Below are positions 1 through 64,000 of a stretch of DNA of 64,000 nucleotides, piece after piece. Under the pieces are notes generated by a model. It was given only the letters and a program-made list of their open reading frames with translations, had not been told where the DNA came from and did no database searches. Source of the stretch: Ignavibacteria bacterium. GTDB lineage: Bacteria > Bacteroidota > Ignavibacteria > UBA10030. Each line of letters begins with the position of its first letter. Position 1 is the stretch's first letter. A program made the translations under genes and the position numbers. The stretch covers positions 62,001 to 126,000 of the forward strand of contig VGVZ01000007.1 in NCBI GenBank assembly GCA_016873805.1, in the 5' to 3' direction.

Positions 1-864
1 GCCGATGGTGGTCTCAGCGGTCTGTTCCAAACGGTCAGTTCGGCCGGAAAACTGAAGCTATTTGATGTCGAGTTCGGGACGGGCCTGCTCCAAAAGCCAT
101 ACTCGATCATATCGGGAATACTCGGCGGAGCATTCCTCTCGATGGCTTCTCATGGAACGGATCAATTGATCGTTCAGAGGGTTCTCACCACGAAATCCCT
201 TCAGGCCAGCCGGAAAGCGCTCATTGGAAGCGGGATCATCATCATCTTCCAGTTTGCGATTTTCCTCGTGGTTGGGGTTCTCCTGTATGCGCACTACGGT
301 GGAGTGTCTGTGGGAGATCTCGGACTTCAGCGGGCGGATGAGATTTTTCCGCTCTTCATTATTCAAGGACTTCCGCAGGGGATCTCGGGGTTGATCATCG
401 CGGGGTTGATGGCGGCCGCTCTCTCCACGCTTGCCGGCTCGATGAGTTCCATTGCTTCTTCTGTTGTTCTCGATCTCTGGAGTCCGATGGCGGGGGTGGA
501 AGCAGACGAGCCGCGGGTGCTTCTGATATCACGGATGGCAACGCTCGTCGCGGCCATTGTCCTCGTGGGCGCGGCGGTGTTCTTCATGACGACGTCGCAG
601 ACGGTGGTGGAACTTGCGCTGAGCATCGCGTCCTTCACATACGGCGGCTTGCTCGGGACGTTCCTCCTGGGCGTACTTTTCAAACGGCCGGTGCAGGAAG
701 ACGCTCTTGCGGCTTTCGTGGCGGGAATTCTCGTGATGGTGACCGTGATCTCGCTGAAACTTGTTGCGTGGACCTGGTTCACGTTGATCGGCGTGATCGT
801 CACGCTTTCGGTGGGAACACTTCTGAGTCGGCTCGCGAGGAACTCTTCCGCCCGCGATTCCTGA
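1..864 (+). CDS. Sodium:solute symporter (SSS family), C-terminal part, truncated by window start
   Basis: Frame 1 is open from base 1 to the stop at 864. Multi-TM protein with SSS-like GLIIAGLMAAALSTLAGSMSSIASSVVLDLW motif. Confidence 0.85.
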   Translation, partial: ADGGLSGLFQTVSSAGKLKLFDVEFGTGLLQKPYSIISGILGGAFLSMASHGTDQLIVQRVLTTKSLQASRKALIGSGIIIIFQFAIFLVVGVLLYAHYGGVSVGDLGLQRADEIFPLFIIQGLPQGISGLIIAGLMAAALSTLAGSMSSIASSVVLDLWSPMAGVEADEPRVLLISRMATLVAAIVLVGAAVFFMTTSQTVVELALSIASFTYGGLLGTFLLGVLFKRPVQEDALAAFVAGILVMVTVISLKLVAWTWFTLIGVIVTLSVGTLLSRLARNSSARDS

Positions 865-880
865 AGGCAACACAACATCC

Positions 881-1834
881 TTGTTCGTCATGGGTCGAAG
901 ACAGCACAGCAGAGACAGACACGTTGATGGGGCGACGACAGAAATCGCGCGACAGCTAAAGGAATACTGCGACTATCTTCTGCTCGAAAAAGGCGTTTCA
1001 CAGAACACGTACGAATCCTACCGGTTCGACCTCACGAAGTATTCTCGCTTTCTCGAAGACCGCGCGATTCGGGAAAGCACTCAGATACGCAACGACGACG
1101 TCAGGCAATTTCTCCGCGCTCTTCACCGCACGGGATTATCGGCCAGGAGTATCCATAGAATCCTCTCGGCGGTGCGCGGATTCCACAAGTTCCTTGTCGT
1201 CGAAGAAAAGGTGACGGAAGATCCGACAGAGGATCTTGAACCGCCCAAGCGAGAACGCGCGCTCCCAAGCGTTCTCACTCTTCCCGAAATCGAGCGGATA
1301 CTCACCCAACCCGACTGTGTGACGGCGCTCGGGATTCGTGATCGCGCAATCCTCGAGACTCTCTATGCCACAGGGGTGCGAGTAACCGAACTGCTCGATT
1401 TGAACCAGTCCAATGTGATGACGGACGAAGGACTTGTGTTGGTCTACGGAAAAGGGTCGAAAGAGCGGCTTGTCCCGATCGGGAGATCCGCGTTGGATTG
1501 GATAGCGCGGTACGCCACAGAAGTTCGCCCGCGTCTGTCGCGGAAAGGGACGTCGCGTGACGTTCTTTTTCTGAATGCCCGCGGAGGGCGCTTATCGCGC
1601 ACGGCAATCTGGAACATCACCGTGAAATATGCAGAATCGGCAGGCATCAAGAAACAGATTCACCCCCACATCTTCCGGCATTCCTTTGCCACGCATCTGC
1701 TGGAAGGGGGAGCAGACTTGCGGGCGGTACAGGAAATGCTGGGTCATGTGAATATCGAGACAACCCAGATCTATACGCATGTCGATCGGGAGTACCTCAA
1801 AGAGGTTCACCGATCGTTCCATCCGCGGCCGTAG
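881..1834 (+). CDS. xerD: Tyrosine recombinase XerC/XerD-like
   Basis: N-terminal SAM-like core-binding domain plus catalytic motifs (ATGVRVTELL, HIFRHSFATHLLEGGADLRAVQEMLGHVNIETTQIYTHV). Exact start uncertain. Confidence 0.88.
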   Translation: MFVMGRRQHSRDRHVDGATTEIARQLKEYCDYLLLEKGVSQNTYESYRFDLTKYSRFLEDRAIRESTQIRNDDVRQFLRALHRTGLSARSIHRILSAVRGFHKFLVVEEKVTEDPTEDLEPPKRERALPSVLTLPEIERILTQPDCVTALGIRDRAILETLYATGVRVTELLDLNQSNVMTDEGLVLVYGKGSKERLVPIGRSALDWIARYATEVRPRLSRKGTSRDVLFLNARGGRLSRTAIWNITVKYAESAGIKKQIHPHIFRHSFATHLLEGGADLRAVQEMLGHVNIETTQIYTHVDREYLKEVHRSFHPRP

Positions 1835-1850
1835 AAGCCGGCAGTCTTCT

Positions 1851-2393
1851 TCACCGTCTGAAATTCTTTCTGGCGAGCACGTCGGTACACATCCCGCAGA
1901 GTCGTTCCCCCTTCAGATCGATATCCTCAACGGCCGTGGAGGAGTGCATAACGCATTCGTATTCGTGGCAATGCAGAAGCCCGAATGTATGTCCGAGCTC
2001 ATGAACGGCTTCCTTGATCAATCGCTGCTCGAGCAGCAGCGGATCGGCGGGGAGGCCATAATAGCTGTTGTCGAGCCGGTAGCTGGAGACAACCGCCGCC
2101 GTTCCGTCGAGCTGGGCTTCGCCGAACACGTAGGTAAGGACCGGCACGTACAAATCGTAGGGGGTGACTCCAAGGATTTTTCCTTGGAATGATGAATAGA
2201 GGTGGAGAAGATGCTTGATCATCTGTGTCGAATAGTATTGATTGCGAGAGGGCTCGAAGGCAAATGCCGGGTCGATTGATCGCTCGGTACTCGTGTCGAC
2301 GCGAAGCCCAAATGTTGCTTCAAGCGGCGTTTTGAGAAGAGGAATATGCGGGTCGACGATCTTTCCGATCGGTACAAGGAGAATGCTCGACAT
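1851..2393 (-). CDS. Archaemetzincin-family zinc metalloprotease
   Basis: HELGHTFGLLHCHEYECVMHSS...CGMC: HExxHxxG zinc motif followed by the Cys-rich archaemetzincin signature (C-x4-C-x-M ... CxxC). Confidence 0.85.
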   Translation of the reverse strand: MSSILLVPIGKIVDPHIPLLKTPLEATFGLRVDTSTERSIDPAFAFEPSRNQYYSTQMIKHLLHLYSSFQGKILGVTPYDLYVPVLTYVFGEAQLDGTAAVVSSYRLDNSYYGLPADPLLLEQRLIKEAVHELGHTFGLLHCHEYECVMHSSTAVEDIDLKGERLCGMCTDVLARKNFRR

Positions 2394-2396
2394 TCG

Positions 2397-3752
2397 TCAC
2401 GGTTTCTTCAGTCCATATTTTGCAATCTTGTTGTACAGAGTCGCGCGATCAATATCAAGAATATCTGCCGACCGGGCAATATTCCAACCGGTTCGGTGGA
2501 GGACCGTCTCGATGTGATGGCACTCGATGGCAGAGAGGGTGTCCTTCGTCGGATGTGATTTGCTGTCAGCAAGCTGAAACGGGAGATCCGTCTGGACAAT
2601 GGAGGGGGGTTTCGCAAGCACCATTGCCCGTTCGATCACATTCTCCAACTCACGAACGTTTCCGGGCCACGGATAGCGGATGAGAAGGTCCAGCGTGTCG
2701 GTCGAAATCTCGGTCACCGGCTTGTTCATTGCTGCAGCGTACTTCTTCACAAAATACGTGGCCAGGATCGGGATATCGTTTCGTCGCTCGCGCAACGGCG
2801 GGACGAAGATCGTGAATACATTCAGTCGATAGTACAAATCTTCCCTGAAAATCCCTTCCTTGACGGCCTGCTCGAGATCCCGGTTCGTCGCGCAGATGAC
2901 GCGAAAATCACTCTTGATGGTCTCGTTTCCCCCTACCCGAGTGAACTGCTTCGATTCGAGTACGCGGAGCAGTTGAACCTGCATTTTGGAACCGATCGTG
3001 CCGACCTCGTCGAGGAAGATCGTCCCTCCATCAGCCATTTCGAATTTTCCCTTGCGTCGATGTTGCGCTCCCGTGAAAGCTCCCCGCTCGTGGCCAAACA
3101 GTTCGCTCTCGAGGAGACTCTCAGGTACGGCGCCGCAGTTGACGGCGATAATCGGGAAGAACCGGCGTCCACTGTGTGCGTGGATCGTGCGGGCGACGAG
3201 CTCTTTTCCGGTGCCGCTTTCACCCCGGATCATGACCGTGGTATCGGTCTTCGCGACGGTTTTCGCCAGCTCGATGACTTTCTTCATCGGCGCGCTGTCG
3301 CCGATGAGCTCGTCGGTAACCGATATCGTGGAGATATGCTGGCGGAGACGGATGTTCTCGTCGTTAAGCTTCTTCTGGCGGAGCGCATTCCGTACGAGAT
3401 GGGAGAGATGGTCCGGATCAACGGGCTTGGTGACGTAATCGAATGCCCCCTCCTTCAATGCCTGCACGGCGCTCTCGACCGAGGCGAATGCCGTGATCAT
3501 GATGATGATTGCTTCTTTGTCGATTTCGACGAGACGCTTCTGGAGCTCAAGCCCGCTGATTCCGGGCATTTTGATATCGAGCAATATGACATCCCAAGGT
3601 CCGGCCGACATCAGCTTCAGGGCGTGGGTTGCATCCTCGGCTGTTTCTACACGGTAGCCATCCTCCCGGAACCACTTGGAAAGTGAATCGCGGACAACAA
3701 ACTCGTCATCCACAATAAGAACTGCCGGAGTTGGTTGTTGAGTGTCAGTCAT
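2397..3752 (-). CDS. Sigma-54-dependent response regulator (NtrC family: REC-AAA+-Fis)
   Basis: Receiver domain (VLIVDDE...LLDIKMPG), Walker A GESGTGKE, GAFTGA loop, C-terminal Fis-type HTH. Confidence 0.95.
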   Translation of the reverse strand: MTDTQQPTPAVLIVDDEFVVRDSLSKWFREDGYRVETAEDATHALKLMSAGPWDVILLDIKMPGISGLELQKRLVEIDKEAIIIMITAFASVESAVQALKEGAFDYVTKPVDPDHLSHLVRNALRQKKLNDENIRLRQHISTISVTDELIGDSAPMKKVIELAKTVAKTDTTVMIRGESGTGKELVARTIHAHSGRRFFPIIAVNCGAVPESLLESELFGHERGAFTGAQHRRKGKFEMADGGTIFLDEVGTIGSKMQVQLLRVLESKQFTRVGGNETIKSDFRVICATNRDLEQAVKEGIFREDLYYRLNVFTIFVPPLRERRNDIPILATYFVKKYAAAMNKPVTEISTDTLDLLIRYPWPGNVRELENVIERAMVLAKPPSIVQTDLPFQLADSKSHPTKDTLSAIECHHIETVLHRTGWNIARSADILDIDRATLYNKIAKYGLKKP

Positions 3753-3770
3753 GATCGAATCCTTGGAAGT

Positions 3771-5387
3771 TCACAACGATTGAGCCGCATGGCTGTCTGT
3801 CTCTGTCTGAATCGGAAGGGTCATGGTGAAGGTTGTTCCCACGCCGATATTTGATTCCACAGCGATGGTCCCCCGGTGTCGCTCAACGATTCCGAAAACC
3901 ACCGCCAGCCCAAGTCCTGTGGCTTTGCCGCTTTCCTTGGTTGAGAAGAATGGTTCAAAGATGTGTTCGAGATTCTCCTTGGCAATTCCAACTCCATTGT
4001 CCGCGATCCGGAGCAAAGCATTGCGTGCGTCGTCAGAGAGGGCAGCCTGGATCTTGAGCGTTCCCCCTTCGGCCATCGCCTCCACAGCATTGATTTCGAG
4101 TGCCAGCAGCGCCTGTTCGATCTGCTCGGGGTCGCAATAAAGCATGATGGGTTGGTCGCTAAGTTCCCGTTCGAGCGCAACGCGATTCATCTTCAGATGA
4201 TGGTCGATGAGTCGGAGACTTCGTTCAACAATTGATTGGAGACTCACTTTGGTCATTTGTCCTCGATCCCTGCGGGCAAAGAGAAGGAGATTCTTGACGA
4301 TCGATCCGCAGCGCGACGATTCGTCCGCGATCAGTGAAAGTTCCGTCTGGATTTCTGTCGATTTCTCTTCCGGCAGAGGAAATCCGTGGATCTTCTTTTT
4401 CAAGAGTTTGGCATACGTCAGAATGCCTTCGAGGGGGTTGTTCAATTCGTGGGCGACCGTTGCTGCCAGCTTTCCAAGAGAAGCCATCTTTTCCACGTGG
4501 ATCATATGATGCTGAGCTCTCTGAAGCTCCTCGGTTTTTTGAGCCACACGATGCTCGAGGGTTTGAGTCCATTCGAGAATCTCCTCTTGCGCACGTTGGA
4601 GCTCTTGCGACATCTGATTGAACGATCGGGCGAGCGCCCCAACCTCATCCTTTGATCGCACCCTGATCCGGTACGAAAGGTTTCCCTTGATGATTTCCTG
4701 CGTGCCGAGCGTAAGATTGCGAACAGGGATGTTGACGAGAAACCAGATAAAGATTCCCGATACAAGCGCGACGGCAGCCACGAGAATGAACGAACTGAGA
4801 TAGTGCATGTGCGTCGATTCGACGAGAAGGGCATCAATCTCGTCAAGAGGGAGCATGACATCGAGCACTCCCAACACGGTCTGAGTCGCGGGATGAGCGT
4901 GACACGCCGCACTGGAGCAGGAAGATTCATTGTAGATCGGCGTGATCATGCCGAGCACTCTGTATCCCTTGGGGGATTTGAATACCCGCGTCAACTCATC
5001 GGGATTGGGCGACAACGGGGGAGTCCCCACGCCGTGACAGGCGTTGCAAGCTTCGGCGGACATGTCGACCCGGGTCCCGACCTCAGCCGAATCAGTGGAA
5101 AACGTGACGGTTCCCCTCTTGTCGTACACACGAATGCCATGAATGCCCGGTTCTGTGCCCACGGTCGTGATGATCTGATAGATATCCTCCCGACGATTAA
5201 GCAACATGCTGTAGTGGGTCGATCGCTTGATGATATCACTCGCGCGGAAGGCAGAACCAACCATGCTCTCCATATATCTCTGCGATTGCCACTGCGTGTT
5301 AATCACGGTAACGACAATTGTTCCCACGAGCATGACGAGGATGATCGTCACGAACAGGCGGAAGGCGAGGAGGCGGGTAAATTTCAT
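3771..5387 (-). CDS. Membrane sensor histidine kinase with periplasmic c-heme motifs, HAMP, HisKA, HATPase
   Basis: N-terminal TM; CNACH (CXXCH) and CSSAACH (CX4CH); second TM + HAMP; H-box SLGKLAATVAHELNNPLEGI; N/G boxes (DNGVGI, GLGLAVV). Confidence 0.92.
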   Translation of the reverse strand: MKFTRLLAFRLFVTIILVMLVGTIVVTVINTQWQSQRYMESMVGSAFRASDIIKRSTHYSMLLNRREDIYQIITTVGTEPGIHGIRVYDKRGTVTFSTDSAEVGTRVDMSAEACNACHGVGTPPLSPNPDELTRVFKSPKGYRVLGMITPIYNESSCSSAACHAHPATQTVLGVLDVMLPLDEIDALLVESTHMHYLSSFILVAAVALVSGIFIWFLVNIPVRNLTLGTQEIIKGNLSYRIRVRSKDEVGALARSFNQMSQELQRAQEEILEWTQTLEHRVAQKTEELQRAQHHMIHVEKMASLGKLAATVAHELNNPLEGILTYAKLLKKKIHGFPLPEEKSTEIQTELSLIADESSRCGSIVKNLLLFARRDRGQMTKVSLQSIVERSLRLIDHHLKMNRVALERELSDQPIMLYCDPEQIEQALLALEINAVEAMAEGGTLKIQAALSDDARNALLRIADNGVGIAKENLEHIFEPFFSTKESGKATGLGLAVVFGIVERHRGTIAVESNIGVGTTFTMTLPIQTETDSHAAQSL

Positions 5388-5548
5388 GGGGACACCTGTG
5401 CCCTAATGCTGGGAAGCGGCAATTCCTATGCCAGGCACCTGTGGTCGGAAGTTCGGCGAAATCTCAAGGGATTCTCGGTGGGAGAGGGCCGCATTTTCAA
5501 TATTGGGATTCGTTTTGCGAGTTCGGGATTGTCCTGAGGGGGTCCCGG

Positions 5549-6400
5549 CTACGTCTCGCTGGCGAAAATCCCCTGCACGATTTCATAGTAGGCCGGATTG
5601 CCCAACAGCTCGGAAATCGTCTGAATTGGATGTCCGCCATCGTACAGAGTCGCATCGGTCATTTCGCATCGCCTGGAGCGCTCGCGGAATTTCTCTTGGA
5701 GCAAGCCAAGCTGTTTCCGACTGAAGAGAGTATGGGCCTCTGATGATTTGAGATGTCTCATGGGAGAGCGGGAGGTGGTGCGAATCTTGGCAATCCATCC
5801 TCTCCCATAGGGATCGTCGGTAATCGCATTCGGTTCCATCGCGAGCGTGGGGTTGTGCGCAAGGACTGTCCCTGAAAGCGGCGAACGAATGGACAGCGTT
5901 CCCTCGCGATGGACAATCCACGTGAAGGGAGAATGCCTGACCAGTGAAGACGTGGCGAGAGGAAGCACGACACTCACCACATCGCTCAATGCCTTTGCGC
6001 CCATGTGATCGAGGCCGACGATCCACTCGTGAGGGTTAGTCTGCTGAACCCAGGTGTGGGCGGCGGCGTACATGCGGTCGGAAGGAAACGGAGTGGACAA
6101 AATCGGGTCTGCGTACGCTTCAATCAAGCGCTCGATGGAATTGCCACCGGACGCAAGCCGGAGGGCTCCAGAATGCCGTTGCCTGTTCGATGGTCTCGAA
6201 CCTCCGGTGGATATCGTCTCGGTTTCTTCGTGCTGGCGAATCGAGATGTCGAACGGGCAGTCTTCGCATTCGAAATTCCGATCGCAAAGCTTGTATGACA
6301 CAACACCTGCTTCCATCCAGATGCAGTGCTGTTCCTCGGAATTATGTTGGTTGAGTGGCATGCTGAGCCCCTTCGGCCTCGTCGCTGGATGTTTGTTCAA
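5549..6400 (-). CDS. GcvH-like (biotinyl/lipoyl-fold) protein with N-terminal Cys motif
   Basis: CDRNFECEDCPFD motif, then GTLSIRSPLSGTVLAHNPTLAMEPNAITDDPYGRGWIAKI resembling GcvH. Start may be internal (MPLNQ). Confidence 0.7.
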   Translation of the reverse strand: MNKHPATRPKGLSMPLNQHNSEEQHCIWMEAGVVSYKLCDRNFECEDCPFDISIRQHEETETISTGGSRPSNRQRHSGALRLASGGNSIERLIEAYADPILSTPFPSDRMYAAAHTWVQQTNPHEWIVGLDHMGAKALSDVVSVVLPLATSSLVRHSPFTWIVHREGTLSIRSPLSGTVLAHNPTLAMEPNAITDDPYGRGWIAKIRTTSRSPMRHLKSSEAHTLFSRKQLGLLQEKFRERSRRCEMTDATLYDGGHPIQTISELLGNPAYYEIVQGIFASET

Positions 6401-6403
6401 ACG

Positions 6404-7597
6404 TCAATTCGATGTCACTTCCTTGCTCGACAGTGGAATCATCTCGTAGGGATGACGACCTGGCGGATGTGCCTCACCGTGTGTCTCTTCCGGAAAGACC
6501 GGCAGATGTTTGGCTGCCAAGCGGAACGCCGCGAACCCAATTGCGACGATCATCATCGTGACGGCGATCTCCATCAGGGATGGAAAATACCCTACTCCTG
6601 AGTACCGGTCGACTGCCGTGATGCTCAGGTTCATCCGATTCAGAATGACGCCGAGGACGACAAAGAGTGAAGCAAGGAAGAGCCCGCGTTTTGTGGTCCT
6701 GATCGACGGTATCAGCAGAAGGATGATGGGAAGCACGACGCCAAGGAGCATTTCTGCCCAGTAAAGAATTCCCTCGATGTTCATTGTGAACACATAGGAC
6801 AACAACCCATAGCTGAGCACGTCCTGGATCTTCAGCACGAAATAGATGCCCAGAGCGGCAACAGTCACCCGACCGAGGCGCACGAGAATCGGCAACTCAA
6901 TCTCCCGGTGAAACGCGCGGGAACTCAGAAACGATTCAATCGTAACCATCGCAGGCCCCACAGCAACTGCGGTGAGGAAGAAGAGGTACGGGAGATTCGC
7001 GGAATACCAGAGGGGGTATACTTTCTCCGGAACAATGAGAAACAGCGATCCAAGAGATGATTGGTGAAGGGAAGAAAGGATAACCCCGGCGATGACGAGT
7101 GGAATTGTGATGCTCTTGATGATTGTCTGAGGGCGTTTGAGATTGAGCTTCTCAAATACCATCGGACTGAATTCCAGTGCCAGCACCGTGGTATAGAGAA
7201 TGACACACCAGCCAACCTCAAACATAACGGATCGTGGATTCCACATGATGACCGGATGCCAGATGTTCCAGGGACGACCCAAGTCATACATGAGTGCAAA
7301 GGCGACAAGTAGATATCCCAGGAATGCCGTCAGGATCGCGGGTCGAAGAATCGGTCGGTAGCGTTCGAGATTGAAGATGTACACTGAACCTGCCACGACG
7401 AAACCGCCCGCCGCGAGCGCCACGCCACAGAGAATATCGAATCCGATCCACAGACCCCATGGGAATTTGTCTGAAAGATTTGTGGATGCTCCCAGACCTT
7501 GCGTGAATCGGACAACTGTTGCCACAATGCCTAGTGCCATGACTGCCCAGAAGGCAATTCCCCAAAACGTGAGCTTGGGTGCGCGAAGCTGAATCAT
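6404..7597 (-). CDS. NrfD/HybB-like polytopic membrane subunit
   Basis: About 10 TM segments; GLGASTNLSDKFPWGLWIGFDILCGVALAAGGFV typical of NrfD/HybB; next to the 4Fe-4S subunit. Confidence 0.9.
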   Translation of the reverse strand: MIQLRAPKLTFWGIAFWAVMALGIVATVVRFTQGLGASTNLSDKFPWGLWIGFDILCGVALAAGGFVVAGSVYIFNLERYRPILRPAILTAFLGYLLVAFALMYDLGRPWNIWHPVIMWNPRSVMFEVGWCVILYTTVLALEFSPMVFEKLNLKRPQTIIKSITIPLVIAGVILSSLHQSSLGSLFLIVPEKVYPLWYSANLPYLFFLTAVAVGPAMVTIESFLSSRAFHREIELPILVRLGRVTVAALGIYFVLKIQDVLSYGLLSYVFTMNIEGILYWAEMLLGVVLPIILLLIPSIRTTKRGLFLASLFVVLGVILNRMNLSITAVDRYSGVGYFPSLMEIAVTMMIVAIGFAAFRLAAKHLPVFPEETHGEAHPPGRHPYEMIPLSSKEVTSN

Positions 7598-7612
7598 GAT
7601 ATTCCTCCGGAG

Positions 7613-8401
7613 TTACTCGTGGTCGTTGTTGTTGACTCTTCGGCTCGGATTGCCTTGTTCCATCCGCTCCAGTGCCTGCTCGTATTCCATCACCTCTTTC
7701 CGGCGGTTGGTGATCCACCAAACCCCAGCGAGCATCGTGGTTCCCCAGAACACGTAATTGGGAATTTTCGAGAGAATGGCCCAGGTGAGCGTTGGGAGTG
7801 GATGGTCCGGCAGCTGTGTGCGCAAACCGAGCTCGGCGAAGTCCTTGGGCGCAAGGAAGAGAACCGAGGTGCCACCGGCTTCTTTGACGCCGTAGATGTG
7901 GGAGATATACTGATCCGGAGTTTCGCTGATTCTGCGTTTCGCTTCAGCAATGAGATCATCCAGCGGTCCGAAGACGCGCGCTTCGGCGGGACAGACCTCC
8001 ACACACGCCGGCTGGCCGCCCTCGCGGATCCGATCGTAGCAAAGATCACACTTCGTGACCTCCGGATTCAAGCTATCCCATTGATACCGGGGAACATCAA
8101 ACGGACAGGCCTGCATGCAATAACGGCATCCCATGCAGCGCTGTTCGTGGTAGATGACGGGACCCAATGCGGTTTTCTCGAACGCGCCGACCGGACAGAC
8201 TGATTCGCAGGTCGGTTCGTTGCAGTGCATACATTGCTTCGACACATACACGCCGTCGACATCGACAACGGCGGTGTTCTGTGTTGAGGAGAGCTCGTGA
8301 ATGTCCGATGAGGGATGACCCCATCGTTCCGCATCCGCTTCTTCGCAGGCATAACAGCCGACACATAGGGTAAGATCGATAAGTATTCCGTGTTTCATCA
8401 T
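7613..8401 (-). CDS. HybA-like 4Fe-4S ferredoxin subunit with C-terminal TM anchor
   Basis: Cys motifs CVGCYACEEAD, CMHCNEPTCESVCP, CMGCRYCMQACPFDVP, CDLCYDRIREGGQPACVEVCP; TM near the C-terminus. Confidence 0.9.
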   Translation of the reverse strand: MMKHGILIDLTLCVGCYACEEADAERWGHPSSDIHELSSTQNTAVVDVDGVYVSKQCMHCNEPTCESVCPVGAFEKTALGPVIYHEQRCMGCRYCMQACPFDVPRYQWDSLNPEVTKCDLCYDRIREGGQPACVEVCPAEARVFGPLDDLIAEAKRRISETPDQYISHIYGVKEAGGTSVLFLAPKDFAELGLRTQLPDHPLPTLTWAILSKIPNYVFWGTTMLAGVWWITNRRKEVMEYEQALERMEQGNPSRRVNNNDHE

Positions 8402-8458
8402 GGTTTCGTATTCCTTCCGCGGAAAATGACTGACGTCGAAAAATACTGGGACGACTAT

Positions 8459-9124
8459 CTAGACCACGAGGAATTCTTTCTGAAACTTCTCCCACGTGTG
8501 AGGATCGGCATCCTGCAGAACGCCGGTGAGCGGCAACCCACCATCGAGGAGCGTTGCCCCGGCGGGCGCCAGTTCACTCTGCCGCGCCGATTCCATGATG
8601 AAATTCCGGAAGCGCGCGATTTCCTTTTTGAGCCACTGAGCCGCATCTTCGGCGATCTTCATCAGCTTCAGCTCGGAGCCCAGGTTGTTCGGCTCCACGA
8701 TCGCGACCCATCCGGAAACATACGGATCCTCATGAATAACCGCCGACGAGCTCTTCAGCTCAGGATTCACTTGAACGATCTTCCCGGAAAGAGGCGATGG
8801 CACCGCCAGCGTCCTTCCCCCCTGTCGGATCGTGAACAACGTGTCTCCTTTCTTCATGGAAGCAGCGATCGGTGCTACCTCAATCGCATCTACCCTACCG
8901 ATTAACTTCTGAACAAAGTCGTCGATCCCGATTCTCGCGTTCCCGTCGAACAGCAGTTCCGCCCATGAGTGTGATGGACTAAGGAAATATCCGCGTGGAA
9001 TGACAAAACGATCATGAACGGGAATCCTTGCGGCAGCAGGGACTGTGGCACGCGCTCTTCGCTGAAGGAGAACGTCGATCAAGACGAAGAGGACTATCGT
9101 GGCGATGACAAAAATGGCTACCAT
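8459..9124 (-). CDS. GcvH-like (lipoyl-fold) protein with N-terminal TM
   Basis: Start re-set to ATG at 9124 (MVAIFVIATIVLFVLIDVL), preceded by perfect AGGAGG; GcvH-like GRTLAVPSPLSGKIVQVNPELKSSSAVIHEDPYVSGWVAIV. Confidence 0.75.
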   Translation of the reverse strand: MVAIFVIATIVLFVLIDVLLQRRARATVPAAARIPVHDRFVIPRGYFLSPSHSWAELLFDGNARIGIDDFVQKLIGRVDAIEVAPIAASMKKGDTLFTIRQGGRTLAVPSPLSGKIVQVNPELKSSSAVIHEDPYVSGWVAIVEPNNLGSELKLMKIAEDAAQWLKKEIARFRNFIMESARQSELAPAGATLLDGGLPLTGVLQDADPHTWEKFQKEFLVV

Positions 9125-9197
9125 TGTAAAAACCTCCTGAGTACGATACGTGTGTGAACTTTGTTCTCTCTTTGTGATGAAAATCCGCTGGGCATAT

Positions 9198-9214
9198 CCC
9201 AAACTTCATGCCAG
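9198..9214 (-). promoter_or_regulatory. Candidate sigma-54 promoter (imperfect)
   Basis: Minus strand reads TGGCATG-AAGT-TTGGG versus consensus TGGCACG-N4-TTGCW; -24 GG intact, -12 C replaced by G; about 75 nt upstream of the ATG at 9124. Confidence 0.3.
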
Positions 9215-10011
9215 GAATTTTTCCCCGGAAGGAATGTTGGCTCATCTGTAAGTGGTTGAAGCATATGATGATGGAACTCATCGGACCGTGTTCAAGGATG
9301 AGAAGATCTACTCAAAACCGAGAGTGGTGAAAAATTCGACAGCGAAAGAGACGAAGAGTGTTGAATTATTTGATTCTCAGCCAGAATTTGAACAGTCAAA
9401 CTGTCGATATTTTCCACATTGTTTGTCGAGAAATTCCACACTTTCGTCCTTTCAGGGAGTCGTAACTCGGACTAGCAAAAGATTTCTCCGATGCAGGTCG
9501 AGGCGGAGGAACCAGTGACGTCGAGGTGACGATCGATTCTATGAGAATCGCTCGGTCCTACGGGTGACCCGGATCCAATACCTCACGTACCTTTGCCCAC
9601 GTGTGGGACTCGAACGGGAGATTCGGAGGATGGAAAATCGTAGCTGTATGACTTCCTCATACCATGCAATTGCAGGTATGTTCACCAAGCGGAATATTCT
9701 TGCAAGAGGGGGAGCGGTTGCTGATGATTCCCCTGCACTTTACAGCAGCACAAGCTACTTGGCCCAAAGACATTCCGACAACCGGTTTCCCTACAGAACG
9801 ACACGGAAATGCAAGCTGGGAAAGAAATCAAGCTGTCACAAGATTCCATGAAGAATCTTCGAAAATTCGCACTCTCGCATGCGGGCGATGCGTATTGGCA
9901 CAATCTTGAATTTCAGCAGTTTTCTTTGTACATAAGCGCACGGAACTCCCGCTGGCTTCAAAGTCATCAGGCCGCCGGGAGATTTTCATTTCAATTGTTT
10001 TTAGGCCGAAA

Positions 10012-10677
10012 GTGGATGCACTCCTGATTCTTCCCATTCTCTTGTTTTCCGTGGTTGTCCATGAGGTCGCCCACGGCTTCATGGCTCTCCGACTCGGTGA
10101 CGCAACAGCCAAGGAGATGGGTCGACTTACGCTTAATCCGATCCCCCACATCGACCTGTTTGGTTCCATTCTCGTTCCGCTCTTTTCGTATCTCGCTGCA
10201 GGGAGTGTCTTCATCGCCTGGGCGAAACCCGTGCCCGTCAATCCGATGAACTTCAAGAACGTTAGGCGCGACGATATTCTCGTCTCAGCCGTCGGTCCCA
10301 TCTCCAATTTGGTTGTTGCGATGGCGTGTGCATTCTTAGTCGGTATCTGGAGCGGAGTGATTGGCCCCGTGGACCGCTCTGTGATCGACGTCGACGGATC
10401 GGTTCTGACGCTCCTCCCGAAAATGCTTCTGATCGGAATTACGTTGAATATCTACCTTGCCGTATTCAATCTCATTCCTGTCCCGCCGCTTGACGGGTCA
10501 CATATCGTTGCATCGCTTTTGCCACACGAAGTCGGTGAGAAATATCGTCGGATCGGATTTCTTGGGATTTTCGCACTGATTGTTCTTATGCGGGTCGATG
10601 CGTTTCGAAACGTGGTGATCGCCGTCGTGAAGACACTGCACATTCCGTATGCGCTCATACTTGGCTTGTTTTCATGA
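10012..10677 (+). CDS. Site-2 protease family (M50) membrane metalloprotease
   Basis: VVHEVAHGFMALRLGD (HExxH in TM) and NLIPVPPLDGSHI (NPDG-like motif). Confidence 0.9.
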   Translation: MDALLILPILLFSVVVHEVAHGFMALRLGDATAKEMGRLTLNPIPHIDLFGSILVPLFSYLAAGSVFIAWAKPVPVNPMNFKNVRRDDILVSAVGPISNLVVAMACAFLVGIWSGVIGPVDRSVIDVDGSVLTLLPKMLLIGITLNIYLAVFNLIPVPPLDGSHIVASLLPHEVGEKYRRIGFLGIFALIVLMRVDAFRNVVIAVVKTLHIPYALILGLFS

Positions 10678-11738
10678 CGACGAAGCCGGCACGTCGAATA
10701 CTAATCCTGGCTGAGGGGAAGTTCAGCCAGATCAAATCAAAAACGGCCAGTGTGACCATCGCATATGCGCGAGAAGAGGTTGTCGCTGTGGTTGACAGCA
10801 CGAAGGCGGGGATGACCGCGCACGACGTTCTGGGATACGGAGGCGCAATTCCCATCTTGCGCACACTGGAAGAAGGGTATGCCCTGAATCCCACACACCT
10901 CCTGATCGGGATCGCTCCAACGGGAGGGAAGCTACCGGCAGAGTGGAGAGCCTGGATTTCCTCGGCTATCCGGCAAAGACTTCATATTATCAACGGTCTC
11001 CACACGCTATTGGGGAACGACGAGGAATTCCGCGGACTGGCACAGTCGCATGGAGTTCAATTGATCGATCTCCGGAGCATCCCTCCCGAAGCCAAAGTTG
11101 TTGCCAAGGGAACGTGGCGAACACGGAAAGCGAAGACGATCCTGACCGTGGGCACGGACTGCAACATCGGCAAAATGACGACGTTGATGGAAGTGCACAA
11201 AGATCTTGTGCGTCGAGGCCTGAAGGCCGATTTTGTCGCGACGGGCCAGACCGGGATCCTCATCCGGGGGAGAGGAATCGCGGTCGATGCGATCATCGGG
11301 GACTATGTGGCAGGATGCATCGAACGGGAGATCGACAGATCCGCAGCCGAGGGATATGATTTCATCCTTGTTGAAGGGCAGGGCGCGCTGACCCACATGG
11401 GTTACTCAGGCGTGACGTTTGGACTGATGCATGGGACGATGCCCGATGCGATGATTCTGGTCCATCAGCCGACGCGACTCAAAGACGACTACGGTCTTTC
11501 ACTCCCCGACCTCAATCGAGTGATCCGATTTCACGAAGAGGCAATCCGCTTCTTTCGCGAAACGAAAATCGTCGCAATTGGACTCAATTCTGTCGGACTC
11601 ACCGATGTGGAATCGATGGCGGCGGCCGAACGAATCGAGCGGGAAACCGGCTTACCGACGATCGACGCGTTTCGGTTTGAACCGAACAATATCACGGACG
11701 CCGTGCTTCAATACTTCAATCTTCTCCAACCTGTGTGA
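10674..11738 (+). CDS. DUF1611 family protein (DgcN-like, P-loop)
   Basis: Rossmann-like N-terminus, TVGTDCNIGKMTTLMEVHKDLVRRG P-loop, VEGQGALTHMGYSGVTFGLMHG; resembles DUF1611/DgcN family. Confidence 0.75.
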   Translation: MTTKPARRILILAEGKFSQIKSKTASVTIAYAREEVVAVVDSTKAGMTAHDVLGYGGAIPILRTLEEGYALNPTHLLIGIAPTGGKLPAEWRAWISSAIRQRLHIINGLHTLLGNDEEFRGLAQSHGVQLIDLRSIPPEAKVVAKGTWRTRKAKTILTVGTDCNIGKMTTLMEVHKDLVRRGLKADFVATGQTGILIRGRGIAVDAIIGDYVAGCIEREIDRSAAEGYDFILVEGQGALTHMGYSGVTFGLMHGTMPDAMILVHQPTRLKDDYGLSLPDLNRVIRFHEEAIRFFRETKIVAIGLNSVGLTDVESMAAAERIERETGLPTIDAFRFEPNNITDAVLQYFNLLQPV

Positions 11739-11753
11739 GAGTAGGGAACTCTG

Positions 11754-13022
11754 GTGGAACACTTTCGATACGAAAACAACGAACTGTACTGTGAAGAGGT
11801 TTCGCTTGCCGAACTCGCCGAAGAATTTGGCACGCCGCTCTACGTGTACAGCAAGAACCGGATCATCGACAGCTATCGATCGCTTCAAGAGGGAAGTCCG
11901 GGGAAGAGCGTCAACATCTGCTATGCGCTGAAAGCGAATGCCAATGTCGGCATCCTCAAAGTTCTTGTCGCCGAAGGGTCTGGCGCAGACGTCGCTTCCG
12001 GCGGCGAGCTGTCTCTTGCCCTGAGGGGAGGATTCAGTCCTTCCAAGATCGTGTTTACCGGAGTGGGGAAGCGCGAAGATGAAATCGCTTTTGCGCTGAA
12101 GGAAAAGATCTACTGTCTGTATGCAGAGTCGCTGCAGGAGCTTCAGCTGATTTCCCGTATTGCGCATGCTCTGGGGATAACGGCCCGCGTCGGTCTGCGT
12201 GTGAATCCGCATGTCGATGCCGAAAGTCATCCATACATCACCACGGGACTGAATCATCATAAATTCGGCATTGAGTCGGGAAAGATTATCGAGGCGTTCC
12301 AGTACGCCGCATCGTTGCCGTCGCTGGAGGTTGTAGGCCTTCACACCCATATCGGATCACAGATTCTGAAGCTCGAGCCATACCGCGCGACTGCTCGGTA
12401 TCTTGCTTCTCTTGTGGAACAGCTGAGAGAAACGCAAATCAGGATTTCGCACGTCGATGTGGGTGGGGGGTTCGGTGTCCCGTACGATCATGTGGTTCAT
12501 CATGAAGGATTGGGTCGTGAAGATCGGCCGAACAATTCCGCGCCGGCCGCTTCTGAATTCATCGCGACGCTCTTGCCCATTCTGGAGCCGTCCGGTTGTA
12601 CGGTCTGGATCGAGCCGGGTCGGTCCATCGTGGCGAATGCCGGCGTGCTTCTCACACGAGTACTCTACACGAAAGAGAACCGGAAAAAGAAGTTCGTCGT
12701 GGTCGATGCCGGGATGAATGATCTCATCCGACCGACTCTCTATGATGCTTACCATCAAATTGTGCCGCTGAAGATCGACACATACGAACAGGAGATCGTT
12801 GACGTGGTCGGACCGGTCTGCGAGACAGGGGATTTCTTGGCGCGCGATCGATCGATGTTGAAAACCAAGCAGAATGATCTGCTTGCCGTGATGTCGACGG
12901 GGGCTTACGGATTTGTAAGTTCATCCAATTACAACGGACGACTGAGGCCCGCCGAAATCATGGTCAGTCACGACAAGGTGCGGGTGATCCGCCAGCGGGA
13001 AACATTCGAAGATCTGATCTAG
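11754..13022 (+). CDS. lysA: Diaminopimelate decarboxylase
   Basis: PLP lysine motif YALKANANVGILKVL, HTHIGSQ, EPGRSIVANAGVLLTRVLYTKE, CETGDFLARDR. Confidence 0.93.
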   Translation: MEHFRYENNELYCEEVSLAELAEEFGTPLYVYSKNRIIDSYRSLQEGSPGKSVNICYALKANANVGILKVLVAEGSGADVASGGELSLALRGGFSPSKIVFTGVGKREDEIAFALKEKIYCLYAESLQELQLISRIAHALGITARVGLRVNPHVDAESHPYITTGLNHHKFGIESGKIIEAFQYAASLPSLEVVGLHTHIGSQILKLEPYRATARYLASLVEQLRETQIRISHVDVGGGFGVPYDHVVHHEGLGREDRPNNSAPAASEFIATLLPILEPSGCTVWIEPGRSIVANAGVLLTRVLYTKENRKKKFVVVDAGMNDLIRPTLYDAYHQIVPLKIDTYEQEIVDVVGPVCETGDFLARDRSMLKTKQNDLLAVMSTGAYGFVSSSNYNGRLRPAEIMVSHDKVRVIRQRETFEDLI

Positions 13023-13043
13023 AGAACGAACAAGAGGCGAGAG

Positions 13044-14036
13044 ATGAAGCTGTTTAACGTTGCGGTTGTCGGAGCGACCGGACTGGTCGGACGGACGATG
13101 GTGAAGGTTCTTGAGGAACGCAGGTTTCCGGTTAATCGCCTGACGTTGCTTGCCTCCGAACGGTCGCTGGGGCGAGAGATGAACTATGCGGGACGCTCGA
13201 TTCCCGTTCAGAAACTCGGCCCGGAGAGCTTTCGTCAGATTGAGATCGGACTGTTCTCCGCGGGCGCGACGATCAGTCTTGAATACGCACCGCTCGCCGT
13301 ACAGGCAGGAGCCGTTGTTATCGACAACAGCAGCGCCTTTCGGACGGATCCAGATGTGCCCCTCATCGTCCCTGAGGTTAATCGCCGTCAGATTTTCAAA
13401 CATAAGGGCATCATCGCCAATCCAAACTGCTCCACCATCCAGCTTGTGGTAGTCCTCAAACCTCTCCACGATCGGTTTCACATCAAACGGGTGGTTGTTT
13501 CCACGTACCAATCGGTCACCGGCGCGGGACAAGCCGCCGTCGATCAGCTCGAGGCCGAGCTCGCAAATATTGTTCCTCAACGAAAGAAATTCCCGCATCG
13601 AATCGCTTTCAACTGTCTGCCGCACATCGACATCTTCTTTGACGATGGGTACACAAAGGAAGAATTCAAGATGATGAACGAGACGCGGAAGATCATGGAA
13701 ACCAACATCAAGCTCACGGCTACCACCGTTCGTGTTCCCGTCATCGGCGGCCACAGCGAATCGGTAAACGTCGAGTTCGAGAAGAAGTGTTCGGTTCAAG
13801 AGGTCGTCGAGATCCTGCACCGGGCCCCCGGTGTGGTCGTTCAGGACGACCCGGAAAAGAACCTCTATCCAATGCCCATCACCTCTCATGAGCGGGATGA
13901 GGTGTTCGTCGGACGAATTCGCAAGGATGATACTGTGCCGAGCGGCATCAATTTGTGGGTTGTTGCCGACAACATCCGGAAGGGGGCGGCGACGAACGCC
14001 GTGCAGATCGCCGAGGCGCTGGTGCTGGGACGCTGA
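13044..14036 (+). CDS. asd: Aspartate-semialdehyde dehydrogenase
   Basis: VAVVGATGLVGRTMVKVLEER, IIANPNCSTIQLVVVLKPL, VSTYQSVTGAGQAAVDQL, RVPVIGGHSESVNVEF. Confidence 0.95.
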   Translation: MKLFNVAVVGATGLVGRTMVKVLEERRFPVNRLTLLASERSLGREMNYAGRSIPVQKLGPESFRQIEIGLFSAGATISLEYAPLAVQAGAVVIDNSSAFRTDPDVPLIVPEVNRRQIFKHKGIIANPNCSTIQLVVVLKPLHDRFHIKRVVVSTYQSVTGAGQAAVDQLEAELANIVPQRKKFPHRIAFNCLPHIDIFFDDGYTKEEFKMMNETRKIMETNIKLTATTVRVPVIGGHSESVNVEFEKKCSVQEVVEILHRAPGVVVQDDPEKNLYPMPITSHERDEVFVGRIRKDDTVPSGINLWVVADNIRKGAATNAVQIAEALVLGR

Positions 14037-14086
14037 GAAAAAGAGGACGCCGGCGAGCCATTCCATTCCCAACGATCGATCTCTTC

Positions 14087-15994
14087 ATGCAGACCGAATC
14101 TGCTCTCCATCGAAAACTCCCGTTCCGGGAGCGACTGAAACAAGGTCCTATCTTGTGTGATGGGGCGATGGGCACGCTCCTCGATCTCTACGAATACTCC
14201 GAAATCCCGCACGAGATTCAGAACCTGAAGAACCCCGATATCGTTGAGCGGATCCATCGGGAGTACATCGATGCGGGAGCAGAGATCATTCAAACGAATA
14301 CGTTCGCCGCGAATCGCCTTCGCCTCTCGCAGTACTGGCTTGAAGACCGCTGTGAGGAAATCAATGCACGCGGCGTGGAGATTGCCCGGCGCGCAGCCGG
14401 GAATCATATCTATGTCGCTGGTTCGGTGGGGCCCAGCGGGAAACTCCTGGAACCGCTTGGAAAAGTGGCGCGCGAACAGGCGCGGGATGCATTCCGAGAA
14501 CAAATTGAGGTTTTGGTTGACTCCGGAGTGGATCTCCTTATCCTTGAAACATTCGTCAGTCTGAGTGAGCTCGACGAAGCGATTGCAGCTGCGAAAGAGG
14601 TCGGTGATGTGCCCCTCGTTGCCCAGAAGGCCTTCCCGGAAGATGGTTCAATCCTTTCGGGGAGTTTTCCCGTGGAGGTGGTTGAACATATTATTCAAAA
14701 AGGGGTCGATGTTGTGGGGGCGAACTGCACCGTCGGACCCCAACGAATGTTCAGTATCATCCGGAGCATGTACAAGCATGGTGTGATCCTCTCGGCACAG
14801 CCGGCCGCGGGTATTCCAACTCTTCTCAACGGTCGTTCAATCTATCATACCTCCCCTGAATATCTGGCCCAGTACGCCCGGGAACTGGTTGAAGCGGGAG
14901 TAACCCTCGTCGGGGCATGCTGTGGTTCCACACCTGCTCACATTCGCGCGATCAGAGGAGCGTTGAACGCGCTCGAGAAAACTCAACCGACGGGTATCCG
15001 GCCTGCCGATCACACCGCTTTTCACCCGCCGATGCCAGACTCCCCGAAGATCTCCGGTCCCCGGAAAGGATCCGCAGAAATACGTCCGGAAGAACTCGTT
15101 CCGTCGACGCGATTTGCCGAGGCATTGGGGAAGAAGTTTCTTGTCAGCGTGGAGCTGGACATTCCCCGAGGGTTAGAGATGGACGAAGTCGTCGAGGGAG
15201 CCCGGTATTTGCAGGGACTCGGGGTCGATGCCGTGAATGTCACCGATGGCGCACGCGCGCGGCTCCGCATGAGTCCCATCGCCATAGCCCATCAGGTGCA
15301 ATCGAAGGTCGGTCTTGAAGCAGTGACACATTTGGCGACGCGTGATCGCAATATGATCAGCTTGCAGAGCGAGCTGATGAGTGCGCATGCGTTCGGTCTC
15401 AACAATATTCTGTGTGTGACAGGCGACCCGACGAACATCGGAGATTATCCTCAGGCAACATCGGTCTTCGATATAGATGCAGCAGGACTTATCCGGGCAG
15501 CGAAGTCGATGAACGCTGGGTGTGACATCATGGGAAACTCAATCGGGAGCAGGACGTCCTTCTTTATCGCGTGTGCCGCGAATCCTGTGGCTGAGGACAT
15601 CGAAACGGAGATCCAGAAGCTCCAGAAGAAGGTTGAAGCAGGGGCCGACATCATGTTCACTCAGCCGATCTATGAAATGAAGACGCTCGAGGAGTTTCTC
15701 GATCGCATCGGGAGATTTCGAATCCCCGTCATGGTCGGCGTGCTGCCTCTCCGAAGCTACCGACATGCTGAATTCCTACACAACGAGGTCCCCGGAATCT
15801 CAATCCCTCATTCCCTTCGCGAATCGCTTCGAAAAGCCGGAGACGAGGCGACGACTGTTGGAGTTGAGATTGCCACGCTCTTCCTCCAGGAAGCGAAGAA
15901 GCTCGTCTCTGGGGTCTATCTCATGCCGCCGTTCCGGAAGTATGACGTTGTCCGGATAATTCTCGAGGGAGCGGAAATTGCCGCGCGCGGATAA
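14087..15994 (+). CDS. Bifunctional homocysteine S-methyltransferase / methylenetetrahydrofolate reductase (YitJ-like)
   Basis: N-terminal LCDGAMGTLL...IIQTNTFAANR...GACCGSTPAHIRAI methyltransferase; C-terminal MTHFR-like LCVTGDP...MFTQPIYEM. Start re-set to ATG 14087 (MQTESALH). Confidence 0.9.
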   Translation: MQTESALHRKLPFRERLKQGPILCDGAMGTLLDLYEYSEIPHEIQNLKNPDIVERIHREYIDAGAEIIQTNTFAANRLRLSQYWLEDRCEEINARGVEIARRAAGNHIYVAGSVGPSGKLLEPLGKVAREQARDAFREQIEVLVDSGVDLLILETFVSLSELDEAIAAAKEVGDVPLVAQKAFPEDGSILSGSFPVEVVEHIIQKGVDVVGANCTVGPQRMFSIIRSMYKHGVILSAQPAAGIPTLLNGRSIYHTSPEYLAQYARELVEAGVTLVGACCGSTPAHIRAIRGALNALEKTQPTGIRPADHTAFHPPMPDSPKISGPRKGSAEIRPEELVPSTRFAEALGKKFLVSVELDIPRGLEMDEVVEGARYLQGLGVDAVNVTDGARARLRMSPIAIAHQVQSKVGLEAVTHLATRDRNMISLQSELMSAHAFGLNNILCVTGDPTNIGDYPQATSVFDIDAAGLIRAAKSMNAGCDIMGNSIGSRTSFFIACAANPVAEDIETEIQKLQKKVEAGADIMFTQPIYEMKTLEEFLDRIGRFRIPVMVGVLPLRSYRHAEFLHNEVPGISIPHSLRESLRKAGDEATTVGVEIATLFLQEAKKLVSGVYLMPPFRKYDVVRIILEGAEIAARG

Positions 15995-16119
15995 GCGTGG
16001 AGAGGTCCTCGGGGTGCATTCTGTGACTGAGATTATTGACATTCGTTTGAGCCCTGCCTATCTTAGAAACAGTTTAATTGATTTTCTGGTCTTCATCGTT
16101 TCACCCAGAAGGATTGCTG

Positions 16120-18903
16120 ATGCCACCGGCTGAAGACATAGGCACTCGTAAGCTCGCCGCCATCATGTTTACCGATATCAAAGGATTCTCCCGGAAGATG
16201 GGAGAGAACGAAACGGTCGCGATGGCGCTTCTCAAAGCACACGATGCCATGATGAACGAACTTGTCGCGAAGTACGACGGCAAGGTCATCAAATCGATTG
16301 GCGATTCCTTCATGGTTGACTTTTCCAGCGCCGTGAATGCGGTGAAGTGTGCGATTGAAGCCCAGGAGATCTTCTGGTACTACAACAAGGGAAAATCGGA
16401 TCTCGAGAAGATTGAGATCCGGATCGGGATTCATCTTGGCGATGTGATTACGGACGGCCATGACATATTCGGCGATGGTGTCAATATCGCTTCGCGTATC
16501 GAAGCCGTGACCAGCCCCAACCGCGTCTGCATCTCCCAGGATATCTTCAATCAGGTCAAGAACAAGATGGAGCTCGAGACCTACTCGCTCGGGATGATGG
16601 AATTCAAGAACATTGCGGAACCGATCGAGATCTACGAAATCCTGATGAGTTCAATTCCCGAGCTCTCGAAACCGTCGCGGTTGCGGGAAGAAATTCATTC
16701 GCTCAAGAAAGTGGAGGCGTCTACTCAGCAGGAGGCAGAAGAAGCGCGGAGGGTCGAGGCGGCCAAACGAAAGATCGACGCACGCGAACAGAAAGCCGAA
16801 AAAGAGAAAGAACAGAAAATCAAGCAACATCTGGAGAATGCCCAACTCTTCTTTGATGCAGGGAAGCTGGACGAAGCCGAAACCGAGATCAACGAGATCT
16901 TCAAAATCGTGGCCATCCACGCCAATGCTCAGATTCTCCAGCTGAAGATTGAAGAAGAACGTTTCAAACGGAAGGAACAGAATCGCCTCGAGACCCTCAA
17001 GGAGGAACGACGGAAAGCAGAAGAGCGGGCTCAATTGGTGGAACAGCATCTGCAGCGGGCGAGGATATCCCTCGGTCAGAACAAATATGTCGATGCCCTT
17101 GCGGCTGTTCGCGAGGTCTATCCCCTCGACCCGCACAATGACGACGCGAAGGAACTCGAGGAACGAATCCGGGAAGCAGAACGACTGCGGAACGAACTGA
17201 TGGAGGCGGAAGCGCAGGCGGCCAGGGTGCGAACCGGCGAACCCGCTCCGGTTTCCCGCCCCACAAGAGTCAAAGTCCGCACGATCAGGCAATGGGAGAC
17301 ACAGCAGAAACGAAAGAAATATCTGAAATTCGTAGGCATCGCCGTCGGGAGCATCGTTGTCGTATACCTCTCGGCGACCGTTGTCTACACGGAGGTGAGG
17401 AATCTGATTGTTCCTCGGATTGCATCAGTTGTTGTCCTGCCACTCACCGTCCAGCCAGCCGAAAGTGATACGATCGATGCTGGTTCCGCACTGGCCGCAC
17501 TTGTCACACAAGAGCTTTCGCGTTACAAGCCGTTGACCGTCATCTCGTATTCCACGTCGTCCCAGTTGGGAAATACGGCACCCGATGTTGCCCGGATTGG
17601 ACAAGAACTTGATGTGCGCTACGTTGTCACCGGAACCGTGAACATGCAGAGTCGGTTGTATCGGACAACGTTGAACGTTGTGCAAACAAAGGACGGAGAG
17701 GTCGTCTGGAGCCAATCATTCGATTCGAATTCCCTCGCAGATCCTGCACTGCGCCAGCAGATTGTTCAGGAATTTGTCTCCCTGATGGGAGTGGAACTGA
17801 ATGTCCTCGAACCGGTTCGCCTCACGCGCAATCAGTGGTCGCTTGAATGGTATCTGAGAGGGATGTGGAAGATAGAGCAACCGGAGAAATCACGTGTGGC
17901 GGATGGAATTGTCGATTTACGAAATGCCACGCGCAGTGATTCGACTTTTGCTCAGGCCTGTGCGACGCTTGGGAAAGGGGTGATCCGGCACTACAAACTC
18001 TCGGGCGAATCGGATCTCCAGTTGTTGCGTGAAGCGCACGAATCGAGTCTGCAGGCCCTCAAATTGGATCCCACAAACGTTCTTGCGATTCAGAATCTGG
18101 GGACGATCTTTCGATATCGACAACGCTGGACCGACGCAGAGAACAATCTCCTCGTCGCGTACGAAAATCATCCGGGAAACGCTGAGGTCCGTCGACAGCT
18201 TGCCTTGCTGATGTTGGTTAAAGGGAATGACAGTCGAGCCCTGGAATACGCAACAGAGGCCCATCGACTGGATCCGAGAAACCCCGAATCGCATGAGGTG
18301 CTCGGCGTGATTGCCCATCTCTCGCAGCGCTATGCTGATGCGAGTCGATCCTATGAGCAGGCCGTCAGACTCGGCGGGGATGAATTCCTGTTGACCACTC
18401 GCTACCGATTCTCCGCCTGGCATGCCGAAGGGGTCGGTGCTCGGGCCATTCAAGCGGCGGAACAGATACTCTCCCAGCGCACGGATGACGTTCGGGCATA
18501 TTACTGGATTGGTCGAGCGTACCAATTGGCAGGACAGGTCCAGGAATCAATGAGATTCCTCGAATCCGGTCAGGAACGGGCTCGGGAAATTTTCGATCAG
18601 CAAGGAGATGATCCGCAGGCTCGATCGTACCTGGCGCTGATCTACTCTCGCTTGGGCCGATTCAAAGAAGCAGAGGAAGAGATGTCGCGCGCGCTCGCGG
18701 CGACTCAAGGATCCGGAACGATGCTGTATCGTCAGGCGAGAATGTTCTGGGTTCAAGGGAAGCGGGCGGAGGCGCTGCGGGCTCTTCAGAGCGGCGTTGA
18801 TGCTGAATTCCTTCTTCCGGAGATTTTGAATGCCGATTTCGTTTTTCTGATGCGGGAATCCGACTATCGCAGGATGGTTGTGCCGACGCCATTTCGAGAG
18901 TAG
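16120..18903 (+). CDS. Class III adenylate/guanylate cyclase fused to coiled coil, TM, FlgO/TolB-like domain and TPR repeats
   Basis: FTDIKGFSRKMGE, IKSIGDSFMVDF, GDGVNIASRIEAV cyclase motifs; TM (FVGIAVGSIVVVYLSATVVY); C-terminal TPRs. Start set to ATG 16120. Confidence 0.85.
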   Translation: MPPAEDIGTRKLAAIMFTDIKGFSRKMGENETVAMALLKAHDAMMNELVAKYDGKVIKSIGDSFMVDFSSAVNAVKCAIEAQEIFWYYNKGKSDLEKIEIRIGIHLGDVITDGHDIFGDGVNIASRIEAVTSPNRVCISQDIFNQVKNKMELETYSLGMMEFKNIAEPIEIYEILMSSIPELSKPSRLREEIHSLKKVEASTQQEAEEARRVEAAKRKIDAREQKAEKEKEQKIKQHLENAQLFFDAGKLDEAETEINEIFKIVAIHANAQILQLKIEEERFKRKEQNRLETLKEERRKAEERAQLVEQHLQRARISLGQNKYVDALAAVREVYPLDPHNDDAKELEERIREAERLRNELMEAEAQAARVRTGEPAPVSRPTRVKVRTIRQWETQQKRKKYLKFVGIAVGSIVVVYLSATVVYTEVRNLIVPRIASVVVLPLTVQPAESDTIDAGSALAALVTQELSRYKPLTVISYSTSSQLGNTAPDVARIGQELDVRYVVTGTVNMQSRLYRTTLNVVQTKDGEVVWSQSFDSNSLADPALRQQIVQEFVSLMGVELNVLEPVRLTRNQWSLEWYLRGMWKIEQPEKSRVADGIVDLRNATRSDSTFAQACATLGKGVIRHYKLSGESDLQLLREAHESSLQALKLDPTNVLAIQNLGTIFRYRQRWTDAENNLLVAYENHPGNAEVRRQLALLMLVKGNDSRALEYATEAHRLDPRNPESHEVLGVIAHLSQRYADASRSYEQAVRLGGDEFLLTTRYRFSAWHAEGVGARAIQAAEQILSQRTDDVRAYYWIGRAYQLAGQVQESMRFLESGQERAREIFDQQGDDPQARSYLALIYSRLGRFKEAEEEMSRALAATQGSGTMLYRQARMFWVQGKRAEALRALQSGVDAEFLLPEILNADFVFLMRESDYRRMVVPTPFRE

Positions 18904-18976
18904 TCAGGCGTTCCGACGCTCTCCATCTAATATTGGATCATCCTCCCCCACGACGACACACCGACGTCCACCCCAA

Positions 18977-21646
18977 CTACTTGCTAATCCAATAGCTTAA
19001 CTTGATGGAAAAGACATTGTCGGGACGGTCTCTGAGAAGAGTCGAGAGATCGTCTTCAATCTGAACCTTTCCACGCGTATCGGCAAACGATTTTTGATTT
19101 GTCCATACTCCGTAGAGCGTAGAACCTGGGAGAAATTCCCACCGAAGAACGACGTTTGCTTTCAGCGATCCGATGTTGAAACTTCGATCGGTCACCAAGA
19201 ACGGGGCTGCTCGTCCGGTTGGGCCGTCGGGATCGATCTCATAGAGGTCTCCCGAACGGACAATTCGCGATCCCCCCTCTCCGTACGTGAGAAAACGATA
19301 TGTCCCTGGTTGAGAGAGCTCCTTCAGGTTGTCGTAGTCTCCGACGGCGATGAAGGGCTGTGCATAGAGTTGCAGGCTCAAGCCCGGGGTGAACGTTACG
19401 TTCAGTCGCACCGTCGCTGCGAGGGTGGTTTGGGAAAGGGTCGCGAAAACGTAACGGTTTCCATAGGTGTGCTGGGCTGTCGGGTCATTGATCGTGGCCA
19501 CATATTGGGCCATGTTGAGTTGGCGGGAAAGATACGGACCCACCGAGACCAAGACTGCCTTCGAGGGTTTGAGATTGAGATTGAGACCGGATGTGACATT
19601 CCATGCGCCGGATTCATTCTTTGAGGCGAAGAGAGAGAGATTTCCGGACACGTTCTTCCGGGAATCGCTGTAGAAGTACATTGATGTGTAGACACTGCTC
19701 AAGAGCCTCGAGAGGGGACCGCCGCGGGTGAGCCGGTCGTCATAACTCTCGCCATCATACCCGAGAAAGATATATCCCCCCCAATAGCTCAGAAGCATGA
19801 GATTCGACAGTGCGACATACGTGTGCGCGGTACGCAAGCCGCCGAAGTTGAATTCCTGCAAGACAGCCGCACCGATGGATTTGTAACGGAAGACGCGATC
19901 GGGTTCGAACCACGAATACGCCACATAGAGATGCGAATTGATGATGTCCGACTTGGAGTGATAGCCGATATCATTCAGCTCGAAGCTCGGATGTACGATG
20001 CCGAGAGCGCCGTTGATGCGAAGATTGCCGCGGTCTTTTGAGAGCCACAGACGCGTCGCCCACCCGGACAACGACATGGCCGATGAATCCGCCGACACAT
20101 GAGTTGCGTCGGGCCTTTGGAAGTAATGTTGCGACGAATGCTGAAGAGCATAGATCCGATCGGCTCGGCCTTCCACGCGAGAAATGCCGGACCAACCAGT
20201 AAGAATCCACTCCTTCTGCTCGTCGAAGGAGTACCAACCGTCTACACCTAATGTCATTGCGCGGCGGTTGAGGAGAGCTGCCAGCCCGTCGGTCCGGGTG
20301 TCACGTTCCACATATGTTCCGAGAAGTCCGATGGAGTGTCTGGAATTGTTGAACTCGCGTTTTGCGCGAATAACCGTATACACGCTCAGAGGTTCGATCT
20401 CATCCTCATACCGGAAGCCGGCAGAATCGACGCTTCCGTGCTCGCGTTGCGTGACTGCCGAAAGAGCCGCCAGGGACCAGCCGCCTTCGGTTTTGCCGCT
20501 GACTTTCGCAGCACCGAGGATTGTTGTGCGGTCGGGAATGTTTGTGAATCCTACATGGCTCACCTTTCCTTGCGGAGCTCTGCCGATTCTTCGACTATAG
20601 AAGAAGATCGGATCGGACCAATTGAAATTCATCAGACTCGTTGCGCCTCCCCGTCCAAACCGCAATATCGTTGCTCCCTCCAGGAAGAAAGGGCGCTTCT
20701 CTTCGAAAAAGGTCTCATAGGCGGTCAGGTTTACGACGGCGGGATCAACCTCAACCTGTGCGAAATCAGGATTCAACGCGACATCCATCGTGAGATCCCC
20801 CGTCAGTCCGACCTTAAGATCGGCGCCGATGTGAGCGAAGTAGTCTCTCCCAAGAACATACGGATCGTCCCGTCCCTTGTTGAAGCTGTGAACGGGGGGG
20901 TGCTCCACCAGCTTGGCCGTCGCGGCTACGTAGGGAACAAATTCAATCCTCTTCGGGGGGGTAATTCCCTCGATTCCCACGAGTTGTGACCAACGGGACA
21001 CCCGAACCTGATCGTTCAATGGATGGAGGGAAAGATACGAGTACTCGTTTCTGCGATAGATCCGTCGCTCGAACTCAATTCCCATCAGAAAGGGATCTCT
21101 CCGCTCGAAGCGGAGCTGAGAGAAAGGAATGCGGAACTCAACGCTCCAGCCGACGGAATCTCTCTTGACGCCAACCGACCAGACCCCGTCCCATGAGAGA
21201 TCGATTTTATTGTCGTCGTAATACAATCCGTCGGCGATCGAACCGGTCGGATTCGTACCAAACATATATCCGGTGAGTCGATCGTAGTTGGCGTCGAGGA
21301 GGACGCGGAACCAATCGGAATCGAATCCCTCATCGCGACGGACAAGACGTGCAACGATTGAGTCAGGTGAGCGGTCGCAGAGTTTCGCGGCGACATACAG
21401 AGCTTCCGCGTCGTACGAAATCCATACAAAGGAATCTTCCTTTGATGGCATCCCCTCATCTGGTTCGCGCTGAATGAAACCGCCGATGGGCGGGCGTTGC
21501 CAATCCGGTTCCGAGAGAACTCCGTCTATGACGATCGCGGCAACCCGTGGTTGTGCCGGCATGACCCTCTGGGCAAGGAGAGAGGACACAGACCCAGTCA
21601 GAACTGTGAGCGCAATGATAAAGGCGCGGCAAAAACGAAGATTCAT
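18977..21646 (-). CDS. DUF5916 family protein (CBM9-like domain plus outer-membrane beta barrel)
   Basis: Signal peptide; IDGVLSEPDWQRPPIGGFIQREPDEGMPSKEDSFVWISYDAEALYVAAKLCD; aromatic-rich beta strands to the C-terminus. Confidence 0.85.
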   Translation of the reverse strand: MNLRFCRAFIIALTVLTGSVSSLLAQRVMPAQPRVAAIVIDGVLSEPDWQRPPIGGFIQREPDEGMPSKEDSFVWISYDAEALYVAAKLCDRSPDSIVARLVRRDEGFDSDWFRVLLDANYDRLTGYMFGTNPTGSIADGLYYDDNKIDLSWDGVWSVGVKRDSVGWSVEFRIPFSQLRFERRDPFLMGIEFERRIYRRNEYSYLSLHPLNDQVRVSRWSQLVGIEGITPPKRIEFVPYVAATAKLVEHPPVHSFNKGRDDPYVLGRDYFAHIGADLKVGLTGDLTMDVALNPDFAQVEVDPAVVNLTAYETFFEEKRPFFLEGATILRFGRGGATSLMNFNWSDPIFFYSRRIGRAPQGKVSHVGFTNIPDRTTILGAAKVSGKTEGGWSLAALSAVTQREHGSVDSAGFRYEDEIEPLSVYTVIRAKREFNNSRHSIGLLGTYVERDTRTDGLAALLNRRAMTLGVDGWYSFDEQKEWILTGWSGISRVEGRADRIYALQHSSQHYFQRPDATHVSADSSAMSLSGWATRLWLSKDRGNLRINGALGIVHPSFELNDIGYHSKSDIINSHLYVAYSWFEPDRVFRYKSIGAAVLQEFNFGGLRTAHTYVALSNLMLLSYWGGYIFLGYDGESYDDRLTRGGPLSRLLSSVYTSMYFYSDSRKNVSGNLSLFASKNESGAWNVTSGLNLNLKPSKAVLVSVGPYLSRQLNMAQYVATINDPTAQHTYGNRYVFATLSQTTLAATVRLNVTFTPGLSLQLYAQPFIAVGDYDNLKELSQPGTYRFLTYGEGGSRIVRSGDLYEIDPDGPTGRAAPFLVTDRSFNIGSLKANVVLRWEFLPGSTLYGVWTNQKSFADTRGKVQIEDDLSTLLRDRPDNVFSIKLSYWISK

Positions 21647-21894
21647 TGTCGGGAGGGAAGTCGAATCTAACGAAATGTAGAAACGATTCGCAGAAATATC
21701 TGAATAGGTAAACTGAGATGCAACAAAATCCGTGGAGACTCATCGCCCAACCCGACGGCAGTCACGGCTGTCGCGTGCCTTGCCTCACAATGCGACTTTG
21801 TTTATTTTTTAAAAATTCAAAGAGAATAGACACTCGTGTGCGTGGTCACCGAAGAGAAGTGCCATACCCACATTACGACGATTGAGCGAGGGGC

Positions 21895-22728
21895 ATGATT
21901 CTTCACCTTGAACAAGTATCCTTCACTTATCCCTCAAACCCGATATTTTATAATCTTTCGTTAGAAATCCGTGCCGGCGAGTTTCTCTCCATTCTGGGTC
22001 CGAACGGCTCGGGGAAGAGCACACTGCTGAAGCTCATGAGCCGTATTCTCGAGCCGGACGCCGGGAAAATCGAACTTCAGTCAATACCTCTCCCACGTTA
22101 CTCGCGGCGCCGGCTCTCTCAGCTCATCGGCTACGTCCCTCAGGACTCGAGCTGGCTCTTTCCGTTCAGCGTTCAGGAGGTTGTTCTGATGGGGCGAACT
22201 CCGCATGTCCGTTCATTCGGCTTCGACCGTGAGAACGATCTCGACATCGCCCGTGAGTCGATGAAACGTGTCAATATCCTGGAATTGGCGGACAAAGCGG
22301 TCACGGCTATTTCGGGTGGCGAACGACAACGTGCCCTCATTGCACGTGCCCTGGCGCAGCAACCCCGAATCCTCTTGCTTGACGAACCGAATGCGCATCT
22401 TGATATCGCTCACCAGCTCGAAGTCTTTGAGATTTTGAGAAATGAGAACGACGAGCGGAATCTCACAATCATTTGCGTGTCACACGACATTAACCTCGCG
22501 TCGGCATTTAGCAAGAGCATTCTACTGCTCGCACCGCTCGGCGGAGCAATGGCCCCCCTGGGAAGCATTGCCGCTCTTGGAATCCCATCGGCCGTGCTTA
22601 CCCGTTCGACCTTGTCAAAGGTCTTTGACGCGCCAATCATTGTCGATACGCATCCTACCGCAGGCACGCCCAGGGTTTCACTTGAAGTCAAAAAGCAGTA
22701 TCCTCTGGTGCACGGTGTTGGGAAGTGA
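21895..22728 (+). CDS. ABC transporter ATP-binding protein, FecE/BtuD type
   Basis: GPNGSGKSTLLKL, AISGGERQRALIARALAQQPRILLLDEPNAHLD. Confidence 0.93.
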   Translation: MILHLEQVSFTYPSNPIFYNLSLEIRAGEFLSILGPNGSGKSTLLKLMSRILEPDAGKIELQSIPLPRYSRRRLSQLIGYVPQDSSWLFPFSVQEVVLMGRTPHVRSFGFDRENDLDIARESMKRVNILELADKAVTAISGGERQRALIARALAQQPRILLLDEPNAHLDIAHQLEVFEILRNENDERNLTIICVSHDINLASAFSKSILLLAPLGGAMAPLGSIAALGIPSAVLTRSTLSKVFDAPIIVDTHPTAGTPRVSLEVKKQYPLVHGVGK

Positions 22729-22806
22729 GAGACGGTCCTTCCACCGGGCAGCCGCGCGATGGTCGCGCCCCGGTTTGAGAACAACAAGGCGGAGCGTCAT
22801 AGAGAA

Positions 22807-23283
22807 ATGAGCCAAAAGCGTCGAATCGTACGCGAACGAGTTCTGCAAGCGCTCTACGCGTATGAACTGTCACGAGAGCCGATTGAATTTGTGGTCCAAC
22901 AGATTCTCTCGGATCTCAACGGTCAACCGACCATGACAGATTTTGCGAAGCGATTGATCATGAAGGTTGTCGGGACGAGCGACGAACTTGACGCCATAAT
23001 CAGGGAACGAGTGGCAAATTGGGAGTTCAACCGATTGGCCATTCTTGACAGGATCATCCTCCGTATGGCCATCTGTGAGCTCCTCTATTTTGAAGATATC
23101 CCTCCGAAAGTCTCGATCAACGAAGCGATCGAGATTGCACGGCGCTTCAGCACAGAAAAGAGCGACAAGTTTGTGAACGGCGTCCTCGATTCGGTGCTCG
23201 AAGATCTCCGGGAGGGGGGAAGACTGAAAAAGACAGGAAGAGGATTGCTCGAAACCTCCGCCAAAAAGAATTCTCCCGCATGA
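22807..23283 (+). CDS. nusB: Transcription antitermination factor NusB
   Basis: MSQKRRIVRERVLQALYAYELS...RLAILDRIILRMAICELLYFEDIPPKVSINEAIEIARRFSTEKSDKFVNGVLDSV. Confidence 0.92.
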   Translation: MSQKRRIVRERVLQALYAYELSREPIEFVVQQILSDLNGQPTMTDFAKRLIMKVVGTSDELDAIIRERVANWEFNRLAILDRIILRMAICELLYFEDIPPKVSINEAIEIARRFSTEKSDKFVNGVLDSVLEDLREGGRLKKTGRGLLETSAKKNSPA

Positions 23284-24524
23284 GCGCTGAAACCAGCACG
23301 CCTCGCCGACGGATCTTTGCCTGGACCCTTTTCGACTTCGCGAATACCGCCTTCTACGTTATCATTCTCACCGTCGGATTTCCCACCTATTTTCGTGAGA
23401 TCATCGCAGGCAACATCGGCACCGCCGATCTCCTCTGGAGTATTTCTTTCAGCGCTTCCATGTTGATCGTCGCACTTCTTTCGCCCATCCTGGGGGCGGC
23501 GGCGGACCATGGGGCTGGCAAGAAGAAGTTTCTCGCCGTCTTCACAGCCTTCTGTATCGCGGCGACAGCTTCCCTCTTCGTCGTCGAGGAGTCGATGATT
23601 ATCACCGGCATGTTGCTGCTGATTCTCGCGAATGTCGGCTTTGAGGCGGGACTGGTATTCTATGATGCGTTCCTGCCGGAGATTGCCACGGAGCGAAGCT
23701 ATGGGCGAGTATCAGGGTACGGTTTCGCCATGGGCTATGTGGGATCACTCGTGACACTGCTGGTTGCGTTTCCGCTCTATCAGGGGGGATTTGAAGCCGG
23801 CAACCTCGGCAACATCCGAATGAGTTTCTTGATTGCCGCCTCGTTCTTTATGATTTTTGCTCTTCCACTCTTTCTTGTCGTCCCTGATCGTCAGCATCGT
23901 CCGGCGCTTCAGTTCGATTTCGTTCGTGTTGGAATTCGTCGTGTCCGGTCGACGTTCCGGGAGATCTCAGAGTACAGAAACGTCGCGAGGTTCTTGCTTG
24001 CCTACTTCGTCTATATCGATGGCGTCAACACGATAATCGTCTTTTCGGCAATATTCGCGCGTCAGACGCTGAGGTTTGGATTGGATGAGATCGTGCTCTT
24101 TTTCGCGCTGGTCCAAACCTCGGCAATCATCGGTTCCGTCCTGTTCGGGATTTTGGCGGATCATATCGGTCAAAAGAAATCACTCAATCTTTCGTTGCTG
24201 ATTTGGCTGGCGATCGTTGTTGCGTCGTACCTCGTTGTCGACAAAACGCAATTCTATGTTATCGGATTCTTTGCAGGAATTGCGCTGGGATCCTCCCAAT
24301 CGATCAGTCGCAGTCTGATGTCTCATCTGACACCGATGGAGAAGAAGACCGAATTCTTCGGGTTCTTTTCTTTCTTCGGAAAGGCCTCTGCCATACTTGG
24401 TCCTCTTGTCTTTGGCGTTGTCTCGTCGATGTCCGATCAGCGAAACGCGATAATTTCAATTGCGTTCTTCCTTCTCATTGGGTTGATCCTCCTGCAACGG
24501 GTTGAGGAGCCTTCAAAAGCGTGA
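23280..24524 (+). CDS. MFS transporter, UMF1/Atg22-like family
   Basis: FAWTLFDFANTAFYVIILTVGFPTYF N-terminus and about 12 TM segments; 4-bp overlap with nusB. Confidence 0.85.
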   Translation: MSAETSTPRRRIFAWTLFDFANTAFYVIILTVGFPTYFREIIAGNIGTADLLWSISFSASMLIVALLSPILGAAADHGAGKKKFLAVFTAFCIAATASLFVVEESMIITGMLLLILANVGFEAGLVFYDAFLPEIATERSYGRVSGYGFAMGYVGSLVTLLVAFPLYQGGFEAGNLGNIRMSFLIAASFFMIFALPLFLVVPDRQHRPALQFDFVRVGIRRVRSTFREISEYRNVARFLLAYFVYIDGVNTIIVFSAIFARQTLRFGLDEIVLFFALVQTSAIIGSVLFGILADHIGQKKSLNLSLLIWLAIVVASYLVVDKTQFYVIGFFAGIALGSSQSISRSLMSHLTPMEKKTEFFGFFSFFGKASAILGPLVFGVVSSMSDQRNAIISIAFFLLIGLILLQRVEEPSKA

Positions 24525-26559
24525 TGTCTTCTGGCCTTTCGCATTGCATTTCCTGGCCTTTCTCTTTAGATTCGATCCACGATTGACACACATCAGAGGA
24601 TCCATACTCCGTAACCCATTATCACGAGGAACGCGATTGTTGAGATTCACAGGTCTGATTCTTCTCATTCTCCTGCACCTGCCCAGCCCTTCCTCGGCCC
24701 AACCTGTATCCCTTGAAATCAAGCTTCCGCCGATTGTCCTTTCCGGGGTGAATTTCACCCTCGAGATTGCCGCAAGAGATTCTTCGGGAAACCCAGCGGT
24801 TCATTTTGCGAAGACCCCGGAACTCATCGGCATCGAGCTCAATGTCATCGGCGATCATCCGGCAGCGATGCCATCGTTCGCGAAAGGAAAACTGGTCGTT
24901 GAAAACGCGATCATTCGAGAATTCGGAACCAGAGAAATCGTTGTTCGGGTGGAGGGAATGGAATTACGGCAGTCGGTCCGGGTCATCCCCGGCATTCTGA
25001 GCATCTTGCCCCCGCTCGTTGCAATTCTCCTCGCGTTAATTCTGCGTCAGGTGGTCGTCTCCCTGTTTGCGGGAATCTGGGTCGGCGCGATCATTCTCTT
25101 TGACTACAATATCGTTGGGGGAATCTTCCGCGTTCTCGATCATTTTATTGTGAAAGCCCTCTCGGATGTCAGCCACATGAAGATCATTCTCTTCAGCATG
25201 CTCTTCGGCGGCATGGTGGGGGTCATTTCGAAAAACGGCGGCACGATCGGCATCGCGAACCTGATTACCCGCTATGCAAAGAATGCACGGGGGGGGCAGG
25301 TCTCCGCATGGGCGATGTCCTTCGTGATGTTCTTTGATGACTACGCAAATGTCCTGGTGCGCGGGAACTTGATGAGGCCCATCACGGACCGACTCCGGAT
25401 TTCACGGGAAAAGCTCTCCTTCATCGTCGATGCAGGAGCGGCGACCGTCACGAGCGTGTTCCTGATTTCAACATGGATCGGCTACGAAGTGGGACTCATC
25501 GAGCAGGGGCTGAAGCTCATCGGATCGAACGAGGATGCCTATTCTGTCTTTCTTCAGACGATCCCGTATCGATTCTACCCAATCCTGACGATGATTCTCG
25601 TCTTCCTCGTTTCTTACCTCGGACGGGATTTTGGTCCAATGCTCACCGCGGAGAGACGTGCGCGCGCAACCGGAGAGGTACTCCGGGAGGGATCACAACC
25701 GGCCGTCGATCTCACAGACACAACATCGCAATATACCACCGACAAGCCGGCCCGCTGGTACAACGGACTCTTGCCGATCATTGCCATCCTGGCGGTCGGT
25801 ATTTATGGACTGTACAGTACCGGGACCGCGGCACTGCAGGATGCCGGTATTGAGACATACACGATCGGCGAGATCATCAGCAAATCCGATTCGTACGCTG
25901 CCCTGCTCTGGGCATCGTTCACCGGCTGTCTGGTGGCAATTGTTCTCTCGGTGGGACAGAGAATCCTCAAGGTGACGGAAGCAATCGACGCCTGGTTCAA
26001 TGGACTGAAGTCGATGCTGCTTGCGATGCTGATTCTGGTCCTCGCGTGGTCGATCGGAGCCGTGACGGAAGAAGTGAATACGGCGGGATATTTGGTACAG
26101 ATCCTCCGGGGAACGATCGAGCCACACTGGCTCCCCGTGCTCACGTTCCTCATTGCCGCCGTGATCAGTTTCGCGACCGGCACAAGTTGGGGCACGATGG
26201 CGATCATGATGCCGCTCGTCATTCCGCTTGCGCACACCCTGGGGCTCGATGCGAGACTGTCGCCCGTTGATCTGGAAATCGTGTTGCATGGCGTGATCAG
26301 CTCGGTTCTCGCGGGTGCCGTGTTCGGCGACCATTGTTCTCCGATTTCCGACACGACAATCTTGAGTTCTATGGCCTCAGCCTGTGATCATATCGACCAT
26401 GTGCGGACGCAGCTTCCCTATGCGCTTCTCGCCGCCGTCATCGGCATGATCGTCGGGGATATTCCGACGGCGTTCGGACTGTCTCCATGGATTTCGATCG
26501 CGGTTGGCACGGCGATCATGATCGGATTCCTCTATCTGTTTGGTAAGAAGATCGACTAA
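24502..26559 (+). CDS. Na+/H+ antiporter NhaC-family protein with N-terminal extracytoplasmic extension
   Basis: GMVGVISKNGGTIGIANLITRYAKNARGGQVSAWAMSFVMFFDDYANVLVRG; FATGTSWGTMAIMMPLVIPLA; FGDHCSPISDTTILSSMAS. Real start may be a TTG near 24637. Confidence 0.88.
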   Translation: MRSLQKRDVFWPFALHFLAFLFRFDPRLTHIRGSILRNPLSRGTRLLRFTGLILLILLHLPSPSSAQPVSLEIKLPPIVLSGVNFTLEIAARDSSGNPAVHFAKTPELIGIELNVIGDHPAAMPSFAKGKLVVENAIIREFGTREIVVRVEGMELRQSVRVIPGILSILPPLVAILLALILRQVVVSLFAGIWVGAIILFDYNIVGGIFRVLDHFIVKALSDVSHMKIILFSMLFGGMVGVISKNGGTIGIANLITRYAKNARGGQVSAWAMSFVMFFDDYANVLVRGNLMRPITDRLRISREKLSFIVDAGAATVTSVFLISTWIGYEVGLIEQGLKLIGSNEDAYSVFLQTIPYRFYPILTMILVFLVSYLGRDFGPMLTAERRARATGEVLREGSQPAVDLTDTTSQYTTDKPARWYNGLLPIIAILAVGIYGLYSTGTAALQDAGIETYTIGEIISKSDSYAALLWASFTGCLVAIVLSVGQRILKVTEAIDAWFNGLKSMLLAMLILVLAWSIGAVTEEVNTAGYLVQILRGTIEPHWLPVLTFLIAAVISFATGTSWGTMAIMMPLVIPLAHTLGLDARLSPVDLEIVLHGVISSVLAGAVFGDHCSPISDTTILSSMASACDHIDHVRTQLPYALLAAVIGMIVGDIPTAFGLSPWISIAVGTAIMIGFLYLFGKKID

Positions 26560-26577
26560 GGAAAGGGCTCTCCTTCT

Positions 26578-28095
26578 ATGAAGATTTCCTGGAGCAAGAT
26601 CCCCCTTCATCACAAAATATTGGCGGCCCTGGCGCTGGGAGCGCTGTTCGGAGCGATGTTCAACATCAGCCAGTACGAACTCAACGTCCGGCACCACATC
26701 GATCGAACTGACGAAACGACAACGATTGATCATTGGGATCGCGTCGACTTCATGGTGAGCGATTCAATTGTGGCGGGATCGTTCGGGAAAGAAGAGCAAC
26801 TCAAGATTCTGCAATTCTTTCGTACCTATCCAAAAGACCGGCGTGCGAACCTGACGGTCGTTGTGGTCAAAGAGGGGAGTGAACGAGTTCGCATCTCCGA
26901 CATCCATGCGATCGAAAAGGTGAAGACCATCGCTGTGCTCATCAAGCCGATCGGGACGGTATTCATCCGGCTGTTGATGTTCATCGCGATCCCGCTGGTT
27001 CTTTCCTCTCTTATCGTCGGAGCGGCAAGCCTGGGCGACATCGGTCGCGTCGGAAAACTCGGCGGCAAGACAGTCCTCTGGTATCTGGCGTCGATTACCT
27101 CGGCGATTACCATCGGACTTGTATTGGTCAATTTCATCGAGCCCGGTAAGCAGCTCTCCGCAGAGGCTCAAGCCAAGCTGATGATGGAATTTCAACCCGA
27201 AACGGTGGCCACGGCGATCGAACCCCCCAGCTTGCTCGACGTGGTGATCAATATCGTTGCTACGAATCCGATGAAGGCATTGGCCAACGGCGAGATGCTG
27301 CAGATCGTCTTCTTTGCCCTGATGGTTGGAGTGAGCTTGACGATGGTCAGCGAAGAAAAATCGCGAACGGTCGTGAACTTCTTTGATGGTCTGAGCGAGA
27401 CGATGATCAAGATGGTTGGGATCATTATGACGGTTGCACCGTACGGGGTTTTTGCATTGATCTCTGCCACGGTGGGGGAATTCGGGTTCGAAATCCTGGG
27501 AACGCTCTTCTGGTATGCCCTCACACTGATCATCGGGCTGGCACTCCAGACATTCGGGACTCTCGGTGTCGCGGTAAAGTTTCTCGCGAAGGTTCCGTAC
27601 AAGAAATTCTACGCCGGAATCAAGGATGCGATGCTCGTTGCGTTTACGACGAGCTCAAGCGGTGCAACTCTCCCGGTATTGATGCGATCGTGTGAAAAGA
27701 ATCTCGACGTCCCGAAGAAAATCACAAGCTTTGTCTTGCCGCTTGGCGCGACCATCAACATGGATGGCACGTCGATGTATCAGGCGGTGGCCGCGGTGTT
27801 CATTGCCCAGGTGTATGGATTTGATCTTTCGCTTGGACAACAACTGACAATCCTTCTGACGGCGGTGCTGGCTTCGATCGGGACGGCTCCCGTGCCCGGT
27901 GTCGGTATCGTCATGCTGATCATCGTCCTCCGTTCGGTCAATATCCCAGAGGAGGGGATTGCATTGATTCTTGGTATTGACCGGCTCCTTGATATGTGCC
28001 GCACGGTTCCGAACATCGTGGGCGATGCAACCGTAACGACAATCATCGCGAGAACCGAGGGAGTGCTGGAAAAAACAGATCACTCGGAGTCGTGA
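26578..28095 (+). CDS. Dicarboxylate/amino acid:cation symporter (DAACS/SDF family)
   Basis: FTTSSSGATLPVLMRSCEKNLDVPKKITSFVLPLGATINMDGTSMYQAVAAVFIAQ; DRLLDMCRTVPNIVGDATVTTIIAR. Confidence 0.93.
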   Translation: MKISWSKIPLHHKILAALALGALFGAMFNISQYELNVRHHIDRTDETTTIDHWDRVDFMVSDSIVAGSFGKEEQLKILQFFRTYPKDRRANLTVVVVKEGSERVRISDIHAIEKVKTIAVLIKPIGTVFIRLLMFIAIPLVLSSLIVGAASLGDIGRVGKLGGKTVLWYLASITSAITIGLVLVNFIEPGKQLSAEAQAKLMMEFQPETVATAIEPPSLLDVVINIVATNPMKALANGEMLQIVFFALMVGVSLTMVSEEKSRTVVNFFDGLSETMIKMVGIIMTVAPYGVFALISATVGEFGFEILGTLFWYALTLIIGLALQTFGTLGVAVKFLAKVPYKKFYAGIKDAMLVAFTTSSSGATLPVLMRSCEKNLDVPKKITSFVLPLGATINMDGTSMYQAVAAVFIAQVYGFDLSLGQQLTILLTAVLASIGTAPVPGVGIVMLIIVLRSVNIPEEGIALILGIDRLLDMCRTVPNIVGDATVTTIIARTEGVLEKTDHSES

Positions 28096-28121
28096 CGATC
28101 GCTGACTGGCTCTCAAAAAAG

Positions 28122-28156
28122 AAAACGTCCCGCACAGGTGGGCGGGACGCCTTTGC
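28122..28156. terminator. Bidirectional rho-independent terminator between convergent genes
   Basis: CGTCCCGC (28126-28133) / GCGGGACG (28142-28149) with A-rich left flank and T-rich right flank. Confidence 0.8.
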
Positions 28157-28177
28157 TTTTCTGCCAATTGCCGGAGG

Positions 28178-31100
28178 TCAGATTTCCGGTCCCAGCGAAA
28201 GGTAATACCTCGGCTCCGAAAATCCAGCCCAGTTGAAACGCCAGGCAACATCGAAACGGAGAGGTAGACCAAACAGCACGAGACGCGCCCCCAGGCCTGT
28301 TCCGACGAGCAGGTCTTTGGTCTCTCGTGAACCGCCCGGAGTGATTTGAAATGCTTGCCACGATTTTGTGTTGCTCCATGCCGACCCGACATCGAGGAAT
28401 GCAGCCCCAAGGATATTCTGGAATCCAAGGGGAAGAGCGCCGAGGATGAAGTATCGGACGAGCGGGAAGCGGAGCTCGAGATTCATGACGCCGAACCGGG
28501 TGCCGTTTTGAGCGTTATAGTTGTAGCCGCGCAGGGGGAGAATCGGAGTCAAGAACGCGTAGTCCTCGACGCTGAAAATCGGAAACACGGTTCCATCAAA
28601 GCTTCTGTTAATCCATCCTTCCGTTCCTCCAACAAAGAAATTCTGACGATCGGCACCAAAACTCGCGCCGCCGGTGAGGCGAAAGACAAAGATCAATTGC
28701 TTCATCAGCGGGGTATAGTCCCGGTAGTCGAACGTGAAGGTCTGCAAATCGAGCGACCGGTCATTGAATTTCGCGCTTCCGTAGGCGGTGAGATTGAAGC
28801 GGGAACCGTTGTTCGGTCCGAACCATCCCCCTTGCCACAACGAATTGTCGCGAACGTAGCTGAAGAGAGGAAGGATAAACGATCTGCGTTCCGGCGTGAC
28901 CGAGGGATCATCAAGGTTCTCACGCGAGAGATTCAACCAGAGGAGGGAGAGATCGAACCGATTGTATCGGTCGATAGGATACTGCATAACGCCTCCCAGC
29001 GCCCATTGGCGGAATCGGTACAAATTGCTGAAGCCGCGGGCGTTGGAAAGATAAATGAATCGGGCACTGTGGAACCCCGCGAATCCGTAATCGATTCGAT
29101 GAGGAAGGTAGAAGTACGACAGTCCATAATCGCTGTTCTTCAGATCCAGCAGGAGGTTTGTCTGGAATACGATCTGATGATCGCCGAGCATATCGCTGAA
29201 CATCATCAGCGTTGTTCCCTCCACCCCGTAGAACGTACTGTACGCCGCAGTGCCGTAGATGAGATCGGGAGAAAAATTCAGTTTGTATTTCTTTGCGACG
29301 AAATTCCCTTCGGCATCGCGCGCATCGAATGCAGCAAACGCAGGAGTTTTTGGACGAGCGATCGACGTGTCGCGCATTGCTTCTTCGGAGAACACGTAGT
29401 TCCTGAGATCAACGCGTGAGCCAGTCTGGTATCCTGTTCCCGTGGCCGCGGTATCGGCAAGGATGACAATGTTTTCCCGAACGGCCACCGTGTCTGTGGG
29501 GGCTTTGGCATCCAGGACGAGACGGGGCTTGTCGGCGAGCGGAATGTCGAGTTTCTTCTTCATGAATTCCGTCGGCTCCAGCGTGACCACATTCAGTCGA
29601 CGTTCAAGGGGATTGCGCATCAGGAAGATATCGAAACCGGCCTCGCTCATCGAGGAAAATGCCAGCTTGGAACCGTCTTTTGAGAGTGAAAGCTGATAGA
29701 CTCCGGTGAGGGAATTGGTGATCGGCCGATCGACTCCCGTTTCCAGATTGTGCTCGTAGATGTTGTTCACGCCGCTCCGATCGGAGATGAAGACAATCCT
29801 CTTTCCGTCGGGGGCAGCAATCGGTGAGGTTTCGTCGCTATACTCGTGGCCTGTAATTTTTCTGATTGACTTGCTCTCCACGTCGACGGCGTAGATGCTG
29901 AGGGTGCTGTAGTCAAACTCGAGAATGGAAAAATCGGTCGGGAGCGCACTCTTATCAAGATATGAACGCCGATCTGAAGAAAAGTAAACGGTCTTGCCAT
30001 CGTGGGAAAAAGAGGGATCGGAGTCGGAGAAGATGTCGTCGGTGAGATTCGTCAGTGTTTTCGAAGTGAAGTCATAGACGTAGATATCCGACTGCGAAGG
30101 CTTGAGCCCAACAAACGCAATCTTGCTCCCCTCGGGGGACCAGTCGACGGAGAAGATCCCATCCAGATCAAATGTGAGACGCTCCGTCTTGCCGCTCTTT
30201 GCGTCGATGAGCATAATGGCGTCGCGCTCGCCGGACTTCACCGCGAGGGCAATCCGCCTGCCATCGGGAGACCATGTCAACCCCGGGGTCAGAAGATGGA
30301 GCTCCTCGAAATCCTTCGTTCGCTGGCCGCTCACGACCTTGTCGAGGATTTCGCCCTCAGTGGCCGACATGACGAAGACATCAAAATAGTCGTTCCGGTC
30401 CGAAATGAACGCGATCCGGTCTCCCTGCGGAGAAATGGCTGGACTAGTGTTGTAGAAGTTGCCCTCTTTTGAGTGATTTGTCAGTCGACGGGCGTAGTCC
30501 GCCGGTTCTTCTCGCTTCGCAATGTCGGGCCAGTACAACACTTTCTGTTCTTTCTGCCACCGCTCGGAGAGCTCCTTGATGGTAAGCCCGATGGTCGACT
30601 TGAATCCTTGCTCGAGATTGCGTGTACTGCGGATGCGGTTGAGGATTTCCCCGATCTTCTGCTCACCGTACTTTGAAGCGATGTAGTACCAGACCGATTG
30701 GCCCCCGCGGTATGCGAAATAACCGCCGAGATACTCGATCGGAGGGAGGTAGTTGTGAATCGTGGCATCGCGCAGGAACATATCGGAATTGGTTTCCCAT
30801 CGGAGAGCTGCGTACTCCGACAGACCCTCGTTGAACCAGAGCGGGAGAATCAATGGGGTACGACTGGAGAGAATTGCCTGAATCGAGCCGCCGTAGAACA
30901 TATCATTGAGCACCGCGTGAACAAGCTCGTGATGCAACACATGACGGAACTGGCGGTAGCTCCCCTCAAACGGAACAACAACTCTGTTCTTGAACAGCTC
31001 CGTCACCCCGCCTACTCCCTCCTCCATATACTCTCCAACGACGTTTGTCTGCTGGAACTCATTATGAGAATTGTGGATGACGAACGAGATCCGATTGGCG

Positions 31101-31336
31101 ATCTCGTATCGGAAGAGTTTCTTGATGGAAGTGTAGGCGCTCTCTGCGGCGACCGCCGCGAAGACGGCGACATCGTATCCGTCCTGAGCAAAGTACACAT
31201 CGAAGTGAGTGCTCTGAATATACTGCCACTCAAACTTCTTGTACTGCACCTTGTTCTTTCCAAAAACGGAGTTCTGCGCCTGAACAGGGAGCACGACTCC
31301 CAACGTTAACAGAGCGCCAATCAGAATCCTTTTCAT
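28178..31336 (-). CDS. Exported TolB/WD40-like beta-propeller protein with peptidase-MA-like N-terminus and C-terminal BamA-like beta barrel
   Basis: Signal peptide MKRILIGALLTLGVVLPVQA (start re-set to 31336); HHELVHAVLND; repeated PD40 motifs (GDRIAFISDRNDYFDVFVM, GSKIAFVG); C-terminal barrel ending in ..RYYLSLGPEI. Confidence 0.8.
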   Translation of the reverse strand: MKRILIGALLTLGVVLPVQAQNSVFGKNKVQYKKFEWQYIQSTHFDVYFAQDGYDVAVFAAVAAESAYTSIKKLFRYEIANRISFVIHNSHNEFQQTNVVGEYMEEGVGGVTELFKNRVVVPFEGSYRQFRHVLHHELVHAVLNDMFYGGSIQAILSSRTPLILPLWFNEGLSEYAALRWETNSDMFLRDATIHNYLPPIEYLGGYFAYRGGQSVWYYIASKYGEQKIGEILNRIRSTRNLEQGFKSTIGLTIKELSERWQKEQKVLYWPDIAKREEPADYARRLTNHSKEGNFYNTSPAISPQGDRIAFISDRNDYFDVFVMSATEGEILDKVVSGQRTKDFEELHLLTPGLTWSPDGRRIALAVKSGERDAIMLIDAKSGKTERLTFDLDGIFSVDWSPEGSKIAFVGLKPSQSDIYVYDFTSKTLTNLTDDIFSDSDPSFSHDGKTVYFSSDRRSYLDKSALPTDFSILEFDYSTLSIYAVDVESKSIRKITGHEYSDETSPIAAPDGKRIVFISDRSGVNNIYEHNLETGVDRPITNSLTGVYQLSLSKDGSKLAFSSMSEAGFDIFLMRNPLERRLNVVTLEPTEFMKKKLDIPLADKPRLVLDAKAPTDTVAVRENIVILADTAATGTGYQTGSRVDLRNYVFSEEAMRDTSIARPKTPAFAAFDARDAEGNFVAKKYKLNFSPDLIYGTAAYSTFYGVEGTTLMMFSDMLGDHQIVFQTNLLLDLKNSDYGLSYFYLPHRIDYGFAGFHSARFIYLSNARGFSNLYRFRQWALGGVMQYPIDRYNRFDLSLLWLNLSRENLDDPSVTPERRSFILPLFSYVRDNSLWQGGWFGPNNGSRFNLTAYGSAKFNDRSLDLQTFTFDYRDYTPLMKQLIFVFRLTGGASFGADRQNFFVGGTEGWINRSFDGTVFPIFSVEDYAFLTPILPLRGYNYNAQNGTRFGVMNLELRFPLVRYFILGALPLGFQNILGAAFLDVGSAWSNTKSWQAFQITPGGSRETKDLLVGTGLGARLVLFGLPLRFDVAWRFNWAGFSEPRYYLSLGPEI

Positions 31337-31517
31337 GACACCACCTGCACAATGTGTTGATACAACAGTATACGAATCTTCAACATCAGGTTCATTTACA
31401 TTCGCGGTATAGAACACCACCATCACGCGAAAGTTTAACGAAACCTCTCGCTATTGTAACGTTTCGAGAATCCCAACAGTTTCAACATCATCCGGTCGAT
31501 AGGAGGGCGCGTGAGAA

Positions 31518-33671
31518 CTAGGCGAGAATCAGGTCGATTTCGCGCTCTTCAGGATTTACCCGGAGAACCCTTACCTTCACGATATCCCCTAATCGGTAGC
31601 GATTTCCGTGGTGACGACCGACAAGCGCATATTTCTGCTCGTCATAGACATAGTAATCGTCCTCCATATCGCGCACATGAATCATCCCCTCGGCAAGGGA
31701 ATCGGTTAATTCGATGAAGATTCCGTAGTGGGCAACACCGGAAATGACCCCCGCGAATTCATCTCCCACGTGTCGTTTGAGAAACTCCGCCTGCATGACC
31801 TTGGTTGCCGCCCGCTCTGCCTCCAGCGCCACACGCTCGCGCACGGACGACTGCTGGGCAATCGAAGGCATTCGTTCGAGAAGGCGCCGACGCCGTTCAG
31901 CGCTGACTCCGCGCTGATATTCCTTCAACACGCGGTGAATCATCAGATCAGGATATCGGCGAATCGGAGAGGTAAAATGCGAATAGTAATCGAACGCGAG
32001 TCCGTAATGACCGATATTGCGCTCGGAATAAATCGCTTTCGCCATCGATCTTAACGCCACTTCATTGATGACGTTCTCCACTTCGCTGCCGCGTACCTCG
32101 GTGAGAAGCCGCTGGAGTGCTTTCGAGCTTGTTCCGCCGGACAAGTCGAGCTTGAATCCGAATTGATTGACAAACAGCGACAGCTCGCGGATCCGATCGG
32201 GATCCGGGGCATCGTGCACCCGGTAGAGGAACGGTTTCGCGTGATCCTCCTTCCTGTCCAGTCCAATGTGACGTGCCACGACTTGATTCGCGAGAAGCAT
32301 GAACTCTTCGACGAGACGGTGACTGTTGAGCCGTACCTTCTTGATGACTTCGACGGGTCTGCCCTCGGCGTCGAAGCGGAATTTTGCCTCGGCTGTTTCG
32401 AAGTCGATGCTTCCCTGCCGCATTCGTTTCTTTGTGAGGACCGAGCTCAGATGATGCATCTCATGCAGTGTCTGATGGATGATTGCTTCTCCCTCCGAGG
32501 TTCGTGGGGCATTGTCTGCCGACGTCAGGATGAACTCTGCCTGCTCATAGCTGAGACGTCGCCGGCTTCGGATGACAGTCTCGACGATTTCGTACGACTT
32601 CACGACACCGCGAGGGGTCACGGTCATCAAGACGGAGAATGCGAACCGATCTTCATTGGGTTTCAAACTGCACACGACATTGGAAAGCGTCTCCGGAAGC
32701 ATCGGAACAACGTGGTTCGGGAGGTAGACACTCGTTCCCCGGAGCAGCGCCTCTTTGTCAAGGGCTGTGCCCTCCCTGACGTAGTATGATACATCGGCGA
32801 TGTGTACACCGAGAGTGTAATCTCCATCGGGGAGACGCTCGAGAGAGACAGCATCGTCGAAGTCTTTTGCATCTTCGGGATCGATTGTCAAGCAGAGCGT
32901 CTTCCGGAGATCTCGCCGCCTGCGAATCTCTTCTTCGGGCAACGAAAGGGGAATCGCATGAAGTTCACTCTGCACCTCGTCGGGAAACCGGTCCGGCAAC
33001 CGGAATTCCCGAATCACAGCACGCATCTCTGTGCCAACTTCTCCAGGTGTCCCCAGGACCTCGACCACCCGCCCCTGAGGGCTGGGATGACTTCTGCCCC
33101 ACGACTCGATTTCCACAACGACTTTCTCTCCCTCGCTCGCACCGTGAAGCTGGTCTTTCGGGATCACGACGTTTGAGGAGAACTTCCGATCGTCTGGAAT
33201 CACGAAAAAGACCTTGCGCATCCGCTCCAGCGTTCCGACGACACTCGCCCGTCCTCGCTTGATCACACGAACGATTTCCCCTTCCCTCCGAGCTCCCGTT
33301 TCCTTCTTCTTCTTTCCCTGAGCAAAGAGAGCAACTTCCACCGTATCCCCATGCACCGCAGTACCGAGAAAACGGGGCGCAACAAAAACGTCTTTCTCCA
33401 TACCCTCGATCGTTACGAATCCCAGTCCCTGCTTGGAAAGTTCAAGCACTCCCTGAACATGTTGTGGGATGTCCAGATGGCTGAAGTATCCTTTCTTCAC
33501 ACGTTTGATTTGTCGAGTTTCTTCCAGCGTGCGGAGAACCTCCTTGAAGAGTTGAGCGGCCTCATCCGTACGTACGCCGATGCGGCGGGAAATTTCCTTC
33601 ATCTTGAACGATTGGTTTGGATACTTGGCAAGGAAATCCAACACCTTGTTTGCCAGTTGATCGAAGTTCAT
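31518..33671 (-). CDS. rnr: Ribonuclease R
   Basis: TIDPEDAKDFDDAVSLERL, YSHFTSPIRRYPDLMIHR, N-terminal HTH/cold-shock domains, C-terminal S1. Confidence 0.95.
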   Translation of the reverse strand: MNFDQLANKVLDFLAKYPNQSFKMKEISRRIGVRTDEAAQLFKEVLRTLEETRQIKRVKKGYFSHLDIPQHVQGVLELSKQGLGFVTIEGMEKDVFVAPRFLGTAVHGDTVEVALFAQGKKKKETGARREGEIVRVIKRGRASVVGTLERMRKVFFVIPDDRKFSSNVVIPKDQLHGASEGEKVVVEIESWGRSHPSPQGRVVEVLGTPGEVGTEMRAVIREFRLPDRFPDEVQSELHAIPLSLPEEEIRRRRDLRKTLCLTIDPEDAKDFDDAVSLERLPDGDYTLGVHIADVSYYVREGTALDKEALLRGTSVYLPNHVVPMLPETLSNVVCSLKPNEDRFAFSVLMTVTPRGVVKSYEIVETVIRSRRRLSYEQAEFILTSADNAPRTSEGEAIIHQTLHEMHHLSSVLTKKRMRQGSIDFETAEAKFRFDAEGRPVEVIKKVRLNSHRLVEEFMLLANQVVARHIGLDRKEDHAKPFLYRVHDAPDPDRIRELSLFVNQFGFKLDLSGGTSSKALQRLLTEVRGSEVENVINEVALRSMAKAIYSERNIGHYGLAFDYYSHFTSPIRRYPDLMIHRVLKEYQRGVSAERRRRLLERMPSIAQQSSVRERVALEAERAATKVMQAEFLKRHVGDEFAGVISGVAHYGIFIELTDSLAEGMIHVRDMEDDYYVYDEQKYALVGRHHGNRYRLGDIVKVRVLRVNPEEREIDLILA

Positions 33672-33719
33672 TGGAATGTGTTCGGCCTCGTTTGTGGGAA
33701 AAAAATGTGGGGGGACGAC

Positions 33720-36700
33720 TCAAAACGTGATGCGGTACAGGAGTTTTGCTCCGTTGATCTCTTTGCGTTGCTCGAATCCTTCAAAGGTCTCCGTGCGCCG
33801 CTCCAGTTCAAAGACGAAGTTTCGCCATCGCTCCGAATTAAAGATCCCGCTCATGGGAATCTGGACATTGATATTTGCGTTGCTGATATCGCTGAATACT
33901 CGTCCACCAAACTTCACGACGGCATCGCCGATCTCGCCGGTCAGCCGCACATCGGTGGCTCCCTGAATATTCCCTCCATAGTACAGCACGTCGACAGAAC
34001 TGATGAATCCAAACTCCCGGCGCATGAACTCCGTGAGAGGACCGGAGAGAATTGAGGAGCCGATGCCCGCCAGACTGGTGGTGAAGAGAGAGGAACGCTC
34101 TTGCGGAGTCAGTTCATCGCGGAATTTTCCGCTGACCAGAAACGAAATGGCATCGGCCTGAATATCGGTCGATTCCACAAGATTGCCGGCGAGATTCTCG
34201 CGGGTCAATCCCATGGTCACCTTCGGCTCCTTTCGCGTTCCTTTGATATCCAGCGAGACGATGACCCGCTCATCCTCCACGGGTCCCCGCGCGGTGTCGA
34301 CCGCGGCGGTTGCCGAACCGATCACGTGGTATCCCTCATATTTTGCAAGAACATCGAGCTCCGGATTTTCCGGATCTCCGGTAAAGAGCAGCTTGCCGGA
34401 GGCTTGGAATTGTCTGATATAGTTGTAGAAGGATCGGCTACCGACCTCGACTTCGCCCGTCAGGCGGACAACATCGCTCTCCTTGTTGAAGAAGAGTCGA
34501 CCCTTAAGGTCGGCAAAGAGAACTTCATTTGTGATCTGGTTGATGATGATCCGGAGTTGAGTGACCCCCATCGTCTCGATCGCAATGTTGTACACGATGT
34601 TGTTGAGAAAACTGCGGGATGCGGGTTCCTCTGTGGAGAGATTTTTCGTTGGTGAACCCGCCGCTGTTTCGTTTTGCTTTTCTCCCCGCGACGGCTTCCA
34701 TTCCATGCCGGGGATGGGGACAGATTCCGGCACGACTGTGGTCGTATCGTTGATGAACACCAACTGAAGACTTCGTTGGCGATCGATGTACGAATCGCGC
34801 GCAGGGGGGAGAGTCAGATTGGCATTGCGAATGAAAACGTCGCCTGTGAGTTGAGAGAGATTCGGCGTGCCCCTCCAATGCAGCCCTGACGATCCGGTTG
34901 CACCGAAAAGATCTCCATACAATCCCTGGCGAGACTGGGCCGAAGACTCCTTCATCACAAGCAACTGGCCGTTCGCTGTCAGATCGAATTCCTTGATCTG
35001 GATTCCTTCGAGAGCGAAAGATCCCGAAACATTCATCGTTCCATCGGCGCGGTCGGCCGCAATGTTCTTCAGTGTCACATCTTCAAGGACAATGCGACTT
35101 CCGCGGGGCACAAGAGTGCCGTCGGCGACATAGGCAATGTTCAACGGCGCAAAGAGGAATCGCGCATTTGAGACCTTCAAGGTACCGGAGTACTGCGGCG
35201 AGCTGAGTGTTCCTCCAATCGTTACATCGCAACGGGCAAACCCTGTGAGATCCGAAAGTTCGGACACAAAGGGGTCGAGGAGTTGAAGATTGAAGCGTTC
35301 GGATTTTACCATCAGGTTCATCTGTTGGTTTTCCCGCTGCGGGTCTGCAAGGTCGGTTTTGACGAACAACGGCATGATTCCGGAAACGTAGAGATCAGGT
35401 TGGGGTTGAACATCCGCGGCTTGTGCGCGGAGTTCCAAAAAGAGATTTGAAACACCCTGATCCAGCGTGCCGTGTCCGACGATCCGCCCGATATCGGTGT
35501 CGCGCATCCGCACATCTTCAGCCCGGACGTCCAATTCGAGGCGAGGATTGGCCAGCGTCGATTTCAAGGTCGCCCTCACTTGTGCCACTCCCCGCATTCC
35601 CGCAAACCGGCGCACGAAATCCTGATCCGATGAGAAGTTCACGACGTTCTGAAGATGGAAATCGTCGAGCGAAATGGCAAGATCGGACTCTCCCCCTGGA
35701 TTCAACAGTCCGCGGGAACTCAACCGTACCGTGCCGTCCGTCAGCACGATGTTCGGAACAAGGAGTCCATCGGTTCCCAGCAAAAGGGTGAGCGGGGATT
35801 CGTTCTGCAGCGCGAAATCGCGAAGACGAACGGAAAGCTTCGGGAGATCGATGCGATAATGGTTCGGGGCAAAGGTGGTTGATCCCCCGAACGAACAGTC
35901 GATCAGGGAATCGAGAAGTCCCGAGAGGGCAAAGGTTGAATTCATGCCACTCCCGCGCCAGTGAAACCGGACATCCTGAAAAAGTGATCCCGAAACGTTG
36001 AGTTCCTGACTATCGAAAGTGACCGATGACATCAAAGAATCCAATGGATCTGCGCTCGCGCCAGTTGCGAGATCGATCTCAAGATTCGAAGCAGAAAGAG
36101 CAAGGGATGGAGAATTGTTCCCCACCTGAAAATATGGAATGGTGGTATTGCCCTTCACGGAAAAACCCGATGGTGTCCGTTCCACTGCCCCCTCGAATCG
36201 CAGTGCTCCCTCGAGTGAAGCACCGAGGATGACCCCCACGGGATGAAGATCGACCACGGCGAGCGAGACATCCACCCTCAGTGAATCGTCTGTGGGGGGA
36301 CGCGAATCGAAATCGGCGGGGATGCGGCCCGCAATGCTCCTTGAGTGGGGACGAACCGAATCGAGAGAAGCGATTCTGTGTTCAATAGCTGACGCGAATC
36401 GGTGCGAATGATCGACCAGAGTGCCAAAGAACGAGGCCGGAGTAAACAATCCGTTGACGGAAAGATTGGCGAAGTCAGTTTCGATTTCGAGTGAGCGTTG
36501 GGTGGGCGAACCGAGCGAGCGATATTCCAACCTCGCCGTTCCTCGATCGAACACGTCACGGCTGAACCGAGAACGAAGAAAATCGATCTTCACTAATGCC
36601 TGCATATGATCGACGTCGAATCCTGTTCCCGAGCCGGTGATATTAAAGTACAGATCACTGTCGAATTTCTTTTCGTGGGTGATGTCGGCAAGATTGAGCG

Positions 36701-38270
36701 CGTTTACAATGGCATTGACGGAAAACGTTGGCGCCTCCGGATCAGTCCAGTCGAAGCGGCCGGTGAACTCTGCATCTCCTCGATGAGTACGAATCGTTGA
36801 TCGGATTCTTCCCGCAGCGTCTGCGACATCGAGAACGAGGGCCGAACGGTTGAATGGAATTCCGTGAACAATCGATGTATCGATTTCTCCCCGCGCGACA
36901 ACGACAAGGTCTTTCGGATCAAATCCCGCTCCCTCGATAGTGAACCGCGAATTCAAGCGGCTCTCAATCTGCTCCGTCACGAGAACACCACCGATGTTGA
37001 ATTCTCGCGTTTCGACGGTGGCCTTGTACGAAGGGGGATGTTCGAGAACATTCAGCGACGCGTCGACCGTCAGATATCCTTTCTTCTCCGTTGTCCCCTC
37101 AAAGGTGGCACGAAAGTTCTGCGGAAGACCAGTGAATCGATAGGTGCATCCGATCTTGCCGAAGTTCAGCAAATCCGGAAGAGGGAGCCCCGGAAGATAG
37201 GTGAGGAGATCCGACGGATCGATCACGCTCCGTTCCGATTTCAAATCAAGCGTGAGGTTGGTCGGGTCATGGAGATTTCTGATGGTTCCCACGATGTGAA
37301 TGGATGTGTTTGGTGTGGTGAGAACCACCTGCTCGACGCTCAACTCGCTGAATGCTCCGTGTGCGCTCGCATTCAGGGATACTGTCCGATCGAGAAACGC
37401 GACCTCGCGCGGGAGAAACTGTCGGAGTTCGAGAAAGCTCAACCGGTCGGCATTCAACGAAAGATCGATGTCTGCGTCCTTGAACTGATCGAGACTGTCA
37501 ACCGCCGAAAGATCGAGGTTTCTGAGATGAGCGCTCAGCGCGAACGCCGATCCCGCCGTTTGGATCCTGAGATTGGTCACTCCCACTTCGGTCGGACTGG
37601 ATCGAATCTCTCCCGTGGCGCGTATCAGCTCAAACGGGGGATGAGAGGAAATGGCCGAGAGATTTCGGATCCGTGCGGTAATGAGATCCGGTGCAATTCG
37701 TGCCGAAAGGTCAAGGTGAATTCCCTCCAGCAGAAGCTTGGCATAATTGAACGCGGGAGGATCATACGAATCTATGCCCCGCTGTTGCGCCAATCCGATG
37801 GAGTCCACAAGAGAAACGGTGGCGTTGACGAGCGAAATCTCCTTCAGGTCGATCGTCCACGTGCTCGTTCCAGTATCCGGTGAAGTGCTTTCAAAAAGCG
37901 ACTGAATATTCCAGACGCCGGAGTTGTTACGGGTCAGTCGGATGGTGGGATCGATCAGCGTGAGTCGGCTGAGGGTGAAGCGCTTCAGGAAGAGGGAGAA
38001 GGGATTGTATCGAACCTCGAACTTATGGATTTGAAGGATGTCTTCGGTGGATGATCGGACGAAGACATTCTCGGTGCGGATCCTTGTGAAGAGATTGCCG
38101 TCGAGTCGGTCGAATTGGATGTTCAGGCCAGTCTGTTCGGAGAGCTCCGTGATAATCTGATCACGGAGGAATGATCGGAACGTATTTGTCTGCGTGAAGC
38201 CGACCAGCGCCACGAGGAGAAAGAGAACGACGACCCCTGAGTAATATGTGCCGCGAAGAAACGCCCTCAC
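33720..38270 (-). CDS. tamB: Translocation/assembly module TamB-like protein
   Basis: 1516 aa, N-terminal TM, AsmA-like N-terminus, repetitive beta structure and C-terminal DUF490 region. Confidence 0.88.
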   Translation of the reverse strand: MRAFLRGTYYSGVVVLFLLVALVGFTQTNTFRSFLRDQIITELSEQTGLNIQFDRLDGNLFTRIRTENVFVRSSTEDILQIHKFEVRYNPFSLFLKRFTLSRLTLIDPTIRLTRNNSGVWNIQSLFESTSPDTGTSTWTIDLKEISLVNATVSLVDSIGLAQQRGIDSYDPPAFNYAKLLLEGIHLDLSARIAPDLITARIRNLSAISSHPPFELIRATGEIRSSPTEVGVTNLRIQTAGSAFALSAHLRNLDLSAVDSLDQFKDADIDLSLNADRLSFLELRQFLPREVAFLDRTVSLNASAHGAFSELSVEQVVLTTPNTSIHIVGTIRNLHDPTNLTLDLKSERSVIDPSDLLTYLPGLPLPDLLNFGKIGCTYRFTGLPQNFRATFEGTTEKKGYLTVDASLNVLEHPPSYKATVETREFNIGGVLVTEQIESRLNSRFTIEGAGFDPKDLVVVARGEIDTSIVHGIPFNRSALVLDVADAAGRIRSTIRTHRGDAEFTGRFDWTDPEAPTFSVNAIVNALNLADITHEKKFDSDLYFNITGSGTGFDVDHMQALVKIDFLRSRFSRDVFDRGTARLEYRSLGSPTQRSLEIETDFANLSVNGLFTPASFFGTLVDHSHRFASAIEHRIASLDSVRPHSRSIAGRIPADFDSRPPTDDSLRVDVSLAVVDLHPVGVILGASLEGALRFEGAVERTPSGFSVKGNTTIPYFQVGNNSPSLALSASNLEIDLATGASADPLDSLMSSVTFDSQELNVSGSLFQDVRFHWRGSGMNSTFALSGLLDSLIDCSFGGSTTFAPNHYRIDLPKLSVRLRDFALQNESPLTLLLGTDGLLVPNIVLTDGTVRLSSRGLLNPGGESDLAISLDDFHLQNVVNFSSDQDFVRRFAGMRGVAQVRATLKSTLANPRLELDVRAEDVRMRDTDIGRIVGHGTLDQGVSNLFLELRAQAADVQPQPDLYVSGIMPLFVKTDLADPQRENQQMNLMVKSERFNLQLLDPFVSELSDLTGFARCDVTIGGTLSSPQYSGTLKVSNARFLFAPLNIAYVADGTLVPRGSRIVLEDVTLKNIAADRADGTMNVSGSFALEGIQIKEFDLTANGQLLVMKESSAQSRQGLYGDLFGATGSSGLHWRGTPNLSQLTGDVFIRNANLTLPPARDSYIDRQRSLQLVFINDTTTVVPESVPIPGMEWKPSRGEKQNETAAGSPTKNLSTEEPASRSFLNNIVYNIAIETMGVTQLRIIINQITNEVLFADLKGRLFFNKESDVVRLTGEVEVGSRSFYNYIRQFQASGKLLFTGDPENPELDVLAKYEGYHVIGSATAAVDTARGPVEDERVIVSLDIKGTRKEPKVTMGLTRENLAGNLVESTDIQADAISFLVSGKFRDELTPQERSSLFTTSLAGIGSSILSGPLTEFMRREFGFISSVDVLYYGGNIQGATDVRLTGEIGDAVVKFGGRVFSDISNANINVQIPMSGIFNSERWRNFVFELERRTETFEGFEQRKEINGAKLLYRITF

Positions 38271-38344
38271 GGGAGTAGCTCTTTCATGATATCGCTGAAC
38301 GCCCCGAGTACTTTCTGATGGAGTGTCGTCCGGCAGACCGGCAT

Positions 38345-38827
38345 CTATCCGGATTCAGAAATCGCTTGAATCCGTTCAATGATTCTGGTCGTGGAACGAT
38401 TGGGGAGGAATTCGATGGTCTGCACGCTGCCGCCTGCCTCGAGGACAATGTCTCTTCCGACCACATCGTCCAAAGACCAATCCGCGCCTTTGACAAGAAT
38501 GTCTGGAACGATCGATTTGATCAGCTCATAGGGTGTGTCTTCGTCGAACAGGGATACATAGTCGACGCACCGAAGCGCTGTGAGCACAACTGCGCGGTCT
38601 TCCTGAGGATTGATGGGACGACCGGAACCCTTCAAGCGCCGCGTGGACGCATCGGTATTCAGTCCGACGATAAGGACATCACCGAGGGCGCGGGCTCTCT
38701 CAAGATACTCAACATGTCCGCGATGAAAAATGTCGAAACAACCGTTCGTGAAGACCACGCGCTTGCCATCTCTCTTCAGACGAGTCCGCACCGCGAGAAG
38801 TTCCTCTTGTGAAACGACCACACCCAT
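38345..38827 (-). CDS. rfaE2: D-glycero-beta-D-manno-heptose 1-phosphate adenylyltransferase (RfaE2/HldE C-domain)
   Basis: RVVFTNGCFDIFHRGHVEYLERARALGDVLIVGLNTDASTRRLKGSGRPI nucleotidyltransferase signature. Confidence 0.93.
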   Translation of the reverse strand: MGVVVSQEELLAVRTRLKRDGKRVVFTNGCFDIFHRGHVEYLERARALGDVLIVGLNTDASTRRLKGSGRPINPQEDRAVVLTALRCVDYVSLFDEDTPYELIKSIVPDILVKGADWSLDDVVGRDIVLEAGGSVQTIEFLPNRSTTRIIERIQAISESG

Positions 38828-38838
38828 AGAATATCCTG

Positions 38839-39873
38839 CTATGTCCCTCTGTCCTGAAGAATTGTGGAATACAAGATTTCACGGTTGATCGGCACAATGC
38901 CGACCTCGCCGCACACAATACCTGCGGCATAATTTGCCAGCGCTGCCGCCTCCTCGACATTTGCGCCTGCGGCCATGGCGAGCGTCAGGGTAGAGATCAC
39001 TGTGTCGCCCGCTCCCGACACGTCGGCAACGTTGCGGGCCTTGTTCGCGACAAACTTGACGGGGACGCCGTCGCTGAATAGTGCCATCCCGCGGTCACCG
39101 AGTGTCAGCAGAACATGATTGGCCCGAAGGCGGTCGAGCAGGTCTCGGCCCGCCCGTTCGATAGACTTCGTATCCGACAATCGAATGCCCAGCGCCTCCT
39201 CCGACTCCTTGCGATTCGGCTTGAAGAGCGTCACGTTCTGATACTCAAAGAAGTTCTCGAATTTCGGATCAACGGTGACGATCTTGTGCTTCGATCGTGC
39301 CATTGTGATGACACGGCGAATCAAATCGCGAACGACAACACCCTTGTTGTAGTCTTCAAAGATAATTGCATCGAAAGAATCGATTCCGTTGGCAAGGAAA
39401 TCGAGGATGCGTTCCTGAGTTTCGGCAGAAATATCCGACCGGGTCTCCTGATCGATCCTCACAACGTGCTGGCTATGTGCAATAACCCGTGTCTTTATCG
39501 TCGTCGGTCGTGACGATTCCTCAAAAATCCCTTTGTCTTCAAACTGCGCGGCCCCGAGCAGGGAACGGAGTTCGTCCCCCGCAGGGTCTTTCCCGACAAC
39601 GCCGATGAGTACCGGTATGCCCCCGAGAGAAGCAATGTTGTTGGCAACGTTCGCTGCTCCTCCGAGACGAGCCGACTCAGATTCGACTTCGACGATTGGA
39701 ACGGGAGCCTCCGGAGAAATCCTCGTTACCCTCCCCCAATAGTACCGGTCGACCATCACGTCGCCGATGATGGCAATCCGCTTTCCTTCGAATGCCGAGG
39801 AAAGCTGCTTGAGTCGCTGATCATTGAAAGAAACCAGGGGAGCAGCCTTTTGGAGAGTACAAAAATCGATCAA
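38839..39873 (-). CDS. rfaE1: D-glycero-beta-D-manno-heptose-7-phosphate kinase (RfaE1/HldE N-domain, PfkB family)
   Basis: IIGDVMVDRYYWGRVTRISPEAPVPIVEVESESARLGGAANVANNIASLGG; DVSGAGDTVISTLTLAMAAG. Confidence 0.93.
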   Translation of the reverse strand: MIDFCTLQKAAPLVSFNDQRLKQLSSAFEGKRIAIIGDVMVDRYYWGRVTRISPEAPVPIVEVESESARLGGAANVANNIASLGGIPVLIGVVGKDPAGDELRSLLGAAQFEDKGIFEESSRPTTIKTRVIAHSQHVVRIDQETRSDISAETQERILDFLANGIDSFDAIIFEDYNKGVVVRDLIRRVITMARSKHKIVTVDPKFENFFEYQNVTLFKPNRKESEEALGIRLSDTKSIERAGRDLLDRLRANHVLLTLGDRGMALFSDGVPVKFVANKARNVADVSGAGDTVISTLTLAMAAGANVEEAAALANYAAGIVCGEVGIVPINREILYSTILQDRGT

Positions 39874-40113
39874 TTCGAAGAAAATATAGAGAGAATTGCA
39901 TCGACAAGCAAGGTAAGCCCAGGTGCTCTAGGGAGGGAAAGGGCATGATCGGCGGCGTCATTCATCGTCCGGAGGGAGGAAAGAGACGAGCGAGGAGCGA
40001 TCCGCGACGTGACAATGATCACCCTGGGTCTCGGACTCAACTTGTAAAATGGAACATCTCATGACGACATTCGTAAACGAGAGAGCGGATATGCACACCA
40101 TCAAAGAAAGGAG

Positions 40114-40263
40114 ATGATCATGAAACCGAGATACATGGCGTTGCTGGTCGCCGCGCTTGCTCTTCCTCTCGTGTACTGGCTTCGCAGAGAGACCTTCGCG
40201 AGAGTCGAGGATGAAAACATTCGCTATGACCTCGACAGATATCTGACCTCTCTTGGTCTCTAA
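40114..40263 (+). CDS. Small single-TM protein (49 aa), not in supplied ORF track
   Basis: ATG 40114 (or 40120) to TAA 40261-40263: MIMKPRYMALLVAALALPLVYWLRRETFARVEDENIRYDLDRYLTSLGL; AAAGGAG immediately upstream. Confidence 0.55.
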   Translation: MIMKPRYMALLVAALALPLVYWLRRETFARVEDENIRYDLDRYLTSLGL

Positions 40264-40595
40264 GATTGCTTCAGCGACTGCTGAACGAATGTGATGATGA
40301 TGAGAGCATCATCGACGGGATTCTTTGACGGAGAGACGAACTTTTCGTTCAGGCGAGCGGCGAGCCGACTCGCGGCCTGTCGCGCGGAACGAGGAGCTCG
40401 GGTATTGCTCCCGAATGATGCCAGCTGCTCCATGATCGATCCGCTGTGCTGATACTCGGATCGATGTTTCGAAAGCTCAGCAACCGCAATTCCTGCCGCC
40501 CGTCGCGCGCAAACCCTCACGCGACTCTCATTTCCCACTCGCTGCGCCTCGTGCGCACGACCGAGTTCGATCCGAATTTCATCAAGCCACGTCAT
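40260..40595 (-). CDS. Uncharacterised all-helical small protein (possibly HEPN-like)
   Basis: ATG at 40595 overlaps the TGA of the upstream hydrolase (ATGA). 111 aa, Arg/Ala-rich helical composition; family unrecognised with certainty. Confidence 0.5.
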   Translation of the reverse strand: MTWLDEIRIELGRAHEAQRVGNESRVRVCARRAAGIAVAELSKHRSEYQHSGSIMEQLASFGSNTRAPRSARQAASRLAARLNEKFVSPSKNPVDDALIIITFVQQSLKQS

Positions 40596-41434
40596 GATGA
40601 ATCCTTGGCCAGCACGGCCTGCAGCAACCGGAGGAATTCCGTCGGTTGTTCCAGCTGAGGTACGTGTCCACACTCCTCGATGTATTGAAGCGTGACATTC
40701 CCCACTTCGCGCTGGAGAATGACCGGCACCTCAGGAGATACCAGACGGTCCTCTCGCCCCCAGAGAATCGTTACCGGCATCGCGAGTTCACGAAGACGAG
40801 TGTTGAGAAAATCATCATGCGTAACACTCAGGACAAGATCGGTTACATGGCGTCGCCGTAGTTCGCGGAAGACCCAACCAATCGATGCCCGGGCATACCA
40901 TGGATACCGATACCACATCAAATCGATGAGTTTCCTCGTGTCGTGTCTGCTCTCAATGAGGAAGATGTCTCGCTGACGCTCCATTCCCTCATAGTACACA
41001 CCAGCCGTGTTGACAAGCACAAGCTGTGCGACACGTGAGGGAAAGCTCAACGCACAACGCGCAGCAAGCCAGCCGCCAAGCGAATGACCGATGATCGTGA
41101 ACTTACCCGTCACGTGTCCGTTGATGTACTCCAACAAGATGTTTGTATGTTCCTGGAGAGTGAAAAATCGTTTCCCATGCTTGAGTGTGGACATTCCGAA
41201 GCCGGGGAGATCCACAGCGTGCATGCGATACGTGCGGGCCAGCGCGGGCAGGATGTGGACCCATGTGTTCGACGAGGTTCCCAGCCCATGGATGAAGAGA
41301 AGAGTTGCGTGAGGACTATCGGGCCGAGTGGTGAGTACATGGAGCTGGCCTTCCCTCATATCGATGATTGAACGTTGTGCACCCCGACGAACCAGTCGTC
41401 GGCGGATTGCCCGATGGAAAAGACTGAAGATCAT
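40592..41434 (-). CDS. Alpha/beta hydrolase
   Basis: LLFIHGLGTSSNTWVHILPAL, IIGHSLGGWLAARCAL nucleophile elbow, ECGHVPQLEQP His. Confidence 0.92.
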   Translation of the reverse strand: MIFSLFHRAIRRRLVRRGAQRSIIDMREGQLHVLTTRPDSPHATLLFIHGLGTSSNTWVHILPALARTYRMHAVDLPGFGMSTLKHGKRFFTLQEHTNILLEYINGHVTGKFTIIGHSLGGWLAARCALSFPSRVAQLVLVNTAGVYYEGMERQRDIFLIESRHDTRKLIDLMWYRYPWYARASIGWVFRELRRRHVTDLVLSVTHDDFLNTRLRELAMPVTILWGREDRLVSPEVPVILQREVGNVTLQYIEECGHVPQLEQPTEFLRLLQAVLAKDSS

Positions 41435-41495
41435 GATTGCACTGCCGCAACAGCCGATGTTCCTGCTGCGTACCTCTCAATTGTTTGTTGCCGGA

Positions 41496-42599
41496 TCAGA
41501 GCGGAAACTTTTCATCGTACCAATCCCGCGTCATCTCGAGCCAGAAGAACAAACCTCTCCATTTGCCGAACCGTGCGTAACGGCGTTGAATGGTCCGATC
41601 GCTCACTTTCCGTCCGCGGTGGTGTAGTTCGGAGTACTTCGCGCGAACCCATGAATCGAGAGCAAGATAGTCGTAGCGCCCGAACAATCTCAACAAGTTC
41701 TCAGCGGCATACGGCCCGATCCCTTTGATCGCCGTCATCGAGTTGAGCAAGTCTGGGGTCGCAAGGGGGGAGGTGCGAAATCCTTCCGGGTCGATTTTCT
41801 TGCTTGCGACCTGCTCCGCAAATGCGAGCAGATAGGGAGCACGATAGCCCGCTCTGATCTTCTGACGAAGGACTCGCTCGGTGGACCCGGCGATCGATTC
41901 GGGACTTGGAAATGAACGCACCCCATTCGTTGCCGGCAATCCGAATTCGTTGCAAAGATTCTCAACCATGATTGTCGTCAGGGACCAATTACAGTTCGTC
42001 GTGCAGATCATCATGATGATATCCTCGAACGCTGTCGAGGCGCGCAGCATTCGGCCCGCTCTCATCCTGGCAATCCACCGATACTCCGGGTACGTTCTGG
42101 CCCGGCGGTAGAACTCGCGGAGATTCTCCTCCAGCCGAAAGATCTGTTCAATCATCGTTCTGAGTTCGATTCGTCTGGAGGCGGTCATGCGAGACGCAGA
42201 GTGCGCTTCGATCGCAAGGGAGCGATGGCGATATGAAATCCGACAGTCGTATACCGTTTGGTCGCTCAGTGCAAGAACGGCACGGAACGTCTCTCTGCGT
42301 GTATCCACCGTGAACGGTGCAAGGGAGCACCACCCGTGACTGTAGATCGTCTTCCAAAAGTCAAAATCGGGAGGCGTCCGGATGGAGAAACGCACAGACT
42401 CGATATTACTCTTTCGAAGCTCCGAGTGCGGCAAGAAGAATCCTGGTACGGTCGATGATTGTCTCGATGATCGATTCAAAGAGGAGCGTTTCGCTCTTGA
42501 GCGTCGGCCATTCGTCTTGTTCAAGAGCGCCGCTGATACCCGGCAACCCGATTGATGCGTACCCGCTTGAAACGACAACGCGATGCCTGTACCAGTCAC
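41496..42599 (-). CDS. HhH-GPD DNA glycosylase (OGG/AlkA-like)
   Basis: ASTAFEDIIMMICTTNCNWSLT and MTAIKGIGPYAAENLLRLFGRYDYLALDSWVR (HhH-GPD with catalytic Asp). True start probably nearer 42400-42430; the upstream part overlaps the M28 gene. Confidence 0.78.
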   Translation of the reverse strand: MTGTGIALSFQAGTHQSGCRVSAALLNKTNGRRSRAKRSSLNRSSRQSSTVPGFFLPHSELRKSNIESVRFSIRTPPDFDFWKTIYSHGWCSLAPFTVDTRRETFRAVLALSDQTVYDCRISYRHRSLAIEAHSASRMTASRRIELRTMIEQIFRLEENLREFYRRARTYPEYRWIARMRAGRMLRASTAFEDIIMMICTTNCNWSLTTIMVENLCNEFGLPATNGVRSFPSPESIAGSTERVLRQKIRAGYRAPYLLAFAEQVASKKIDPEGFRTSPLATPDLLNSMTAIKGIGPYAAENLLRLFGRYDYLALDSWVRAKYSELHHRGRKVSDRTIQRRYARFGKWRGLFFWLEMTRDWYDEKFPL

Positions 42600-44616
42600 G
42601 TCCCGGAATCCCGGGATCCGGTGCGAAGAGACGTTCGACTTCCATCAGGTAGTCGTTGAGGACCCTTGCCTGTCCGTCGGTGAAGTGCCGTTCGGCCAGC
42701 TCGCGATCCGACCGCTCCGCAAGAGTCTTCCATTCACTCATCTTCGCAAACAGAGACGAGAAGATGAGAGGATCCCCGTCAGTCCGATCTTTGAGTCGAG
42801 TCTCAATCACGCGCAGCTGTCTGATGATTTCGTCTGCATATGCGCTGTACGCAAAGGGAAGAATGTCGCAACTGGAGAGCCGCATCGCCGCGAGCACCGC
42901 GAGTTTTGCCGCGGCGGCGTGGTAGGTGAATTCGGGATCTCCAAATCGCTTCATCCAATCGAAGTTGTCATAATACGAATGGTAGATGCCGGAGGGTCCG
43001 CCGAATCCGAATCCCATGGCCGGGACGCCGATATGATTGAGGAAGACAACGTGGTCCGAGCCGCCGCCCATCCGACCGATATTGACAGCGGCTTTTTCAG
43101 GGATCACATCTTCTAGCGTTTTCAGTTTGGATTTGTTCTGATTCTTCCACCATGACGCAAAGATGGAAGCGTCCGTACCGGGATCGTTCACCTCTTTTGT
43201 GATGGTTTGAATAAAGTGATCGAGTGATGGAACGGCGCTGGCTCCAAAGTTGGGACCGGAGACGCTGCCATCGAAGTTGATGTACACGACCGCGTTCTTC
43301 CTGAGCATATCTCGGAATTCCTCTCCCCACTCCGTCGAACCAATCATCCCAAATTCTTCCGCATCCCACTGGGCAATGACGATTGTGCGCTTCGGTTTCC
43401 ATCCCCCCTGAACCGCCTTCCCGAGAATCCTCGCTGTTTCCAGGAGCACGGCAGTACCGCTGTTGGGATCCTGCGCGCCGAAGACCCATGGATCGCGGTG
43501 GCCGCCGAGAATCACAAGTCGCTCCGGTTCCGCGCTTCCGCGCAGCACTGCAATGTTGTTCCAGATCGCGCGTATCTGGAAGTCCATCGTTAGTTTCATT
43601 CGGATTCTCGTTGGTCCCGGTCCAACGTGATATGTGAAAGGAAGTCCACCCTGCCACGGCCGCGGAACAACCGGTCCTTCAAGCCCGCGAAGAAGATGCT
43701 GTGCGTCCTCATACGAGAGGGGAGTGCATGGAATGCGGGGCAGGTCGGGATCCTCATCCGGAGATCGCCGCGTGGCGCGTTGTGTCGCAGGATATCCCGG
43801 TGTCAGCGGATCGCCGGGGTACGATTCGAGGAACCGAATGCTTCCTCGCTGGACGGCGTCCCAGGGACGCATCGGGCCTTTCGGATAAACCTCGCCAGCC
43901 GTATACCCGTCGTCAATCGGATCGGAATAGAGAATCATGCCGACAGCGCCGGCGGCGGTGGCATCTCGTACTTTCAATCCCCGGTACCCCTTCCCGTATC
44001 GTGCAATCACAATCTTTCCGCGCACGTCAACGCCCATCTCCTGCAATGTTGCGTAGTCGTCGGAAAACCCAAAATTCGCGAAGACGACCTCTGCTGTGAC
44101 ATCGCCGGAGGGTGAGTAGGCATTGAAGGGAATGAGAGCGTCAGGATGGAAATCCTCATTCTCCCTGATCCTGAGATTCCTTTGCTCGGGCTGGAGGAGG
44201 GTGACCGCGATCTCTTTCGGATAAGAAAGAAGAACGTGGTACTCGGAGATTCGGGATTCAAATCCGAACAGTTCTAGTCTCTTCTGCACGTACTCAGCGG
44301 TGCGACGGCCACCGGCGCTTCCGGCATGATGTGGTTCACGGGTGACATCATGAAGAAATCGTTCCGCGGAGTGCGGATCCACGAGTTGCAGAGCCCTCGT
44401 TTCATGCGAGCGCTGAGACGAAACTGATTGCGAAGAAGATCCAAATGACCCGCGGGGCGACGCAGCGAGCGTGTTCTGTCCAGGCGATGTCTGGAGGGAT
44501 AGGCACAAGAGAAGAACGAGAATGGGAGTTTGGCATCGTTGCATAGAGGATTTCCTGACGTGGAGCCGTGTGCTAGCTTGATGAAACTCGTTCGATTTCC
44601 ATCCGAACATTTGCAT
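42406..44616 (-). CDS. M28 family zinc peptidase (glutamate carboxypeptidase II-like, PA domain, TFR-like dimerisation domain)
   Basis: GGHRDPWVFGAQDPNSGTAVLLETAR, AQWDAEEFGMIGSTEWGEEF, GGGSDHVVFLNHIGVPAMGFGFGG. Start may be internal. Confidence 0.9.
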   Translation of the reverse strand: MQMFGWKSNEFHQASTRLHVRKSSMQRCQTPILVLLLCLSLQTSPGQNTLAASPRGSFGSSSQSVSSQRSHETRALQLVDPHSAERFLHDVTREPHHAGSAGGRRTAEYVQKRLELFGFESRISEYHVLLSYPKEIAVTLLQPEQRNLRIRENEDFHPDALIPFNAYSPSGDVTAEVVFANFGFSDDYATLQEMGVDVRGKIVIARYGKGYRGLKVRDATAAGAVGMILYSDPIDDGYTAGEVYPKGPMRPWDAVQRGSIRFLESYPGDPLTPGYPATQRATRRSPDEDPDLPRIPCTPLSYEDAQHLLRGLEGPVVPRPWQGGLPFTYHVGPGPTRIRMKLTMDFQIRAIWNNIAVLRGSAEPERLVILGGHRDPWVFGAQDPNSGTAVLLETARILGKAVQGGWKPKRTIVIAQWDAEEFGMIGSTEWGEEFRDMLRKNAVVYINFDGSVSGPNFGASAVPSLDHFIQTITKEVNDPGTDASIFASWWKNQNKSKLKTLEDVIPEKAAVNIGRMGGGSDHVVFLNHIGVPAMGFGFGGPSGIYHSYYDNFDWMKRFGDPEFTYHAAAAKLAVLAAMRLSSCDILPFAYSAYADEIIRQLRVIETRLKDRTDGDPLIFSSLFAKMSEWKTLAERSDRELAERHFTDGQARVLNDYLMEVERLFAPDPGIPGRDWYRHRVVVSSGYASIGLPGISGALEQDEWPTLKSETLLFESIIETIIDRTRILLAALGASKE

Positions 44617-44788
44617 GGATCGGCATCGGCTTGTTCGGGGTCAGCTGACTTGTCCATAATGGTTCTCGCTTCAAACGGCCTCAATATAGGGATGATTGGA
44701 GGGAATATCAACGAACGTAGTGGATCTGGTGGCGGAGCCGCGGCGTTTGACTTCCGTTTGCATGAAAGTCGGATGATCGGTACTTTGA

Positions 44789-45766
44789 GTGAGTCTTTTG
44801 CGTGGAGGAGGATTGAACCCTATTGCCATCGACGTGAAGAATCTTGTCAAGGTTTACCACAAACGCGGGCAACCTCCCGTGCGCGCGCTCGATGGAATTT
44901 CTTTTGCTGTCCCGCGCGGGCAGATATTCGGTCTGCTCGGTCCGAACGGTGCCGGAAAGACAACGACGCTGAAGATTCTGACAACCCTCCTTCCGGCAAC
45001 TTCCGGCTCGGCCCATATCCTTGGTTTCGACGTCGAGAGACAACCCTTCGAGGTACGAAAGAACATCTGCGTTGTGCTCCAGGAGAATGCGGCCGATCTC
45101 TATCTCTCGCTCCGTGACAATCTTCGGACGTACGGCCGCTTTCATGGATTGGACGCGCGCGAAACTGAAACACGCGCGAACCATGTGACCGAGCTGTTTG
45201 ACCTTGGCGAGTACCGAAACCAGCGGCTCATCGATCTGAGCGGCGGTTTGAAAAGGCGACTGCAGGTTGCAAAGGTCTTTATGGTCGACAAGCAGGTCGT
45301 CTTTCTGGACGAAGCGACCACCGGTATGGACGCGATCAACAAACGGACAACAATCCAGGCGATCAAACAGGAAGCGCGGAAAGGGCGGACGATCGTTCTC
45401 ACGACTCATATACTTGCGGAGGCGGAGGAATTGTGCGATTCGCTTGTCATTGTCGACCGAGGGAGAATTGCGGCATCCGGTTCGGTGGAGGATGTCAAGT
45501 TGATCGGATTCAAGTTTGTCCATGTCACGATGATGTTCCGTCGTCTCAATCCGCGCACCATCGCGGCGCTGAGACAATTCACTCCTGTGTCGATGGAAAC
45601 CCGAAACACAAGCATCGAGATGACGCTGAAAAAAGAGTCCGATGTGCTGAAGGTGCTCCGCGCCGCGAAGCGTGACAAGAACTTCGTAAACTTCGAGGTC
45701 GGCGGGGCCACGCTGGAAGACGTGTTCGTCGAACTCGTGCGAATGCCGAGGGAGGAGAGTCGATGA
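44789..45766 (+). CDS. ABC transporter ATP-binding protein (ABC-2 type)
   Basis: GLLGPNGAGKTTTLKILTTLLPATSG, LSGGLKRRLQVAKVFMVDKQVVFLDEATTGMD. Confidence 0.93.
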   Translation: MSLLRGGGLNPIAIDVKNLVKVYHKRGQPPVRALDGISFAVPRGQIFGLLGPNGAGKTTTLKILTTLLPATSGSAHILGFDVERQPFEVRKNICVVLQENAADLYLSLRDNLRTYGRFHGLDARETETRANHVTELFDLGEYRNQRLIDLSGGLKRRLQVAKVFMVDKQVVFLDEATTGMDAINKRTTIQAIKQEARKGRTIVLTTHILAEAEELCDSLVIVDRGRIAASGSVEDVKLIGFKFVHVTMMFRRLNPRTIAALRQFTPVSMETRNTSIEMTLKKESDVLKVLRAAKRDKNFVNFEVGGATLEDVFVELVRMPREESR

Positions 45767-46524
45767 AGGCAATTCTGGCAGTTATGTACCGCGAATACAA
45801 GATTCGCATCTCGAGTCTGACGTGGCTTTTCTATGACTTGCTGATGCCGTTCGCGTATCTGCTCATTTTTGGGATCGGCTTCGATCGCGCATTCTCGACC
45901 GGCATCATGCTGTCGGGAGAATTCGTCACGTACAATGACTTCTTTCTTGCGGGTGTCCTTTCCATGGCATGCTTTGGGATAGCGATCAACACTTCGTACG
46001 GATTCTTCGTCGACAGGGACAACGGAATCTTCTATGAATTTCTCACCTATCCGATGACGCGCGGGCAGTTTCTCTTGGGGAAGATCACGTTCAACTGTGC
46101 GACATCGCTCGTGCAGACTCTTATTGCGGTGTTGCTCGGTGCGTGGGTTCTCGAGATCGGCATCCGATGGGAATTGCTCCTCTTCGTTCTTGCCGCCGTG
46201 GTTCTTGGTACGTCCGGATGGTTCTTCTTTCTGACGATTTTCGCGTTGCGCATCAGACGGAACGACATGTTCAACACATTCATCAATGTCGCGTATTTCG
46301 TTCTGCTGTTCGTGTCGAGCCTCTTTTATCCCATCGAACCACTTCCCGGGTGGATGCAGACGGTTGCCTACGCGAATCCATTGACATGGCATACCGACGC
46401 CTTGCGATATTTCACCATCGGCTTGGGCGATCTCTCGACAATCGCTCTGGAGCTTGTCGGATTTGTGCTCTTTCTTCTTGCTTCATTCTGGCTTGCGGTC
46501 CGGAGTATACAACGATTGATCTGA
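45763..46524 (+). CDS. ABC-2 type transporter permease
   Basis: Six-TM ABC-2 permease; 4-bp overlap with ATPase; FYPIEPLPGWMQTVAYANPLTWHTDALRY. Confidence 0.92.
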   Translation: MKAILAVMYREYKIRISSLTWLFYDLLMPFAYLLIFGIGFDRAFSTGIMLSGEFVTYNDFFLAGVLSMACFGIAINTSYGFFVDRDNGIFYEFLTYPMTRGQFLLGKITFNCATSLVQTLIAVLLGAWVLEIGIRWELLLFVLAAVVLGTSGWFFFLTIFALRIRRNDMFNTFINVAYFVLLFVSSLFYPIEPLPGWMQTVAYANPLTWHTDALRYFTIGLGDLSTIALELVGFVLFLLASFWLAVRSIQRLI

Positions 46525-46571
46525 GCCGGTGAGCCGGCGCAGTTCATATAACTTCGGAGGACTGGTCAATC

Positions 46572-46991
46572 ATGGTTCTTGAACGTTGGCTCCTTTTTGC
46601 CGCCTCCATCGTCGGTATCTGGATCTCTCTCGGTTTTGCCCTCTTGGCGAAAGGGGTGCTCTCGCCGCGCAGCACATTCCTTCCGCGGTTCTGCCGACTC
46701 GATGAGACTCAATGTGCGAAGATCTTCTCAGCCCCGGAAGCGCGGTTGTTCAGTCTGCCGAACTTCTGGCTCGGATTGATCTACTACTCGCTTCTCCTTG
46801 TCGCCTCGATCAGCCAATTCGTTCTCGAACTGGGCCTGTTCGGATTCTTCTTCGCGTCTCTGGTCACCGTTGCTGTTGGTGTGTATCTAACCTATATTCT
46901 GCTCGTCAAAATGCAGACCCGCTGTCTCCTCTGTTTCATCGCGCACGTTCTCAACATGATCGTCTCACTCATTCTTCTTTCACTCCTATGA
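46572..46991 (+). CDS. Vitamin K epoxide reductase (VKOR)-like membrane protein
   Basis: Four TM; CRLDETQC loop cysteine pair and RCLLC (CXXC) in the last TM hairpin. Confidence 0.65.
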   Translation: MVLERWLLFAASIVGIWISLGFALLAKGVLSPRSTFLPRFCRLDETQCAKIFSAPEARLFSLPNFWLGLIYYSLLLVASISQFVLELGLFGFFFASLVTVAVGVYLTYILLVKMQTRCLLCFIAHVLNMIVSLILLSLL

Positions 46992-47929
46992 ACAAGAACG
47001 GGCTGTACTATCACCCGTCGTTTCTGAATCACAATACGGGTCATGGCCATCCGGAACGTCCCGAGAGACTACGAACGCTGATGAGCCACCTCCTGAACTC
47101 ACCGGTTTGGAAGAAGCTCGATCATCTCCAACCGTCACCGGCGAACCGGGAATGGATTCACCTCGTTCATCCCGAGGAATATGTCGGGATGATCGAAACC
47201 CGATGCCGGCGGGGGGATCAGATTCTTGATTCGGGCGACACTCATGTGTGCCGGGAGTCGTTCGATATTGCGCTCATTGCCGCGGGGGGAGTTATCGAGG
47301 CGGTCGATCAGGTCTTGGGGGGGAAGCTTGTGAGTGCCTTCTGTGCCGGCCGACCTCCCGGGCATCATGCCGGAACTTCTACCGTGATGGGATTTTGTCT
47401 CTTCAACAATATCGCGATCGGCGCACGATACGCACAGAAGAACCATGGGATTCGGCGTGTGGCGATCGTCGATTGGGACGTGCATCATGGAAACGGAACT
47501 CAAGAGATTTTCTACGAAGATGATTCGGTACTGTTTGTGAGTCTGCACCAGTATCCGTTTTATCCGGGGACGGGGGCGAAAGGAGAGCGGGGAAGGGAAA
47601 AAGGGGAGGGATTCACGGTGAACATTCCGATGAATGCCGGAAGCGGAGAGCGAGAATATGTCGAGGCATTCGATGTGGAAGTCATTCCAACGCTCAACGC
47701 ATTTCGGCCGGAGCTCTTGATGATCTCAGCGGGATTCGATGCGCATCGAGATGATCCTCTTGCGCAAATCGAATTGACGGATTGTTCCTATGGGATACTC
47801 ACGGAAAAGGTACGAGGGGTAGCCGAAAAACATTGTGGCGGAAGAATTGTCTCGGTCCTCGAAGGGGGCTACGATCTCCAAGCACTGGCGAGGAGCGTGG
47901 AGAAACATCTTGAAGCGCTTCTGAGCTAG
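46988..47929 (+). CDS. Histone deacetylase-like/acetylpolyamine amidohydrolase family protein
   Basis: GHGHPERPERL, RPPGHHAGTSTVMGFCLFNNIAIGARYA, VDWDVHHGNGTQEIFY, ISAGFDAHRDDPLAQ. Start re-set to 46988, overlapping the VKOR stop. Confidence 0.92.
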   Translation: MNKNGLYYHPSFLNHNTGHGHPERPERLRTLMSHLLNSPVWKKLDHLQPSPANREWIHLVHPEEYVGMIETRCRRGDQILDSGDTHVCRESFDIALIAAGGVIEAVDQVLGGKLVSAFCAGRPPGHHAGTSTVMGFCLFNNIAIGARYAQKNHGIRRVAIVDWDVHHGNGTQEIFYEDDSVLFVSLHQYPFYPGTGAKGERGREKGEGFTVNIPMNAGSGEREYVEAFDVEVIPTLNAFRPELLMISAGFDAHRDDPLAQIELTDCSYGILTEKVRGVAEKHCGGRIVSVLEGGYDLQALARSVEKHLEALLS

Positions 47930-47983
47930 TCCCGTCTCAACGCCTGGTCTTCCGTGTCGACTGAGCGAAAGGATATTCACATC

Positions 47984-48319
47984 TCATAGATCTTCGACGA
48001 AGACCGCCCGAACCAATTCACTCAATACCCTTCCCCTGTGCCGATGCTTCTCTCCCTCGGGGATGAAGACGCCGTCACCCGGTCGGAACGTTCGGACTGC
48101 ATCACGAAACTCCAGCTCAAACTCGCCATCGAGGATTATCCCGTAGTGTCCCTTCGAACACCAATGCGGCGTCATCTCCTGTGTATACTCAACAAATCGG
48201 AGTCGTTTGCCCTCCCGCTCACATGACTTGTCTCTTACCCCGGGCATCCGCGAATTCCATTCTATCCGCGCAAAGTCGACGACGTAATGATCCATACCGG
48301 TGTTCCGAATCAGATTCAT
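47984..48319 (-). CDS. Cupin-domain protein
   Basis: WCSKGHYGIILDGEFELEFRDAVRTFRPGDGVFIPEGEKHRHR cupin motifs; start set to MNLIRNTG. Confidence 0.82.
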   Translation of the reverse strand: MNLIRNTGMDHYVVDFARIEWNSRMPGVRDKSCEREGKRLRFVEYTQEMTPHWCSKGHYGIILDGEFELEFRDAVRTFRPGDGVFIPEGEKHRHRGRVLSELVRAVFVEDL

Positions 48320-48339
48320 TGATGGTGTGATTGTTCTTC

Positions 48340-49467
48340 TCAATATCTCCGAGGACACGGGGGGAGCGAGGCCTCGTGGATGACCTCGGGCGGAACGCCA
48401 TCGAGACATTCCTCCGGGTCGCAGCACGTGTAGCAGACTCGCTTGAGGGCCCGGAATCCCGTGAGCTGAATGTGGGGAGTGAGGAAGTCAGCTTTGATCG
48501 GTTCCTGACGCAGAAGATCGGTGCTGAGGTACTTCTTGTTGTCGTCGGCGAAAATTGTGACCACGACTGCATCAGGGCCGAGGTTGTCCTGTATCATCAC
48601 TGCGCCGAGAAAATTTCCGCCAGACGATATTCCCACACCCAGTCCCAATTGCTCCGCAAGACTCTGAGCCATGATGATGGCATCGCCGTCATCGACGCTG
48701 ATCACAGAATCGAGTGACTTCAGATTGACGATCGGAGGGATAAATTCGTCGGAGATTCCCTGGATGCGGTGCATGCCCACCTTACAGCCGGTGGAAAGCG
48801 TGGGCGAGTTCGATGGTTCGAGCGGATGAACCCGGATGGAAGGATGTTTCTCTTTCAGAAAGCGTCCCGCGCCCATGATTGTCCCGCCGGTCCCAACGCC
48901 GGCGACAAACGCATCGGGGAACTTGCCTCGGAACCTTAGTTGCCACCAGATCTCACACCCGGTCGTCCGGTAGTGCGCATCGACGTTGTCGTTGTTTGAA
49001 AACTGACGCGGGAGAAACGCGTTCGCTGTCCGTTGAGCCATCTCCTCGGCCTGCCGAATGCTGCCGAGAAATCCTCCCGCCTCCTTGCTGACGAGCACGA
49101 TTTCGGCACCTAGGCTTCGGATGAGATTGATCCTCTCCTCGCTCATCCAGCTCGGCATGAAGATCGTGACCTGATGTCCCAGCGCCTTCCCGATGGCGGA
49201 GAAGGCGATGCCGGTGTTCCCGCTTGTGGCCTCGATAATTCGGTCACCTGGTTTAAGGAGATCTCTGCTGTACGCCTGCTCCAGGACATGCAAAGCCATC
49301 CGGTCCTTGATACTGCCGGTCATATTCAGATTCTCGGCCTTCGCGTAGAGAATCCGTCTCGACCCGCGGAACGTGTACTCGATCTCCAGCAACGGCGTGT
49401 TTCCGATGAGGCAAGATAGACCTCGGATCCGCTGCAGGTGCTCAGAATCTTTCATCGGAACTCCCAA
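48340..49467 (-). CDS. PLP-dependent cysteine synthase family protein with Cys-rich C-terminal tail
   Basis: [18 protein letters not shown] lysine, [35 protein letters not shown]; tail [32 protein letters not shown]. Confidence 0.9.
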
Positions 49468-49509
49468 AATGTGATTTGCGTCGGCTACGCCGGATTGAAC
49501 GTCGCTGCA

Positions 49510-49926
49510 TCAGGTCGTTGTGCCTCTCTCGTGCTCCTCGGGCCGCGCGGGATTTGGTTTCGCCAACCACGCCTCAGCGTCTTTGGAAGAACGAAACACG
49601 CGCAGAGTGACCGATGCCTGGTCAAGATGGGCGGACAACATTCGCATCATCCCGTACGAAAGCTCCGAACCCGTCACGACTGCCCATCGTGATCCGACGA
49701 GGTGGTCGGAGAGACGGGCGAGGTGCGCCGAAGTGAACTTGACTTGCTGGGTGGAGATGTTCCTGGTTACTTGCGTGTGATCTGAGAAGATGTCGAAACC
49801 GCGTTCAAATGCCGGATCATGAATCGCGGTGTCAATAGCGTGCACAATATCATCGATGGAGAATTCTCCGCGAACAACAGCGCAGATCCTCTTCCTGTGC
49901 GCGTCGACCCAGCAATCGATTGGCAT
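49510..49926 (-). CDS. SpoIIAA/STAS-like small cytosolic protein
   Basis: FDIFSDHTQVTRNISTQQVKFTSAHLARL...RWAVVTGSELSYGMMRMLSAHLD; start set to MPIDCW. Confidence 0.5.
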   Translation of the reverse strand: MPIDCWVDAHRKRICAVVRGEFSIDDIVHAIDTAIHDPAFERGFDIFSDHTQVTRNISTQQVKFTSAHLARLSDHLVGSRWAVVTGSELSYGMMRMLSAHLDQASVTLRVFRSSKDAEAWLAKPNPARPEEHERGTTT

Positions 49927-50123
49927 TGCGATGTTCGATTCTACTTGTTTCTTGCCGGCATGATCCAATTCTGATCAATCACAACAGTAAGTGTAATGCA
50001 AATCTGACTCAATTTCAAAGCACGCGAATTGACCTCACCCTGCGTCTGATCAAAACAAGCCGTGGCCCTCCTGCTATCATCCCTCAAATCCGAAGTGGGC
50101 TCATTGCATCCGTATCGAGTGGA

Positions 50124-50459
50124 CTAGTCCTTCATGAACCACAAAATATGCCCGCAGGAATTGCACACATAGTTATCTGCCTGTTTGTTTGCCCATTCAA
50201 TGCCGAAGAAGGTCATCCCCGGAGTATTCAGGAGTGTCTGCCGTTTCCAGAATTGATCATGTCCGCAAATGGGACAAACGAGCTTGTGCGCGTTGATGAA
50301 CCTCTCCGAAGCACCTTCTTTTGAGAGGCTCTCGGCCCGCTCAAGAATCGGCTTCTTCTCTTCTTCACCAACCTTTTCAAAGCACTGATTGCAGAGGGAA
50401 TCAGTCACGAAATGATATCTGGAAGGATATTCGTTGCCGCATGTGCTGCATCGGTGCAT
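50124..50459 (-). CDS. Hypothetical zinc-ribbon protein with three CxxC knuckle pairs
   Basis: CSTC, CNQC, CPIC, CNSC motifs in 111 aa. Confidence 0.6.
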   Translation of the reverse strand: MHRCSTCGNEYPSRYHFVTDSLCNQCFEKVGEEEKKPILERAESLSKEGASERFINAHKLVCPICGHDQFWKRQTLLNTPGMTFFGIEWANKQADNYVCNSCGHILWFMKD

Positions 50460-50547
50460 TGTTGTGCCTTTCTCGGTGGGAATGTGAGGGATCGTGAGGG
50501 ATGGAATTCCTGTCCGTCGAGTTGCAACGAGGGTCTTGTGATTCCGT

Positions 50548-51120
50548 CTAGCGAAGCCGCTTCCTCATGATTGGACGTGTCGGCGAACGTCGAGCGACTT
50601 CCTTGAACCCGGCGCGGGCAAAACTGCTCGATATTCCCGTCCATGCGAACACCGGGGGAATCTCCCGTGCCGATGTCGGCTCCACAGGATAGCCCTCGAT
50701 GAGGCGCGCCCCCCGGGACTTTGCGTACCTCGCGGCGGCACGAAGGAGTTTTGTCGAGATTCCCTTGTTCCGATACGACCGCTCGACAAACAAGCAGCTC
50801 ACCGACCAGCACGGCTGAGCATCGACGGGCTGAAGGATACGAGAACGTGCAAGGGCGGGGAACTCCGATCGGGGAGCAATCGAGCACCATCCGATTGCTC
50901 TTCCTTCGTGGTATGCGAGAATGCCGGGGACTTTTCCGGCGGCAACGATTCGTTTCATCGAGCGTCTGTTTCCATCCCCTTTGTGGGATTCAAACTTCTT
51001 CCGCGTGATCCGCCACAACATGCACCAGCATCCTCCGCACGCACCTCGTTCGCCGAACAGCGCCTCAAGGTCGTTCCATCGGGATGGTGTGAGAGGTTGA
51101 AATGTGAGATGCTTGACCAT
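50548..51120 (-). CDS. GNAT family N-acetyltransferase
   Basis: SVSCLFVERSYRNKGISTKLLRAAARYAKSRGARLIEGYPVEP acetyl-CoA motif; CGGCWCM near the N-terminus. Confidence 0.82.
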   Translation of the reverse strand: MVKHLTFQPLTPSRWNDLEALFGERGACGGCWCMLWRITRKKFESHKGDGNRRSMKRIVAAGKVPGILAYHEGRAIGWCSIAPRSEFPALARSRILQPVDAQPCWSVSCLFVERSYRNKGISTKLLRAAARYAKSRGARLIEGYPVEPTSAREIPPVFAWTGISSSFARAGFKEVARRSPTRPIMRKRLR

Positions 51121-51204
51121 ACCTCTCAGACGGACGGCACACACGCGAGATTCAATACGCGGGATGTCGCCGAGAATGTTGGGAGAGCAGTAACGATCGG
51201 AAGA

Positions 51205-51402
51205 TCACGAAGCAGATTTTGGCTTCCACAGAAGAAGCAATCCCGTGACAACAAGAAGTGCTCCGCCAGCCAGTCCGAATACTTGTTTGTACCCCATGCC
51301 GGGAGTACTCCCCAGTCCGATAAAATCTGCCGCAAGAGACAGAATCAGGACAAGGATGCCGAGGGTGAGGACGACAATGCCAGCTTTCTTCTTATCCTTC
51401 AT
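51205..51402 (-). CDS. Small two-TM protein
   Basis: MKDKKKAGIVVLTLGILVLILSLAADFIGLGSTPGMGYKQVFGLAGGALLVVTGLLLLWKPKSAS, 65 aa. Confidence 0.6.
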   Translation of the reverse strand: MKDKKKAGIVVLTLGILVLILSLAADFIGLGSTPGMGYKQVFGLAGGALLVVTGLLLLWKPKSAS

Positions 51403-51677
51403 ATTGCCACCTCGATTATCATGAAAGTTGATTACCGTCCGGACAGCCGCGGGTCTGCCGGATCAGTGTGTCGCACACAGATAGTGGATTCGGAAGAACA
51501 TTGATCTGAAGGGGGTTCTGCCGCGTTGGATTGCCGTGAAGCCGTTTGCCCCCATAGCCTCGACCACGGTGTCAATATTGTACAGCAACGGCGGTTCAAT
51601 ATCAACTGCATTAAATATCGCACTTGGACTTCACGGACGCAGAGCGACGAGCGTGGTTCTTGTCGGTTGATCAACTT

Positions 51678-52331
51678 CTAGGTGCTGCCGATGCTGGGTT
51701 TCTCGCGGACAAGCATTCGCGTCAATATGAATCCCACGCCTGTCCCCAGACCGAGAATTGCGCCGCTTCCGATCCCTCGCAAGAAGAACCAGGATGCTGC
51801 AACGTCTGTGGCGATCTCGCGTTCACCGAAGATGAAGACGTCCAGAAAGGTCATGACAAGATAGACGGCGATCCAGCTTGCCAGCCAGATGATGAGCGGG
51901 AGGAACAACGAATTGCGGATGTTCTCAGGTTGAAGCAGTCTCCAGGCAACAAATGCGAGTCCGCCGATGAGGACAAACCACAAGACAGTTGTGGAAATTC
52001 TCAAGAACGAGCTATGTTCAAACCAGAGGAGGAAGAACAGGAGCGCTGCGATTCCGGAGAACGAAAGAAAGATTCTGCGCGCCTCGGATTCGAGAGAGTT
52101 GTAGAGCAGAACGCCGATGAGACCGAAAATCGTGAAGCTGAACATCGAACTTCCTGGGTCCAAGATTCCCGGGCTCAGCGCAATGTAACCGACAACGATA
52201 AAGCAGAACGCCTCAATCACAACGGCGAGGGCGAACGTGCGGAAGGAATGAATCGTCATGAGATCCCCAGGAAAAGAAGCTCTGATCTTTTCATTATGCA
52301 AGTCTACGATTGGTTTGTTGGCGATGTTCAC
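51678..52331 (-). CDS. Uncharacterised multi-TM membrane protein
   Basis: 217 aa with about six hydrophobic segments; family not recognised. Confidence 0.55.
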   Translation of the reverse strand: MNIANKPIVDLHNEKIRASFPGDLMTIHSFRTFALAVVIEAFCFIVVGYIALSPGILDPGSSMFSFTIFGLIGVLLYNSLESEARRIFLSFSGIAALLFFLLWFEHSSFLRISTTVLWFVLIGGLAFVAWRLLQPENIRNSLFLPLIIWLASWIAVYLVMTFLDVFIFGEREIATDVAASWFFLRGIGSGAILGLGTGVGFILTRMLVREKPSIGST

Positions 52332-52780
52332 GCACGAGAGCGGCCATCACCCCATGTCGAGACACGCGGGTTAAACAACATGCCTGCCGTTGGTCGTACC
52401 GGCAGTTGGCACAGAAAGCGTCCATTACTCCCTCGGTGATGCGTCAAATGTAGCTGGCTGAGAGAACAGAATCAAGGCGATTCGAACGGCTGTGATGTCC
52501 CTGCAACAGAGCGCCCGCGATGTCGGAACCTTTGTTGCAATGATAGCATCTAATGATACGACCTCCCACGGATTCTCTTGCTTTGCGGCGAATCTTCCCA
52601 TATATTTGTCGGGCAGATTTTGAAGGGAACTGAGGAAGGAGAGTTGAGCGTTATCACATCTGACCAGCACAATTTGTCCCGAGGACGAGGCGTGTTGGTC
52701 TTTGCATATGGTGTTGTCATGTCGGAAAACGAAATCAATACCCACACAACGGTGTCGAAGGAGGCGTACGTCGAAGGAGT

Positions 52781-53638
52781 ATGAACACATTCAAGACTTT
52801 TCTGTTGATGTTCGCGCTTACCCTGCTGTTGATTTTCATCGGCGGGATGATCGGTGGAGAGGGGGGCATGATCGTGGCCTTCATCTTTGCCGGATTGATG
52901 AATTTCGTCTCGTACTGGTTCAGTGACAAAATTGTTCTGAAGATCTATCGTGCGAAGGAACTGAGCCGGTCGGACATGCCGCGTCTCTTTCACATGACCG
53001 AAGAAATGACGGGTCGGGCCGGGCTTCCGATGCCCAGGTTGTATCTCATTCCGAGCGATCAACCGAATGCGTTCGCGACGGGGCGGAATCCCCAGCATGC
53101 GGCAGTTGCCGTCACAAACGGCATTCTGAAGATTCTCTCAGAGGACGAACTACGCGGAGTTATTGCTCATGAACTGGCGCACGTCAAGCATCGGGATATC
53201 CTCGTTGCTTCCGTTGCTGCCACGATCGCCGGAGCGATCAGCATGATCGCCTCGATGGCCAAATGGGCCCTGATCTTCGGCGGAAGGGGCGCAGATAACC
53301 GCGACGGCGGAAACCCCCTTGCCGCCCTTGCGATGATGATTGTCGCTCCCATCGCGGCCATGATGATTCAAATGGCGATCTCGCGTTCACGCGAGTTCCT
53401 GGCGGATGAAGGGGGTGCGAAAATGGCAGGCAATCCATTATCGCTGGCCAGCGCATTGAAGAAGCTCCACATCAAGGCCGAACAGATTCCGATGGAGGCG
53501 ACCCCGGCAACGGCTCATATGTTCATCGTTAGTCCGTTGAGCGGCGGCGGATTCTTGAAACTTTTTAGTACCCATCCCCCCATGGAGGAGCGAGTGGCGC
53601 GGCTTGAAGCGATGGTGTACGGAAGAGCGATCTCGTAG
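52781..53638 (+). CDS. htpX: Zinc metalloprotease HtpX
   Basis: [72 protein letters not shown]. Confidence 0.95.
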
Positions 53639-53676
53639 CACGAAGCGCAGGATCCCGACGCGGGAAGCATGAACTG

Positions 53677-53710
53677 AAAGGGACTGGTGCCTTGGGGCAT
53701 CAGTCCTTTT
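53677..53710. terminator. Hairpin terminator between convergent htpX and DUF2721 gene
   Basis: AAAGGGACTGGTGCC-ttgg-GGCATCAGTCCTTTT; right arm overlaps the DUF2721 stop codon. Confidence 0.65.
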
Positions 53711-54188
53711 GCTTTTCTTCCTCGACTTCGAGAGTCACGGCTGTGTACCCCATCCTCGTATCGAACGCGGCATAAAGAACCCCAAGAAATACCAGAATCA
53801 TGCCGACGAGAAAGGTGACGATCGTGACGTTGCCAAACGGTACCGTGCCGAGGAAGAAATCTGCACCGATAATGAGGGAAGTGAGAACAAAAAGCGCGAC
53901 AGCGAAAATGTAGCACAGAAGGGAGCTCTGAATGAGTCTCGCTCTCGTCATCAGCCGATCAATTTGCTGCGAGAGATTTTCGAGGCGCATCTGGTCCCGG
54001 GGAGGAGGGGAAGAATCGCCGGAGCGGTGATGGAGACGCCGCTTTTCATCATTGAGAAGACGGATGCGATTCAAAACAGCGGAGAACTTGTTGCTGATCC
54101 CAAGAAGAAGCAATCCGCATGCGCTGATCATCACCGCGGGGGCGAGAATGAGCTGGATTGCCTGGATGACGGAAAACTCTGTGGACAT
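53700..54188 (-). CDS. DUF2721 family membrane protein
   Basis: MSTEFSVIQAIQLILAPAVMISACGLLLLGISNKFSAVLNRIRLLNDEKRRL; two further TM segments. Confidence 0.8.
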   Translation of the reverse strand: MSTEFSVIQAIQLILAPAVMISACGLLLLGISNKFSAVLNRIRLLNDEKRRLHHRSGDSSPPPRDQMRLENLSQQIDRLMTRARLIQSSLLCYIFAVALFVLTSLIIGADFFLGTVPFGNVTIVTFLVGMILVFLGVLYAAFDTRMGYTAVTLEVEEEKQKD

Positions 54189-54338
54189 CGCGATCCTCCC
54201 TCTGGCGTTCGCCACAATGTACGGCGAATCGGGGCGAGCATCAAGACAGTCAGAAGGAGAGCCGCAGGCCGATACTTGACATCATCAACTGGTTCGCGTA
54301 CCTTCATATGTGTTCTTTCATATCTGATTCGTGAATGA

Positions 54339-54431
54339 GTTTCCGTTAGGGGTGTTCCGTTCCGACGATGTCGGAACAGGGCTGAGAAAAGACCCTCCGA
54401 ACCTGATCTGGATAATGCCAGCGAAGGAAAA
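54339..54431 (+). ncRNA. TPP (THI element) riboswitch
   Basis: TTAGGGGTG ... CAGGGCTGAGAAAAGACCCT ... GAACCTGATCTGGATAATGCCAGCGAAGG is a canonical THI-box; optional P3a stem TTCCGAC-gat-GTCGGAA; P1 TTTCC/GGAAA. Confidence 0.95.
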
Positions 54432-54451
54432 TGGAAAGGGATGTTTTCTTG

Positions 54452-54497
54452 AAGCCGTTTTCCATGAACCCCTATGGAGAACGGCTTTTGTGTTTTT
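54452..54497 (+). terminator. Riboswitch-associated intrinsic terminator (attenuator)
   Basis: AAGCCGTTTTCCAT-gaacccct-ATGGAGAACGGCTT followed by TTGTGTTTTTC, between the riboswitch and the ATG at 54514. Confidence 0.88.
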
Positions 54498-54513
54498 CTG
54501 ATGGAGGTGTACG

Positions 54514-57012
54514 ATGGTACGATTGATGATTCAAATTGTTTTGATCCTCGGGTTCCCAAGCTTGCTCTATAGTCAGCAGGAAGGCACGGTGGAAGGGAGA
54601 GTGGTCGATTCGGAAACGCAGCGGGTACTCGAGGGAGCAAACGTGCTTCTTCAGGGAACGGCGATGGGAACGAGTACCAACGTGCATGGTCAGTTCGCTC
54701 TTCAATCAATTCCGCCCGGGCGGTATCTCATCAGTGTGAGCTACGTTGGATATGAAGTGCAGAAGAAAGGCATCGACATTCAGCAGGGAAAGACAACATC
54801 GGTGGTCATTGAACTTGTCCCCTCCGTTCTTCCGGGACAGATGGTCATCGTAACGGCGACGCGTGCTCGTGAACGCGAGACGCCCGTTGCGTTCTCAACG
54901 CTCGATGCAAAGGAAATCGCGAATCGCTACTGGGCACAGGATGTCCCGATGCTTCTTTCTGAGCTGCCCAATGTCTACTCGTATTCCGACAACGGGAATG
55001 GAATCGGATACTCCTACATGAAGATGCGGGGATTCGGTCAGAACCGGATCGGGGTGATGCTGAACGGCGTACCGCTGAACGATGCCGAATCGCACGAGGT
55101 GTTTTGGGTTGATCTGCCTGACGTTGCGACGAGTACCGAGGATATTCAAGTCCAGCGAGGAGTTGGAAGGTCCTTCTACGGGGCGTCTGCGTTCGGCGGT
55201 TCCGTCAATCTGGTGACAAGTCAAAGCGTCCGCAAGCCCGGCATCGAGATCTCCCTCGGTGGGGGAAGTTACAATACGAAAAGATATTCCGTGTCAGGTC
55301 GTTCCGGCCTTTCTGAAAATACTTACAGCATCTACGCTCGTTTCTCGCGTATCGAAACGGATGGATACCGACGGCCGTCGTGGTCGAAACTCTGGTCATA
55401 CTTCGTGGCGGTGAGTCGCTACGATGAGACGATGACGACGCGACTCAACGTATTTGGAGGAATCGAACAGAGCTATCTCTCGTATCTGGGCGTCACGAAA
55501 TCGGAACTTGCGGACTCAGAAAAGCGGAAAGTCAATCCTTTCCAGTATCCGGAGGAGATTGACAATTTTCATCAGCCCCATTTTCAACTGTCGAACGAGT
55601 GGCAAATCACGCCTGCGGCCAAAATGGAAAACACGCTGTTTGCGTTCTTGGGTTTTGGTCACTACACGCAGTTCCGCGCCCGGCGTGACCTCAGGGAGTA
55701 CAACATGTCGCGATTCATCATCCGGGATTCGACGCTTCTTCCCTCGGCCTATCTCCGGAATGTCGACAAAGATGCAGTGAGAGATTCATTCCAGGTGAGA
55801 AACATCGATCTCGTTCGCAAGCGTTCAGTGGACGATCTGGATTTCGGCTGGCTTCCTCGATTCACCCTGAAAACGGAACAAGGAGAGTGGGTGATTGGCG
55901 CAGAGATCCGGAGACACCGTGGTCACCATTGGGGAGAAGTGCTCTGGGCAAATCTGCTTCCGCCGGGAGTAACGCCAAACTGGCGTTACTACGATTACCG
56001 CGTTCCCAAGACATCGATCTCCCTCTATGCGCATCGACTCTACAGAGTCGGCCCGTCGTTGACGCTTACGGGGGATGTTCAGCTCACGCGACATGTGCTT
56101 GATCTGACCGATGAGCGGAACTTCAATGTGACGTTCAACCGCACCTATACGTTTCTGAATCCGCGCATCGGTGCAAATTACAACGTGACCGAACAGCTCA
56201 ACGCTTACCTGAACTTCTCCGTTGCTCAGCGGGAGCCGGCGTTCAAGACCATCCACAATCCACAAGACTACTGGACCAACCCGATCAATCTTCCGAAGAA
56301 CTTCCAAAAGACCGCTTCGGGTTACGCGTACGTTGGGAAAGAAGTGAAGCCGGAGAAGTTCTTTCATCTTGAACTGGGAAGCGGATATCGCACGGATGTG
56401 GGATGGCTGAAGGCAAATCTCTACTGGATGGATTTCCGCGACGAGATTATTGCCAGCGGCCAAATTGACGACAATGGAGTGCCGATCGCCGGCAATGCCG
56501 AAAGGACCGTTCATCGGGGCATAGAGTTGGAAGGATCGGTGTGCGTGGGCTCGTCGCTCACCCTCTCCGGGAATGTCGCGGCCAACGATGATCGGTTCAT
56601 TCGCCATACGGAATACGTGGTGACAGATTGGAACACGGTTCCTCCCATCACCGCGCCAATCAGGTATAACGACAATCGGCTGGGCGGTTTTCCCACAGTC
56701 TTGGGTAATGTGCGCGCGGCGTACAACGTTGGAGGGCTTTTGCTTGGAATACAGCTTCAGCATGTCGGAAGGGTCTACCTCGACAACAGTGAGCGGGAAG
56801 AGCTTTCCGTTGAACCAGTGACAGTGGTGAACGCTTCGCTCGAGTACGCGTTTGCCGATGTGCTCGGCTTCCGTTCGCTTGCGCTGAGGGCAAACGTCAA
56901 TAACCTCGCAAGCAAGCTCTATGCGGCGGCAGGATACGTCGATACGGGTGTGCCGTACTTGATTCCCGCGGCCGACCGGAACTACTTTGCATCAATCACG
57001 ATTGAACTGTAG
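54514..57012 (+). CDS. TonB-dependent outer-membrane receptor with CarboxypepD_reg-like N-terminal domain, predicted thiamine/TPP uptake
   Basis: Signal peptide, GTVEGRVVDSETQRVLEGANVLLQGTAMGTSTNVHGQFALQSIPPGRYLISVSYVGYE, plug and barrel. Substrate inferred from the upstream TPP riboswitch and downstream TPK. Confidence 0.9.
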   Translation: MVRLMIQIVLILGFPSLLYSQQEGTVEGRVVDSETQRVLEGANVLLQGTAMGTSTNVHGQFALQSIPPGRYLISVSYVGYEVQKKGIDIQQGKTTSVVIELVPSVLPGQMVIVTATRARERETPVAFSTLDAKEIANRYWAQDVPMLLSELPNVYSYSDNGNGIGYSYMKMRGFGQNRIGVMLNGVPLNDAESHEVFWVDLPDVATSTEDIQVQRGVGRSFYGASAFGGSVNLVTSQSVRKPGIEISLGGGSYNTKRYSVSGRSGLSENTYSIYARFSRIETDGYRRPSWSKLWSYFVAVSRYDETMTTRLNVFGGIEQSYLSYLGVTKSELADSEKRKVNPFQYPEEIDNFHQPHFQLSNEWQITPAAKMENTLFAFLGFGHYTQFRARRDLREYNMSRFIIRDSTLLPSAYLRNVDKDAVRDSFQVRNIDLVRKRSVDDLDFGWLPRFTLKTEQGEWVIGAEIRRHRGHHWGEVLWANLLPPGVTPNWRYYDYRVPKTSISLYAHRLYRVGPSLTLTGDVQLTRHVLDLTDERNFNVTFNRTYTFLNPRIGANYNVTEQLNAYLNFSVAQREPAFKTIHNPQDYWTNPINLPKNFQKTASGYAYVGKEVKPEKFFHLELGSGYRTDVGWLKANLYWMDFRDEIIASGQIDDNGVPIAGNAERTVHRGIELEGSVCVGSSLTLSGNVAANDDRFIRHTEYVVTDWNTVPPITAPIRYNDNRLGGFPTVLGNVRAAYNVGGLLLGIQLQHVGRVYLDNSEREELSVEPVTVVNASLEYAFADVLGFRSLALRANVNNLASKLYAAAGYVDTGVPYLIPAADRNYFASITIEL

Positions 57013-57175
57013 AGACTTTTTTCGGTTCAATCACACGCGAGAAAACCGCTGAGCATGCATCCTCCCGCCCGGCGGTCCGCGTGATTGTTGAAGTCCCTTT
57101 GCCTCTCGAATTCACACATCGTACATTTGAGTTGCCAAAGGGTGCTGAGGCTTGAACACGGGCGGAAAGGTGTCC

Positions 57176-57230
57176 AGCCTGGAGTCGTCCTGAGCGTCCG
57201 CCTGCCGCGCGCAGGGAGTCGTCCTGAGCG
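57176..57230 (+). repeat. Degenerate leading copies of GAGTCGTCCTGAGCG units joined to a CCTGC-cgcgc-GCAGG palindrome
   Basis: ccagcctggagtcgtcctgagcgtccgcctgccgcgcgcagggagtcgtcctgagcg; same units as the array at 57901. Confidence 0.75.
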
Positions 57231-57383
57231 AAGTCGATCTGAGGTAAGTTGTTCGTAAGAGAAGTCGTCCTGAGCGAAGTCGATCTGAGGTAAGTTGTTC
57301 GTAAGAGAAATCGTCCTGAGCGAAGTCGATCTGAGGTAAGTTGTTCGTAAGAGAAGTCGTCCTGAGCGAAGTCGAAGGACGAC
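57218..57383 (+). repeat. Tandem array, 46-bp period, three GTCGTCCTGAGCGAAGTCGA half-palindrome units plus spacer TCTGAGGTAAGTTGTTCGTAAGAGAA, ending in one complete 28-bp palindrome
   Basis: Unit starts at 57218, 57264, 57310, 57356; final copy GTCGTCCTGAGCGAAGTCGAAGGACGAC. Confidence 0.95.
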
Positions 57384-57416
57384 GATGTCAAAATCACATC
57401 AATCCAGAGGGGGGAG

Positions 57417-57728
57417 ATGAGAAGGGGATGGGTGTACATTCTTCTCTGTTCCGATGGAAGCTACTACACAGGCTGCACTTCGAATTTAGAAAAGAGAATA
57501 AACGAGCACAGTCTGGGAGTTTTCGGGGGATACACGTCAAGCCGGCGACCAGTTGAATTGGTCTTCAGCGAGGAATTCAACGACATTCGCGATGCCATTG
57601 CTGCGGAAAGACGGATCAAAGGGTGGACGCGAAGGAAGAAATCCGCGCTGATAAACAGGGACTTCGCGTTGCTTCATGAGCTTGCGGCCTGTCGCAACAA
57701 GAACCATTTCTCGAACCGAAAGAAGTAG
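57417..57728 (+). CDS. GIY-YIG nuclease family protein (UPF0213/YhbQ-like)
   Basis: GWVYILLCSDGSYYTGCTSNLEKRINEHSLG...AIAAERRIKGWTRRKKSALI: GIY-YIG core, catalytic Arg and conserved Glu. Confidence 0.92.
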   Translation: MRRGWVYILLCSDGSYYTGCTSNLEKRINEHSLGVFGGYTSSRRPVELVFSEEFNDIRDAIAAERRIKGWTRRKKSALINRDFALLHELAACRNKNHFSNRKK

Positions 57729-57805
57729 TGAATCGGGATTTGGTGTGGCATGCCGGTTTGCAGACCCGATCCAGGCCGCCGAAAACCTTGGTGGTGTAGG
57801 CTCCG

Positions 57806-57883
57806 TCATGGTTCGACTTCGCTCACCATGACTCATGGTCGACTTCGCTCACCATGACTCATGGTCGACTTCGCTCACCATGA
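57806..57883 (-). repeat. Three tandem palindromes, 26-bp period, TCATGGT-GAGCGAAGTCG-ACCATGA (read on minus strand)
   Basis: Core CGACTTCGCTC at 57814, 57840 and 57866 flanked by TCATGGT/ACCATGA arms. Confidence 0.95.
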
Positions 57884-57900
57884 CCTGGTTCGGCTTCCAA

Positions 57901-58013
57901 CCTGCCGCGGGCAGGGAGTCGTCCTGAGCGCCCGCCTGCCGCGGGCAGGGAGTCGTCCTGAGCGCCCGCCTGCCGCGGGCAGGGAGTCGTCCTGAGCGAA
58001 GTCGAAGGACGAC
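57901..58013 (+). repeat. Tandem array, 34-bp period (CCTGCCGCGGGCAGGGAGTCGTCCTGAGCGCCCG), ending in the complete 28-bp palindrome
   Basis: Unit starts at 57901, 57935, 57969; terminal palindrome 57986-58013 identical to 57356-57383. Confidence 0.95.
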
Positions 58014-58056
58014 ATTGAGCACCGTACAGTCAAAGGACAACGGATTCCAAAGAGTG

Positions 58057-58734
58057 ATGGAAAAAACAGACCCAAGAGACACCGACACGTCAAAATCTCC
58101 GTACGCCCTGATCCTGGCGAATGGCGAAGCCCCCTCGAAGCGTCTGATCCAGACGCTCCGAAAGAATGCCGCGATCTTTGTCTGCGCAGATGGCGGAGCG
58201 GACATCGCGGCCCGGCTGAAGCTTCGTCCAGATATTATCCTTGGCGATCTCGACTCGGTATTTGCCACAACCCTGAAGCGATTTCCTCACGCGAAGAAGA
58301 TTCAGATCGATGATCAAAACTCCACCGATCTTGAGAAAGCGATCGCCTATCTGATCGAGACTGGGTATGATCGCATCGTTGTCGTCGGGGCTGAAGGGAA
58401 GCGTCTCGATCACACGATTGGAAATGTCGGGGCTCTCGCGAAATTCAGTGATCGTGCCAGCATCACTCTTGAATCGGATGACGGGACACTGCGCTACGTG
58501 GGCCGCGGCACCGAGTTTGAAGCGAAGCCCGGCTCCACCCTCTCGTTGATCCCCCTGACACATTGCGATGGCATCACCACGCAGGGATTGCAGTATCCGT
58601 TGAACGGAGAATCCCTGGAGCTGGGGGTGCGGGATGGGACATCGAATCGCGTGACATCGAGTCCGGTTCGCATCACCGTCGAGAAAGGCAACCTGCTGAT
58701 CTTTTACCGCCACGATGTGTCACCTTCCTCATGA
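58057..58734 (+). CDS. Thiamine pyrophosphokinase
   Basis: ALILANGEAPSKRLIQTLRKNAAIFVCADGGADIAARLKLRPDIILGDLDSV; VVVGAEGKRLDHTIGNV. ATG at 58057 preferred over TTG at 58015. Confidence 0.92.
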   Translation: MEKTDPRDTDTSKSPYALILANGEAPSKRLIQTLRKNAAIFVCADGGADIAARLKLRPDIILGDLDSVFATTLKRFPHAKKIQIDDQNSTDLEKAIAYLIETGYDRIVVVGAEGKRLDHTIGNVGALAKFSDRASITLESDDGTLRYVGRGTEFEAKPGSTLSLIPLTHCDGITTQGLQYPLNGESLELGVRDGTSNRVTSSPVRITVEKGNLLIFYRHDVSPSS

Positions 58735-60179
58735 CAGTCTCCCTTTCGCTTGTCGATGTCGCGTTGATTGTTCTGTACTTCTCGGCCGTCGTCTACATCG
58801 GACTGCGCGCGGCACGCAGGGAAAAGACGAGCACCGATGAATTCCTCCTCGCTGGAAGGGCGCTGACGCTTCCGATGTTTGTCGCGACGCTCGTGTCCAC
58901 GTGGTACGGGGGGATCTTGGGGGTCGGCGAGTTTTCCTATACGTACGGAATCTCGAACTGGATCGTCTTCGGCGTTCCATACTACGTGTTTGCCCTGATC
59001 TTTGCTCTCTTCCTCGCGAAGCGAATCCGCGCCACGAATCTCACGACGATTCCCGATCAGCTCGAAGCGACGTACGATCGGCGAACCGCTCTCGTCGGCA
59101 GCGCGCTCACGTTTGTTCTCGTGACACCTGCTGCCTACGTGCTGATGCTCGGAATTCTGTTCCAATTGATCTTCGGACTTGATCTTCGGACGAGCATCTT
59201 CATCACAACATTTCTCACCGTATTCTATCTCTATGCCGGCGGGTTTCGCTCGGACGTATGGGCGAATGCGTTCGAGTTCATCATGATGTTCCTCGGCTTC
59301 GCGATGATTCTTCCGTTTGCCGCTGAAAAGTTTGGCGGATTTGAGTTTATCCGGGCGAATGTTCCCCCCCTGCACTTGACCTGGCATGGGGGGAATACAT
59401 GGCAATATATTGCTGTCTGGTTCTTCATCGCACTCTGGACACTCGTTGATCCCGCCTTTCACCAGCGGTGCTATGCGGCGAAGGATGGGAAAACGGCTCA
59501 GCGAGGCATTCTCATTTCCATCCTGTTCTGGTTCTGCTTCGATTTTTTGACGAGTACGGCGGGACTGTACGCTCGCGCAACGCTCCCTGATCTTGATCAT
59601 GCGGCCAACGCGTACCCGATGCTGGCGGAAATCACGCTCCCCTCAATCGCCAAGGGGCTGTTCTACATCGGCATGCTCGCAACAATCATGTCGAGCTTAA
59701 GCAGTCTCACCTTCATCTCCGCAATGACGATCGGAAATGACATTGTCGGACGAATTGCGCAGACAATGAATCGGGAGCAGTTGGTCAATCGGTGGACCAA
59801 GATCGGGCTCATCATCTCCGCTCTCTTCTCGATCGGTTTGGCGCTCGCGGTCCCTTCCGTCGTTGAACTCTGGTACACCATCGGCACCGCGATCATCCCG
59901 GGTCTGGTTGTGCCCGTGCTGGCGAGTTATTCGCGACGGCTTCGCATTGATTCTCGATTCGCATTCGCCGCGATGCTGATTGGATGGGGGCTCTCGACGT
60001 CGAGTCTTCTCTACGGTCAATTCATTGCCGGTGGGGATCAACCATCCTACCTCTTCGGCATGGAACCCATGTATCCCGGATTGATCGCGTCGCTTCTCGT
60101 ATGGGGAATCGGTGTCTGGAAATTTCGGAGGGAGCAAAGAACACAAGAGGGTTGGAACAAGCCATCGGAGAAACAATAA
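58731..60179 (+). CDS. Sodium:solute symporter (SSS family), candidate thiamine-related transporter
   Basis: About 13 TM; STDEFLLAGRALTLPMFVATLVSTWYGGILGVGEF; ATG overlaps TPK stop (ATGA), so translationally coupled. Confidence 0.88.
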   Translation: MTVSLSLVDVALIVLYFSAVVYIGLRAARREKTSTDEFLLAGRALTLPMFVATLVSTWYGGILGVGEFSYTYGISNWIVFGVPYYVFALIFALFLAKRIRATNLTTIPDQLEATYDRRTALVGSALTFVLVTPAAYVLMLGILFQLIFGLDLRTSIFITTFLTVFYLYAGGFRSDVWANAFEFIMMFLGFAMILPFAAEKFGGFEFIRANVPPLHLTWHGGNTWQYIAVWFFIALWTLVDPAFHQRCYAAKDGKTAQRGILISILFWFCFDFLTSTAGLYARATLPDLDHAANAYPMLAEITLPSIAKGLFYIGMLATIMSSLSSLTFISAMTIGNDIVGRIAQTMNREQLVNRWTKIGLIISALFSIGLALAVPSVVELWYTIGTAIIPGLVVPVLASYSRRLRIDSRFAFAAMLIGWGLSTSSLLYGQFIAGGDQPSYLFGMEPMYPGLIASLLVWGIGVWKFRREQRTQEGWNKPSEKQ

Positions 60180-60226
60180 ACCTTCCGAAGGGATTTCGAG
60201 ACTTCTGCGATGCCCTTCGGAAGGTT
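60179..60226. terminator. Long inverted repeat at the end of the thiamine locus, likely bidirectional terminator
   Basis: AACCTTCCGAAGGG ... CCCTTCGGAAGGTT, 14-bp perfect stem between convergent genes; T-rich run only on the minus-strand side. Confidence 0.65.
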
Positions 60227-60278
60227 CATCATGCGCAGTCGGGGTTTTCCTCCCGACCGCACGTTATCACGCGTCTTT

Positions 60279-61028
60279 CTACAATCCGAACAGGATGGAA
60301 ACCGTCAGTAGCACCGAGTTGATTGACCGCGCGTTTCCGATGAAATGCTTGTCGTCCCCTGCACGATAGAGCGGATCCTTCTCATCGTTCAAGGCCAGAT
60401 ACGAATCCAGCCGCTGATCATCCTTCAGATTCACATCCTCCCATGTCTTTCCCGATATGTTCATCAGCGCGTACTCGATTCCGACGTCAAGAGTCGTGAA
60501 CGTACCGAGAGAAACCAAAATACCTCCGTTCACACCCACACCGATGCGTGATGCCGACTGAACCCTGTGCGTCCCGCTCGGAAGCTTGGTAACTCCCTGG
60601 ATCTTAATCTCTCCGGAAAACGAATGGAAGGCGGCATTTGCCCCAAGATACGGTGTCACCGGCATCAGTGGGACGCCGAGGTGGAATTCGGGACCGACTT
60701 TCATGGAAAAGATCGTCTGTGAGATTTCCAGTGAGCCCTGGCCGGGAAGTGCCTCGCCGCTGTTCGAGACCGTGCCGTAGTCCACCTGTCCCGCCAGTTT
60801 GAATCCCAATAATCCTATCCGTGCCTTTGCGTTCAGATTGTATCCTGTTGAGAAGCCATACTTGGTTCCTGCATAGTGATCTGCCGTTGTTCCCGCGAAA
60901 TCATCCATCGGCATGCGAACACCGGCTCCGCCCCCCACCTGCAACGTGACCTGTGCAAGAACAAGCGGGTGCATCGCGAGCGTCGCGAGGGCGATACTGA
61001 GCGCGCGTTTCCAACTGGTGGTTTTCAT
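60279..61028 (-). CDS. Outer-membrane beta-barrel protein
   Basis: Signal peptide ending LAQ, alternating hydrophobic strands, C-terminal ..SINSVLLTVSILFGL. Confidence 0.7.
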   Translation of the reverse strand: MKTTSWKRALSIALATLAMHPLVLAQVTLQVGGGAGVRMPMDDFAGTTADHYAGTKYGFSTGYNLNAKARIGLLGFKLAGQVDYGTVSNSGEALPGQGSLEISQTIFSMKVGPEFHLGVPLMPVTPYLGANAAFHSFSGEIKIQGVTKLPSGTHRVQSASRIGVGVNGGILVSLGTFTTLDVGIEYALMNISGKTWEDVNLKDDQRLDSYLALNDEKDPLYRAGDDKHFIGNARSINSVLLTVSILFGL

Positions 61029-61051
61029 ACCTCGGCTCCTTCTGTCGTTCT

Positions 61052-61945
61052 CTATTTTGTGTCAAGAATGATCGGGAGGCCGTCTTTTCCTGCTCCGATG
61101 ATCACGACCTTTGCATTCGCTGAATTGGCGAGTTTCTCCGTTGCCTCGATTCCTTTCCACCGGAGAAGTTGCTCGCTGATTCCCTGCGCGACGATTCGCT
61201 GGAAATCGGAGATCCCCTGCGCCTCGATCCGTTTTCGATCCGCCTCTTGTTTTTCCTTGGCAAGGATAAACTCCATGCGCTGGCTCTCCTGGTCTGCTCT
61301 CTGTTTCTGCTCGATTGCGTCGGTGAGTTGCGGCGGGAGCCCGACGTTGCGCAACGGCGTGCTCTCAACAATAACACCGCGAGGAGCGACGATCTTGGCG
61401 AGTTCCTCGAGAATCGCGACACCGAGACGTTCACGCTCCGTCGAATAGAGCGCGCTGGCCTGAAAACTTGCCGTGACAGCGCGACTAATGGATCGGAATT
61501 GCGGAATCAGGACGATGTTTTCGTAGTCGCCTCCTACGATAGTCTGGTAAACCCGAGCGGCCGAGTCGGGATTAAGCCGGTACAGCACACTGATTTCAAG
61601 TCCGATTGTCAATCCCTCACGGGAAAGGACTTGCATCAATTCCTTGTGCTCCTTTGTCTGCACCGAATACTTGTGAACCTTGGCGAGAGGATTTACCGGA
61701 TTGATGCCGGCGGAGAGCGGTCGCTCGGATACAATTCCAAAGAAATCGACAACGCCGACGTGCCCGGCCGGAATGACGGTGAAGAGTTGGGAGAGCGCAA
61801 CGACGAGGAAGAGCAGAGCGACGCCTCCGGAGATTGTGGCAGAAGTCTGGAACACAGGATTGCGCTCCTCGCGTGCTTTTTTGCTGGCCGAACGCCACGC
61901 GAAAAACGACCCCAGGGCAACGATAAAACTCACGATGAACAACAT
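61052..61945 (-). CDS. SPFH/prohibitin-family membrane protein
   Basis: N-terminal TM, AGHVGVVDFFGIVSERPLSAGINPVNPLAKVHKYSVQTKE; VESTPLRNVGLPPQLTDAIEQKQRADQESQRMEFILAKEKQEADRKRIEAQGISDFQ. Confidence 0.92.
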   Translation of the reverse strand: MLFIVSFIVALGSFFAWRSASKKAREERNPVFQTSATISGGVALLFLVVALSQLFTVIPAGHVGVVDFFGIVSERPLSAGINPVNPLAKVHKYSVQTKEHKELMQVLSREGLTIGLEISVLYRLNPDSAARVYQTIVGGDYENIVLIPQFRSISRAVTASFQASALYSTERERLGVAILEELAKIVAPRGVIVESTPLRNVGLPPQLTDAIEQKQRADQESQRMEFILAKEKQEADRKRIEAQGISDFQRIVAQGISEQLLRWKGIEATEKLANSANAKVVIIGAGKDGLPIILDTK

Positions 61946-61985
61946 GGTTCCCTCCTTATTGATAGATGAGATTGAATGAGCGCAG

Positions 61986-62789
61986 TTAGTTCATCAAACG
62001 CCATGATTGAAACGATTGACGCTTCCAGTTCTCAATCCAAAAACCGACACCGGGTCTTCCCTTAAGATGCTCTTCAGAGAATTCCCTCAGCACCGATGCG
62101 GCCCGTTCGAAGTGGCTATCGAGCTGATAGAGAAAGTATCTCGGTGGGGCATTCCGGGCGTAACCGGTCACGGTGCGGTCATACGGCCATCGCCCCTCTT
62201 CAGGAGAAACAATCTCGCGGACCGGAACGCGTTTCTTCAGTGAATCGACGTATGCGCCGACGAGCCACTCGTCGCCCGCCATCGTACCGGCAAACAGAGC
62301 GAACGATTGTCGTGGATAACGCCAGGCAAGGCGTTCCATGGGCCGCGAAATGCTTGTATCAATCGGCAACAGATGAATTGTGGCGCTCGTGATTGTGAGT
62401 TCGTACCGATCGCGTCGGCCATTCATTTCCACGTGAAGCAAGAATGTTCCTGCGGGCAGATCAATGAAATTGACGGATGCTGCCGGGCCCAGTGCTGTTG
62501 CGCAGATCGGACCGATCGATGCACCGTGGATGAGGAGAAAAATGCCGTCCCCTCGCTGGAGCAGCGTGTGAAGAACCGAGTAGTTTACGCACCCGAAAAT
62601 CTGCTCCGTTCTCATGAGAATGCTGACGACGGGCGGAACTGCTTCGCCCCGGTGAAACTCCGCAACGCGAATTTCAACCTTTCCTTCAATCGGTACAATG
62701 GTCAACGGAACTTCCCCGAAATCGGTTGCGCACGAGGGGATCATGAGAACGAGGGAAAGCGCAAGGAGGAGAGGTCGGGGGTGGCTCAT
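61986..62789 (-). CDS. Hypothetical lipoprotein
   Basis: Signal peptide with lipobox-like LMIPSCATDFGE; no recognised domain. Confidence 0.6.
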   Translation of the reverse strand: MSHPRPLLLALSLVLMIPSCATDFGEVPLTIVPIEGKVEIRVAEFHRGEAVPPVVSILMRTEQIFGCVNYSVLHTLLQRGDGIFLLIHGASIGPICATALGPAASVNFIDLPAGTFLLHVEMNGRRDRYELTITSATIHLLPIDTSISRPMERLAWRYPRQSFALFAGTMAGDEWLVGAYVDSLKKRVPVREIVSPEEGRWPYDRTVTGYARNAPPRYFLYQLDSHFERAASVLREFSEEHLKGRPGVGFWIENWKRQSFQSWRLMN

Positions 62790-62946
62790 CGCAAGGTGTC
62801 AAATCTGGGGACCTGTACCGTCACGGAGATGCGAGCATTCACAGCGGCAACGTACAAAGTTTTCCAATCGGTGTCAATTCTTTCGTGTGATCGGTAATTG
62901 ATGCGCGTGCAGAATTTGCGTATCTTTTGCTCCGAAAGGAACAAAT

Positions 62947-63735
62947 ATGGTCGAACTTGCAATAGAGGCGGCGCGCGAGGCGGGAAGACTTCTCCGGCTC
63001 CACATTGGTCGGCCGCGTGACATCGAAGTGAAACTCGGTCAGGAAACGAATCTTGTAACCGACGCGGACAAGAAAGCGGAAAAGACAATTATCCGCGTCA
63101 TCAAATCGCGATACCCATCACACGACTTCCTCGCGGAGGAATCGGGACTGCACAATCAGGTGTCGGACTATCGTTGGATTATCGATCCGCTGGATGGAAC
63201 GACAAACTTCGCCCATGGCGTGCCCATCTTCTGTGTCTCGATTGCGCTCGAACATAAAGGAAGAATCATTCTGGGTGTGGTCTATGATCCAAACCTCGAT
63301 GAACTCTTCGTCGCGGAGAGGGGAAGAGGGGCGTTCGTGAACAGCCGACCCATTCGGGTCTCCAAGACGTCTCTGCTGCGTGAGAGTCTGCTGGTCACGG
63401 GTTTCCCGTACAACATTGCCGACAATCCCGATCGAGCAATCGAGCGCTTTGTCGCTTTCCTGAAGGAGGCACGGGCCGTGCGCCGGCTCGGTTCGGCGGC
63501 TCTCGATCTCTGTTACGTTGCCGCGGGACGCTTCGATGGCTTCTGGGAGGTGTTCTTGAATCCGTGGGATATGGCCGCGGGCGTGTTGCTGGTCGAGGAG
63601 GCGGGGGGAACGTTTACGGATTTTCGAGGTCATCCATCCTCGGTGTATGACAAGCAAGTCCTCACCTCGAACGGATTGATCCACGATTCAATGATTCGCG
63701 TTCTCAAACAGGTGGGTGAACAACCGCGGCGGTAG
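62947..63735 (+). CDS. suhB: Inositol monophosphatase family protein
   Basis: LVTDADKKAEKTI, FLAEESG, WIIDPLDGTTNFAHGVPIFCVSIAL, WDMAAGVLLVEEAGG. Confidence 0.95.
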   Translation: MVELAIEAAREAGRLLRLHIGRPRDIEVKLGQETNLVTDADKKAEKTIIRVIKSRYPSHDFLAEESGLHNQVSDYRWIIDPLDGTTNFAHGVPIFCVSIALEHKGRIILGVVYDPNLDELFVAERGRGAFVNSRPIRVSKTSLLRESLLVTGFPYNIADNPDRAIERFVAFLKEARAVRRLGSAALDLCYVAAGRFDGFWEVFLNPWDMAAGVLLVEEAGGTFTDFRGHPSSVYDKQVLTSNGLIHDSMIRVLKQVGEQPRR

Positions 63736-63794
63736 TGCCCCTTAGGTCGGGCACACGTCAACCTTCTCACGTGCCCGGGGCAGATGATTCGATG

Positions 63795-64000
63795 CTACTC
63801 CTGCTTGTAGCGCTTCGCAGCACCCGGAGGGATGGTATAGATATAGCTCTCGAGGTACTCCAGGCTTCGCTCTTTCTCGTCAAGATCGATCTGGAGGAGA
63901 TCGCGGAGCGAAACCATACCTATCAATTTATCACCGGAGACGACGGGAAGATGTCTGCAGTGGGCCTTCTGCATCTTCGTGAGACATGAATCGTAGGTTT
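63795..64000 (-). CDS. CBS-domain protein, C-terminal part, truncated by window end
   Basis: Reverse strand open to the window edge: ..TKMQKAHCRHLPVVSGDKLIGMVSLRDLLQIDLDEKERSLEYLESYIYTIPPGAAKRYKQE. Confidence 0.75.
   Translation of the reverse strand, partial: TYDSCLTKMQKAHCRHLPVVSGDKLIGMVSLRDLLQIDLDEKERSLEYLESYIYTIPPGAAKRYKQE

Follow-up and report, generated by a model that had tools for sequence, protein, structure and literature searches.

Is a small nuclease gene that lies amid palindromic repeats the partner of those repeats? This question is raised by a locus of an Ignavibacteria bacterium, found in a window of 64 kb (the whole stretch of DNA that was analyzed, to which all positions below refer). 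REPs fall into two super-families, those with a GTAG tag, which have RAYT partners, and those with a CGTC tag (also TGTC or CCTC), which "apparently lack a dedicated transposase"; transposase genes flanked by CGTC REPs were not found (Di Nocera et al., 2013, PMC3733652).

A GIY-YIG gene within a repeat island

The sequence-only reading of this island had described a single GIY-YIG gene between identical 28-bp palindromes, flanked to the left and right by further arrays of their core, and this description is accurate. The two palindromes, at 57356-57383 and 57986-58013, are identical direct copies of GTCGTCCTGAGCGAAGTCGAAGGACGAC, and eight exact GAGCGAAGTCG cores are present at 57226-58004, five on the forward and three on the reverse strand. 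The island consists of the following features:

57181..57218, + strand: REP half split by a second palindrome, CCTGCCGCGCGCAGG (repeat family D2)
57219..57375, + strand: upstream 46-bp tandem array of degenerate REP copies, cores at 57226, 57272, 57318 and 57364
57356..57383, + strand: upstream REP, GTCGTCCT-GAGCGAAGTCGA-AGGACGAC, a GAG/TCGA element with an 8-bp outer stem
57417..57728, + strand: GIY-YIG nuclease gene, clade 1 (see below), UPF0213-like, 103 amino acids plus stop, PF01541 E 2e-18
57805..57832, - strand: downstream REP with another outer stem, GTCATGGT-GAGCGAAGTCGA-ACCATGAC, in opposite orientation, junction and loop unchanged, both stem arms changed
57813..57890, - strand: downstream 26-bp tandem array with three cores
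57915..57985, + strand: 34-bp repeats, REP halves split by CCTGCCGCGGGCAGG (repeat family D2)
57986..58013, + strand: downstream REP, same sequence as the upstream REP

Judged by eye from their motifs, the left neighbor (54514-57012) looks like a TonB-dependent receptor and the right neighbor (to 58734) like a thiamine pyrophosphokinase. With up to one mismatch allowed, 13 GAGCGAAGTCG sites are found in the window versus 3 expected; the five that lie outside the island each have one mismatch and are no better than expected by chance. The earlier statement that clear copies are lacking elsewhere in the 64 kb is confirmed. A search for tagged hairpins in the remainder of the window gave one unrelated candidate only, at 40296.

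The window REPs share one layout, namely 5' tag, outer stem, GAG, inner stem-loop, TCGA and outer stem. Their 12-base middle GAGCGAAGTCGA is constant and the outer stem varies, being either GTCGTCCT or GTCATGGT; the DNA fold of the upstream REP is given as -6.7 kcal/mol by a folding program. In the tandem units at 57181-57218 and 57915-57985 the REP core is split by the second palindrome CCTGCCGCGGGCAGG, and similar CCTGCC...GGCAGG hairpins are present at a Y1 locus of the same genome (L029).

The encoded enzyme

The window protein matches GIY-YIG models (PF01541, and T5orf172 weakly) and no Y1 model. Domain and catalytic Y, R, H and E are present, placing it in the small GIY-YIG family (PF01541/UPF0213), whose members 1ywl and 1zg2 are its nearest solved structures and which it resembles in fold family, size and catalytic residues. 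Residues Y7, Y17, G19, R27, H31 and E64 are intact, and they are at least 98% conserved in both clades found paired with repeats; unlike these, the other sampled clades of small GIY-YIG genes have no such adjoining repeats.

GIY-YIG enzymes include homing endonucleases, and they hydrolyze DNA without a covalent intermediate. A strand transfer of the RAYT kind is therefore not expected, and spread would need host repair. The window gene has the nuclease domain in common with GIY-YIG homing endonucleases, and possibly also the spread of an element via cutting and repair. In contrast to them, it is free-standing and intergenic, located in neither an intron nor an intein and interrupting no host gene, and is accompanied by a dispersed structured repeat. 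At a GIY-YIG locus on a Sphingomonas parapaucimobilis plasmid (L141), the C-terminal residues ALRLRSGRTRE of the protein resemble a repeat translated in frame, and this repeat seems to overlap the 3' end of the gene.

GAG/TCGA elements are concentrated beside related genes

Relatives of the window gene were sought in 247 genomes of the phylum and picked by protein similarity alone. Up to 18 kb around each of 60 relatives was taken, with the nearest 40 and the next 20 scored separately. Cores were defined as GAGC-N2-4-GTCGA with a supported stem and were counted near (up to 500 bp from the gene) and far (more than 1.5 kb away). Around the nearest 40 relatives, 86 stem-supported cores were found in 39 kb near the gene versus 16 in 546 kb far from it, a 75-fold enrichment that amounts to 18-fold when only intergenic DNA is compared. 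None of the next 20 loci contained such a core. Enrichment of the palindrome at GIY-YIG homologues had been set beforehand as a check, and it is strong.

Loci without the simple core show the same architecture with a longer inner hairpin. A general structure search, which asked for GAG and TCGA around an insert of any kind and for an outer stem of 5 bp or longer, detected 95 elements near versus 18 far, and nine permuted control junctions gave 0 to 4 near each. Overall, at the 40 nearest relatives, elements within 500-600 bp of the gene are about 60-75 times as dense as those at distances above 1.5 kb. Elements lie close to the gene on both sides in 21 of 40 loci, and the nearest flanking pair has its tags pointing outward in 19 of 39 loci, where a quarter would be expected (p 0.001); dispersed pairs are also seen. 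Hairpins in general were considered as the source of the signal and rejected: hairpins of at least 7 bp are only about twofold more frequent near than far in all groups, showing that the signal is the tag and the junction and not a generic hairpin.

The repeat is conserved as a folded structure

For structural comparison, 155 elements at 37 of the 40 loci were used. In 147 of 155, the nucleotide that follows GAG makes a Watson-Crick pair with the one that precedes TCGA (C-G 98, T-A 33, G-C 16), although pairing at this first inner position was not required by the search. Inner inserts range from 4 to more than 30 nt; C-GNA-G triloops or C-NN-G diloops make up most of the short ones. At -9 to -5, a 5' tag of sequence TGTCA is conserved (T 55%, G 68%, T 69%, C 67%, A 63%); no mirror image of it is seen 3' of the stem, and it is therefore a tag that lies outside the stem. 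The GAG/TCGA junction may form sheared G-A pairs with a bulged T, and the folding program leaves the middle open in the simple element type.

The repeat is conserved as a folded structure. A family defined by sequence only was rejected, because stem sequences change freely from element to element, in contrast to the junction, the pairing and the loop type, which are retained. The proposal that a particular palindrome is the partner of the nuclease had to be revised accordingly: the partner is not one sequence but a conserved structure made up of tag, GAG/TCGA junction and paired inner stem, and the pairing extends over two or more enzyme clades and two or more REP types. At one locus (L229), a REP nested in the inner loop of another REP (GAGTA...GAGCTTGTCGA...GTATCGA) is found at about -75 and +103 relative to the GIY-YIG gene.

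The type of repeat tracks the enzyme clade

A tree of 141 GIY-YIG proteins was built from a short alignment, and many of its forks are unresolved. The split between clade 2, with 63 genes, and clade 1, with 51 including the window gene, has a branch support of 100; clade 1 comprises all members of the two paired groups outside clade 2, and its unity is less well supported. GAG/TCGA elements flank 46 of 51 clade 1 genes and none of the 63 clade 2 genes (Fisher 1e-26), and they are absent from the remaining 27 GIY-YIG genes. Plain CGTC hairpins, by contrast, flank 34 of 63 clade 2 genes and 5 of 51 clade 1 genes. The split in GAG/TCGA flanks holds within Bacteroidota and relatives in the phylum of the window (clade 1 36/38 versus clade 2 0/18) and within alphaproteobacteria (9/12 versus 0/45). 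Thus, the repeat type tracks the enzyme and not the host. A relative from a Spirochaete also carries the GAG/TCGA element.

Twenty alphaproteobacterial GIY-YIG genes had been picked as distant negatives before the tree was made, and one of them has a plain CGTC hairpin. Half of the 20 were placed in clade 1 by the tree, and most of that half carry GAG/TCGA elements, which amounts to an unplanned blind test.

CGTC REPs have been described in A. lipoferum and N. aromaticivorans (PMC3733652). The GIY-YIG gene of Azospirillum lipoferum 4B has cgtc|ATCCCCGCgaagGCGGGGAT at -109, +21 and +81, and that of Novosphingobium aromaticivorans has inverted copies of cgtc|GCCCCGTGcttgaCACGGGGC at -64 and +4; GIY-YIG genes of Sphingobium and Shinella are likewise flanked by CGTC-type REPs. 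In a sample of 143 alphaproteobacterial genomes with 40 clade 2 genes, 46 perfect CGTC hairpins were present in 32 kb near versus 32 in 494 kb far (22-fold; 24 of 40 loci), and control tags were near zero. Both CCTC and CGTC variants of the tag occur in alphaproteobacteria. GTAG-tagged hairpins are rare at clade 2 genes, with 2 near, and none of 25 alphaproteobacterial Y1_Tnp loci has a CGTC or GAG/TCGA hairpin.

Repeats, Y1 genes and other GIY-YIG genes of the source genome

The source genome (3.2 Mb, 60 contigs) contains 16 exact CTGAGCGAAGTCGA sites, 11 of them outside the island, and a second clade 1 GIY-YIG gene (L017) that is flanked by the same kind of element. A RAYT family matching the repeat had been named as a further check: seven Y1_Tnp matches were obtained in this genome, and none of the seven has a GAG/TCGA element close by.

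One of these Y1_Tnp genes (L032, G000:C25:18751) is flanked by seven TCGTCACGGTATGGACCGTGACGA copies in 51-bp steps and looks like a transposase with a palindrome of its own; its array also scores as CGTC-tagged, but by a different geometry.

Other GIY-YIG genes of the genome, outside both paired clades, adjoin tRNA genes (L018/L022 at G000:C7:49343 and 49706, L025/L026 at C22:41360 and 41721, L019 at C14:65827), which were read by eye as tRNAs for Pro, Ser and Asp. Duplicated tRNA fragments at these loci are split by short hairpin inserts, e.g., GTGCCAGTT[TCCGCCGAAGGCGGATCCGCCTCAGGCGGA]CAACCACTCC. These genes possibly represent a tRNA-targeting, homing-like group.

Gain, loss and co-occurrence

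Between a FabH-like gene and cutC, five species of one genus have the nuclease and REP doublets, and seven have a bare gap of 114-151 bp. Enzyme and repeats are jointly present or jointly absent at this site, and the empty sites are plain intergenic DNA. Divergence of the GIY-YIG gene tracks that of the neighboring CutC; the insertion is therefore old and was lost repeatedly, or it was gained more than once. No movement event or target-site duplication was seen; at this site the flanks are too diverged to define ends. Two genomes that bear repeats, G021 and G171, contain GIY-YIG copies broken by in-frame stops.

Searching the 247 genomes with an exact pattern for a single loop type, TGTCNNNYYGAGCGNAGTCGARR, gave 986 matches in 44 of them and none for the reversed control. 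The pattern occurs in 23 of 46 genomes with a close clade 1 gene versus 21 of 201 others (Fisher 1e-8); the half of the clade 1 genomes without it is to be read in the light of the pattern covering one loop type only. One genome assembled as a single contig and 100% complete (G002) has 165 exact tagged GAGCGNAGTCGA copies and no small GIY-YIG gene, and 20 further genomes have copies without a close clade 1 gene. In eight repeat-bearing genomes of this kind, none of 30 GIY-YIG loci examined was flanked. REPs can thus outlive a recognizable partner or do without one, and repeats without a partner gene are the main weakness of the claim that the enzyme mobilizes them.

Discussion

GIY-YIG genes and REPs are paired in these genomes in a manner specific to the clade of the enzyme, and at one orthologous site the gene is never seen without the repeats or the repeats without the gene. 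We conclude that this is a partnership of nuclease and REP which parallels RAYT and REPIN with an unrelated enzyme. As in REPIN/RAYT systems (PMC3116915), hairpins flank a single enzyme gene, dispersed copies seem often to be inverted doublets and the repeat type goes with the enzyme type; the differences are that the partner here is a GIY-YIG nuclease and not an HUH/Y1 transposase, and that the tag is GTC-like and not GTAG. The window-type element has much in common with CGTC-tagged REPs (PMC3733652), since both are small hairpins with an unpaired 5' tag (CGTC, TGTC or CCTC; TGTC in the window type), seem often to form inverted pairs, are intergenic, occur in many phyla and have no adjoining Y1 transposase. 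It differs by a GAG/TCGA junction within the stem and, in many cases, by an additional inner stem. The continuous stem of 8-9 bp with a loop of 4-5 nt that defines CGTC REPs is seen in the clade 2 elements and not in the window type, whose interruption and long inserts make it a related variant and not a strict member. No dedicated enzyme was reported for CGTC REPs in that study, unlike the GIY-YIG-paired repeats described here.

That the pairing is functional seems to us almost certain. The explanation we favor, and consider fairly probable, is that the island is a unit of nuclease and REPs in which the small GIY-YIG enzyme serves the surrounding tagged hairpins as their dedicated partner, as RAYTs serve GTAG REPs. 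Probably the enzyme acts on hairpin DNA; for the further step, that its action spreads the repeats, we see even chances. The enzyme would recognize a single-stranded or extruded hairpin by its 5' GTC tag and its GAG/TCGA junction, bind it and introduce a nick at or close to it; through host repair or replication, the repeat, its inverted doublets and occasionally the unit that bears the gene might then be copied elsewhere.

An alternative is that something other than the nuclease spreads the REPs and that these are landing sites: the nuclease would cut a REP elsewhere, and recombination would copy the REP-flanked gene into the break. GIY-YIG enzymes are known to include homing endonucleases, the window gene sits between direct copies and some genomes have repeats without the gene. 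Such homing into repeats nevertheless seems unlikely to us, because the empty orthologous sites are without any REPs and give no sign of a gene entering a pre-existing repeat there, and because landing sites would explain why REP type tracks enzyme clade only if each enzyme were strictly specific. A housekeeping role, in which the nuclease resolves or trims hairpins against replication blocks or uses them to control its own expression, and is kept by selection and not by selfish spread, would fit the invariant catalytic residues and the 21 of 40 loci with elements close to the gene both upstream and downstream. The patchy presence at one site within a genus, the copies with in-frame stops in G021 and G171 and the many dispersed repeats all fit a dispensable element better, and we regard this role as improbable.

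It is very improbable that a RAYT or other Y1 transposase mobilizes the repeats with the GIY-YIG gene as a passenger. The genome does have seven Y1_Tnp matches, one of them (L032) with its own palindrome array, yet none of the seven has the GAG/TCGA element close by, the 25 alphaproteobacterial Y1 loci carry neither element, and no transposase gene flanked by CGTC REPs is known from PMC3733652. Chance, or passive build-up of repeats in tolerant intergenic DNA around small genes, is hardly credible: the island is intergenic and rich in other repeats, but the enrichment is still 18-fold against other intergenic DNA, GIY-YIG genes of similar size have no GAG/TCGA element (0/63 and 0/27) and control motifs are not enriched. 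Returning to the partnership of nuclease and REP, the earlier proposal of a non-RAYT analogue of REPIN/RAYT is partly supported by the enrichment at GIY-YIG homologues and by the Y1 genes without the element (seven in the source genome, 25 loci in alphaproteobacteria); its frame was too narrow.

On a broader scale, the CGTC REPs as a super-family, together with the related GAG/TCGA elements, could be mobilized by small GIY-YIG nucleases; as a class of miniature mobile DNA they would spread in many bacterial phyla by hairpin recognition, hydrolytic cleavage and host repair, without a transposase. We regard this as about as likely as not. A REP with a dedicated enzyme is already known as a kind; the enzyme class here is unrelated to the RAYTs. 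The open literature searched, with most subscription journals and preprints outside that search, contained no report of a GIY-YIG/REP pairing. CGTC REPs, present in many alphaproteobacteria, in Neisseria and elsewhere, have been without a dedicated enzyme since 2013 (PMC3733652), and a GIY-YIG partner would answer this question. If true, it would give a function to a common protein family of unknown role, and it would mean that palindromic repeats gained enzyme partners of two unrelated chemistries.
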